This document shows, piece by piece, positions 1-64,000 of a stretch of DNA of 64,000 nucleotides; positions within the stretch are counted from its first letter, which is position 1, and every line of letters starts with the position of its first letter. Source of the DNA: Leuctra nigra (taxonomy: Eukaryota; Arthropoda; Insecta; Plecoptera; Leuctridae). A program made the translations under genes and the position numbers. The notes below the pieces were generated by a model. The model saw only the letters and a list, made by a program, of their open reading frames with translations. It did not search any database and was not told where the DNA came from. Location: NCBI GenBank assembly GCA_934045905.1, contig OW203768.1, positions 22,907,060 to 22,971,059 on the forward strand. The letters are read 5' to 3'.

Positions 1-365
1 AATCTGTTCATTCCTAATGCTCAATTCTTGACACCCTACAACTTCTTCTGAACGCATCCATCTCAACCGCCATCAACCTCTCTTTATCCCTCTTCGTTGC
101 TTCCCAGGTTTTAGATCCGAATACACTGTAGGTACAATCTCTTCTTCTTTCTTCTTTTGTGGCATTACAGGGCTTGGAGCCTTATTGCCGCCTCCACAAT
201 CTTCCTCCACTTCTCACGGTCCACCGCTCCTCTTTTCCAATCACTGTACAATGCTGTTATTCTATTCTTTGTAGGCTTCTGCAGTTGTTCTGACCACCAC
301 ATCGAGTTCAGCTTCTGAACCGCTTGTCTTCCCTGGATTATCCGGCTGCTAATATCCCTGCGCAT
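1..365 (-). mobile_element. Scrambled LINE reverse-transcriptase C-terminal fragment
   Basis: Reading the minus strand from 365, the frame gives a stretch of the kind RIIQGRQAVQKLNSMWW followed by TKNRI, typical of the region before the Y-G-x-E-T-W motif in RTE/BovB-like LINE proteins. From about 130 down to 20 the strand gives VFGSKTWEATKRDKERLM, which should follow directly. Between them sits about 120 nt encoding a segment ending DREKWRKIVEAA and a stop, which resembles a LINE C-terminus. A frameshift or stop follows near position 22. I read it as a decayed, rearranged LINE fragment that continues beyond the left edge. The family assignment is inferred from motif memory only. Confidence 0.5.
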
Positions 366-833
366 ACTTCCCTCCGATAAAATAATAGATCCTAAGTTAC
401 TTAAATACTCTCTACTCTACACCCTTTCACTTCCTTACCATCCACGTCCATGTCAATACCTTCCCCCCCCCCCCTCCTTCTCCCCCTACCACCAAGTAGC
501 TTCTCCTCTGCAGCATCTTCTGCATATCTGTATCTTGCATTTCAAATTAGTGTAGGTAGGTACTCGGTAGGTTACCTATGTATAAGTAGTAGTAGTAGTA
601 TTTTTATTTTAGCTATCAAGCTATTGTTTGTACACGAGAATTACAGTATAAAATTTTACATATTATTTCACTTCAATACATCGTTAAAAGAATTGTGGCT
701 AATTAGTTATTCAGTCATTATCACCAATTTACCAATTTGCTATAAAATAAAGATAGGTAGGTAAAGATAAAATATTTCGTATGGTACCGAATTGCTAAAA
801 TACAATATTACATGTATCGAATAATGGTTAACA

Positions 834-2699
834 CTACATTGTATACCAAAAAGTATTATTACCCGCTAGCGGGTCAACACGCCAGCGAGATGGGTCATTT
901 ACTACTTTAAGGCATTCTCGTCTAAAACTCCGTATACTCTCAGCATTTCTCACTTTTAACGGTAGTCTGTTGAACATATTGACACCCTTGGAAAACAAAG
1001 TGTTATTGCCAAAGGCTGAGGTTGTTCTTTTTACATATAAGCTATCACACTGGCGAGTAATATGATAATTAGTTACATTTTTATTTACTAGTTTATCACT
1101 CAAATATTTAGGGCCAAGACCTTTTGTCAGACGGAATATAAAAGTGAATGTGTTGATCAGTATTCGTTGATTGACCGTTGTCCAAGATAATGCTCTACAC
1201 ATTTTACTAATAGAGGTTCCTCTATTTACCCAGAGAATAGACCTCATAATCTTATTTTGTAATTTCTGCAATTTAGCTATGTGGTTTTGATTTAGCAAGA
1301 ATAAAATGGAACTGCAATAGTCAAGATGAGGAGTGATAATTGCTTGGCATATGTGAATTTTACTCATAATAGGCAGGTTACCACATTTTCTTTGGAACAG
1401 ACCAACTTTCTTTGCTAATTTACTTATAATATAATGAGCATGATTTTGGAGGGTTAAATTTTCATCCAACATAACACCAAGATATTTAAACACATGTACA
1501 TTAAGAACTATTTCATCATCAATCACAAATTGGGCTTTAAGAAAATCACTATACTTAGTTCTGATCTTGTTGTTACAGAAAACCATACATTTCGTTTTAG
1601 GAACATTCAATTTGAGTCTATTAGCAATAAGCCAAGATTCAAGAATATTCAAGTCAATTTTAAGATATTCGTGTACAATGTGCGGTTTGACATTGCTACA
1701 GATTAGTAGAGCATCATCTGCATAAAGGTGAATTGAGGAATGTCGAAAAATAGAAACTATATCATTAATGTATAATATAAACAGTAAGGGGCCCAAAATT
1801 GAACCCTGAGGTACACCAATGTCATTTCCTATCATATTAGATTTAACGTTATTCATTTTCACAATTTGAGCTCTGTTATTAAGATATGAAGACAGCCAAT
1901 CCAAAACTGTCCCACGAAAACCATACCTATAAAGCTTACGAATGAGCACAGTGCGGTCAATCGTGTCAAATGCGCGTTTCAGATCTAAGAAAATAGCACA
2001 GGTGTATTTACTATCGATAATTTTAGATTTCAGGTCATCAATTATATAGTTAACAGCAGTTTCATAATATGTAGAACGTATGACCAGGGTGCGAATTGAT
2101 GGGGGGGGGGGGGATTTCCCCCCCTCTGGTTTTCTCATCCCCGGCTCTGTTTCAAAATAAAGCATCCCAGGGGGGATAGATTTTTCCCTCCTCTGTAAAA
2201 TGTTGACTTTTAATCTACGACACAACAGATTTCCTACTTTTTTCAGAAATAAAGCTAAAATTATAAAAAATAAATTGTCACACAAAACAACTGTCAAATT
2301 GCTTTTGTTATCAAATAAGCTGTATTTGATAAGATTTATTTATATTCCAAGATTAATTTTACTTGACCACCATTTCTGATTTTTCCTCTTTTATAATGCC
2401 AATTGTCGTGATGAAAAAGGGCTTCAGTGTACAAATCGCTTAGAAATGCACCAACCAAATCCAATCTTAAAATTCAAAATTTCCCGGGGCAATGCGCCCC
2501 GGACCCGCATGGTACTGGGGGGCACTCCCCCCATGCCCCCATTGTGTTCGTGGGCAATCGTATTTTTCGCCTTTGCTATATTTCCCAACATTCTCGGAAT
2601 TTTTATTTTTCCTATTCCCCCCCCCCTCTGAAAATTGAACAATTCGCACCCTGCGTATGACAATCTCATTTGAGAATGAAAATTTGTAGGCAATGTACA
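834..2699 (-). mobile_element. Non-LTR retrotransposon RT fragment, interrupted by a hAT element
   Basis: From 2076 to 834 the frame encodes a non-LTR reverse transcriptase without its N-terminus. Motif A is FLDLKRAFD, motif B is GVPQGSILGPLLF, motif C is LYADDALL, and KYLGVMLDENL follows, then the thumb region. The frame stays open to a stop at 834. The part upstream of motif A is split by the hAT element at 2085-2653. The same protein resumes at 2661-2699 (FSFSNEIVIR before the insertion, STYYETAVNYI after it). The long open frame reaching 2297 is therefore a chimera whose first residues are hAT sequence. The element is 5' truncated and not functional. Its clade (Jockey/CR1-like) is not resolved. 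Confidence 0.85.
2085..2653. mobile_element. Non-autonomous hAT element, family 1 copy 1
   Basis: The 569-bp element has terminal inverted repeats CAGGGTGCGAATTG and CAATTCGCACCCTG. A perfect 8-bp target-site duplication CGTATGAC lies at 2077-2084 and 2654-2661. Eight-bp duplications and CAGGG termini are hAT hallmarks. There is no transposase; the interior holds G and C runs and a GC-rich foldback near 2485-2520. A second copy is at 23045-23462. It sits in a LINE fragment, so it is younger than that fragment. Confidence 0.9.
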
Positions 2700-2715
2700 A
2701 GCAATAGGTATTTAC

Positions 2716-3543
2716 TAGGGCTGTGCGAGTTTGATATTTTAAGGTCGAGTTCGAGTCGAGTCAGTGAGATGAATCGAGTTTTTCGAGACGAGTTCGAGTC
2801 ATGCTCAGCAAATGTTCACCTATGTACTATTAGGTCATAAAATTATTATTCAACCATCACAAAATGAATAGAAATATTTAGATTAATCATACATCATCTA
2901 TACATTGTAGGGCTGCTAATTCATGTAATTTCTTATTATAAGATAAGATGTGTATAGGTAAATAATTTTGATTCTCATACTACTGGGGTTTGAAGTGCTG
3001 CTACTAGAAATTTGTAGCTTGGAATGACAAGTAAAGATCTAAGCTTTAACAGCTACTGTATTTTGGGGGAAAAAATCCATGCAATCTGCAACTAGAAATA
3101 CTACTAGGTACTAGGCACTACATAGAATGTAAAGCCACAGATCCTAGAACATCCTTAGGCCAAGAATTCTGGGTTTTTGCATTCCCAGAAGTATTGTCAA
3201 GAGCACTTAGACCTGCAGTTGAGTTATGTCACTTTATTAGCAGGAATATCATATTTCCCAAATCTCAACAATTTCATCCAACAATGCTTCGTTATTATTT
3301 CATTGTGAAACATTTTAACAGAAATGCATGTGTTCTTGTGAGTTGAGGAGTGGATTATTGATGGAAGAAGTATGTAGGGGTCTGTTAAGGATGTAGGCAG
3401 GATAGATATTGTCTTCAAAAAAAAAATATATATATTTTTTTTTTTTTTTTTAAACTTGAAAAAGTTGAGTTTAACCCTTTTTGACTCGATTCACCCCCCA
3501 AACTCGACTCGAACTCGAAATTTCGAGTACTCGCACACCCCTA
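2716..3543. mobile_element. Non-autonomous hAT element, family 2
   Basis: The 828-bp element is bounded by TAGGGCTGTGCGAGT on the left and CTCGCACACCCCTA on the right. Perfect 8-bp duplications GTATTTAC lie at 2708-2715 and 3544-3551. The ends carry subterminal TCGAGTTCGAGTCGAG repeats. No transposase frame is visible. An interior stretch near 3238-3420 resembles the interior of the hAT-like element at 40404-40917. Confidence 0.88.
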
Positions 3544-3830
3544 GTATTTACCTACCTACTGGTGTTTCTTTTATCAACTTCTAAAATAATGTAGTAGTAT
3601 CACCGTAGCTACCAGTACCATACATGCAGCCTAGAGTCTCCGATGGCCGTTACCATGGACCATATTTTCGAGATCGTTCAAGACAAATTTCATAAGGTTT
3701 CATGGCCGCCTGACGTCAGACCAAACAAAATTTACACACTGAAATGGCAGATTGAATGCTAGTTTGTTTGGAAGGACGTCACTTTGGCGTCATGCTCGAT
3801 TACGCGAGCACTCGTACAAGCTCGAAAATA

Positions 3831-3965
3831 GGGGTCCTGGGGATATAAGATATATTTTTTGATCTTGTCGCGACCGCCTTCATTTTGGCGTAATGCTATC
3901 TTACTGGCAGTAAAATGAAGGTAGTCGCAACGAGATCAAAAAAAGATATAGAATAGGTCCCCTGG
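3831..3965. repeat. Foldback (hairpin) repeat
   Basis: Arms at about 3831-3885 and 3911-3965 are imperfect reverse complements: GGGGTCCTGGGGATAT against a GATATAGAATAGGTCCCCTGG type right arm. Both also carry GATCTTGTCGCGAC and its complement. This is probably a short foldback transposon. No target duplication was identified. Confidence 0.6.
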
Positions 3966-4156
3966 AATATTATAAGGACTACTACCCATGTTAGATAGGA
4001 CTCCAGATTGCTTACATGGAACAAAGTAGGTGTACCATGTTCAGTAAGTAGCTACCAGTAAAATAAAATTTGTTTCTTGCATTGTATAGTAACAACAGGT
4101 ACCTACTACAAGGTACTACATAACAAGTTTTACAAATCTAATTGATGTACCTAGTA

Positions 4157-5209
4157 GGATGGGTGTACCAGTTATGCCCCCCCCCCCCCCCCCCCCAGTT
4201 ATGGCCACATTCATTTTAAAAAGCCTGCCATTAGTGTCCTATTCATAATAACCAATTTTAGAATGTTTCAAAAAATTCCCCACTCGTTTATGTACAAAAT
4301 GCAATTTGATTGGTTGCAAAATATTGCAGCAAAGCAAATTGGCAGAATAAAGTAAGGAGAAGGTCGCTGTTACAGCCACTTGGTTAGTAAAATCGTTAAG
4401 AACCTTGCTAACTTTACATCTACTTTTCACTGAATGTTGACCCGATTCCGATATATTATTGATTCTATATGATAAAGTAGGCCATAATATATGTTTTAAT
4501 AGCATTTGCAACATAATATATGTTCTTGAATGTCTTTTAGACTCCATGGCCAATACTGGTACAGAATTATACCCATGTTCCAGTTATGGCCAGGTAGGTG
4601 GCCATAACTGGAACCAATGGTGTGCTAGTTATGGCCATGTGATTTACTTCTGCTTGATGATTAATTCTGTAATATTCAACATTGTTTCATTCATTTTCAA
4701 TTAAAAATTGCAATGAAAAGTTGAAATGTTTCAAGAAAAATAAAAGTTTCAATGAAATAACCTAAAATTTTCAATACAGAAATACGTAATTTCACAAATT
4801 ATATTGACTATTTCAATATTTATAGTTCGTTGTTTGCCATCATCATGATTTACGCCTTCCTAGTATTCACCTGGTCTTAAATATCTTGGATATTAATATG
4901 CTTTTTGCCAATCCTTCAACCACACAATACATAGAAATCCCTATGGCCATAACTGGTACATTAGGTGGCCGTAACTGGTACATTAGGTGGCCATAACTGG
5001 TGCAACACGATTTTTTTTCAAATAATATTTCTCTGTTGTTTATTATGTGAACAATATATCTAATGATGTGTTTTTCTTGTACTTTGAAATTTGAATATAT
5101 TTATGTCCATAAAAAATTATTTGACCAAAATATTTGATACAACAGCACATAAAAAAATTCTACAAACAATGCATATGCCTAAAGGTGGCCATAACTGGTA
5201 CACCTACCC
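4157..5209. mobile_element. TA-flanked DNA transposon relic with reiterated end motif
   Basis: The termini read GGATGGGTGTACCAGTTATG and CATAACTGGTACACCTACCC in inverted orientation, flanked by TA on both sides (4155-4156 and 5210-5211). This fits a Tc1/mariner-type insertion. The end motif GGCCATAACTGGTAC recurs internally near 4580-4610, 4630 and 4950-5005. A poly-C run is at 4178-4197. No transposase frame is seen. Superfamily assignment is inferred from the TA flanks only. Confidence 0.6.
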
Positions 5210-5211
5210 TA

Positions 5212-5446
5212 TTGTGAAGACTGAAGTAGGTATCACAAAAGGCTAGGTAAAATGCAAACGAAGCCAACCTGTAGACTTTAATTTATTATTATAATAAATA
5301 TTAATATATTATAAAATATTATTATAATTTATTATTATATTTATTAGCTAAAACACCATGTACCAAGAACAAACAAAACTATAATAAAATACATTTTACC
5401 TAAAATCCATTCATCATATTAAAAGTAGGTGTAATTCATCCATTAA
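5212..5446. other. AT-rich 3' flank of the F-box gene
   Basis: The stretch downstream of the F-box stop codon is a run of A/T words around 5280-5345. On the minus strand it contains several AATAAA-like hexamers that could serve as the gene's poly(A) signal. Nothing else is recognised. Confidence 0.4.
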
Positions 5447-6322
5447 TTATCCGTAATAATCATCGTGAAAAGCGGAAGAACGATGCATTCTACTTGTCGA
5501 AGAAGCTCTGTTGACGCGGCGTGTCATTGACAGCTTCGCTTGCGCATACCGCTCCTTGTAAGTAGCGGAAACATTTCCAATGCCGGCGTTCAAAGGAGCG
5601 GAAATCTTGTCTCGTTTATAATAGAACTGCCAGAGGAAATCGTCCTGAGCCAAGTCATTTGCACGCGTACAAACTTGAGTTAAAGATACAACGTCCTTCA
5701 CATTCAAGTACTTCATTATTTTAAGAAGAACTTCATCAGGCAATCCGATCAACGAAGGATTAGGATAAATCTCGCTTTTATTGAGGATCATTGCTCGAAT
5801 GGGATTGGTAACACTTTCTTTGATGAGGAACGACAGTTGTTTCATGCTCTTGTAGACTGGAGCGTTAAGAGAATCTTCCCCAACCGTGACGAAATCCGAA
5901 AGTTTGAGGAGCTTGGTTAAAATTATTATCTCATCGTATTTACAATCATTATGCAACAGATCACTCGTGACGGTAAAATTTATAATTACAGTCCGATTTT
6001 CCGTCACTGCGATGAAATGACATTTGTGTTCTGAAAACTGGGCCAGTTGAAAGACAATGCTGTATTGTTTTGATGAGACCTTCCACCCGTCCGGTAATCT
6101 TTGGAATTGTTTCACTCTGGTTGCATCGAAGCCGATAGTTGTGGTTATGATATCTTGCATGGGACTTGGTGTAAAGCCAGACTCCAAGAAGAATGTGAAG
6201 ATAGCAACGACAACAAAGTCCGCAATATCAGGGTCATTAATAGATGATATTAGTGTTTGCACATTTTCTGGAATGGTTTTGCTGGTTAGTTCCATTTCTT
6301 CTAGAAGGAAGCATTTATCCAT
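5447..6322 (-). CDS. FBXO7: FBXO7/nutcracker-like F-box protein
   Basis: The 291-residue product probably is the substrate-recognition subunit of an SCF ubiquitin ligase. Residues about 20-175 look like the FP domain shared by FBXO7, Drosophila nutcracker and proteasome regulator PI31. An F-box follows at about 194-238 (LPDEVLLKIMKYL, then DDFLWQFYYKRD). The tail is arginine-rich, as in the family. I chose the ATG in CCATGG at 6322 because a strong 3' splice site (TTTGCAG) lies 2 nt before it. Further upstream the frame lacks an ATG. A 97-nt intron (6325-6421) joins it to a non-coding exon ending at 6422 with donor CAG|GTAAGAG. No ubiquitin-like domain is visible, so it is closer in plan to the insect protein than to the longer human one. 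The coding exon is otherwise uninterrupted. The F-box is clear; the FBXO7 identity is likely. Confidence 0.8.
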   Translation of the reverse strand: MDKCFLLEEMELTSKTIPENVQTLISSINDPDIADFVVVAIFTFFLESGFTPSPMQDIITTTIGFDATRVKQFQRLPDGWKVSSKQYSIVFQLAQFSEHKCHFIAVTENRTVIINFTVTSDLLHNDCKYDEIIILTKLLKLSDFVTVGEDSLNAPVYKSMKQLSFLIKESVTNPIRAMILNKSEIYPNPSLIGLPDEVLLKIMKYLNVKDVVSLTQVCTRANDLAQDDFLWQFYYKRDKISAPLNAGIGNVSATYKERYAQAKLSMTRRVNRASSTSRMHRSSAFHDDYYG

Positions 6323-6422
6323 GGCTGCAAATCGAGAATGAGAAGGTGTTGGGTACAGATTCCAAAATAGAAGGATGTCAGGAGTCAAGGTCTATGGTAA
6401 TATATTGCATTGTGCTCTTACC

Positions 6423-6625
6423 TGTGGCAGATATTACAGTTCACAAATTAAACTGAACCATTACTTGAGCGTCTGGAAGAACCACAAAAACAAAGTAGTA
6501 TCTTGTAGAAAAGATGACATTTGTGAACGCCGCTCCCGTGTTTTAGAACTGTCAGTGAGGGGGAGGTCTATCTTCACATAATTCCGGCGACAACATGGCC
6601 GCCATCAAAACCGAACATTGCCGAA
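6423..6625 (-). promoter_or_regulatory. 5' non-coding exon and putative promoter of the F-box gene
   Basis: The minus strand here holds the presumed first exon and start region. The GC-richer block 6560-6625 includes GGCGGCCATGTTGTCGCCGG, resembling YY1-type initiator sequence. Upstream ATGs in the exon open only short frames, which fits a non-coding leader. The block is the left member of the inverted repeat pair described below. The transcription start is inferred, not seen. Confidence 0.4.
6560..6623 (+). repeat. Left 64-bp inverted repeat flanking the MULE-type gene
   Basis: These 64 bp, beginning GGGGAGGTCTATCTTCAC, match the reverse complement of 12321-12384 at 62 of 64 positions. They lie outside and on either side of the MULE/SWIM gene, in the arrangement of terminal inverted repeats. 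No convincing target-site duplication flanks the pair. Confidence 0.85.
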
Positions 6626-7255
6626 GCCGAAAATATGATGACACCGCTCTCATCTGTCAGTGTCAATGGTTGAGGTTAGGTTAATGTGCGGATAAGTAGA
6701 TAATTTTATTTCATAATAAAAGAACCAGCAATATATTATGAAATACCCACATTATGGAATAAATACAAGGTAAATTCTTCTATATTATTATTATTTAATA
6801 TCACCTAGGCGTAGCCAATAAACTCTGGTAACTATCTGGTAACTACCTATGTTTACCTAAGGCTAAACATAATATCATCATGATAAAAGCACTGAACCAC
6901 TGTAACTATACAATAATAACAAATTACCTCACATAAATTCGTAATTACTAATTATTACCTATGTAGGTAGTATCTACCTACTTGAGTACAAGCGACAGGT
7001 TGTGTTTGATAGAATTGACATAGATACCTACCTATTGATACTAGATAGAACGTTGAATGGAGTTCAGTAGGTCTCTATGGTTGAATAGATAAATTGATCC
7101 TAATTTGTCATAAATTAGTAGAGACATTAATGATGAATACTAGTAGTCATATACCGTTACCGTCCTAGGTTTTACAATCCTTGGTTTTACGTAGGTAGTA
7201 GGTTCAACATATGTATTTTTACAGGTTTGCTGATGTAGGTAGCCTGCCTGACTAG
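6626..7255. other. Spacer between the MULE-type and F-box genes
   Basis: This is AT-rich sequence with many TAGGTAGGTACCTA-type words and no coding signal on either strand. It contains the 3' flank of the MULE-type gene. Nothing else is recognised. Confidence 0.4.
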
Positions 7256-10200
7256 TCAATTTCCGACATGACAATCTCCGGCCATCCTCCACATGTCAGC
7301 TACTGCACCAACACGATTACTGCACTTCATGGCTGTCTTACTTTTCTTGCTCCGTGATGGTAGGTTTAAATACTTTTGCTTAACTCTGCAATGGAAAGGC
7401 ATTAATTGTTATTTAAAAAATATAATTACAATAACTTTTCACACTACTTTTTTCTTTTAAACTTTTAATTTTTGCATTTAGGTATGCTTCAATTTCAAAT
7501 TATTTTATGCTGTAGTGTAGATAAGTACCTATCACCCTCACCCACAATTTAGTTCCTAAGTAAACTGAAGAATATTTGCAAAAAAAACTGTGCTGAATGA
7601 ACAGTCTTTTAAAAGCACAATGATCATACCCCCGTAAAAAATAAACTAAGTAACCTACCTCTTGGTAATGGATATGGTATGCCGTAGTTGTTTTGTTGTG
7701 GTACAGGAACTAGAAGATTGTGTGTCTTGGAGAAGTAAAAGTCCCTCATTGGATTTAGGGGATGATTGTGTGACGTCCTTTATTATCATCTCCAGTCGTT
7801 GCGCTGCACTATCCAAAACAGTCTTATTTGGCATAGTATACGACAAATCCATCAGAATCTTCAGTTTCTCTCTAAGATGAACTTGTGCCTTTAAAACCTT
7901 TTCTTCTGATGGCAGGTTGTCTTCAGGAGTGCCGGACAAGTTGTCTTCAGGAGTGCCTGACAAGTCGTCGTCGGGAGTGGTTGACATGTCGTCATCAAGA
8001 GTTCCGGACAAGTTGTCTTCAGGAGTGCCTGACAAGTCATCGTCAGGAGTGCCCGACAAGTTGTCTTCGGGAGTGCCTGACATGTCTTCGTCAGGAGTGC
8101 CAGACATGTCGTCGTCAGGAGTGCCGGAGAAGTTGACGTTAGGAGTACCGGCCTCATTGTCTGTGAGGGTTGTTCGTCTTTCTGGAGTTCCAGCTATGAT
8201 TAGTGTTTCTTCGTCAGAAAGTGAAGGTTCCGGAATTTCTTCTGCATCTTCACCAGAGGCTTCTATGCCGGGTATACAGCCAACAATACCTGAAAAAAAG
8301 TAAAAATATATCCATTGTCTTCCTGGCATGTTGTTAAAATTAGAAATGGATGAAAATTAAATGAATTGGAACTTGTATAGGATTCATTTTAATCCAAGAT
8401 AATTGAAGTAGTTATTATTATTATTTATTTTCTATTATTATGTAAGTATAGGTAGTAAATGTATCTATAGTTCAGGATCATTAACTAACATTAAGTTCAT
8501 TTCATAGTGTCACAAACGCCTCTGTGGACTTATCCAAAACAACCAGAACCAAAACATGATTTTGTTTTAGGCTTCAGTTAAAAAAAACGAAAACAGTCCA
8601 CAATAGCCCCACACTAGTCCGGTGTTAGTGAAAGAGTGGCTTTCATGTTCAAGTCAAACAATGAATCTACATCTAAGCAATATTATTGGACTTCAAATGT
8701 AATTACTATGTTAAAACTATCTCGGTCTAATGGGGACAGACTATAGGGGTCCAGTACCAGGAGGTAATGAAAGTACTAATTACCATAAAGCGCTACCAAA
8801 GATAATTACGACATTCATGTTAAAATCTGTCTGTGAGAATTTGCGGAAAAAATCTGAGTCCATGTCTAATAATAAATCTCACCCCTAGATTATAGGTACC
8901 TATCACTTAAGCCTAAGTATTAGTACATTTATTTAATAAAGAGTAGGTACTGAAAGTAGGACGTACCAGCAGAATATTGCATATCTACTAAGAAGTATGG
9001 ATTGTTCTTGTATGTGTCAGGAAGACTTTCAAATGACCAATTTGGTTTGTAAATGAAAACTGCACACATGTGTTTGCACGGTAACTTCCATTTTTGAAAA
9101 TCAAAACAGCTGCAAGATGGAGCATTGAAGTCAACTATGTAGTTGCTGTCTGTGGTGTTCTCACTCCGGACTGTAAATATCCCACATTCTGCTTCCTCCA
9201 GACTGTCAAATGATACAATCAAGTTCAATTTGTACTCTGTTTCAGCTGTTTTGAATCTTTTCCAGATGTGCTTGATGAAATTTATAGGCCTGTTATGAAG
9301 AAAGTTTGGAAGATTGCTGTTGAATGATTTATATTTTGGATCCATTTGGGCATTTGAGCATATGTACTTTTTGATTGAGTCAGGTAGAAACTGTTCAAGA
9401 ATTACTCTGATCATTCCGGAAAGAGTTTTGTCAAATGAGTGGTGTAAGAATTTGTGTTTGAGGATTCGGTTTTGATTTTCTATGCCATTGTTTGTCGTTA
9501 CTTTCCAAAGAAAATCCTGGGATTGCAGTGCTGGAACCCAGCGGTGTACATGAGGTATCCACTGCCGTGAGAAGTATTCCTGAGCCTTGATGTTTGATGT
9601 GAAGGCATCGCTGGTATTCCAAGCAGTGAGGCAGTCTTCATAATCTGCGATGTTGGTTGACTTTGCTATTGCTCGCCACAGTTGCTTGATGGTCATCTCA
9701 CTACCTGGAAGAACATTTCCACTTTTCTTCAGCCAGCGATTCCAAGCTTGCTCGCGGTGGAATGCGCACAAATACACTGTAGAATTGGGGAAAACATCTT
9801 CTACAGCATTGATCTCCGCCTCGGAGAAATCAGTCATGAAAAACTGAGGGTTCCATGAGGCATTCCATGAGGAAATCATGTTCAGTGCTTCTTTTATATT
9901 CTGAGCTGACTCGGTCTGAACCACAAATGAAGCCACTACTGTATATCCTACGTTGGTCTTGACTGCAATGAAAAAGAGTGGCAAACTGTACTTTGTGGTC
10001 TTGTATGTGGCGTCGAGCAAGGAAATATTATTTCCATATCTTGCCATTAGGTCTTGTTGCCACTTTGTTTGATGGCAAAATAAGAGTGGAAGTGTTCGAC
10101 TAGGAGTAGATTCATCCTCAGTTTCATCAGCAGATTCATGATAGGGACGGAAAAATATATGGTCTAGAGGAGATTGTGTCTTCCAGGTCTTGATCATCTC

Positions 10201-12260
10201 TTCCAATGCCTCTTGATCAAATTTGTTCTTTTTTATTTGGAAGTTAGCCTTGTACATGTGATTAATTATGGTTTTATCAGTAGGAAAGTAGCACCGGTTT
10301 AAATAATGGGGAGGAGTTGAATTCTTGAACATGTTCAATACGCATTCTTCCAGCTGGATTTTGATACTGCGTATAGAGCACACATTTCTCTGTACGAGTT
10401 ATCTGATCTTTGCCTTTAGAACTGGATGAAGTTGTTGATTTAGGATTGACGATATTGTGGGATGTGAATGGATGCTTTCTTTGGATACATTAATATACAC
10501 TCTTTCTTCTGTTTTAATCAGCTTTTTGTTGTCCATGTCTTCCTTAAGCTGCTTGATGAGCTGCAAAGTAATATAAAAATGTACTGTTTAAAAATAGTAT
10601 TTTTACTTGTTTTGTGAATCTAGCCCCAAAGCGGTTCATTACTGAATAATGGAAAGTGATGTTACGATCCTTTCATTACCTACCTACCTAATATAACTAT
10701 GTACTCTATAAACTGTACATTACATAAATTTCTTACTAGGGTCTTCTCGCGGCTCTTCTTGTTTTCTTTCATTTCATATCCAAGAAATACTTTAACAATT
10801 TTAATTGTCAATTTCGCAGGACAGCCAATCCGCTTTGTAGATTGAATCAATTGACGTCTTTTCTGACCAGATGGATGATCATCCTACATTGATACATTAT
10901 TTACAGGTTTTTACATTGAATGTGAACTGTCAATTTTATTAATCATTATAGGAATTCATCTAGTTACATATTGATTATAAAAGTTTATCTGAAACATTTT
11001 TGTTTTTTAAAAACTGAAAAAATATTTTGTACCTACCAGATGAGGAGGATTGGCTGCTGTAGACTTATCAGAGGTTTTGTAGTTGGATCCTTGTGAACAT
11101 TCCATGTCATAATATTTTATTACTTGAAAGGGTGACCCAAAAAATGGAATGTTGCAGTCGCCTCGATCGAAGGAGTACAGGAATCTTGTGGATTCTACAA
11201 TATGTAGGGAGTATGAATGTAACAACGTACGTTATAAATAATGTATATAATTGACTTGTTACATAGGTTCATGTTATACACTTTGTGATTTGTGCATTTT
11301 GTATGAAATATAATAGGTAAATGTGAAAAATGGATTTGAAATAAAATTAAAAACAGAACAGCGATTGAAACTAGTCTGTTGTTATTAATGGATAACACCA
11401 TTATGATTTATGAATGATGTTAACTAGGTACCTACTACATCAAATTTTGAGAAATGTAATCTGAATAAATCATACAATTCAAATCGCAAAACATGCATGC
11501 CAATAATAAGTATAAAAATGTGAGTACCACAAGTGTTGAATGGAAATACTCCACACGCTCAATTTCAAACTAAAACTGACAAGCTAGCAGATAGAAACCT
11601 TTCTTGACAATTCAATTCAGTCAATTCTTGACTGAAGTTGACAACTCAATAACAATTAGTAGGTAGGTACCTAATTGTTAAAAATTGATACAATTTTATT
11701 TAGGTAGGTACCTACATTGATACAAACTTGAAATTATTGTCGGCAGAATGATCATGGACTAGGTATGCCATGTAGGTAATTACATAGTTTCGTGAAAAAT
11801 AGTAAGTACTACCTAACTGATTTATTCGTGGAGTAGGTAATTGATTCATGTTTGGAATTAAATTATGTTTGTGCTGAATGGCAGAAGCTTCTTGTTATAC
11901 GGTGTTAGACTAGCCGCTACAGCATTTACCGAAGGTTTAAAGTTACATACTTTTAGATTTCATAGCTTTCTAAGTTTATGTTAGTACCAATAATCTTCTA
12001 CAGGTATAGAGTTAGCAATTATTATAATGTTTGCAAGTACAAGTAGATACTAGTTATTATGAAAACCAAGCAATCAACCAACCTTTTTCCTCTCGTTGAA
12101 TGCTATTTCTTACTACAAAAGAATATCCCAACTTTCGAAGGTCTTCATTAAAAGAATTGAACCTTTCTTCACCACCACCAAAAAACCCACTGTAGGAAGA
12201 TTCATGGCTAGTGAAATTAGATAAATTAGCCAAGAGTCCAGGAATTCCTGTAGTAGACAT
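7256..12260 (-). CDS. CARF-like/MULE transposase/SWIM protein with an in-frame stop
   Basis: Six exons join with consistent phase and canonical sites: 12083-12260, 11037-11194, 10737-10883, 8967-10560, 7659-8289 and 7256-7385. This gives 946 codons counting the final stop. The start is the ATG at 12260. The N-terminus resembles arthropod proteins related to calcium-responsive transcription factor (SIRSIKIQLEE, then a segment ending FPTDKTIINHMY). A MULE transposase core follows, with LLDATYKT (Asp344), MTDFSEAE (Asp405, Glu408 or 410) and CAFH. A SWIM zinc finger (CSC...CKHMC) starts near residue 644. Exon 5 encodes nine acidic octapeptides of SGTPEDNL type, about 747-818. Codon 215 is TAA (10399-10401), inside the conserved stretch and with no nearby splice site to skip it. 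The locus is a pseudogene, a polymorphic null or a sequence error. The protein could be a transposase or a domesticated derivative. Confidence 0.8.
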
Positions 12261-12320
12261 GTTTTTTGACGTTTGCAGTTTCCGCGCCAAATGTCTGTAG
12301 TAGTCACGTGGTCACTCATT
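12261..12320 (-). promoter_or_regulatory. 5' leader region of the MULE-type gene
   Basis: The 60 nt between the right inverted repeat and the ATG include a CACGTG E-box near 12306-12311. Transcription probably starts here or within the repeat. This is inferred from position only. Confidence 0.3.
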
Positions 12321-12384
12321 CGACAATGTTCGGTTTTGATAGCGGCCATGTTGTCGCCGGAATTATGTGAAGATAGACCTCCCC
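12321..12384 (-). repeat. Right 64-bp inverted repeat flanking the MULE-type gene
   Basis: This is the inverted partner of 6560-6623, with two mismatches. The MULE-type start codon lies 61 bp inside it. Together the two copies bound a 5.8-kb segment with the size and content of an autonomous Mutator-like element. Confidence 0.85.
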
Positions 12385-12600
12385 AGAAATTCAAGGACAA
12401 ATACAAGCTTACCAACTGCGGAACATGAAAAATATTTGTGGCGCGGGAAATGGGTTTTTAAACATTATTTTCTTTTCATTCATGAAAGGAAAAAAATATT
12501 AAATAATTTGAGAATATTACTGAGAATGCAATATGACAATCTAAAAAAAACATAATCCAACTGTGTTTGTACACAAAAGCTGAAAATTACCATTTTAATT

Positions 12601-12790
12601 AATAGACAACATCATAAATTATCTAGTTAGCTCTGCTTTTCAAAAATTTTCATATGCAGTACCCTGATCCAAGTATCTATTATGGTTATGATCCATTGTT
12701 GAAAAACCATAATAGATACTTGGATCACGGTACTGCATATGAAATTTTTTGAAAAGCAGAGCTAACAAGATAATTTATGATGTTGTCTAT
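12601..12790. repeat. Foldback element with about 85-bp arms
   Basis: The arms at about 12601-12688 and 12708-12790 are near-perfect reverse complements; the outermost shared word is AATAGACAACATCATAAATT. The spacer is about 20 bp. Weaker symmetry continues outward on both sides. It would extrude as a long hairpin and is likely a foldback MITE. No target duplication was found. Confidence 0.75.
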
Positions 12791-15287
12791 TTCAATGAAG
12801 TAATTTTTCAGAAAAAAAAGTTTATCATTAAAATTGTTTTTTTTTGTACACCATGAAACTCCTACCTCCTACATGCTCCTTCCTACTTAGTAGAGGAATA
12901 GAATAAGTAAGGATTATAGTAGGTTCCTATCATGTATATGGTAACTTTGTTATTAATTAACACTCTTTATTTCTACATAATGCAAACATGGAAATAAACA
13001 ATGAGATGCATGAAATGAATTTGAGATCATCTATTAAAATGCACTATTCCCAGCAAATCTACAAGTTTCATAATTATTATAAAACACACAATCAAATATA
13101 AGAAACAAACAGGCTATCCACAAGTTACAAAATATATCATTGTAAATCCGATTTTCAAATAAAATGAATGTGTTGGCAGCGAATGCGATTGACGCATCGA
13201 GACTGATTGAAAGTCAGATTGAAGTGTCCTCACAACAAAACTTCCTCATACGGATGTTTTAAAAAAAGTTTTTTCTACCTAATTTTCTTAGTTAGGTATG
13301 CTTGTGTGGGACACCAGTCCTAAACAATAAACTGCAGCATACAAACGCACTAGCTATAAATGAAATGTTTACAATTAGGATTGCAAAACATCTTGAGACA
13401 ACTAAAAGAATTAAAATGAGTTCAATGTTATGGTTTTCTAAATAACCAACAGGAAAGTACCAAGAACGATTGACTTTTGATAATGGCTGTGTATTAGTAA
13501 TCTTTGGTGAACAGGGTCCCTTTCTTTGGAAAACAAATACTTTATAAAATGTTTGGTTTCAACATGATGTCAGTAGCACACAATTATGATTAGTCCTCAT
13601 TTCAGCAGCAAATAACACAAATGTGGGCAAAGAATGCTAACAAACGTATAGCAGCCAATCAAAGAAAAAAATATCTGTCGGAATTTACCCTGACTCATAA
13701 TAACGTATTCATTCTATAATGCTATACAGAGTGTTCAAACTAGACATGACCAATCACATAGCTGGCAACGTAAACCGTCACAGATATTTCGTGGGCAGTT
13801 CTTATTCCATCAAAGTAGGTAAGTACTCCAAGACGATTGGAGAGATTTCAAAAGTCCGATCCACACATTCAGAAATATTCAAAAGTCCGACATATTGGAA
13901 CTGTTAAGGTAGATGTACAAGTGTAGTTAGGTAGTAGGTACATTTTTGATTATAACAAGATTTCCAGTTCTTAGTAGTGCCTCTTTAGATTTGATTACAT
14001 ACCTAACTAATGAATGGAAATAGGTACTTGGGAAATCGTTTTAACCTCACACTTATGAAAAATAATTAGTGTTCCATACAACAGGGGTGGACTTTGATGA
14101 AAAGCCCTAGAGGTTTGTAAAAAAAACAGAGAAAGAGAAAATGCTCGTAAAAAGTAAAAGGTCGTAAAATGTAAATATTGTGTAAGGGGGCCTGCAAACA
14201 GAGCCCGGATGTGATTGCATTGCACCCCTTGCCAGTTTACCACTGCCACAAAATGTTGAAAATTATTTTTCAAGTTATTTTTTTATAATGCTGAAAATAT
14301 GTAATTTTTTTGCATCTCTGACATCTCAGATACATAAATGAAATTATTAAGGAATTATGTGATAAAAATAGTTTGCTAACATGTTTGGTGAACAAACGAT
14401 CACAACTTTAGAACTGCTGATGAAAAGAAAGTTCTCAACAAGGGAGGGTGCACACTGCACAGAGTATGCACTCTATGGAGTATGTACTGTTCCCAGAAAC
14501 ATCTGTGGGTCTCCTTATGGTCCAGGGGCTGGATTCACAAAAGGTTTTAAGCCCTATACCGGCATAACTTTATGCCGGTATAGCATTTAAACTACCAATA
14601 TATCTATTACCATGATATTATCATGTTAAAACTTGATATTTTATCATTTTAAATGGTGATCTGAATAATCATATACATAAAGATATGCCGGTAAAACATG
14701 GTAATTGCTAATATTGATACTTGTTTTTTCGGTCATAAAGTTAGGTATACTTCTTTGTGAATCCAGCCCCAGCAACAATTCTACATTTCACTCAAGTTTT
14801 AATCATTCAAAATACCAAGACAGTTCCACATTTTTAAGGTCCATCTGTACTGATCACAGCAACAGCATGGACTCGATTGCTTCCAAAGTAGAAAACCTAC
14901 TTCTGATATATTGCACGTATGAAAATAAAAACACATATCTTAGAAAAATAGCTGCCACAGTACAATATGAAGCTGTTATCTTTGGTCTCGTAGGTAATAC
15001 TAAAGGAAAGGGTAATAGTATGTTAGCTATGCAAGGTTTCTATAAGATTCGGTTTGTTACGTCATCCATAAATATTCGGAAAATTGGAGAAATTTAACAT
15101 GAAGGTTTTATAAAATGAGGATTAACTTGAGTTCATCCCCCGAAAAGTTCATGAAACGTAAATAAAAGTTATTAATATTCGTATCAAACTCATCCCAGCC
15201 TGATATTATTCACTGAGGACACCCTTCTAAACATATTGGCAAGACCATTAGAAGATCTTGCAAATTCCATGGAGATAAGTTCAGATG
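12791..15287. other. Intergenic stretch without recognised genes
   Basis: The stretch is AT-rich with scattered short open frames that show no recognisable motif and no splice-site support. Near 14530-14760 an imperfect repetition of TATGCCGGTA-type words appears. I see no RNA gene. Confidence 0.4.
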
Positions 15288-15665
15288 GCTGGGTAGTGAG
15301 TTTGACCTTGAAGAGTTTTTTAATTGATTTTTATCAATATCTTTTACCAATGTAATTGTTAACAAAATAAGACTTTGTACGAGTATTTAGAACAGTTCAA
15401 TGAAAATAATTCCATAGATTGTACTGGTTTATTAGAATTTACTTTGTCCTACAGATGTTTAGTGCCTGAAAATTAGTAAAATTATGGTACTAAACATCTG
15501 TGGGTCAAAATAAAGCTAATTAACTTATTCCAAACTATGAAATTATTTTCATTGAACTGTTCTGAATACTCATACAAAGCCCTATTTTGTTAACAATTAC
15601 ATTGGTTAAAGATATTGACACAAATCGATTAAAAAACTTGCAAGGCCACGCTCACTACTCAGTCC
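15288..15665. repeat. Foldback element, family B copy 1
   Basis: The element is almost entirely two arms meeting near 15475. The left arm starts GGGTAGTGAGTTTGACCTTG and the right arm ends CGCTCACTACTC. Both arms carry TTGTTAACAAAATA and CAGTTCAATGAAAATAATT. A homologous copy is at 41634-42011. It lies between the GDE1-like gene and the MULE-type gene. No coding capacity. Confidence 0.8.
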
Positions 15666-15968
15666 TCTTCAAGCCTTATTTCATTATGAAATCTTAAATT
15701 CAATGATAAATATATTATAATGATTCTCTTTAAACTCCGATTTAGGGCCATGATTGTAAAGAATAAACTTTTATAACACGATATGACACTATGAATCAAC
15801 AGAACTATGATTGAAGCCATTGAGAAAAAACTAAGTGATAAATGCTGCTAAATATATCAAACAGCTGCCTGCCATTGTGCCAATTCTACGTAGCTGGTAA
15901 ATGATATGTGTGTAAGCAAACGTATGCAACTAATCTATGAGTATAATGATCGTGGCTCGACAGCGAGT

Positions 15969-18900
15969 CTAGCAGCCCTCTGTGTCGAGTGTGTCAGTCA
16001 AGTACGACACTTTGAGCACGCGTCGGAAGTACTGCTTCTCGATGGGAAGGTTCACGGTGAAGGCCATCGCGCGGATACCTCGCTTGCGCCACGCCGCTGC
16101 CACTTTCCTGCAACAATCAAGGTCACAACACATTGTTTGATAGAACATGACAAAGAAACTTCACTCAACAGAAGCAAAAAGAATTATCAAAAGAAACGGA
16201 TTGGCTAAAATAATGGAAACGTCAATAACTTCGTTGTCAAAAACTTGTCAGCGTTATTCTGTTAAACATCGATTCAAGATGTACAGCCAAATTTCAGTTT
16301 TAGTTTAACATTAAAACAATTGATTAAAATTGATGACTTGTATTCAGTAGTAGGTACCTAAAATAGTAAGTTCAGCTTACCACACTACAGTATGATCTGA
16401 TTAGGCAAGGCAAGATAGGTACCTATTTGGTTTTAGAGGCAAAAGAAAAGAGGACTCTCAAACTTGTTTGTTCATGTACGTAACATAAAATTAAACTAAT
16501 AATAATAATAATAATAATAATGTAATTTATTGAGCACATAAAATAGGTACATAATTGGTCTGTATTCAACAATCGAGTCGTTGATCTTCCATACATCCAT
16601 CTCTTCTCTTCAGCTGCTTCACATCTTCACCATTTACCTACTTCTTCTTAATTCATAATAGTCATTAAAATTGTGCTTCAATATCAGTGGTAATATTGGA
16701 AGAACATCCAAGCATTTGCTTTTTAGCTGAGGGAAAACCACTGAAAAAACATTCTCAGCAGGATGTAATCTTGATTCTCGTCTTCCAATATCATTACTTC
16801 ACGAATTCTCTTTCTTGAATGATAGCGAGTTTATCCTTAACGAGCGTCTTGAAAGCTTTTAAACTTAGGGTCTGCTCTTCTGTTGTTGTTGTGTTGTATG
16901 CTACTGAGGCTGAATAGGAAAAACAGTTCTTGAATTTTTTACTTCGATGAGTTCCAAAGTCTAGCTTATCTTTGGACCGCGTGTCTCGTAGGTGAATATC
17001 ACGACGCTTTCTCAACTTATCATTTAAATACTTTGGCTCTCCCGTTCTCAATATCTTGTGCGTTGCGCATGTTAAATGTAGGCTTCTTCTCGCTTCCATC
17101 TTTAGCCAATGAAGTTTTTGAATGTAGGGACTTATATGGTGTCTTCTCTTAATATTGAATACAAACCTAGCACAAGAATTCTGGACTTTTTGAATACGAC
17201 CTACATCTTTCTTCGAAATACACGGTCCGTAAACGATGTCACAGTAATTCAAATTAGATATTATAAGTGCCTCAACAAGCTTGCTTTTTGTTGATCTTGT
17301 CAGAATTTGTTTAAATCTTTGCATTGTTCGTAGTTTGCCGTAAGCTTTGCTATTTGCTTTCTGAATATGATCTGAGTAAGTCATTTGGCTGTCCATTATC
17401 AAACCTAAATTCCTTGCATTTTCTGAAGTGGGAATAATAGAACCATTTATATGTAGTTTAAATTCACTATTAAGTATTTTGATCCGTTGACATTTGTTCC
17501 CTATAATCATTGATATGGTCTTCGAAGTGTTTAAAGAGAGTCCTTGACTTTCACTCCATGCAGCAATAGACTGAAGATCTTCGTTTATTTTCTCTTGTGC
17601 TGCAGCTAGATCTTGAGGGCGAAAGGTATATAGAAGCTGGGTATCATCTGCAAATTTGTGTATTTTGCAGTGTTTCACACTCTCATCGATATCAGTTGTG
17701 TAAACTATGAACAGTAGTGGAGCGATACTTGAACCCTGTGGTACTCCTGTTCTATTTTCCCTTGGCATTGATACGTTATTAGCTGATAATTTTACCCGTT
17801 GTTGACGTCCGGTGAGGTAACTTGCAAACCATTTAATTGTCATCTCTCCCACTCCAAGATATGTGAGTTTAGCCAGTAGGAGTTCATGATTGATAGAGTC
17901 AAAGGCTTTTGTAAAATCTAATAATATAAGACTTGTAACCATTTTCTTCTCCATTCCCTTGATCGCTTCATCAGTTACATCTAGAAGTATTGATGTTGTC
18001 CCACGATTTTTCCTGAATCCTGACTGACTATTAGATAATAATTGCAGTTCTTCTAGGTATGCAGTCAGTTGCTTCACAACAATTCTTTCTAGTATTTTGG
18101 ACATTGTAGTGAGAATACTAATGGGTCTAAGGTCTTTGAAATGTTTTGGATGTGAGCATTTTGGCAAGGGTGTTATTACTCCTTCTTTCCATAGATCAGG
18201 AAATATTCCAGAAACAAGAGAATGATTTACAATACTGTGTATAGCATTTAAACAGTTTGGCATGCATAGAAGTAATGTATTGATATTTATATTATCAATG
18301 CCTGTTGCTTTGGTCTTAATTTTTCTCAATTGATCAACGATTTCTTCTGTACTAACTGCTCTGAGCTCAAAGGCATTTTTTGACGTAATAGTGTGAGTGT
18401 TATTTTTGTATTGATCAATTATACTTGAAGCAATTAAAGAATGTGGTATTGAATCAACATAATAGTCATTTATCAAATCCGGCTTAGCTAGTTCTTCAGG
18501 AATTAGTTGTCTTGGCTTTTTCGAGCTGTGAATATCCCACTCTTGAAGTTTCTTCCATAAGAATGCAGAATTACCTAAATTTGCTTGTATTTCTTTCCTC
18601 ATGAATGATCTTTTCTCTCTCTTCACTGCTATTGTTATGTAATTTCTAACATGACAATAATATTGCCAATTAGCTGCAGATGGCCTTCTTTTGAACTTCA
18701 AAAGTGCTTTTGACTTGAGCTTGCACATATTCTGAATGTTATCATTATACCATGGACATTTCGGTTTATTGGTTGTAAATTCCTTGATTGGTGCTAGCTT
18801 ATTCTCAGTATATTGTAAATTTTCATTAAGTATTTTTAGCTTTACATTAATATCATCTTCACCTTCTGCAATATTCCAATCAATACTGTTTAAAACTTTT

Positions 18901-20688
18901 TTCAATTCCAGGGGATTAATTTTCTTGTAGTTTCTATAAGTAATCTTCCGAATCTCCCTTTTTGGTTTCCGGTAAACTAATGTACAAGATATTAGACAGT
19001 GATCAGTAACTGGCTTTCCACGTGAATCTATGATCTTGGATATGTCTAATACTTTGGTGCTGACTACTGAGTCCTCATCCTGAACGTAGATATGATCAAT
19101 AAGAGTGGAGGTCTGGACTCGACTAACAATACTTCCATCCTGCTGCTGAACATCTTCTTCTGTTATTCTAGACCTATTGTTAGGTAGGTAATTTATAGAT
19201 GAATACATATTATACTATACATATATATATACTCTTTAGATGAATACATGAATGATTGAATGAATGAATGAAACCATGTACTTACTGAGAATGAATGAAT
19301 TACTTTTAATTTATAAGTAGCGACTATAGTACTTTATTATGGTAAAATTAGATTATAATAAAAATTCCCTACACCCTAGATAAAGCATTTTATGCTTAAG
19401 GGTCACTGACAATGCTTGTATACATCACTTGTAATGTTGAAATGGAAATAAACTTACTTATAACAATGCAACAAACAATAGGGATACATCACAAAACAAA
19501 ACAAAACATTATGTAAAACTTCAAGTGGAGTCAGGATGATGAAGGGATGTGTGAAGTGAAAATTCTGTCAAACTTGGACTCAAACCCGGGACTTCTCACT
19601 TGCCGGGTGAGAGCTCTACCAACTACGCTAACAGGCCAGATCTATGGACAGACATCATACAAGAAAGACGCAATCTAGAGCGTCTCAGGTTCGGGACCGG
19701 TTGGGACGGATATTTTTAACTTCACACGTCCTGTCTTGTAAAGAAATGTTACTAACCCGGTGAGAATGTCCTTGTGCAGAAGAATGGTGGAAATCCCCAG
19801 CAGATAATACATGATGTTGTTCAGCAGCCACTCATGCAGATGGTCCATGACTCGGAGACAGAAGTGAACAAAGGGGTTGGAGCTCGTTGGTCTTTCAGGC
19901 CCCGTACTGCCCGCGTAGCTCTGGTACGAGTACATGTACGGTCTCCACGCCAGCGAGCCCATGATCAAAGGGTTCGCGCGCCGGATGTTGTAGATCAACA
20001 TCGGGTTGAACGAACTCACAATCGCTCGGTTGTACAACTCAACGTTGTTCTTGAAAGCATCCAAGATAAACGGAATTAATTTCATGTTGTCGCTCTTCAG
20101 ATCGATGAACATTCGGTAGTCAAAGTCAAGACACAGTTTGATGGCTTCGTCGAAATGTGCGATCTTTTCTCCGGTGAAACGATCGCCGAGAGGATGCTTC
20201 ACGGAGATGTCGAGCTGACTCAGTTCTTCCCACGTCATGTCCTTCACGGTTCCCGACGCATCGCACAGACGATTCACGTCGGAATCGTGAAACAATATCG
20301 GAACGTTGTCTTTGGTGAGAGCAACGTCAAACTCCACGAAAGTACATCCCTTCTCTTTGCTTTTTCGTATCGCAGAGATGCTGTTTTCAGGTGCGTCTAA
20401 ACAAGCGAAACGATGAGCACAGGTCTTCATAAAATAATCGGTAATCGGTTTTCTGTTTTCTTCTGTCGAGCCAGCTGGATCGATGCCCAACATTGATTCA
20501 ACAACAACACGATCAGGTGGAGACACACGAAACACGTGAAGAATGAGGAACAATGTAAATGAGCCGATTATGGCGATAGGAAAAGCACAACAAACTACTT
20601 CCGATGAATATAGCCACACACCGTAAATGTAGAACCATGCCATAAAACAATTCCACGCCACTTCAGTGATTTGAGAGATTTGAGACAT
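15969..20688 (-). CDS. GDE1: GDE1-like glycerophosphodiester phosphodiesterase
   Basis: Two exons (19757-20688 and 15969-16107) join in phase through GG|GTTAGT and TTGTTGCAG|G, giving 356 residues. The protein should hydrolyse glycerophosphodiesters at a membrane. A hydrophobic N-terminal segment (about 33-52) precedes the GDPD domain. That domain shows His92-Arg93, the E-x-D pair Glu119/Asp121 (VEFDV), His134 (ILFHD) and the FIDLKSDN strand. The second exon supplies the C-terminal part of the domain (GIRAMAFTVN, SYLTDTLD) and the stop. Architecture and length match animal GDE1. The usual His-Arg-Gly-Gly start of the catalytic motif reads His-Arg-Phe-Ala here. The 3.6-kb intron holds a LINE and a SINE in the same orientation. 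The start is the ATG that opens the membrane segment; no in-frame upstream ATG was preferred. Confidence 0.85.
16490..19210 (-). mobile_element. 5'-truncated LINE with a long open RT frame, inside the GDE1 intron
   Basis: An uninterrupted 804-codon frame (16794-19208) begins inside an APE-type endonuclease domain (STLIDHIYV, then VTDHCLISC, the conserved D-H motif). It continues through a full reverse transcriptase: motif A LDFTKAFDSIN, motif B GVPQGSSIAPLLF, motif C FADDTQLLY, then a C-terminal thumb. Downstream on the minus strand comes an AATAAA-like signal and a (TTA)n tail at about 16498-16519, as in CR1/Jockey-type LINEs. The missing N-terminus means it cannot move on its own. The open frame suggests recent insertion. 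No target duplication was delimited. Confidence 0.88.
19500..19636 (-). mobile_element. tRNA-derived SINE-like element
   Basis: On the minus strand from 19636 the sequence starts GGCCTGTTAGCGTAGTTGG (A-box-like), then GTAGAGC, an anticodon-like stem CTCAC/GTGAG around CCGGCAA, and GGGTTTGAGTCC (B-box-like). The T stem does not close and no acceptor stem forms, so this is not a functional tRNA. A non-tRNA body follows toward 19500. The boundary on the body side is uncertain. Confidence 0.65.
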
Positions 20689-21107
20689 AGCAATTTATCG
20701 TATTAAGTTTACTTTTTAGGGTGTGGCGTCGGCAGCGTCGCTTCAAGCGTCGTGTCGGTAATTGCGAAACGAAGGTTTGGTTTGACAGAACACTTGTCAC
20801 GAAACGTCAAGTCCAAGAAGAGAAGTGCACGAACAATAAAACCAAAACTCGCAATGTCACTTCACTAAAACACGGGTATGTCCATTGAAAAATTAAACAC
20901 TATGAATTAGAGAAATCCTTCGTAAATAATATTAGTAATTATTGTACTTTGAAATGCAGTATCATCAAGTAGAATATTGAATATGGCGGATCATTGTTTA
21001 CATTTATCTGACCTTGGTCACATATGTTTCCACAGCCTTCATTACATTTGACCATGCGTGACTATGCGCACACCATAGAGGGCATTGTGCGTACACCTAC
21101 GTACACC
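20689..21107. other. 5' flank of the GDE1-like gene
   Basis: The stretch upstream of the start codon is locally GC-richer at 20715-20770 and presumably includes the promoter and leader. No specific element can be called. Confidence 0.35.
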
Positions 21108-22327
21108 CAGTGTTGGGTAGGAACGGAACGAAATAGTTCCGTTCCTAGGAACTAGTTCCTTTTCTTAGGAACTATCAGTGCTTAATTTGGGCGTAAGCCC
21201 GGGTAAGCCCGGCTTACCCACCTTTTTTGGAGGGTAAGCCGGGCTTACGCACCTTTTTATATAAATATTCTCTTAATTATTAATAACACTGTTAAATACA
21301 ACACATTTGGTCGCCCTCTACAAACTTATTTTTTCGTGGAGATAAAAATTGGTTCAAAAATTTTACAAAAAGCGAAGAAACGCACCAAATTCATTCCAGA
21401 AATTCAAAATTTTTCCGGGGCTGTGCGCCCCGGACCCGCGTTCTTCTGGGGGGCCCTCCCCCCAGGCCCCCCATTGATTCCGTAAGGTAATGCGTTTCCC
21501 ATGACATTTGTGGGGTGGGCTTACCCCAAGATAGGTACATTATGGGTTACTCTAGAGATCTTGGGCTTACCCACCTTTTCTAATACAAATTAACCACTGG
21601 GAACTATGGACCGTCTTAGTTCCTTTTTTCTAGGGAGGAACTATGTAACGGTTTAGTTCCTTTTTTTGAGGAACTGTAACGATTTTTGCTAAGTTCCTTT
21701 TTTTAAACTTGACTGTACTTTTACTCCGAAAACTGCACTCTCTAAGCCAGATATTTGTTTAATTCTGTCAGAAGTCAGCTATTATAATTTGGCATCTAAA
21801 AATAATTCAAACCAGTCGTCACCTACCCTAACATAATCAATGGACATCTATCTACCTGTAGTCGTGTGGCCAACCCTTCAGACCAAACTTCATTCCTAGT
21901 AATGACAGTACAGTGCGCAGGCACACAGATGTCAGATTTCAGATCGTCGTCTTTTTAGCTTTTACTTTGTTTCCTTCCTCACATTTCTTTTCCGATCACT
22001 GTGTATGACACATCACATCGCCACTGAATTTTTAGTTTTTACGAATCTTTACATCTCTCATAATCTTTTCAAATCTGCTGTGATACAGTGATTCGAGTTT
22101 TAATTTTCAATTTTTAATTTGCAGATTGCAATTTTTAATGTTCCAATTAAAATTACACCTCTCTTTTAGAAGGAACTAAAAGGAACTAAGTTCCGTTTAT
22201 AAAGGAACTAGGAACGGAATAGTTCCTTTCATTATTGAAGGAACTGGAACTGGAACTAGTTTCTTTTTTCGGCGAGGAACTTGGAACTGGAACTAGTTCC
22301 TTTTCAAAAGGAACTTACCCAACACTG
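21108..22327. mobile_element. hAT-like element, family 3 copy 1 (host of a nested element)
   Basis: Ends read CAGTGTTGGGTAGGAACGG and its complement, finishing TTACCCAACACTG. The flanks are CGTACACC (21100-21107) and CATACACC (22328-22335), an 8-bp duplication with one mismatch. The body is rich in reiterated GGAACTAGTTCC words. It is interrupted by another hAT at 21176-21599. A shorter relative with the same ends lies at 28348-28861. No transposase. Confidence 0.85.
21176..21599. mobile_element. hAT-like element, family 4, nested in family 3
   Basis: The 424-bp insertion has ends CAGTGCTTAATTTG and CAAATTAACCACTG. Perfect 8-bp duplications GGAACTAT (21168-21175 and 21600-21607) are taken from the host element's own repeat. 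The interior has GC-rich CGGGGCTGTGCGCCCCGG, a foldback also seen in the family 1 interior. Confidence 0.88.
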
Positions 22328-22335
22328 CATACACC

Positions 22336-23044
22336 ACACCGCAGGAACAGAATTTATTTACATTTTTTCTTGAGACCAATTCAGAAAATATCTAGGTGGC
22401 TCTGGTTTCTAGATAAAGTCACATGCAGTTTGGTTTTCCATGTATCCTACGCGGTGATGTATCTATTAGTGTTTTACAACAAAAGTGTAACCCATTGTTG
22501 TAAAACACTACATGCAAACATGCATATATGCATGTGGAATTTATTAGAATCCAGAGCCATCCAGATAATTTCTGAATTGGTCTATTATGAATTCTGAAAT
22601 TTAGTATAGTACACCGTGGTATAGTATCAACACGAATTAAATTATTAAATATCATGGTAGCTTTTATTAATTAAAATTATTTTCGCTAAACATAGAATAA
22701 TTATTGTTCTCAAAGTTGATGGCATAGTCTCAAATAGAATTACAGATTGTTCCTGAATCTAAAATTTAGTTTAGTTTAGATTTCACACCGAATTGTTAAT
22801 GTTAAAGGAGTGGCACGCACTTTTTACTTTTATTTTTTTGATTGGAATAGGTACAAAATTCAAAACATTTAGCCTAGCATCTATATAAAAGAGTACACTC
22901 AACAAATAATAAAACAGTATGAAAGAAATGGATTGGATGAAAAAAATGTCATGGCATCATCCGATCAAGTCTATTAACTGATCGTCATCTACCTCTAGTA
23001 GGTGAGCACTGATTTCATTGATAATAACAAGGATTGATTGTCAC
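22336..23044. other. Intergenic stretch
   Basis: There is a short inverted repeat with arms near 22378-22432 and 22550-22580 and a foldback near 22465-22510 (TTTTACAACAAAAGTG type). Otherwise AT-rich with no gene signal. Confidence 0.35.
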
Positions 23045-23462
23045 CAGGGTGCGAATTGATGGGTGGATGGGGGGGGGGGATTTCTCCCCCTCTGGCATCC
23101 TCTTGTTCTCGGCTGTTTCCCAATAAAGCATCCCAGGGAGGGACAGATTTTTCCCTCCCTCTGTAAATGTAACTTTTAATCTACGCATACTGATTTCCCT
23201 TGCTGATAATGCCATTTGTCGTGATGACAAGGGCTTCAAACAGTGTACAAATCGCTTAGAAATGCACAAATTCAATCTAGAATTTCAAAATTTCCCGGGG
23301 CTATGCACCCCGGACCCACATGGTACTGGGGGGCCCTCCCCCCCAGATCCCCCATTGTGTTCGTGGGCCATCGTATTTTTTTGCCTTTGCTTCATTTCCC
23401 AACATTCTCTGATTATATATTTTTCCTATCCCCTCTCTGAAAATTGAACAATTCGCACCCTG
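23045..23462. mobile_element. Non-autonomous hAT element, family 1 copy 2
   Basis: The 418-bp element has the same CAGGGTGCGAATTG ends as 2085-2653. Perfect 8-bp duplications ATTGTCAC lie at 23037-23044 and 23463-23470. It is shorter than the first copy, mainly through internal deletion. Confidence 0.9.
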
Positions 23463-23470
23463 ATTGTCAC

Positions 23471-24640
23471 AATGTCAAGGAACCTGACCAGCAGCCAATC
23501 CGTTTTGTTCAAATACCGTTTTATGATGTGTTAGGTGTCTGTATACCCATACCTACTTCAGATTTTCTTTTTTCTAAACAGTAGATATTCTCCATTTCTT
23601 TTTTGATGCCCTTGTCTTCACGCATTGCGCCAAAACTGTTTTTAGGTTTGTTTTAAAATTAATTCTATATTTATTACCTTTTTTACTTTTTTGTATTAGA
23701 TTTAAATTTGGAGGCATGCCAAATTATGAGAGATATGATTTTAAATTATCAGAGTGTGAAGGTTTAGAAAATAAAGCTAGGTGCTTGAAAATCCAGTTTT
23801 GTGGGTATATAGATAGTCTCCTGGAACGAATTGGGATTTTCATATAAAGGAATAAATTCATAAATTGTACTTAATATATTTTATTGGTAGCCAATGAATA
23901 TTTTATGTTAATAAGATCGTGCATTAAATTAACAATCTTTTAGCAAACATTTCATTCGTAACTAAAAGATATTTATATGAACTGATTTATATTTTAATTA
24001 TCTCTTTATGACACGTACTTATTTGTTTTGCAAATGCATGGACGGACGTAGCATGGTTTTCTTTGTATTCTAGGCTATTTATTTATTACAAATTCATTTT
24101 ACAAGGTTGTTTCAAATCCACATTACGTGGAAAACACTCAGTTAAGCGTTGATGAGCGAGCACCGATACGTCTCCAACCGAACCACATAATCCACATAAC
24201 CAATACTTCCCACAGAAGTGGAATGGGGATGGAAGTGCATGTTGCTCTCAGCCGAATTCAATGGAATGAATGGTTGCTAAAAACGAGGGGTTTTGAGTTT
24301 AGACCGATTTTGCCAAACTTGACTTAATATATGCTGGCAGGTAAAAATAGGGCAATAGGTACGTTATTACTGATTTTATTGCAACTTTCCAATTTATACA
24401 CTCTAGAATAATTAAAAATAACAGATCTGCATCAAACCCCCTCAAATTTAAGAAAATGTTGGTCCATATCGCCATGCAAAATTTAAACTCAATCGGAACA
24501 TTTTAATTTTCTGCCAAAGAAACTATTTTAAGCAACTGGAGGAATTAAGGTCAAACGGTGTGTGCTACAGGCCATTTTCATGTTTAAACCAATCAAAGGG
24601 CAGCGCTCAAAGTCAATAGGATTATTAAGTCAAAATGATA
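23471..24640. other. Intergenic stretch with a dispersed-repeat end
   Basis: Mostly AT-rich without a gene. Positions 24127-24180 carry the dispersed end motif GCGTTGATGAGCGAGCACC. Other copies are at about 32813-32870 (minus), 39976-40020, 43034-43085, 55532-55600, 55966-56015 and 62865-62925 (minus). Confidence 0.5.
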
Positions 24641-24732
24641 TGGCGTCATAGATCTAGATGATGACGTCATTGATCTAGATGATGACGTCATTGCTCCGGA
24701 TGATGACGTCATTTATCTTGAAGACGACGTCA
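24641..24732 (-). promoter_or_regulatory. 21-bp tandem repeat with CRE octamers at the takeout stop codon
   Basis: Three perfect TGACGTCA octamers lie at 24662-24669, 24683-24690 and 24704-24711, exactly 21 bp apart. Degenerate units at 24641-24648 and 24725-24732 extend the phase. The last unit overlaps the TGA stop codon of the takeout-like gene. TGACGTCA is the CREB/ATF palindrome. Whether it is bound, or is only a short satellite in the 3' UTR, cannot be told from sequence. Confidence 0.7.
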
Positions 24733-27700
24733 CTTGGGCGGGTAGATCTCATCGAAGGGAACTCGATCGTTGAGGAACATCGCTATCGACTTGAAAATCT
24801 CTCCTTGAGCATTTCCCATTGAAGGACCGAACTCGTCGAACAAGACTCGCCAATTGTCGTTCATCAGTTGGTTCATGGTCGTTCCTGCGCAATACAAACA
24901 CAATCATGGTCGTTCCTGCGCAACACAAACACAATCATAGTCGTTCCTGCGCAATACAAACACAATCATAGTCGTTCCTGCGCAACACAAACACAATCAT
25001 GGTCGTTCCTGCGCAACACAAACACAATCATGGTCGTTCCTGCGCAACACAAACACAATCATAGTCGTTCCTGCGCAATACAAACACAATAATGGTCGTT
25101 CCTGCGCAATACAAACACTTTCATGGTCGTTCCTGCGCAACACAAACACAATCATGGTCGTTCCTGCGCAACAAAAACACAATCATGGTTGTTCCTGCGC
25201 AACACAAACACAATCATGGTCGTTCCTGCGCAACAGAAACACAATCATGTTCATTCCTGCGCAAGACAAACACAATCATAGTCGTTCCTGCGCAATACAA
25301 ACACAATCATGGTCGTTCCTGCGCAATACAAACACTTTCATGGTCGTTCCTGCGCAACACAAGCACAATCATGGTCGGTTCTGCGCAATACAAACACAAT
25401 CATAGTCGTTCCGGCGCAATACAAACACAATCATGGTCGTTCCTGCGCAACACAAACACAATTATGGTCGTTCCTGCGCAACACAAACACAATCATAGTC
25501 GTTCCTGCGCAATACAAACACAATCATGGTCGTTCCTGCGCAATACAAACACTTTCATGGTCGTTCCTGCGCAACACAAACACAATCATGGTCGTTCCTG
25601 CGCAATACAAACACAATCATGGTCGTTCCTGCGCAACAGAAACACAATCATGTTCATTCCTGCGCAATACAAACACAATCATAGTCGTTCCTGCGCAATA
25701 CAAACACAATCATGGTCGTTCCTGCGCAATACAAACACTTTCATGGTCGTTCCTGCGCAACACAAACACAATCATGGTCGGTTCTGCGCAACACAAACAC
25801 AATCATGTTCGTTCCTGCGCAATACAAACACAATCATAGTCGTTCCTGCGCAATACAAACACAATCATGGTCGTTCCTGCGCAACAAAAACACAATCATG
25901 GTCGTTCCTGCGCAACACAAACACAATCATGGTCGTTCCTGCGCAACAGAAACACAATCATGTTCATTCCTGCGCAAGACAAACACAATCATAGTCGTTC
26001 CTGCGCAATACAAACACAATCATGGTCGTTCCTGCGCAATACAAACACTTTCATGGTCGTTCCTGCGCAACACAAGCACAATCATGGTCGGTTCTGCGCA
26101 ATACAAACACAATCATAGTCGTTCCTGCGCAATACAAACACAATCATGGTCGTTCCTGCGCAACACAAACACAATTATGGTCGTTCCTGCGCAACACAAA
26201 CACAATCATGGTCGTTCCTGCGCAACACAAACACAATCATGGTCGTTCCTGCGCAACACAAACACAATCATAGTCGTTCCTGCGCAATACAAACACAATC
26301 ATGGTCGTTCCTGCGCAACACAAACACAATCATGGTCGTTCCTGCGCAACACAAACACAATCATAGTCGTTCCTGCGCAATACAAACACAATCATGGTCG
26401 TTCCTGCGCAATACAAACACTTTCATGGTCGTTCCTGCGCAACACAAACACAATCATGGTCGTTCCTGCGCAACAAAAACACAATCATGGTCGTTCCTGC
26501 GCAACACAAACACAATCATGGTCGTTCCTGCGCAACAGAAACACAATCATGTTCATTCCTGCGCAATACAAACACAATCATAGTCGTTCCTGCGCAATAC
26601 AAACACAATCATGGTCGTTCCTGCGCAATACAAACACTTTCATGGTCGTTCCTGCGCAACACAAACACAATCATGGTCGTTCCTGCGCAACAAAAACACA
26701 ATCATGGTCGTTCCTGCGCAACACAAACACAATCATGGTCGTTCCTGCGCAACAGAAACACAATCATGTTCATTCCTGCGCAATACAAACACAATCATAG
26801 TCGTTCCTGCGCAATACAAATACAATCATGGTCGTTCCTGCGCAATACAAACACAATCATGGTCGTTCCTGCGCAACACAAACACAATCATGGTCGTTCC
26901 TGCGCAATACAAACACAATCATAGTCGTTCCTGCGCAATACAAACACAATCATGGTCGTTCCTGCGCAATACAAACACAATCATGGTCGTTCCTGCGCAA
27001 CACAAACACAATCATGGTCGTTCCTGCGCAACACAAACACAATCATGTTCGTTCCTGCGCAACACACACACACAATCATGGTTGTTCCTGAGCAACACAA
27101 ACACAATCATGTTCGTTCCTGAGCAACACAAACACAATCATGTTCGTTCCTGCGGAACACAAACACAATCAAGGTCGTTCCTGCGCAACACAAACACAAT
27201 CATGGTCTTTCCTGCGCAATACAAACAGTATAAATCACGATAATTGCAAAACTACTGCCCAATAGTTGCGTGATGGCATTTTCCTCATTTAAGTTATTAT
27301 TCTACAAAAATCTTTAAATTAAGGCTATTTTCAATAATTTTACATTCTTCCTGAGGTTTTAGGAGCAATTTAAGTCAAGTATTCAAGGATCAATACAATG
27401 TTTTCCTGTGTTATCTTATGGGGTAAAGTGGATCTACAATTAAGAATATACGGTAAGGAGCATATATTTTTTGCTAGTTGTATGATGAATTACAATAAAT
27501 TATCATTCCTATGACGTAACCCTGGAACCCCCTTAGATAATCTATAAGAATGTAATACTTTTTTTTAATATAATTTAATATTTAAATACTTATTATACTT
27601 ATTATTTTTATTATACCTATTTAATATCCTTTTAGGCTTTGATTTCAGTGGTGAACTAGCATTGTTTTCCTAGTCCAATGCTAGTTCAGCAATGTCATTG

Positions 27701-30700
27701 ATACAGCTATGACCTGGACTTCAAATTACGGTACAAGTGGTTTGTGATATTAAAATTAAGGGTCCATAACTTCATAAGGCTTGGTTCCGGTTCCGGTTGT
27801 CCTTATCAAAAAGCTATAACGGTTAAGGTTCCGATACCGGTTCTAAAATACACGGGTTCTTTTCTGTTTTCGATTCTACGTTCCCTGAGAAAAGTATAGC
27901 CTCGTCATTTAAATCAGATTGCATTGAGTGAACATACCCAAGAGTTTGTCTCCATTGAAGAGGTTGTCGAAGCTGTAGTGCGCACGCTCCGTGGTGGCCT
28001 TGGCAGTCGCTGCGCCCAGCACGGAGTACCTCTTCCCGTCCGGTTTCACCTTCAGCGTGTAGTTGCACAGCGTTGTCACGCGGAAGTTGTCTGCAACAGA
28101 GGAGTGTTTGAACTCGACGAGTGCCACGCCGTTCGATTCTCCTTCTTTTACAAGACACAGCATTTACCGCGTGTCATGACTCTGGCCCGAAGCCGCTGCA
28201 GCGAGGAGTGGAAGAGTCACGTGACATGGGGCACGCAAAGCTCTGCCCGAGCATTCATCTATCTATCTATATAAAGTAGAATGTCTGTCTGTCTATCTGT
28301 CTGTGTGTTGTTCATACATTCCTACACCCTTTGACAGATCTCAACTTCAGTGTTGGGTAGGAACGGAACGAAATAGTTCCGTTCCTAGGAAATAGTTCCT
28401 TTTCTTAGGAACTATGGAACGTCTTAGTTCCTTTTATCTAGGGAGGAACTATGGAACGGTTTAGTTCCTTTTTTTTGAGAAACTGTAACGATTATTGCAA
28501 AGTTCATTTTTTTTAAACTTGGCTGTAGTATTAACTTGGCTTTACTCCGAAAAATTTGGCATCTAAAAATAACTCATACCGAATCTTCTTATCTCTCTTA
28601 TAATCTTTTCGAATCTGCTGTGATACAATGATTCAATTTTTATTTTTTAATTTTAATTTGCAGATTGCAATTTTTAATGATCCAATTAAAATGACACCTT
28701 TCTTTAAAAAGGGACTAAAAGGAACTAAGTTCCTTTTATAAAGGAACTAGGAACGGAATAGTTCCTTTCATTATTGAAGGAACTGTAACTGGAACTAGTT
28801 CCTTTTTTCGGCGAGGAACTTATAACTGGAACTAGTTCCTTTTCAAAAGGAGCTTACACTGCTCAACTTTCACATCTTTGCCTTACCGACAAGGGCGTAT
28901 ACAGGATGAAATTTCGGCGGGGGGGGGGGGGGGGCAGACATTACTAATGTTTTGAAAAATCACAATGGTAAAAAGTGGATTCGGGGGCACAGCCCCCGAG
29001 AAAAATTTGGATCAAGGTCATTCATTAAGCAGCAGCTATTTTGGGGAATTATAAATGACAAAATATCCCAAAATTGGTCTAAGGGCCAGTCTTTCAATAC
29101 TCTGCTATCTTTTAAACGGTTGCGGGTTGATTTGGACTTTAAATTGTCATGGCAACAGCCAATGACATTCCTAAAATGACCACTAACAAACTGTTTATAG
29201 CTAATTGAGACTTTGGCAGAGTATTGAAAGACATGGCCAAGAAGTTTAAGAATTGGTAAATTTATGCAAGTCCGGGGCGCATATCCCCGGAATTTTTTGG
29301 GGAATTTTAACTCAATTCTAACCATTTTGGACATGATCTGTCTATTTTTAAGTGTTTTTTTTATACATCCCTTGCTTACCGAATGTGATGTTCGCCTTTC
29401 CACGGCCGGAGAATGGCAAGTTGAACATCTTCCCCTGCATGTCGTAGTTTCCTACCATCTCATTGCGAGGATGGAAGCAGGTGTATTTCACGACCTGGTT
29501 CTTGAAGTCGACACTGAAACCATCAACAACGCTCGATCAGTCTTGGCGAGGGATTTTCAGTGTGGAAAAACACAGAGCTTTGTTGTTTTTTTCTTGGAGG
29601 TGAGAAAAATTGAGTTTTTGGGGGAAAAAATCAAAACTATTAGGTATTTTATTGTTTCGTAATAACTTTTTATGTTCAAATTGTATATTGGAGGATTTAA
29701 ACTATATTTTGGTATCAGCATTATACTTAGGAGTGGAGAATGTAGATTTTAATGTACAGTCAATCAAAATTTTGCTGAAAGACTTTCTTTTTTGCATAGT
29801 ATGGAAAAATTAATTCGTCGTGTAGGTAGGTAAAAACAAAAAAAATGCGAAATATACGCTAAAATCAATTTTTCCCAAAATGCCCGTTTTTTCCGGAAAA
29901 AAAACGATTTCTTTCCTCAAGATTTCTTGGTTCGGAAATTTTGGAACCCTAGTCCTTGCTCGGATCATTTTGATGTTCATATGGGTACCGAGGGAAACGA
30001 ATAACTATTGCGCTACCGCAAGGAATTATTGGAACAAATGTTTTGACAGTAATGGCGGCATGTATGTATTTTACAGATTGATTACAAGCATTTCGTTCAT
30101 TATTAACGACTGAGATGGACGTAGTAAATAATGTTTTTGAAGTGAAAACATGTTCATCTTAGTTACTAGAGGGACCCGTCATGTAAAACATGACCAATGT
30201 GCACCAGTGAGTTATGCGTAAATATAAAACGACAGCAATATTTGTCAGCAGAGTGTGCGTCGTTAATACATTTGACGTCGTTGATGACCCAATCTTAACA
30301 GAAAGCGTTAAAAAATGAGGAACGAAGAAAAGCAATTTGATCATACCTATTATGGTAAAACAATTTCATATAAGTTTTCAAATTTACACCAGAGTATTCG
30401 TACTAAGTAAAAATAAGAAAAAAACAATGTATGCGCCGTAAAAAAAAATATATATATATTCATTACGTTGATACCGTGACCTGATGCCCACGGCCTTTTC
30501 TTCATTTGTTATGCTATTACATGTTATCTACGGCTTCATTTTATTATACGTTCCTCAGATGTAGGGCGGAAGTAAATTTGTTTGATTTGCGGTGCACAAT
30601 TTTGGATTGTAATCAAGCTCTATCAAGTACCGTTTCACTGATGTTAACAAATAACGTTATATTGAAGTATTCTCTTACAATAACTCATGTCACCATTACA

Positions 30701-33700
30701 AATGATTGGTTGATGTCAGAAATACTGTTCATATTGAAATGGACTTCAGCCGTTCTACCACTAATTAAAGTATAGATATTCAGTTAACAATGTAAAACTT
30801 AAACATTGGTGCTTCAAACTTTATCAACAGCAACACGAATTCGTTGTCAATACATGACTCAATACAGACCACTCTACGAAATAAGAAACGACTGAAAATG
30901 ATTAATCTAACAACATTATTTAAAAACTTCGTCGGTTAGTTGGTTTGAGGGTTACAGAACCGTGTTGATTAAATGTAGGAAGAAAATAATACGTTTGATC
31001 GTTTGCAAATTGCATCTTGAGGCCAATGTTAAAAATCTATCGGCTTTGTTTGGTTTTCATGGCCCTCTAAAATACAGATCAAATGAAATTTTTTAAAAAT
31101 TACACTTTGACGTTTCTTGGAGTAAAGAAGTTTTCTATGTAATGTCTCTTTTGAACGGTTATTATGTGTTATAGTAGATTTTTTACACACTCAAAGGGAT
31201 AAGGATTACGTTTTAGGTAAGTTATGGTTATTTCTTTACTTTGCGAAGGCAAAAGACGTATTTTTAGACACGATTGGCAATGAAAGGCCACCATTTTAAA
31301 TACAAAATAGTGCCGTTTTCAATATAATGTAAAGATTTGGACCGTTATTCTGTGTTAAAATACATTTCTTATAAACACAAAGGGATAAGGATTGCCATTT
31401 AGGTAAGTTTCAGTTATTTATTTATGCACAAAGAGCAGAAGATGTATTTTGGACATGATTTGGGCAATGTAACGTCGACCATTTTAATTTTAAATACAAC
31501 ATAGAGAGTGTGCGCGCGAAATTGAGAGGATGCGCGCGCAGGCGTTCCTGACACACAGACAGAACTGCGTAACTATAGGCAGCGTGTTTAGACAACAGAT
31601 GGCACTGCAAAAGTACAGACAGAGCCACCTAATCTGTGGGAAGGAAGCTTACCTTTTGGCAAGGCGTCCAAGTCGCTGCAGTTATATGTTATGTTGCTGC
31701 ACATATTACGCATTATCAATTCTTAAAATTTACACAAGTTTATCTAATGATTATTCGCCTACAAAATATTAACAACAAAGTGTTCACAATTTCACTAAAT
31801 CTGATCACAATATTAATTTGCGCGACTAAGTTCTGATTCCGAAATATTTTGAGTACATTTGTTGACATCTGATCGGTTGCTAGGTCACGGCCAATGAGAA
31901 ATAAAACAGTTGACGATCTTCCCACAAATGTTGCTAATTTCTCTCACTCGTGGCGAACACTCGGTGCCTATAAGTAAGATTTCAATTTGGAAAAACTTTA
32001 GCTAACTAGGTACCTATGTTTTCACATAAATCTACCTACTTGGCACATTTCAAACAACTTCAGACCTTCAGCCAAGGATAATAAAATATAGGTGAAACAT
32101 ATTTTACTACCTTTGACCTTCAGCAAACAATTTCTTCACCTCATCGAATAGCCAAATGCTCTGAAAGCCATTGAATGAATAAATGGTCGTATCCATTTAA
32201 CTCCATTGCAAATCACTTGAACAAAGGCGAGAAGCGTATAAAAACGCACATTTCGGCCACTGGATCTGGGTGTCACGTCCCGCAATGTTTTTGGCCACCT
32301 CACCGGTCATCCTCGTAGCGTATACGATTATGATTGAGCGAGCGAAGCGGTTTTTTGGCACGGACCTCTTTATTATTCTGTAATTTTTTTCTGTTACTGG
32401 AGCTATACGTACATGTATCCTGCAGGTCACAGTTTTAATCCGATCGATCTGAAATTTTGCACACTTGTACGGACCATCTCTGAGCGTTGCAGACCTTTTT
32501 TTAAAATCCGTTGATTAGGCCGAATCCGGGATTTTAAAGTTATAGAATTACTACCCTGGACCCTTACCTAATATCGCCAATATTTTAGTAGCACCGTGTT
32601 ACTGTAGCACGATCGGCTAGTTGCCATGGCGACAATGCTAATTCTTATGACTAAAACTTTTAAAACAAAAGTTGTGCTACAGTAACACGGTGCTTCTGAA
32701 ATATGGCGATATTAGGTAAGGGTCCTGGGTCATTGTGTTGGTTGACAACCTACCCTAGCGAGAGTTACATCTACCCAAGACAGGTAGTTGCTGGTGGATT
32801 GTTTGGTTTTGGGTGTTCCATTTCGGTGCTCGCTCATCAACGCATTTTTCTGAGCGTTTTCCTAGTTATGAATTATGGAGGTATGATTATGAATGACTCA
32901 CTCGTATTCTTCCAGAACGACCTTCGACATTCCCAGGACCTGCAAGTCGGTGAAGGTCGTGGCGATTTTGAACGCGCCGGAGTTCGAACTCAGGCTCAGT
33001 TTCTTGATGAAAAATGGATCCAAGTTGGGAAGGTTGTACTTCGGATCGCCTGGAATCAAGTCAGATCATGAAAATTACATTTATATGTTACCTACTTCAG
33101 AAGGACGGAAGTCCATTTGCCCTATATTGCGTTGCACACTTTTGGAATGATGCTATTGTATTGTATTGTATTGTATTGTAATGTATTTTATTATCATCCC
33201 GTGGACAAGTACATAATACATGTATGGGTATCGTCAGTTGTTGAGTAAGATATAAGATATAAGAATGTATGTACAAGTTATAACAAAGTCAGAAATATTT
33301 ACAAGTCAAAACATTGACAGTTTTATGTACAGTTAAAAATAAAACTAATAAATATTAATAATAATAAAACTAACATAGAAAGATAAATAAAACTAATACT
33401 AATAGAACTATAGATGATGGTACAAGATGATATTGACACTGAATGTCAATATCAATACTATCAATATCAATATCAATATCAATATCAATACTGAATTGAT
33501 CAATGACTGTTGTCAACAATTTCAGTTATATTGAAGTATTCTCTTACACGATGATGTCACCATACACAAATTAATGGATGCAGAATTACTGGTTTATGAG
33601 CTCACCTCAAGAATCATTGAAATGGACTTCCCAGCCTTCTATACCTGTGACGTACACCCATCAAATCATAAAACGGTATTTGAACAGATTATGGCTGCTG

Positions 33701-36700
33701 GTCAGGTGCATTGACAATCAATCCTTGTCATTATCAATGAAATCAGAGCTCACCTACTCTAGGTATAGATGACGAGTATAAGCAAAGCATAGACTTCATC
33801 GGATGATGCCATCACATTTTTTTCAGACAATCCACTTCTTTCAAATACCGTTTTATGATTTGTCGAGTGTACATATTTTTTTATGGATAACTATTATTGT
33901 GAAAATATCACGTTCTTCTACGCTATTCTTTTTTTACTTTTCCAGAATTTCTCCATTCAAATAAAGTGTAATTAATCTCTTCTGATTTTCCAACGTGTTA
34001 ATTACCTATGTAATATCTTAAAGCTTTTTGCGTACCAGAGGTCAAATGTACTCCAGTGTGTAGCATAATTTCGTACAGTTTGTTTAAATGTGCGTCAACT
34101 CTTTGAATTTTGAAAAATTCTGCTCGCGCGGTGAAAAAACTGGAAAAAACACTTTGAAGAGCCGCGCGCGTCCTGTAATACCTTACCGAGGGCCTCTTTG
34201 ATTTACCTTTGATAACGAAGGGAAGTGCATCTCTGCCGTTCTTGGTCGCACATTGTTTGAAGTCAGGACGCGATCTTGCACATGGCTTCAGGTAGGAGGC
34301 TGCAAATACATCAAGTAAGACAAGATCAACATGTTGTCGAAATAATACAAACACAGGAGGCCAATTCTTGATACCGCACGTTTTGAAATCATTCCCGTTT
34401 TCATTGTTTAAAACTTGAAATAGTCGACATCAACTTTTAAAGTTTGGTTTCAAAACGTGAAAGCTCAAGAATTGGGCTCAGGGGGGACTTTATTGGTGAG
34501 TTATTGGATTAGTTATGCTATTTTTTAAGGGACTTTCAGTCCAATGTCTAATGAAAAATCTAATATTAGTGTTGTGAAATGTCGTTAATGGACCACGAAG
34601 ACTTGAGAAAGAGATGAGGAAAACAGAAAGTATGCACGGTTCATTATTCAGATTCTCCTCTTCTGGGACAGGATTGATAGATATAACCCCATTAAAGTCA
34701 CTCAGTTTAAAAGCAACATAAATCATTTATCACTAAAAAGGGTGAAAAATGAAATAAAATCATGTTTTCGCCAATAAAATCATTGGTACACGAAACGATA
34801 CAACAATTATTTTAAGTTTGTATTTAGCTTTTCAAATATAAATATATATTGTGACTTATTATTTGTTGTCATAATTCTTTGGCAGTTGGCACACGAAACG
34901 ATACAACATTTTCTTTTAATATTAAAAATTAAATTTAAATGATTAAAAATAAAAAGTATGAATGGAGTAAAGGTAGATTTTATAAACTAGACCAAGTTCT
35001 GGCACTCTATTCGTACTGTGTCGACTGTTTATTTGCCCAACAATTTCAGGCGGTGTGTTTTTAATTAAACTTTAGATAGTTCTTAATCCATAGCCTCAAG
35101 CAAGCATTTAGTTATTCCAATTATTAGCAATTATGTGGCATTTAATTTTAAATTGCTATCGTATTTTCTCATGATGTATTTTTCATGAAGTTAATATCTT
35201 CAAAATAAATAAACGGATGAAATATAATTTGCGTCATCACGTAATAGTAGCGGCGTAACAGATACCTGCAGGCCTATTCTCAATGTCAGACAATGCCAGT
35301 TTTAAGAGGTTTCCTGGTAACCGTGCAACGTAAAATTATAGAGGGGCATAATATTTATAACTATACTATTTTTTCTGGCGTTTACGTCATGTATCAAGTA
35401 CCATTTTAATTTTAGAAATATCTAAACACTAGGAAAAAGTTCTGCAATGAAAGAGAATACCTTGAAAACGTATAATCATGCAAATTTACCTAAATTTAAT
35501 GAATAAATGTTTTTCCCAATGAAAACACAACATATAAATTTGATCGGGCAAATGGTTCATTTTCACTGTGGAATCAATCAGATATTCATATAAATATCTA
35601 AGCATGTAAGCAAATTGCTATATGTATAAAAAATATAATAAATTAAAAAACTAATGAATAAACTTTGTAATTATTCATTTCTTAGTTCACGATAAATTAT
35701 AAAACAAGACAATTCTTTGAACTTCTACGTAAACTCAAGAAAAGTGGCAACAGGTTATTTAGTTACCCACCTAGTTTATAATTTTATCCATAGTGTTTAA
35801 ATGTAACTTTATTATCTTTTTTTTTATATATATTTAGAATCTTTGTACAATGCGATACCTGGATAGTCAATTTTTAATTTGTTTTCTTCCATTTAATTTT
35901 TCAAGATACCTGAAGAAGGCCTGTGAAACAGGACGTAATAATGTATTATCTAATAATTAATAAGTTTACGTAGAAGTTCAAAGAATTGTCTTGTTATATA
36001 ATGAATAAACCACTCTAAATTCAGAACATTCTGGAAATGCATAAACATAAGCCCCGCATAGTATCAGTAAGTATAACCCCATAAAAAACACTTCGTGTAA
36101 AAATACCAGCCAAGTCTCTTAAACTAAAAAAAATATAAGAAATCTAAAAATTCAGCACTGAAAAGTAGTGATATCAAAAAATTGGCCAAGTCAAAATTAT
36201 TCAAAAAATACTTTGCGCATCGTGCATAAATAGTATAGAAGTAGGCCGTAAATCAAATATACTCATCTATACATATATTATACACTAAAAAAACGATGCG
36301 CCAAGTATTTTTTGAATAATTTTGACTTGGCCAATCTTTTGATATCACTACTTTTCAGTGCTGAATTTTTAGATTTCTTATATTTTTTTAGTTTAAGAGA
36401 CTTGGCTGGTATTTTTACACGAAGTGTTTTTTATGGGGATATCACTCCTTTTTTCAGTTTATTCTTACAACTTCTATTGTGGTACCAAAGTCTATAATTC
36501 CTTTAAAAAATACGCCTTTGTGATTTGGTTCCTAAGAAAAGTTGTGCTTGTTACTATGTATGCTATTATTAATATGCTATGAAGTATAGCAAAAGTTTCG
36601 ATCCAATCGGTCCAGCCGTTCTCGAGTTATGACATCACTTCCGGTTTTCAAAATGGCGGCTGACGTCACTGCCACCTAAAAATTGTACCTATAAATGCTA

Positions 36701-39133
36701 TGAAACATTATAAGCCTTCTGAATATGTAGATATTGTTATAAGAGATGATTTTAGTCAGATTTGGCATTTTTATGACGTCATTTCCGGTTTCGGTAATAG
36801 TACATGTCTATGTCGACTATTGATATTTTATATAGAAGACCATCCAAATCGTTTGGCGCTATTTTCGTCCCGATCGGTCCATCTGTTTTTAAGATATAAC
36901 GGCATTTCCGGTTTCAAAATGGCGGCTTCCGGTTGGTTTTATAAAAAGGCACCTCAGACGCCAAAAGTTCACATGTGGTAAAAATTTCTGATCGATCGGT
37001 TCAGCCGTTTAGGCTGTGGCGGTGATAGCAACGTTCCTTGATATCTGAAGAAGCGGAAGAAGAAGAAGAAGAAGAAGAAGATACCTTTTAAAAAGGGGTG
37101 TAATTTCACTGTTTTCACCGCCCTCTTGCTCGCAAATGGCATAACCTGTTGTTCCCAAATTTGGTATAGGGGGTGGGGTGGGCCATAGCTCAAAATTAAG
37201 ATATTTCGCAACAATGTAAGATTTTCGAATTTTAAGATCCAGTAGACCGAAAATGCCATGTTGTTGCTTACAGTAAAAGTGTTTGGTCTGCTCCTCAGTT
37301 TATTAGGTATTTACGGTATGTTGAGTGAGTGTGAGTGTACAGTACGACTTGGCCGGATGGAGCGACCGCTCCACTAGATGAAATCATATTGAAATAAAAT
37401 CTTTGAAGCCTTGCCCTTGGAGTAGGTAAGTTTATTTCCGTTGATGTAAACAAACATGTTGATGTCAAATATTAAAAAGTAATGAATAAAGATAAAATTA
37501 AATTCGATTTAATTTAAAATGGCGTGTATAAATAGAGAAAATGTTGAGATCGGGTAGCGTCTCCCAGACCTTTATAACTTTTTGTGTCCTTCTTATATAG
37601 ACAATCATCGATAAATTAAACACAATATCTCGTGTTTAGATTCTGAGATAAACTCCACTTCCATGTTATGTTATGGAGACTAAGTAAAATCGTGTCATTT
37701 TAACTAATATGAATATCGTGGAAAAAATTAAGTAAAATCGTGTAATTTTTAGGATAAAAAGAAGTTGAAGTTTTATTCATTTTTCTGATGACATAAAATT
37801 GGTAACTCATAAGACGGGAGTTGTAAGTTTACAAGACACGTCTTATTATACCTAATTTTAAATGAAAAATTATTTTGGGGGTCAATTCTATCACAGCCAA
37901 ACAATCAAATGATTTTTTTTTAATTGTAACCATTCAGAGAATCGGTCTAAATTTTTTTTTATCTTCATACCGAATTGTCAACTTATTTGGAGCATTCAGA
38001 TTTTCAATCAATGATAATAGACCAAAACAGAAATTTCTGCGCATGCGTGAAGTTGACAATTTTACACCTTGAGCCGTGTGAAATCTCTAAATCACTGCAT
38101 TCTTAATACGAAAATGATACTGCATTAAGAAGGCTGTTATCTAATTTTCGAATTTCGATTGTTGCTCTTTTTTTTTTTTTTAAATTTGTTTTTGTCTGTT
38201 TTAAATTTATTTTAACAAAGTACATTTTATATCATGTATTGATATCAAGAATAGCTACTACTATTTAATTACAGATAGGTGAACTTTGAATTCCGTTTAT
38301 TTAAAACTAAATTGCTATTTCTTGTCACCACCGGAACACACGGAATGGTACGTAGTTCCAAACCGGATATAGATGGCATTAGTCATTTCTGTTTTGGTCT
38401 ATTGACATTTTTAAAACTTGTAAATATTTTAAAAGTTAGCTTTATAGCGGTCAAGGTGGCTGTGTTTCATTGACTGTTGCCAAGATTTCAACCGATAAAT
38501 CCTGCCGCTAACTTTATCGGGACATTGTACAACCGGGCCTCGCCTATCAGTTGAAAACTCTTGACGACTTTCTTTCAAACTTGTACTTGATCGGAATATA
38601 TTTGATTTTTCAACCAACAAGCAGATTTTTTTAAATTAGAGGATGTTACTGATTTTTTGTTATTGAAATTGAAATTATTGATGTGTGCAATATTTTAGCT
38701 CGATCAGAGATGTGGCCGCATGTCCCCAACAATAATAAAAACAAAAACACATAAAATAAAAAACAGAATAAGCCCTTAATAAATACCAACTGCAATATGA
38801 AAAGATTTTCCTCGAGTGGGACTCGGAAGGAATACTCGTGGGTTCGAGTCCCACTCGAGGAAAATCTTTTCATATTATTGCAGTTGGTATTTATTAACAT
38901 TCACCTAACTGAGGGAATCAGTAAAAACCATATTTCACAGAATAAGTCCTTGCCAAAAGTGAGAAAGAAGACGCTATCGCTCGATAAAAAGAGGACAGCG
39001 TTCTTTATGATCAAAATCCTCCTCTTTAATATTTAAATAAACTAATATATTCTAATGTCTATTTTGACTTACGCAGTTTCACCGCCTCCACAGAGAATGC
39101 TAAGATGCAGCACAGAACTACGTGAATCAACAT
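24730..39133 (-). CDS. Takeout/JHBP-family secreted protein
   Basis: Six coding exons rebuild a complete gene: 39073-39133, 34207-34299, 32902-33049, 29380-29513, 27938-28090 and 24730-24884. They total 744 nt, 247 residues plus stop, with canonical GT-AG sites and matching phase at all five junctions. Family members are about this length and carry hydrophobic ligands such as juvenile hormone outside cells. Exon 1 encodes a signal peptide (MLIHVVLCCILAFSVEA). The mature start LPSYLKPC has Cys27, which should pair with Cys37. Later motifs are LPNLDPFF, FNLPFSGRGKANITF, HYSFDNLFNGDKLLG and MNQLMNDNWRVLF, ending VPFDEIYPPK. The introns swell the gene to 14.4 kb with transposons; the last intron contains the 31-bp acceptor minisatellite. 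No exon shows damage. No transcript evidence is available here. Confidence 0.9.
24872..27230 (-). repeat. 31-bp minisatellite made of 3' splice-site copies
   Basis: About 76 units of 31 bp run from the last takeout exon into its intron. In gene orientation each unit reads about 19 nt ending TTGCGCAG and then GAACGACCATGA. The latter is the first 12 nt of the real exon 6. The real acceptor at 24884/24885 is the 3'-most unit. Most units keep GCGCAG|G; the far end has variants such as GCTCAG (two units) and TTCCGCAG (one unit). Because 31 is not a multiple of three and the plus strand lacks stops, long meaningless plus-strand frames of up to about 360 codons arise. A variant unit (CTTTCATGG) recurs at 217-bp steps, giving higher-order structure. 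Confidence 0.95.
27231..27937 (-). other. Unique part of the last takeout intron
   Basis: AT-rich intron between the minisatellite and exon 5. A GGTTCCGGTTCCGGTT patch sits near 27783-27800 and similar words occur to 27842. No other structure seen. Confidence 0.4.
28256..28312. repeat. Short ATCT/TCTG simple repeats
   Basis: (ATCT)n at about 28256-28271 followed by TCTGTCTGTCTATCTGTCTG near 28282-28303, in the intron between takeout exons 4 and 5. Such motifs often sit near transposon ends. Here they lie just before the hAT-like element at 28348. Confidence 0.6.
28348..28861. mobile_element. hAT-like element, family 3 copy 2
   Basis: 514 bp with the same CAGTGTTGGGTAGGAACGG left end and a right end reading GGAGCTTACACTG. 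Perfect 8-bp duplications CTCAACTT are at 28340-28347 and 28862-28869. It lies in the takeout intron between exons 4 and 5. Internally it lacks the nested family 4 element, as expected. Confidence 0.88.
28870..29379. repeat. Repeat-derived intron sequence with small inverted repeat
   Basis: It contains a G run (28917-28934), the GC foldback CGGGGGCACAGCCCCCG near 28982, CCGGGGCGCATATCCCCGG at 29272-29290, and an inverted pair (GTCTTTCAATACTCTGC and its complement near 29089 and 29213). It looks like a decayed element related to the hAT families, but no ends could be fixed. Confidence 0.4.
29514..32901. other. Takeout intron between exons 3 and 4
   Basis: Mostly unique AT-rich sequence. A GAGCGAGCG...GGCACGGAC block at about 32333-32430 matches, in part, 56760-56860 (reverse) and 62309-62420. 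An inverted pair GCACCGTGTTACTGTAGCAC and its relative lies at 32592-32611 and 32674-32695. The dispersed GATGAGCGAGCACC-type end is at 32813-32870 on the minus strand. No coding exon besides those listed is supported. Confidence 0.4.
33150..33495. repeat. Short simple repeats in takeout intron 2
   Basis: (TTGTA)n at about 33157-33180 and (ATCAAT)n at about 33447-33490. Between 33530 and 33640 the sequence resembles 30660-30760 in the neighbouring intron, so a local duplication is likely. Confidence 0.5.
35685..36010. mobile_element. Short element with inverted ends
   Basis: Inverted ends share ACAAGACAATTCTTTGAAC and ACTTCTACGTAAACT (left about 35690-35740, right about 35965-36005). The interior is AT-rich without coding capacity. 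It lies in takeout intron 1. A MITE is the simplest reading; the superfamily is unknown. Confidence 0.6.
36073..37376 (+). mobile_element. Composite element, copy 1 (hairpin/CTAG end)
   Basis: Two linked parts recur in opposite orientation at 59217-61531. Part one (36073-36442) is a pair of about 150-bp inverted arms starting CCCATAAAAAACACTTCGTG. Part two carries CTTCCGG/GACGTCA words, a (GAA)n tract at 37052-37080 and a unique body. It ends in the hairpin GGAGCGACCGCTCC plus CTAG at 37373-37376. A terminal hairpin plus CTAG recalls Helitron/Helentron 3' ends, but the 5' end is not defined and no Rep/helicase frame is present. Confidence 0.6.
37377..38777. other. Takeout intron 1, unique part
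   Basis: AT-rich sequence with T runs near 37914 and 38168 and no exon, RNA gene or transposon end that I can support. Confidence 0.35.
38778..38895. repeat. Near-perfect hairpin containing a Pol III B-box-like core
   Basis: Arms of about 48 bp (AATAAATACCAACTGCAATA and its complement outward, TCGAGTGGGACTCG at the tips) enclose a 19-bp loop. The right arm tip reads GTGGGTTCGAGTCCCAC, which contains a consensus tRNA B box (GGTTCGANTCC) inside a 5-bp T-stem-like pairing. No full tRNA cloverleaf is present. Confidence 0.7.
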
Positions 39134-39552
39134 GGCCTTGCACTTTAACGAATGTCATGCCACAAACAGTTTACCTGGTCTTATATACTCCATCAGTTCT
39201 TGTAAAAAACACATCACTTCTGAAAATATTTGCAACAATTATGTACCTACTAAAAACACACGTCCATCTATTAGAAATGTTTACATCAATTATTGTAAAA
39301 AAAAACACACACATCTCTTTGAAAAATCACGTGAGCCAATTGCCACGGAGTTCCCTGACATTTAATAACACTTGCTGTAGGTATGAAATAACTGCCAGCC
39401 AAATGAGCAAAAACTTAATAAGGTACTATAATGATGTTACCTGAGGTCTATAGGTACTATTGTTCAATTTAAAACATATTTTTATTTAGCATAATTGATG
39501 ACTTAAATAGTACTGACGCTTATAGGTAAAATAAAAATTAAATTTGCTTATA
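39134..39552. other. 5' flank of the takeout-like gene
   Basis: The sequence upstream of the start codon on the minus strand presumably contains the promoter. It is AT-rich and lacks a clear TATA box at a convincing spacing. Nothing else recognised. Confidence 0.3.
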
Positions 39553-39574
39553 AATAGGAAAACGCTTAGTGTAA

Positions 39575-39972
39575 AGGCCGTTTTACATAAAGCGCGTTTC
39601 GCGTTTTGCGTTTCGCGTTTTTTCTTTTTTTATAACGCCTAGAAGTGGCCGTCGAAAACAGAATGTTGATATAAATGTATTATTCTTGTTAGTAACAATT
39701 TGGGTGTTATTAGATATGATTAGATGGAATAATATGCACTGGTAAGTAATTATTAACATTATAGTCTTATTTTGCAGTTATATTATAGTTTATTTTATAG
39801 TTTACGTATAGTGACGTCATTTTCACCACGCGCGGTACTGAAAATACCTCCTAACAATCGCGATAAAGTGGCTTAAAAATAAAACGCGTGCGGCGAAATT
39901 TTCGGTGGTTTTGATCGGAATAAAAAAAACGCGGAACGCAAATCGCGAAACGCGTGTTATGTGAAAGCAACT
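39575..39972. mobile_element. PIF/Harbinger-like insertion with TAA duplication
   Basis: 398 bp with ends AAGGCCGTTTTACATAA and TTATGTGAAAGCAACTT, flanked by TAA (39572-39574 and 39973-39975). It splits a dispersed repeat whose uninterrupted form, CAGTGTAACGCGTTGATGAG, is at 55548-55567. The interior is rich in GCGTTTCGCG words near both ends. Three-bp TWA duplications are typical of PIF/Harbinger; no transposase is present. Confidence 0.7.
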
Positions 39973-40403
39973 TAACGCGTTGATGAGCGAGCACCGATAC
40001 CTGAAAAATCTCCAATCAAACAATCAAACACGAACCATTCAATCAAAGATAGCACCTAACATTATTTATGTTTTTCTTTGCTACAAGAACTCACGAACGT
40101 CATGATTTGGACCGATAATAATTATATTTTTCTATGACGTAAATACCATGGTAATTTTCGATCAAGACAGGGGCAGACTAGACTATTCTCTCTGTAATAA
40201 TTATATCCCTTCTCTCTATCGACCATGAAAATACGGGTGAAGTGGTCACATTTTGTTGCAATCCGTGGCTGGAACCCGCGTATGAATCGCGTGATCGTGT
40301 TGCACATGTGCAAAGACACATTTTAGTCTCTAAACATGCGCATTCTGATCATTTGGTCCATACGCGGGTTCCCAATGTGATACCCACTTAAGGCGGTGCA
40401 AGC

Positions 40404-40481
40404 TAGAGGTCAGTTAGGGTACCCGGGTACAAACGGGGTACCCGGGTACGCCATTACCCGGGTACAATGGCGGGTACTCGG

Positions 40482-40514
<33 letters not shown>

Positions 40515-40917
40515 GTTATTAGGTTTGGTTGCATTATTTGCGACAGCTGCCACTTAATCACCAGCTGCATTGTTTATAGCTATATAAACTGAATTTAATA
40601 TTTATTCATATTTCCCAAATCTCAACAATCCCAACCAATAATTGGTTTGTAAATTCATTGTTAGTAATTTCATGAGAATGCTGGTGAGTTGAGGATGGAT
40701 TATTGATGGAGGGGATGCAGGCAAGATATAAATTGTGTTCAACCTTCCATTGTATGGACGTTGTGTATCTCTCCCCAAGGACACGGATAGAGCGGCGGCC
40801 TCAATGCAACAAATTTCAAAAAAATCTAAAAAAAAAAAAAAAATTTTTTTGTTATTTATTACCCGGGTAATTAAAGCGGGTACCCGGGTACAAAACATTA
40901 CCCGAATCCGACCTCTA
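40404..40917. mobile_element. hAT-like element, family 5
   Basis: 514 bp with ends TAGAGGTCAGTTAGGGTACC and GACCTCTA. Perfect 8-bp duplications GTGCAAGC are at 40396-40403 and 40918-40925. ACCCGGGTA words recur at both ends. A T run (about 40489-40514) and an A run (40828-40842) break the interior. Part of the interior resembles family 2 (3238-3420). Confidence 0.85.
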
Positions 40918-40925
40918 GTGCAAGC

Positions 40926-41633
40926 GCGAGCGATTTTGCCGCGTTTTGCAGGCACTTTTTTGGATACGATTGGAGACATTTCATTTCATTTATTTATTTA
41001 ATTGTCAGTTACAATTTACATTGTTTTAACAATAGTTATAGTAAGTTAATTAATTAAAATACTCTCATCCTTCAAATCCAGTCTTGAGAAATATAATATA
41101 AGAGAAATATAACATGAAACCCACTGAAAGTGGGTTGACGAAATGATTTGAAACGTTAACCATGATTAGATAAAAGACATAACTTAGGGTTATCCTTGGT
41201 AAATTTTTAATTTTTGCTTCGTTAATTAGTAATAATTAGTTGATTTTTTGTGAAAAATTGTATATTTTCTTGTCTCAATGGGTGCCGTATGAAAATTAAT
41301 TTTAAAAATATGCCAAGTGATAACCCTAAGTTTGTCTAATCATGATTAAAATTTGAGTTCACGGGTATGGTCTCCAATCGTATAGGAAATTACATCGTTT
41401 AGCGCGGTTTTGTTGAATAACCGGCGCTTAAAACAATGCAAGATTCTTATGCGTAACACGGAAGTATTATGTTTTTTTTCTGGGGCTTAACGTCGCACTG
41501 TTATGCAGCGAGGCTAATGGCGACGGATGAATGATTATGTGGATGATTGGGATATGTTGGTGAAGAGTAGGTAAGGATGGAAGGTGGGAAGAAGGCGGTC
41601 GTGGCCTATTAGTAGGGTACCTTCCCTTTTAAG
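40926..41633. other. Intergenic stretch
   Basis: AT-rich with an inverted pair of ACTTAGGGTTATC words near 41182 and 41318. No gene recognised. Confidence 0.35.
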
Positions 41634-42011
41634 ACGGCTGAGTAGAGAGTTTGACCTTGAAGAGTTTTTTAATCGATTTTTATCAATATCATTCACCAAT
41701 ATAATTGTTAACAAAATAAGGCTTTGTCCGAGTATTCAGAACAGTTCAATGAAAATAATTTCATAGCTTGGAATGGTTTATTAGATTTACTTTGTCCTTC
41801 ACACGTTTAGTGCCCGAAAATTATTAAAATTATGGCACTAAACATCTGTTGGACAAAATAAAACTAATAACTTATTCCAAACTATGATATTATTTTCATT
41901 GAACAGTTCTGAATACGCGTACAAAGACATTTTGTTAAAAATTACATTGGTAAAAGATACTGATAAAAATCGTTTAAAAAACTCTTCAAGGCCACGCTCA
42001 CTGCTCAGCCC
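41634..42011. repeat. Foldback element, family B copy 2
   Basis: Homologous over its length to 15288-15665, in the same orientation. Arms carry TTTGACCTTGAAGAG and CTCTTCAAGGCCACGCTCAC. Divergence from copy 1 is modest, with several indels at the centre. Confidence 0.8.
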
Positions 42012-42057
42012 TCTTTCTAACACTAGCCTGGAACCCCCGGGATCAAGTTATGATGAA

Positions 42058-42903
42058 TATGGGCGTCCGCAGGATTTTTGTCAAAGGGGAGGGCGCAAGG
42101 CAAGAAAAACAATTTTCACTGTGGTTATAAGGGGGTGTGGGGGGGGGGGCGCCGTACAACCTGCCCCGCATGACGATCTTTGGTTTTTCGACACATTGAA
42201 ATCAATTTTGAGACGTTGTGAGGTGTATTTTGTTGAAATATCGAATATTTTTAAAAATTTACACTTTGGGGTGGGTAGTGAGGGCAATTTTCTAAAAAAA
42301 AAAAAACATAATTTTTAATGCGTTGAAATTTTTTTAAATTGCTTTTATTTATTGCTTTATTGCACACAATTGTTAATAATATGTCTGAAAAAAGCGTAAA
42401 ATCAAAATCAAAATAAAAGCCCATATCTCAGTTTTTCTTTTTTTGCATTGTAATTTTGGCCAGACTGTAATTTCTAAATAGGCGGGAAATTTGAATGCTG
42501 TATATAAGGATCTTTTAGCACATTTACCACTCAGACAACAACACGCATCATATTAGAGTTCAGTATGCATCCCAATTATGCCCATACATGAATTCATTCA
42601 ATTTTTTTTTTTAATTTCACATTTTTCAATTATCATTGAAATTTTATAATTTTTTTGATAATTTTCAAATGAAAGGCCAACACTAGGTGGAGGGCATGCC
42701 ATCACCTTTCCCCGCAGGGCTTTCTGAGTTCAGTTTGCATTATTTGCATTATTTTGTTTTTTAACACTTTGCATTTTTGTTTGTTGTTTACTAAATGAAA
42801 CTATACGTAAAACGCCACAAAAATGTGTGTCTTCCTAACATCAAGGGATAGGGAGGGGATGGGTGAGGAACCCCCAGCCCCCTCCCCCTGTGGACGCCCA
42901 TGC
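42058..42903. mobile_element. DNA transposon relic with GGGCGTCC ends
   Basis: Ends read ATGGGCGTCCGCAGG and CCTGTGGACGCCCAT. TGATGAA occurs on both sides (42051-42057 and 42904-42910), a possible 7-bp or degraded 8-bp duplication. The interior has G and C runs and no transposase frame. A hAT-like origin is plausible but not certain. Confidence 0.65.
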
Positions 42904-43033
42904 TGATGAAGGAGCATTATGCAGTACATTGGCAAGAAATTAACCCCAAAAGCAGAACCAACAAGCTATGGTAAATACCATCTCTTTAATACCATACGGA
43001 CTATTAAAATGGTACTATAAGAAAACGATCAAT

Positions 43034-43085
43034 ATAACGCGTTGATGAGCTAGCACCGGTACGTGCAAAACCTCCAACCAAACAA
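43034..43085 (+). repeat. Dispersed repeat end motif
   Basis: A copy of the GCGTTGATGAGCGAGCACC family (here with one change, GAGCTAGC) followed by GGTACGTGCAA and a CCTCCAACC motif. Copies in the window share the motif but differ in length. Confidence 0.6.
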
Positions 43086-43289
43086 CACGATCCACTCCAA
43101 CAAAGATACCTTATCTGATTTTCTTTGAGACTTTCTAACTTCCATACACTCTGGAATATGTTAAATGTGGCGTGCGCGAATTTTGTACTTATCAAACTCC
43201 TTTTACAGCTCAGACGTGTATACTCTGTGTTCGTTCAAATAGGTACATGTGTGCAAAACTGTGACTTGTACCGTCAGTAACAGAAAAAA

Positions 43290-43409
<120 letters not shown>

Positions 43410-43469
43410 ATACGACCGAATCTATCTATGTGAGGTATGTGAATACACACCACCAATGTGAGACATCGC

Positions 43470-44117
43470 AAACTACACTAGATAGACAATGCTTACCATG
43501 ACAACTATTGCTACCTTTAGTACCTAGATGGACGTGGTCATAACCGATTTGCTCTAAGACGTCGTTGTGTAAGTATGATATGACATATCTATGTGGACTC
43601 TGCGTTTTACTCCATATAATGTGAGATCACGTGAACTGCCAATCCGAGCTCATACACAGTGACCGTTACATTGTCGTATGTGCTCATACAAAGTGAACTC
43701 ATACACATAACCGTCACTACGCGTACATTTTGCTTATCCGAACTCATACACAGTGACCGTTACAAAGTCGAAAGTGCATATACAGAGTGAAGTCATATGC
43801 ATAACTTCATTACTTGTCAGGTTATTTGTAGGACGAGTTCCTTACAAATGAATATTATGACAATCCGTAACATAATATACACAGCAATGAACTGCGTAGG
43901 TACGTGATTCACGTAAGAACATCTGTTCAAATATCCCATGTATTACTGATTACTGATGGCATTTTTTTCCTGATATTAAATACAGATTATAATCTCAGAA
44001 AATCACTTACATCTATATAACATGGATATAATAATTTATGAGAATAGGTCAGACATGACATGTAAAAAGGTGCCATTAAAACAAACTAATTGATAAAAAT
44101 ACGTAGACAATGTATCA
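43470..44117. other. Intergenic stretch with short reiterations
   Basis: Loose repetition of CATACACAGTGACCGTTACA-like words between 43640 and 43800 and no gene. Confidence 0.4.
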
Positions 44118-45825
44118 TTTAGAACACAAAGTACCTCTCTTCCAATCTGTAGACTTAACTGTGGTTATATTACACACTTAAAAGCTCGCATTAATGGAAA
44201 TAAGTTGACATTGTGTTTCAAGGACACAAAGTACCTCGCTTCAAATCTATAGACTCAACTGTGGTTATATTACACACATGAGAGCTCGCATTGATGGAAA
44301 TAAGTTGACATTGTGTTTCAAGAACACAAAGTACCTCGCTTCAAATCTATAGACTCAACTGTGGTTATATTACACACTTGAGAGCTCGCATTGATGGAAA
44401 TAAGTTGACATTGTGTTTCAAGAACACAAAGTACCTCGCTTCAAATCTATAGACTCAACTGTGGTTATATTACACACATGAGAGCTCGCATTGATGGAAA
44501 TAAGTTGACATTGTGTTTCAAGAACACAAAGTACCTCGCTTCAAATCTATAGACTCAACTGTGGTTATATTACACACATGAGAGCTCGCATTGATGGAAA
44601 TAAGTTGACATTGTGTTTCAAGAACACAAAGTACCTCGCTTCAAATCTATAGACTCAACTGTGGTTATATTACACACTTGAGAGCTCGCATTGATGGAAA
44701 TAAGTTGACATTGTGTTTCAAGAACACAAAGTACCTCGCTTCAAATCTATAGACTCAACTGTGGTTATATTACACACTTGAGAGCTCGCATTGATGGAAA
44801 TAAGTTGACATTGTGTTTCAAGAACACAAAGTACCTCGCTTCAAATCTATAGACTCAACTGTGGTTATATTACACACATGAGAGCTCGCATTGATGGAAA
44901 TAAGTTGACATTGTGTTTCAAGAACACAAAGTACCTCGCTTCAAATCTATAGACTCAACTGTGGTTATATTACACACTTGAGAGCTCGCATTGATGGAAA
45001 TAAGTTGACATTGTGTTTCAAGAACACAAAGTACCTCGCTTCAAATCTATAGACTCAACTGTGGTTATATTACACACATGAGAGCTCGCATTGATGGAAA
45101 TAAGTTGACATTGTGTTTCAAGAACACAAAGTACCTAGCTTCAAATCTATAGACTTAACTGTGGTTATATTACACACTTGAGAGCTCGCATTGATGGAAA
45201 TAAGCTGACATTGTGTTTCAAGAACACAAAGTACCTCGCTTCAAATCTATAGACTCAACTGTGGTTATATTACACACTTGAGAGCTCGCATTGATGGAAA
45301 TAAGTTGACATTGTGTTTCAAGAACACAAAGTACCTCGCTTCAAATCTATAGACTCAACTGTGGTTATATTACACACATGAGAGCTCGCATTGATGGAAA
45401 TAAGTTGACATTGTGTTTCAAGAACACAAAGTACCTCGCTTCAAATCTATAGACTCAACTGTGGTTATATTACACACTTGAGAGCTCGCATTGATGGAAA
45501 TTTGTTGACATTGTGTTTCAAGAACACAAAGTACCTCGCTTCAAATCTAAAGACTCAACTGTGGTTATATTACACACATGAGAGCTCGCATTGATGGAAA
45601 TAAGTTGACATTGTGTTTCAAGAACACAAAGTACCTCGCTTCAAATCTATAGACTCAACTGTGGTTATATTACACACATGAGAGCTCGCATTGATGGAAA
45701 TAAGTTGACATTGTGTTTCAAGAACACAAAGTACCTCGCTTTAAATCTATAGACTCAACTGTGGTTATATTACACACTTGAGAGCTCGCATTGATAGAAA
45801 TATGTTGACATTGTGTATCTATAAC
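44118..45825. repeat. 100-bp satellite array 1
   Basis: About 17 head-to-tail copies of a 100-bp monomer containing GAACACAAAGTACCTCGCTT, AGACTCAACTGTGG and GAGAGCTCGCATTGATGG. Copies are nearly identical in the middle and diverge at the first and last units, as expected for unequal exchange. A two-state site (ACACATG or ACACTTG) varies along the array without a simple period. Confidence 0.95.
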
Positions 45826-45844
45826 TTTTTTAAAATCTTTTCGG

Positions 45845-46090
45845 CCTAGAATGATTTTAGATCAATCCCAGTAAACATATCAGCTGGCTCGATGAAGGCA
45901 CGGTGATGGGCTATAGTACCGGCCACTCTGGCAAGGTGCTGGCCACGAACAAGATGGTGCATTCAAAGATCATGCTGGCCAACAGCAATGACGCCGGTAC
46001 TGGCTCAGTGCTGGCTGGGCTGCACGCGGCCAAATTTCCGGTACTGGGCCAGTACCGGCCAATTGCTCTGGCCGGTACCGGCAGGTACTG
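45845..46090. repeat. GGCCGGTACC-rich patch 1
   Basis: Several copies of CCGGTAC/GTACCGG and CTGGCC words occur, related to the better-ordered array at 61715-62110. Their palindromic core CCGGTACCGG makes both strands alike. Confidence 0.6.
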
Positions 46091-46859
46091 ATATTATGGA
46101 GCTTCTCCCCTCTCTCTCTCTCTCTGGCAGTGCATCGTCTTGATCTTCGTAATGTTAACATTTGAAAAAATCGTTAAATACCATCGATTTCGTTCAATAA
46201 CGCAAATGTCTTCGGGATCAGTGTGTATGAGACAAAACCTTACTGACCTCAGATCATACCCACACTTCAACCCTATCTGTATTAAATCATGATTTTATCA
46301 TTTTTTACGAATATTTCTGTACATAAATGCTCAGTATTAATGAAAAGCCACTTTACTAATATTCGGAGAATATATGAACTGTGAGTGGAGCTTTATGATA
46401 AAATAGTCTTAAATTATTTGCGGTGTGTATTGTACAATGCATTGAATTAGTTTCTTAGATCTGCTGTGTGACGTTGAGTACGTACACACCGCATCATCTG
46501 AGGTCCTATAATTTTGACCTTGACGTAGAGGTTGCCATTTACTCGCCAGAACTATTGCATCGTATGTCTTCGGCGTTGTCAGGTTTCCTCAGTTTGCTTC
46601 GAATGTATGAGTAGAGGTTTAAACCACCGGACAAGTGTGTAAGAAGACTTGAGAATCTGTTCAGTCTTTCTGAGGTCTTTCTTTCAGTATCTATTGAATC
46701 CTCGAATTTCATAATGAATTGATAATTGGAAATCACTCAACTTATTTATCACAAAATTGTTATTATCAGCGCAGATAATAATTATATTCACACTTATCAT
46801 GCATGTGTTTTAGGAAATATTAATAAATTATTTAAATCGTTTCAAAATTATACTTACAA
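46091..46859. other. Intergenic stretch
   Basis: No gene supported. A minus-strand frame at 46539-46736 has no recognisable motif. A CTCTCTCT run is near 46108. Confidence 0.35.
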
Positions 46860-47385
46860 AATATCAACAAATGTTAGTAAAACACACTGTTTTTGTACTC
46901 AAAAGTGTGAATATCCATTGATAAATATGACATTTAAATCAAGTGGACAATTTGACGGGAAATGCCATTCCTGTTAAATGATGTAATATTTTACTGTTAC
47001 CATGGTAACGTCATTGATGGTTGATTAAAAAATTACGCCATTTGACAGTATAACCGTTTTCCCTAGAAAATGTCCACTGATTTTAACATTATATTAATGA
47101 ATTTAATAATGTGTACACTTTTGAGTATGAAAATTATGATATTTATCGACAAATATGTTTTTATTTTGACGGGAAACCCCGTGGGTGATATAGGACAGCA
47201 TCATGATTTATAATGTCTAGCCAAGAAACAATTTGTAACGATGGTGAAGACATTGTTGCCATTGCAATGATCTGCGCTATGGCGTTAGTGTATATTTTAC
47301 TGATTTTAAACAATGGTAATAAAATAAATCATTTTAATATTTCTTAATTTTTTTTAATAGATTCCATGAAAACTAGTCATCCCAC
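46860..47385. repeat. Dispersed repeat block, left half, copy A
   Basis: About 500 bp homologous to 49980-50485 in the same orientation. Shared words include ACAATTTGACGGGAAA, TGACAGTATAACCGTTTTCC and GGGAAACCCCGTGGGTGA. In this copy the block is separated from its right half by the LINE fragment at 47386-48783. Confidence 0.85.
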
Positions 47386-48783
47386 TTATATATTTTTTAT
47401 TTAAAACTCTGCCAACAACAATTGTTGGTTGCCAACAAAGACACAGAATAATACACAACAAAAATGAAAAGATAACTAAATTAACAAAATCATGAGAAGT
47501 GACTAAAATTAGGTAATAAACATTTGAACTATGAAATTAATGATATAAATGGTTTTTCAAAATAATAACTGATCTCCTAATTACATCTATAACTATACTA
47601 TTTAACAAAGTCTTATGCAACTTGTGCTTCACTACAAATGCTTTCAAAAATCCAGGAATTGTTCCTCGTGACCCAACCATTAGTCCTACGATGTCGACAT
47701 GAAGCAAACCATACATTCTTGAGTATTCCCCTATAGTTGGTTCATAATACTTCCGTTTTTCTTCATCAACTTCTTCAGGTTGATTTTTATGTGATTCGAA
47801 CCTAATGGTTGGGTCGATGATTAAGCCGTGTTTTTTTAGATTGTCGATTACAATAATGTCAATGCGTTTAGACCCTCCAAAGCACGTAACTTCTTCATAG
47901 ACGTCGAATTTGTTCTTTTCTCTAAACGCATTGGCAATCATTGTTCGGACGGAATTATGTCTCGCGATTTGTAGAAGTTCTCCGTGCTGGCAGAAGTTCA
48001 GGACGTGTCCAAGGGTTTCTATCTCAGTGCAATGTCTGCACTGGTTTATACCGCCCTGACTTCTGCCGTGTAACACTCGAACTGGGGCTACATTTGCCGT
48101 CATTTTAATTGCATCTCTCCACTCACTGCAAGTTAAACCATTCCGTTTATTTATCCAGTTGTTTGTTGGAGTATGTTCGCTGAACAAAATTACCCCTTTA
48201 CCCTTTTGTGTGAGTTCGCACCATCTTTCATACTCCCTATCTCGTAAGTGTTCACGAATAACAGATGGTTTAGGGTAAGATTTATTCGGATCTTTTGACA
48301 ACGAATCGATGTTTATTCCAAGTTTGGTGGCACAATTTTGGCGCTCTCCTGTCAAATTCCTCGTGCTGACGACATACTTATTACAGGACTTTTCCAACAC
48401 ATTACAAACGTTGTAGTGCTGTATGTATGCTTCCCATCGTGCTCGAAATAATTGCAGACCTTTGTGTTTATTTGCTGAGTAAATCATACTGGCCGGCGTG
48501 TCTCCAGGAATGCACAAGATGTCCTTCAAAGCACTTCTTATTATCTTATCAACATCATCCAAAAATTTTGAGGTAAGCTGTACGAAAGGTGCGTTTTGAA
48601 ATGGGTAAACAAGGGTAGGCCAGACGTAAATATTTAAAATATTTAACTTCTGATCTGCTTTCAAAAGTGGAGATTTCACTAAAGCTTCTATGTTGGTACG
48701 AAGCGAAGAAATCACCTTCTCGTGGTTGAAGACAATCCCACGATTGAAGTTTACTCCTAAGTACTTGATAGATTCATCCTGTA
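47386..48783 (-). mobile_element. 5'-truncated LINE fragment with restriction-like endonuclease
   Basis: An open frame runs from about 48780 to 47537. It starts in the RT thumb (IKYLGVNF), passes a segment with IYVWPTLVYPFQNAPF, and then shows a zinc-knuckle-like CRHC...GHVLNFC, RH, and a PD-(D/E)xK-like block KRIDIIVID followed by GLIIDPTIRFE. This order is that of site-specific early-branching LINEs (R2/R4/NeSL group). All upstream RT motifs are missing. Comparison with the near-empty copy at 50485-50510 places the insertion between CATCCCACT and TAATCT. Confidence 0.8.
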
Positions 48784-49680
48784 GTAATCTCTGAATTCAT
48801 GCAAATATACATTTCGTAACAAAACAAAACTTTAGTTTATTGCAAATTGGCGGTAGCCAATTTCAGATTAGCTTTGAAATCTATGCCAAAACTAGGACCG
48901 ATTCTGGTAAATCTAGTTTCTACGGCAAAAATAGATGACGAAAGCAACACTCGAATTTAAGCAAATATTTCGGAGGTGGAGTGTTTGCGATTACATCGCA
49001 AAACGACGATATCTACTGGAATTGGCGTTGTGATCAATTGTTTTCATATCGATAGCTGTGAAATAATTGTATAAATAATATAACAATTCTTCACTCAATC
49101 ACGTATTGCTAGACCGTAAGGTTCATTATCCCGCACCTTTAACATAGGAATCTCGCCCTTATCAATATAACACACAGAAGCCATTTAAATTATTTGAAGT
49201 TTTTTCACTTTCCTGACAACATTTTTAAAATCTGAGTTCACATTCGAATTCAGCGTGAAAATTGGAGGTAACCACTCTAAAATTCAACTGTCTACTTGCA
49301 AAAATGAGAGAGAAAGACCGATTCTAAAATTCGTGAATTAGTTCAGATTTAATGCCATAGTAACAACGTTAGAGCAACCTCGATCTTGCACGTGAAGTCA
49401 ACGCAGAGAAAATAATTTTATTTGAACGATGATTACCGTTAATCCAAGCATTCTAGAGAAAAGTGTTTCAAACAAAAAACACTCACAATAGGATAATACA
49501 TCGGTTAAAAGATTGAATTTGACGAATCCTGTTCAAACAGAGGAGAGAAAAATCCTGGGACCTCGTATGTAATGGCATAATTCATATTGATCATCACACA
49601 TTTGTGAACTCGAATTGATGATACGAGTGAGCCTAGTGTGTATAAGATAGAACCATATAATTCTGAGAAAATATTTATTT
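48784..49680. repeat. Dispersed repeat block, right half, copy A
   Basis: Homologous to 50500-51485 and to 62950-64000 in the same orientation. Landmark words are TAGGACCGATTCTGG, CACGTATTGCTAGACC and ATCTCGCCCTTATC. It has no coding potential. The block may be part of a larger non-autonomous element; its true ends are not visible. Confidence 0.85.
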
Positions 49681-49979
49681 TATAGATGATTATCGCAAAA
49701 AAAATTGACTAATGATTGAATATTACAACCTTGAAACACATTTTCGCAGTCCAAGGTTACGAGGAAAATTAAGTAGGAAGAAAACATTTTAGTCCAACTA
49801 GCATTTTAATAGTATGTCAAAAAGTGGTTATTTTTCTTGTATAATTACGGAAATGTTATTGTTTGTAATGGGTAGCAGGCTTGATTCTCTTGGCTGTTCT
49901 TCCTGACTTAGTTTGTTTCGTGGTATACCTTCAGATTTAAGAAAATGCTATTTATTCTAACAAATTTATTTATAGAAAA

Positions 49980-51485
49980 TATCAACATAATGTTGATAAA
50001 ACATACTGTTTTATACTCAAAAGTGTAAATATCCATTGATAAATATGACATTTAAATCAAGTGGACAATTTGACGGGAAACGGCATTCCTGTCGAATGAT
50101 TTAATATTTTATTGTAACCATGTCAACGTCATTAATTGTTAGTTGATTAAGAAATTACGCCATTTGACAGTATAACCGTTTTCCCTAGAAAATGTCCACT
50201 GAATAAAACATTATATTTATGAATTAATGTGTACACTTTTGAGTATGAAAATAATAATTTTTACAGACAAATACGTTTTTATTTTGACGGGAAACCCCGT
50301 GGGTGAGCATCATGATTTATCAATTCTAGCCAAGAAACAATTTGTAACGATGGTGAAGACATTGTTGCCGTATGCAATACTCTGAGCTATGGCGTCAATG
50401 TATATTTTACTGATTTTAAACAATGATAATAAAATAAATCATTTTAATATTTCTTAAATTTTTTTGATGCCTTGAAAACTAGTCATCCCACTACAAAAAT
50501 ATGGTAATCTTTGAATTCTAACAATTTTTAAACAAAAATAGCATAACATAACAAAACTTTAGGTTATTGCAATTTGGCGGCCGCCAATTTCAGATACGTA
50601 ATCGCTTAGCTTTGAAATCTATGCGAAAACTAGGACCGATTCTGGTAAATCTAGTTTCTACGGCAAAAATAGATGACGAAAGCACCACTCGAATTTTAGC
50701 AAATATTCCGGAACACTCCTCGTAAGTATACCTACCACACTATCGATCACTTCGATCTGTGGTAGTTTTAAAAATTCGTTCAAATATCTCAATTTCGTTC
50801 AATTACATCGCAAATAGACGATATCTATTGGAGATGGCGTTAGGATCAATTGTTTTCATATCGATACCATTGAAATAATTGTATAAATAATATAACAATT
50901 CTTCACTCAATCACGTATTGCTAGACCGTAAGGTTCATTATCCCGCACTTTTAACATAGGAATCTCGCCCTTATCAATATAACACACAGAAGCCATTTAA
51001 GTTATTTGAAGTTTTTTCACTTTCCTGACAACATTTTTAAAATCTGAGTTCACATTCGAATTCAGCGTGAAAATTGGAGGTAACCACTTCTAAAATTCAA
51101 CTGTCTACTTGCAAAAATGAGAGAGAAAGACCGATTCTAAAATTCGTGAATTTGTTCAGATTTAATGCCATAGTAACAACGTTAGAGATGGTTAGAGCAA
51201 CCTCGATCTTGCACGTGAAGTCAACGCAGAGAAAATAATTTTATTTGAACGATGATTACCGTTAATCCAAGCATCCTAGAGAAAAGTGTTTCAAACAAAA
51301 AACACTCACAATAGGATAATACATCAGGGAATATATTGAATTTGACGAATCTTTTTCAAACAGTGGAGAGAAAAATCCTAGGACCTCGTTTGTAATTGAT
51401 AAATTCATAATGATCATCACACATTTGTGAACTCGAATTGATACTGTAAATGAGCCTAGAGTGTGTATAAGATAGAACTTCTGCT
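49980..51485. repeat. Dispersed repeat block, copy B (without the LINE)
   Basis: The left and right halves are contiguous here, showing the arrangement before the LINE fragment seen in copy A. A short variable segment at 50710-50790, with CGATCACTTCGATCTG, matches copy C at 63477-63495 but not copy A. Confidence 0.85.
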
Positions 51486-53112
51486 ATTAATTATTTAAAT
51501 AATTCTTAAACACTGTATGTTATGAAGAAAGTATTTTAATAGGTATTTCATAATAAATTGAATACAGAAAAGCATCTGTCTGAGAAATTGAAGCTGTTAA
51601 TAATGACCGTAAAGATTATTGTATACAAAACTGTGCGTAATGGGAGGGTTGCTAAGGTGTCGAATTCTAGACGCAGAGGGGCGTAAGTCCGTCTTGTTAA
51701 TACATTGCCTCGAGCTCGTGTGTTGGCGCTTGTCCAACTTGCTCACATCCCCTGTGAGCGGCAAATGATGGGAGGGTCGCCTAATGAGTCGAGTTCTAGA
51801 AGCGGTCCTAATAGGTCTGTAGAAGGTAAATCGATGGTCTGCGGGGGCATGTATTTAAAATTTTGGCCCAATTTTGAGTTTAAAGTACGGCGTTACAATT
51901 TCAAAAATCGACTAGCTGAGAATTTCTAGTATTTTTTATTTTTCTTCACTCAATATCGAGCTGGGACCTACCCTCTTTTTTTAAAAATGTCTCGTACTTT
52001 CGCTCTCAAAAGGACAATTCGGCGCCCATTTCGGCGCCATCTTGAATTAGTGAGTCGGCGTTATGTCCATCGGAATCGACGTGTAAGCATTAGTTAAGTT
52101 TTGCATATTCAAGTATTTCCTCCAAAAATTGCAAGCGATGTGCTCAAACTCGATTTTCGATAAATAATCTGGAGCTACCTCCGTCTGGCGGTGCTTTGTC
52201 TTGTTCTCGGATCTGTTACATTTTCAAAAAACCTTTCAAAACCCCAAAGTTCGTTCAATTGCATCGCAAATAGACTCTTCTTATCGCAAAAGTCTTCATG
52301 ATCAACAGTTTTCCTATGTGTACCTACCTGTTGAAAACCACGAATTCCCAAGAATTTTGCCGCTTTTGAAAAATATCGACTTTTGACAATGTCGTTGATA
52401 ATGAGATCACTATCGATTTTTCCTGTTTTAAAATTGCAGTTAATTTGCAGCTTAGAATTCTCATAGACAACGTACGTACCTACATAGCAATATAAAAATA
52501 TCCGGGACGTGTCATGTGAACATTGCAGGCAAAGCGGTGATATTTAAATTGAAAAAGCAACATGTAAAAACTCTCTTTGTGATCGCATCTTTATTCATTT
52601 TACTTTTTAATCATTCGGATATAAGTTAAAAATTAACCCAAAATATAAGTAAGTGTCGTCGCATGACATGAGAAATTAATATTACAATATAAAATACTTC
52701 GGAAAGACGGTGAAGGTTGGCAAGTCTCATTACACACTCGTGGAGAGAATCAAACATATTACTCATGTTCGAAGTAAACTGAAACCCCTAACCACGCAGA
52801 AAATGGAAACCTTCTTATGGCGATAAACACTCCTACCTTCAGTTCAAGGTCGAAGCTCTAGGACCTCAGATAATGCGGTGTGTGCGTATCGGTGATACAC
52901 AACAGTTCAGTGAAGCAAATCTAATGCATGTGTATAAAACAAGGAAAAACTATCAAGCAATTGTTTAAATAAATCCCAAACTCGTCCATATTTACTCCTA
53001 ATATTATGAAAGTAGATTTACATAGCATTGGTCATTCGTTTACGGATAATCATTACTTAACAATATCCTCATTTTGAGTTTGAATCAATATATTGAACTT
53101 TCTGAATTTCTT
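51486..53112. other. Intergenic stretch
   Basis: No gene supported. A short imperfect direct repeat around ATGGGAGGGT lies near 51640-51690 and 51770-51820. Otherwise unremarkable. Confidence 0.4.
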
Positions 53113-53130
53113 CAAGGTCTTTTGGGTAGT

Positions 53131-54708
53131 TTTATCGCATACACATTGTTGAATTTAAAATAACAATACGAGGTCGTCTGTGTGTTAATACACGCCAATC
53201 CCATTTCTCAGTTGTATCTGAAGTCTTCTGGCTATCGCATACACATTGTTGAATTTAAAATAACAATACGAGGTCGACGGTGTGTTGATACACGCCAATC
53301 CGATTTCTCAGTTGTATCTGAAGTCTTCTGGCTATCGCATACACATTGTTGAATTTAAAATAACAATACGAGGTCGACGGTGTGTTGATACACGCCAATC
53401 CGATTTCTCAGTTGTATCTGAAGTCTTCTGGCTATCGCATACACATTGTTGAATTTAAAATAACAATACGAGGTCGACGGTGTGTTGATACACGCCAATC
53501 CGATTTCTCAGTTGTATCTGAAGTCTTCTGGCTATCGCATACACATTGTTGAATTTAAAATAACAATACGAGGTCGTCTGTGTGTTAATACACGCCAATC
53601 CGATTTCTCAGTTGTATCTGAAGTCTTCTGGCTATCGCATACACATTGTTGAATTTAAAATAACAATACGAGGTCGACGGTGTGTTGATACACGCCAATC
53701 CGATTTCTCAGTTGTATCTGAAGTCTTCTGGCTATCGCATACACATTGTTGAATTTAAAATAACAATACGAGGTCGTCTGTGTGTTGATACACGCCAATC
53801 CGATTTCTCAGTTGTATCTGAAGTCTTCTGGCTATCGCATACACATTGTTGAATTTAAAATAACAATACGAGGTCGTCTGTGTGTTGATACACGCCAATC
53901 CGATTTCTCAGTTGTATCTGAAGTCTTCTGGCTATCGCATACACATTGTTGAATTTAAAATAACAATACGAGGTCGTCTGTGTGTTGATACACGCCAATC
54001 CGATTTCTCAGTTGTATCTGAAGTCTTCTGGCTATCGCATACACATTGTTGAATTTAAAATAACAATACGAGGTCGTCTGTGTGTTGATACACGCCAATC
54101 CGATTTCTCAGTTGTATCTGAAGTCTTCTGGCTATCGCATACACATTGTTGAATTTAAAATAACAATACGAGGTCGTCTGTGTGTTGATACACGCCAATC
54201 CGATTTCTCAGTTGTATCTGAAGTCTTCTGGCTATCGCATACACATTGTTGAGTTTAAAATAACAATACGAGGTCGTCTGTGTGTTAATACACGCCAATC
54301 CGATTTCTCAGTTGTATCTGAAGTCTTCTGGCTATCGCATACACATTGTTGAATTTAAAATAACAATACGAGGTCGTATGTGTGTTGATACACGCCAATC
54401 CGATTTCTCAGTTGTATCTGAAGTCTTCTGGCTATCGCATACACATTGTTGAATTTAAAATAACAATACGAGGTCGTCTGTGTGTTGATACACGCCAATC
54501 CGATTTCTCAGTTGTATCTGAAGTCTTCTGGCTATCGCATACACATTGTTGAATTTAAAATAACAATACGAGGTCGTCTGTGTGTTAATACACGCCAATC
54601 CGATTTCTCAGTTGTATCTGAAGTCTTCTGGCAATCGCATACACATTGTTGAATTTAAAATAACAATACGAGGTCGTCTGTGTGTTAATACACGCCAATC
54701 CGATTTAA
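53131..54708. repeat. 100-bp satellite array 2
   Basis: About 16 head-to-tail copies of a 100-bp monomer containing ATCGCATACACATTGTTGAA, TAACAATACGAGGTCG, TACACGCCAATCCGATTTC and TATCTGAAGTCTTCTGGC. Variants at GGTCGTCTGTG or GGTCGACGGTG and TTAATA or TTGATA mark sub-blocks: the ACGG type is clustered at the left end. Confidence 0.95.
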
Positions 54709-55531
54709 ATTTAAATTCAACGTTTAAATTACAACATTTTAAGACACAAGACGCAAGTCTGTCAAATATAACAATATAGAATGTTTTTCAAGATGTTACA
54801 AGTTATATATAATCCAACAAAAAATATACACATTTGTGAAATTGTATTCAATAACATTTTACGTGGATTTCCCCCCTCTATAAAAATATCAATAGTCAGT
54901 TACTGCAGTTAGAAACTTGTCTATTTCGCACGTATGTGACATTTGTTTTATGTAATAGTTACATTGTTTAACGTTATTATTATTATTTTCCGGTAATCAT
55001 TTGGTACGTACACGATTTTAGCATACGCACGATATTACGTACTTTTTAAAAAAACATACGATTATCTTCAACAGAGTAATACGATATTTAATTGTATTTA
55101 ATTGTTTAGTCATTGCTCCAATGTAGTTATCTTAATTTATTTGCTGGTTTCTATGCATGTAACATAGGTGTACCTAACAATTGAACGTATTAATTAATAG
55201 TTTACAAAACTATACGTTTTTATTTTTTATGACCTCACATTGTATTGGCTTAGGCGGTCGCGCTGTGTGTATTTCAAATATTTGAATGCCGTCATGTCAT
55301 TGGCTGATTCGAATTTAAAGGGAACTCCACAAAATGCATGTCCGAAAAAGGAGCTCACATGCTGCGGTCACTACGCGTCATGGGTGTGTACGAAGTGTGT
55401 GAAAACTATTCGAGCGCCGCCCTGGTGGGAACACACCTCAACTACGAAAACAGACAAATCTATCAATGAGCTCATAGCTGAAACTCGGTAGGAAGGCCTT
55501 ATTTATCATTTAGCATTGATTCCCTATACTA
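54709..55531. other. Intergenic stretch
   Basis: AT-rich. A plus-strand frame at 55240-55491 has several cysteines, including a CxxC pair (VCTKCV), but I do not recognise it and found no splice-site support, so no gene is called. Confidence 0.35.
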
Positions 55532-56015
55532 AACTAGGAAAACGCTCAGTGTAACGCGTTGATGAGCGAGCACGGGTACGTGCAAATTCTCGAACCGGAA
55601 ATGCGTACACAACGCACAGAAAACATATACATCCATATGGAATTGATTATGATATCAACTTAAAAGTGTATGCTTTTCATCGAAACTTTAAAATAGCATC
55701 TAAGCACCTGGTTCATAAAGCAAATCAGAATCAATTTTCAATTGGCACTGGAAAACATTCATTTCGATACTTCATTACTGACAGATATTAAAAATGTAAA
55801 TAACTTCATACGTTCTTAACTGATTGGGATGAAATTTTGTAAAATAAGAGACAATATTGGTCTTAATGATCATGCAAAATATGAGTTTGATCAGAATTAT
55901 CGAAGACCGTTTTCATTTTTCAGCCTATAAGGAGATATTTATTTAAATTTTAACCAATGAATCTGAGTAACGCGTTGATGAGCGAGCACGGATACGCGCA
56001 ACACCTCGAACCGAA
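55532..56015 (+). repeat. Two dispersed repeat copies
   Basis: Copies of the GCGTTGATGAGCGAGCACG family at 55532-55600 and 55966-56015, in the same orientation about 420 bp apart. The first includes the intact left part CTAGGAAAACGCTCAGTG. Confidence 0.7.
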
Positions 56016-57849
<1,834 letters not shown>

Positions 57850-58676
57850 AAGTACTCAATGAGGTCTCGAATACACAGAATGAATGCTCCAATTGTTTCC
57901 GAGGTCTGTAGTGTAACACACACAGATCAAAACATTTTACAATCACTTCGAGGTCTCGAATACACAGAATGAATGCTCCAATTGTTTCCGAGGTCTGTAG
58001 TATAACACACACATATCAAAATATTTTACAATCACTTCGAGGTCTCGAATACACAGAATGAATGCTCCAATTGTTTCCGAGGTCTGTAGTGTAACACACA
58101 CAGATCAAAATATTTTACAATCACTTCGAGGTCTCGAATACACAGAATGAATGTTCCAATTGTTTTTGAGGTCTGTAGTGTAACACACACAGATCAAAAT
58201 ATTTTACAATCACTTCGAGGTCTCGAATACACAGAATGAATGTTCCAATTGTTTCCGAGGTCTGTAGTGTAACACACACAGATCAAAATATTTTACAATC
58301 ACTTCGAGGTCTCGAATACACAGAATGAATGTTCCAATTGTTTCCGAGGTCTGTAGTGTAACACACACAGATCAAAATATTTTACAATCACTTCGAGGTC
58401 TCGAATACACAGAATGAATGTTCCAATTGTTTCCGAGGTCTGTAGTATAACACACACAGATCAAAATATTTTACAATCAGTCACTTCGAGGTCTCGAATA
58501 CACAGAATAATTGCTCCAATTGTTTCCGAGGTCTGTAGTATAACACACACAGATCAAAATATTTTACAATCAGTCACTTCGAGGTCTCGAATACACAGAA
58601 TGAATGCTCCAATTGTTTCCGAGGTCTGTAGTATAACACACACATATCAAAATATTTTACAATCACTTCGAGGTCT
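57850..58676. repeat. 89-bp satellite array 3
   Basis: About nine head-to-tail units with GAGGTCTCGAATACACAG, CCAATTGTTTCCGAGGTC and GTAACACACACAGATC. Period is 89 bp over most of the array; the last units have a 4-bp insertion (CAGTCACTTC for CACTTC). Confidence 0.93.
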
Positions 58677-59216
58677 AAAATAATTTTTATTTCCAAATCC
58701 TGATTCCAAAAATTTTCCAGATTATCTTCCCAAGACTCTCTTTCAATTGCTTACCTTTTTACAATTACCATTTGATAATTACCATTGCACCATTGCTGCT
58801 CAGTGCTAACTTAACTTTAAAACAAACACTTACATCTGATGCTGATTGCATTTCAAAATGCAGCATTAAATTGCAGTAAGTTGCTGTAGATATTAGAATT
58901 GCGAACATAAAATGTGTTTTGCAAAATTTCAAAACAAGACCAACTAAATGTTTAACCCTATATTATTACAGTTGTTGGTGGATATCAAAGACTTCTACTT
59001 ACACATTATTTCAAGGATAATGAAATTTGTAGGAGATTGAAGCAATGTCAACATTTGATCAAAATTATTGTATTCAGTAGTTTTAACAGATAATGCCCAC
59101 ATTGCTTCAGACATATTGCAAAATACTGTTCATCGACTCAATACAAATTAATTATTCATATCATCGCTAAGACGGTAATAAATAGAAGAAATCAATTTTT
59201 TATTAACACAATCTTG
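58677..59216. other. Intergenic stretch
   Basis: AT-rich, no gene, RNA or transposon end recognised. Confidence 0.35.
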
Positions 59217-59516
59217 AATCTAGTGGAGCGGTCGCTCCACCCAGCCAAGTCGTACTATACACTCACAGTCACTCAACATACCGTAAATGCCTAATAAACT
59301 GAGGAGCAGCCCAAACACTTTTACTGTAAGCAACAACATGGCATTTTCGGCCTACTGGATCTTAAAATTGGAAAATCTCACATTGTTGTGAAATGTCTTA
59401 ATTTCGAGCTATGGCCCACCCCACCCCATTTACCAAATTTGGGAACAACAGGTTTTGCCATTTGCGAGCTAGAGAGCCATGAAAACAGTGAAATTATACC
59501 CCTTCTTAAAGCTATC

Positions 59517-59551
<35 letters not shown>

Positions 59552-61531
59552 CAGATATCAGGAAACATTGTTGACAGGGCCACAGCCTAAACGGCTGAAC
59601 CGATCGACCTGAAACTTTTACCACATATGCACTTTTGGCGTCTGATGATACCTTGCCTATTGTGATTTTTTGTGCCGCCATTTTTAAACCGGAAGTGACG
59701 TCATAACTCAAAAACGTCTGGACCGATTAGAACGAAATTAGCGCCATTCGATTTAGATGGTCATCTATATGAAGTATCAATAAAAAAAATATTATTTTCT
59801 TATTTTCTAAACCGGAAGTGACGTCATAAATACGCAATATTTAACTTATTTCAACAAATTATACTTAAAATACGTACATAATTAACTTACATTGTAACAT
59901 AGACAATACAATTTATATATTCAAGGTAGCAGTGTTCTCGGCCGCCATTCCTGAAACCGGAAGTGACGTCATATATCTAAAACGCCTGTACCGATTGCAA
60001 CTGAACTAGCTCCTGCGTATTCATTCTGCTATTTATTTGAAAAATCAATTGTGAAAAATGAATAAATAAATTAATGGTACCGGAAATGGCGGCAGGAACC
60101 ACTAAATGAAACCGGAAGTGACGTCATATATTACAAACGGCATGACCGATTTTACGGAAATATAGGGATTAGGAATTCAGATGGTCGTTCATGAAGGTAT
60201 CTACTAGATAAAACTAGATTGTTTTCTTATTACCTATACCGGAATTCGGCCGCTATTTCAAAACCGGAAGTGACGTCATGTATCGAAAACGGCTGGATCG
60301 ATTATAACGAAACTTAAGCTATTCTTCTTGGATAATCATTTTCATCTTATACCAAACGCAACTTTTCATAGTAACCAAATCGGTTGAGGCGTATTTTTTT
60401 AAAGAAATTAGTCCCTGCTCGGACATGTGCTACAAGCTGTATGAATAAACTAACAAAAGAAGTGATATCCCAGAAAAAACACTCCGTGTAAAAAAGGCAG
60501 CCAAGTCTCTTTACTTTAAAAAAATTCAACACCGAAAAGGAGTGATATCAAAAAAGGAGCCAAGTCAATGACATTTCCAAATATTTAATCGTATTTTTGA
60601 AATAAAAGAATAAACACCGAGAAATACTTTAATAAAGGACTTGGCGCATCGTTTTTTTAAAGACATTTTTCTATTCATAAGCATAAGTCATTTATATACA
60701 ACAGTCATTAAGAATTTTTAGAATAATAGGGAAACATCCTTCAATTACATATTATACATACCTACTGTAAAATATTTTCTATTTGAATATATACGCGATG
60801 AAACTTGTTGTCTATGTTTTCTATAAATACACAATAGTTATCTTCGTAATATTGTTTCGTGGTCAACATAATTAAGTCTCATGCGTTATACCTTCTCATC
60901 ATGAAATACATTTCAATTAATCCACATTTTATAACAATACATTTCACAAAGTACACAGTCACATTGTATTTCTATTAAAAAGAATATCTTTATACTTTAA
61001 AAATATATAATAGTGTTCCATAGATAGTTAGTAATTTTTGACAACGTTTCATGAATTCCTTCAGTTAAGATCAAATTATGAAAAGATACCCTTCTAATAT
61101 CACCATATTAACAGTACTGCAAGAATATGTATGAGCCCACTTCCAATTGTTATTTAATTCTTCCATCCTTATATTACTTATCTATTACAGCATGAAATCT
61201 TTCTTCTCGCCATTGACAAAACTATAAAATAGCCATTACTAAAAGTAGCTTGATTCATAGATTCTAAATCTAATAGAAAGAGGAAAATGTACCTACTTGT
61301 AAATTTCTTTCCACTTTTAGGATAGAATTATGTCTTTAAAAAAACGATGCGCCAAGTCCTTTTGTAAAGTATTTCTCGGTGTTTATTCTTTTATTTCAAA
61401 AATACGATTAAATATTTGGAAATGTCATTGACTTGGCTCCTTTTTTGATATCACTCCTTTTCGGTGTTGAATTTTTTTAAAGTAAAGAGACTTGGCTGCC
61501 TTTTTTACACGGAGTGTTTTTTCTGGGATAT
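59217..61531 (-). mobile_element. Composite element, copy 2
   Basis: Opposite orientation to 36073-37376. It begins CTAG then hairpin GTGGAGCGGTCGCTCCAC (about 59220-59240) and continues with homologous body sequence and a (GAT)n tract at about 59516-59550. Five copies of ACCGGAAGTGACGTCA follow (59689, 59811, 59956, 60111, 60263). The inverted-arm part is much longer than in copy 1: about 200-bp arms starting at 60465 and ending at 61531 enclose about 660 bp. The outer junction reads ATATCCCAG...CTGGGATAT. No coding frame. Confidence 0.6.
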
Positions 61532-61714
61532 GAAATGACCTCACGAGATACCTGTGTATTCATCCCTAGGACCTCACATACCTACTGTGTATTCATCCTT
61601 TGGACCTCACATCGGTGTGAATATTAATAAATACAAAATACGAGATCGAGTTCCATAAGTGACGAACGAATTCAGTGAAGATATTCGATTTCATATCCAC
61701 GGTATGCGTGCAAT

Positions 61715-62110
61715 GTTTTGCCGGTACTGGGCTAGTACTGGTCAATTGCTCTACCCGTTAGCGGCAGGTTACTAGGCCGGTACAGGCCCAGTAAAAATGT
61801 GTAAAAATGTTATTTTTCCGTTACTGGACTAGTCCCGTTCAATTTCTCTAACCGGTACCGGCAGGTAACTGGGCCGGTACCGGCGGTATAATGGGCCGGT
61901 ACCGGCAGGATACTGAATCGGTATCGGCAGATTCTGGATCGGTACCGGCTGGATACTGGGCCGGTACCGGCAGGATACTGGATCGGTACCGGCACGTTAC
62001 TGGGCCGGTACCGGTCCAGTAAAAATGTGCCGTGGTCGGTACCGGCCACGGTTTTTTGGCCGATACTGGGCTAGTACCGGTCAATTGCTCTGACCTGTAC
62101 CGGCAGCATA
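61715..62110. repeat. Palindromic GGCCGGTACCGG tandem array
   Basis: Roughly 20-bp units of the form ACTGGGCCGGTACCGGCAGG with single-base variants (ATCGGTACC, TATCGGC). The ten-base core CCGGTACCGG is self-complementary. The array gives proline/tyrosine-like frames on the minus strand that are repeat artefacts. Confidence 0.85.
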
Positions 62111-62949
62111 TAGGCAGCACTCTGGGTGGTTACTGGGTTCTCACTCGGCCTCTAGGTGATATTCGAATTCCGCTTTGTGCAAATTCTTTTCTAGGTTCGT
62201 GGAAGAGAACATGGTCTGGGGACGCGGCAAGTCATTAATTGCCAAATTTTGACAAGTGACCAGCGTTGTCTATTAACAAAAATGTATAAGGTGCATTTTA
62301 TTGTTGAGCGAGCGACTCCTTTTGGCTCTTTTGGCACGGACTCTATTTTTTTGTAATTTTTTTCTACTAACTTTTTCTACCTACACAGGTCGCACCGTTT
62401 CACCGATCGATCTAAAATTTTGCTCAAATGTAGAGACAACATTTTCTGTTTGCTGACTCTAATATTTTAAAAATCCGTTCATTGGTTAATAAGTAAATTA
62501 GATATCTCCTGATAGGTTGAAAAATTCAAATGGTCTTCAAGAAATCTGATCAAACTCACATTTTGCATGGTCATTATGTCCGACATTATCTCTCATTTTA
62601 CAATTTTTTTAACCGAATCAGTCAAGAACGTATGCACTTATTGACATTTTTAATATCTGTTAAAAATGAGGTATCGAAATGATAGTTATTCCACTGCAAC
62701 TGAATCGGATTTCCTTTAGGAACCACAGTGTTTGAATGCTTTTTCAAGTTTCAATGAAAAGCAGATACTTTACTTTTATGTTGTTGAGTGGATCATATTT
62801 TAATTCAATAAGGATGAGGTATACGATTTCTGTGTGTTTGGCAATACGGAATTCCGATTCGAAAATTTGCACGTACCGGTGCTCGCTCATCAACGCGTTT
62901 CACTGAGCGTTTCCTAGTTATTTTATTTTTATTGTATTAAATTTCCTCA
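62111..62949. repeat. Mixed dispersed-repeat remnants
   Basis: 62309-62420 carries the GAGCGAGCG...GGCACGGAC block also seen at 32333. 62865-62925 carries the GATGAGCGAGCACC family on the minus strand, complete with CTGAGCGTTTCCTAG. The rest is AT-rich without genes. Confidence 0.5.
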
Positions 62950-63042
62950 AAATTTGGCTCTCAATTTGGGGGCTGCCAATTTCAGATACGAAATCGCTGC
63001 TTCAGCTTTGAAATCTATGTGAAAACAAGGCACGATTCTGGC

Positions 63043-63264
63043 AAATCTAGTGGAGCTATCGCTCCACGCCAGCCAAGTCGTACGTCGCGCGCACACTCTC
63101 ATATATATATATATAGGCTGGAGCAACCCACTTTTACTTTAAGCATCAAAGTGGCATTTTCAGCCTACTGGATTTTAAAATTCGGAATTCTCACATTGCT
63201 GTAAAATATCTTAATTTCGAGATGGCCCACCCCACCACATATATCAAATTTGGGAACAATATGT
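63043..63264 (-). mobile_element. Short copy of the hairpin/CTAG-ended element
   Basis: Begins TGGAGCTATCGCTCCACGCC after ATCTAG and ends before a second ATCTAG. Its body matches the first part of 59217-59480, including GGCCCACCCCACC. An AT tract is at 63102-63114. In copy B the site is a single AAATCTAGTTTC, so ATCTAG (or CTAG) is duplicated or shared at the junctions. Confidence 0.65.
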
Positions 63265-63343
63265 TATCTAGTTTATACGCGAAAAATCGATAACAAAAGC
63301 AACAATCGAATTTTAGCAAATATTCCGGAACACCCCAAGTGTA

Positions 63344-63456
63344 CAGTCAGGGAAACTAGATGGTTCATACTCTGCCTCTCTCTGACCAATAACATAAACA
63401 TGTTTTTATATGGAGCAGAGACAGATAGAGTATGAACCATCTAGTTTCCTTGACTA
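63344..63456. mobile_element. TA-flanked MITE
   Basis: 113 bp, mostly two arms: CAGTCAGGGAAACTAGATGG and CCATCTAGTTTCCTTGACTA, with TA at 63342-63343 and 63457-63458. Copy B has no insertion here. A mariner-type MITE is likely. Confidence 0.75.
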
Positions 63457-64000
63457 TACCTACCACTCTACTCTATCGATCACTTCTTCGATCTGTGGTA
63501 GTTTAAAAACTTCGTTCAAATCCCTCAATTCGGTTCAATTACATCGCAAATAGACGATATCTATAGGAAATGGCGTTGGGATCAGTCGTTTTCATATCGC
63601 TGTGAAATTATTATATAAATGTAATACTTCACTCAATCACGTATTGCTAGACCGTAAGGTTCATTATTCCGCACCTTTATCATGAGAATCTCGCCCTTAT
63701 CCATATCACACACAGATGCCAATTCAGTAATTTGATGTTTTTTCACTTTCCTGACGACATTTTCAAAATCTGAGTTCATATTCGAATTCAGCGAGAAAAC
63801 TGGAGTAAACCACTCTAAAATTCAACTGTCTACTTGCAAAAATGAGAGAGAAAGACCGATTTTAACATTCGTGAAATTGTTCAGATTTAATGTCAAAGTA
63901 ACAACGATAGAGCAACCTCGATCTTGCACGTGAAGTCAACGCAGAGAAAATAATTTTATTTGAACGATGATTACCGCTAATCCAAGCATTCTAGAGAAAA

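Follow-up and report, generated by a model that had tools for sequence, protein, structure and literature searches.

A 76-unit minisatellite over the last intron–exon junction of a stonefly takeout gene, and similar arrays at other exon edges

At NAGNAG-type tandem acceptors, adjacent and nearly equal AG sites compete. The human gene IFI6 (6-16) reportedly carries a minisatellite with multiple splice donor sites. Longer repeats over exon edges, termed mirages, were named in amphioxus Adh3 and then described in the globin genes BflGb6 and BflGb9 and in TnC, with similar imperfect repeats in PGBD5; RT-PCR data for Adh3 and the globins suggest regular splicing, and many of the repeats bear splice signals (PMC3087553; likewise PMC3902484, both in the parts available). 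In human segmental duplications, minisatellites at the exon–intron boundaries of young paralogs were reported to lead to alternative splicing and novel introns, with 27 intron modifications counted in the accessible part of that paper (PMC2812944). We judged these amphioxus and human reports, as far as their text was available, together with IFI6, to be the closest matches in the literature. Our search, in which subscription papers are poorly covered and earlier insect reports may have been passed over, returned no paper combining 'takeout gene' and 'minisatellite'.

Here we analyse a minus-strand takeout/JHBP gene region of the stonefly Leuctra nigra, lying at C7:22907060-22971059 of a 536 Mb assembly; this whole stretch of 64,000 nucleotides is referred to below as the window. 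Five coding exons (2–6) form one consistent frame with GT-AG introns, and an upstream exon 1 with a signal peptide was looked for and not found. Exons 4–6, roughly joined, match the PF06585 profile at 106.6 bits (cut-off 29.2; E=1.5e-30) and PDB entry 3e8t (E 2e-12). Homology connects the gene to nine takeout-family proteins, including those of Homalodisca, Schistocerca, Locusta, aphids and Rhodnius, at 29–37% identity. The features are as follows, with exons in our own numbering.

34207..34299, minus strand, takeout exon 2, the first coding exon found (translation, splice sites, tblastn)
32902..33049, minus strand, takeout exon 3 (translation, splice sites, tblastn)
29380..29513, minus strand, takeout exon 4 (translation, splice sites, tblastn)
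27938..28090, minus strand, takeout exon 5, ending CTCTTGG/GTATGT after the invariant DNLFNGDKLLG (splice sites, protein alignment, tblastn)
24885..27937, minus strand, intron 5, 3053 nt, phase 1, with the array at its end (same position and phase in six paralogs)
24873..27227, minus strand, minisatellite of 31-bp units over the intron 5/exon 6 junction (Tandem Repeats Finder and unit walk)
27212..27213, minus strand, AG of the 5'-most decoy acceptor (unit walk)
24885..24886, minus strand, AG of the 3'-most acceptor, authentic as judged from homology to nine takeout-family proteins, which starts here
24730..24884, minus strand, takeout exon 6, the intact C-terminal coding exon, stop included (Pfam, PDB, alignment, tblastn)

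Exon 5 terminates at 27938 in a G/GTATGT donor that is separated from the array by 710 nt, and exon 6 ends in a TGA at 24732-24730. Right behind this stop codon lies a separate 21-bp repeat of 4.4 copies (24640-24732, minus strand). It contains three perfect TGACGTCA sites, at 24711, 24690 and 24669, which we take to be CRE-type.

An earlier note on this DNA had described a minisatellite of about 75 decoy acceptors between 24872 and 27230, and this is borne out: Tandem Repeats Finder (TRF) reports period 31, 75.9 copies and a score of 3943 over 24873-27227. Followed unit by unit, the array shows 76 acceptor-like copies head to tail, 75 of them decoys and one the authentic acceptor, with steps of 31 nt throughout except for a single step of 33 nt. 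Each unit consists, as the note had proposed, of the final 19 nt of intron 5, ending in GCGCAG with few variants, and the 12 opening nucleotides of exon 6, GAACGACCATGA. The splice dinucleotide, said there to persist in nearly all units, is AG in 75 of the 76 and CG in one decoy. Every unit also contains ATGAT, whose second A lies 20 nt upstream of the exon, followed by a T/G-rich tract and CAG, which makes each unit a candidate full acceptor module with that A as a possible branch point.

The 76 units fall into 24 distinct types. Each of the six 5'-most units is unique. Among the others, types recur in blocks: units 22-28 match units 15-21 exactly, and a nine-unit block recurs 23 units further on with one change, the loss of an AG. 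These block duplications suggest past length instability of the array. The sequence is ATCGTGATTTATACTG at the 5' edge of the array and CATGAACC in the exon; the TGA common to both is likely to mark the breakpoints of the first duplication. A whole-genome DNA search that skipped very common words found the 31-bp array at no other locus.

On its anatomy we file this array as a mirage, a known kind. The repeats are head to tail and of minisatellite length, the unit spans the exon–intron boundary and copies the splice signal, the gene is intact (open, conserved exons 2–6) and the exon-side copy is the authentic one by homology. In the amphioxus mirages, too, tandem repeats lie over an exon–intron boundary, many with copies of the splice signal, 5' and 3' boundaries are affected alike, and the BflGb6 repeats join an intron 3' end to the 5' part of an exon as the takeout array does (PMC3087553, PMC3902484, in the parts available). 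The novelty relative to known mirages lies in the insect host, in the scale, and in how many such arrays one genome contains. The arrays reach 76 units of 31 bp here and 33 units of 163 bp in a paralog described below, against 6 and 3 units in two BflGb6 haplotypes as given in the accessible text; there are also arrays over stop codons, and many arrays within one gene family. The IFI6 minisatellite likewise multiplies a splice site, but the sites are donors there and acceptors here. NAGNAG acceptors differ in shifting by 3 nt between two sites, whereas the takeout array moves in 31-nt steps across 76 units with candidate branch points. The human boundary minisatellites average 4 repeats in the part of the paper available (PMC2812944), far fewer than the copy numbers found here.

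Protein homology singles out one of the 76 acceptors. The exon 6 matches of all nine homologues start at 24885 in tblastn, the exon 5 matches (in five of the nine) stop at 27936, and the protein alignment puts the exon 5/6 junction right after the invariant block DNLFNGDKLLG. Six paralogs (L031–L036) were picked because exons 5 and 6 are separate there, and in all six, judged by eye over the whole intron, intron 5 has the same position and phase. The 31-bp array is absent from the whole corresponding intron of each; two short repeats lie in the intron of L033, and the stop end of L035 has a 22-bp doublet. Other paralogs lack an intron at this point, since the profile match continues through it. 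Both the protein homology and the placement of the intron in the paralogs thus identify the 3'-most copy as the authentic acceptor, presumably the one used in splicing. This agrees with the earlier view of an amplified junction whose 3'-most copy is genuine.

Splicing to a decoy would harm the gene by truncating or shifting the C-terminus. A scan over 24840-27235 found 84 AG dinucleotides, comprising the 76 junctions and 8 others, and 65 of the 84 would give 24 codons followed by a stop, the outcome that the note had anticipated for decoys in the same phase. Use of the decoy nearest the exon would yield a wrong tail of 55 codons, in line with the longer frameshifted tail also foreseen.

We propose, with a probability of roughly 0.63, that the array is a mirage born by duplication of the junction, and that its decoys are tolerated as intron through exon definition. 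A short stretch over the intron 5/exon 6 junction would have been duplicated in tandem, with the shared TGA at the probable breakpoints, and the array would then have expanded, sometimes by several units per block. The 3'-most copy would stay attached to the real exon 6 and serve as acceptor while the other 75 copies turned into intron. Next to a long intron, exons may be recognized as units, in which case the splice sites nearest across the exon would win. Because long introns favour exon definition in this way, decoys could be tolerated. With units of 31 nt, the nearest decoys would make the exon only slightly longer, and a certain leakage to them is to be expected; the leak is predicted to rise as the unit shrinks, which would make the 31-bp array the hardest case.

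Exon definition favours the sites nearest across the exon and intron definition those nearest across the intron, as reported mainly for 5' sites, and the mode switches at flanking introns of 200–250 nt (PMC9225289, in the part available). Set against that switch, the 710 nt between exon 5 and the array count in favour of exon definition. Other considerations count against it. Exon 6 is terminal and has no downstream donor, so cross-exon proximity is argued here by analogy. The intron-side rule of Reed and Maniatis, as told in the accessible part of PMC9225289, would favour the 5'-most decoy. The human boundary minisatellites also speak against it: they are reported to change splicing, and harmlessness should therefore not be assumed (PMC2812944, in the part available).

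The authentic site is not stronger in pyrimidines, nor more open in predicted folds, which also weighs against the exon-definition account. Its pyrimidine content is 10 of 17, the same as in each of two decoys compared. By four measures of predicted openness it ranks 17, 46, 9 and 27 of 76 over a 150-nt span and 22, 23, 24 and 31 of 76 over a 300-nt span. We also considered secondary structure as a selector of the site. A 4-unit RNA is predicted to fold well (z -3.2), but among 8-unit tandem arrays built from shuffled units 57 of 300 with dinucleotide and 65 of 300 with mononucleotide shuffling fold equally well; with the authentic acceptor not especially open, this candidate was rejected.

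Arrays of this kind recur in takeout paralogs. A takeout profile search, with 150 places scored of 344 candidates and exons and array copies counted separately, revealed, on C8, a run of takeout exon fragments spaced 163 bp apart, which belongs to the following feature.

L029 1088-6442 (C8:32005887-32011241), array of 32.9 copies of a 163-bp unit (TRF and reading)

Each unit joins the final 30 nt of an intron to nearly the whole of exon 4 of a takeout paralog. The GGTGAGT donor occurs just once, behind the 3'-most copy, and the other 32 copies continue into the next intron tail. A 15-bp array of 20.9 copies begins, by eye, a few nucleotides past the exon 5 donor at this locus. The neighbouring L030 has 3.9 copies, and at the next exon 6 match downstream on the same strand L045 carries a 113-bp acceptor array; this exon 6 probably belongs to the L029 gene. 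Copy numbers at most paralog loci are lower limits, as the fetched stretch stops within the array.

We surveyed 40 further stretches from the takeout profile list, chosen before their sequence was seen except that L045 was taken as lying behind L029 and that the two overlapping matches of L041 were already visible. Apart from the window and the L029 and L030 runs the list has 114 places, of which the survey took in 63 and left out 51. With 8 earlier stretches, this gave 48 stretches and 65 exon matches. At TRF score 60 and a period of at least 7 there were 36 rows, some overlapping on one array. An exon edge is crossed by 16 of these rows, and the remaining 20 all score 230 or less. We then required score 200 and period 20, a cut set after the first TRF result was seen, and left out L029 and L030, which had been chosen for their arrays. 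This leaves 46 stretches with 63 exons, which make up 18.7% of the sequence, and 14 arrays above the cut.

All 14 arrays have a visible end within an exon match, and 13 extend 5 nt or more across the exon edge. When the arrays were placed at random, a simple null, the mean was 3.8 and the maximum 11 in 20,000 trials against the 14 observed. These figures are to be read with the late cut, the shared ancestry of the paralogs and the profile-derived exon edges in mind, and also with the higher GC content of the exons (54%, against 42% overall in the survey stretches).

The high-scoring arrays include acceptor arrays (L044, L045, L055, L061 and L064, with L041 less clean), one over the downstream boundary of a match to an internal exon (L042), and arrays that lie over the end of a last exon with its stop codon and extend into the 3' flank (L038, L052, L054, L057, L062 and L072). 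The remaining one of the 14, also in L052 at 273-401, is a 20-bp T/G-rich array that only abuts an exon 6 acceptor, ending exactly there, and whose repeats have no decoy AG. In the seven clean acceptor arrays (L029, L030, L044, L045, L055, L061 and L064) AG is present at 54 of 54 sites, a count made with a search motif that favours AG, and in each an intact copy adjoins the exon. The intron portion of acceptor units, across the paralogs and the window array, is short, 19 to 47 nt by our own count, which is roughly the length required for a branch point, a tract and an AG.

Array frequency in other gene families rests on 264 kb around the window, where 23 arrays make up 6.7% of the sequence. 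At the ends of the non-takeout arrays we read 97 open frames of at least 44 residues by eye and tested six by Pfam, with two family matches.

L016 9520-9717, minus strand, strumpellin exon with its donor region repeated in 8 units (PF10266, 2.8e-27)
L017:9413-L018:616, 118-bp array of 10.2 copies across the acceptor of a quiver-family exon (Pfam)

The strumpellin units follow one another at steps of about 23 bp but for one, and CAG/GT is kept in four of the eight, including the exon-side unit, with CATGT in the others. The quiver-like frame, when read further, matches PF17064 at 28.1 bits against a cut-off of 27.3; the short piece alone had no match, and a homologue search with this protein found nothing. 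The other Pfam-tested frames at array ends gave no match above cut-off. One of these regions, L017:7727-7929, looks Ly6-like by eye and has no Pfam match. Among the 23 arrays, exon-edge arrays thus number three with a family match, takeout included, and one by eye; arrays with no known exon beside them are also common. For trypsin (150 of 1343 candidates scored) and P450 (92 of 835), profile searches brought up no L029-like regular runs of exon copies among the matches listed, which for trypsin are all but 11 of 161; such searches would miss arrays with only part of an exon.

The window itself holds three further long minisatellites, at 44121-45816 and 53133-54706 (both of 100-bp units) and 57861-58676 (89-bp units), with no exon at their ends by eye. 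Two other open frames lie on its minus strand: one of 339 codons at 19675-20694, seemingly intronless, with a glycerophosphodiester phosphodiesterase match (PF03009), and one of 419 codons at 47537-48796, without a Pfam match and by eye resembling part of a retroelement. No RNA families at gathering scores and no tRNAs were found in the window.

The recurrence across takeout exons, strumpellin and the quiver-like gene fits a class of tolerated exon-edge minisatellites better than a takeout-specific switch. An intact exon-side copy in the splice-site arrays, together with a long intron, makes exon definition the simplest account of the tolerance, although the causal step is an inference by analogy. 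Were the exon-side copies unused, many array-bearing genes would have to be damaged. Damage is nonetheless conceivable at this locus: the takeout allele here may be weak or dying because decoys often win, in a family that is large and redundant. Proximity on the intron side favours upstream acceptors (PMC9225289, in the part available), and a family with 150 places scored of 344 candidates could tolerate the loss. We regard this as unlikely, since the five coding exons keep one frame, have canonical splice sites and end in a C-terminus that is intact and conserved, and the array-bearing paralogs likewise have open exons in the pieces seen.

The earlier note had raised a splicing rheostat, in which regulated use of decoys, through array length or a bound factor, would set the output of full-length takeout. 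The decoys are nearly or fully identical to the authentic site, and their use would truncate or shift the C-terminus. Regulators of 3' splice sites that act on UG/U-rich RNA might bind the UGUUUGUGUUG repeat in the transcript, a further point in favour. The boundary minisatellites of human paralogs can reportedly give alternative splicing (PMC2812944, in the part available). If decoys were kept for use, however, their AGs should be conserved in excess, and no such excess is seen. A hand count gives 25 distinct variant states over 31 sites, of which 1 falls in the two AG sites against a chance expectation of 1.6 (P(≤1)=0.51). AG retention is thus no greater than expected for young, homogenized units, whose youth makes the test a weak one, and selection on the decoy AGs was dropped as a candidate. 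Edge arrays of differing sequence, moreover, occur at other exons and in other genes, and also at stop codons, where there is no splicing choice. With AG conservation at chance level, folding not distinctive and arrays recurring elsewhere, the rheostat finds no support here, and we consider it improbable. That the assembler inflated or created the copies is very improbable: assemblies often mis-size long arrays, but the 24 ordered unit types with diverged 5' units, and arrays of other periods at many other loci, argue against it.

Beyond a mirage born at one junction and tolerated there, we put forward more tentatively that exon-edge minisatellites form a genome-wide class in this insect, with ends inside exons because the edges seed or maintain them. 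Seeding might mean that duplications start preferentially at exon edges, owing to the step from GC-rich exon to AT-rich intron or to some process coupled with transcription and splicing around the branch point. Maintenance could instead come from the conserved exon-side copy, which would keep re-homogenizing the array, whereas arrays lying free in introns would decay.

If this is true, the insect would provide a natural collection of experiments in splice-site competition. How the spliceosome chooses among near-identical acceptors is an old question, usually put to constructs with few competing sites. One genome here offers 76 acceptors at 31-nt steps and 33 at 163-nt steps, plus donor and stop-codon arrays, so that cross-exon and cross-intron proximity could be measured over a large range in a single insect. 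Mirages would extend from amphioxus to an insect, with exon edges as a frequent site of minisatellites, and such arrays may bear on intron gain and on gene prediction.
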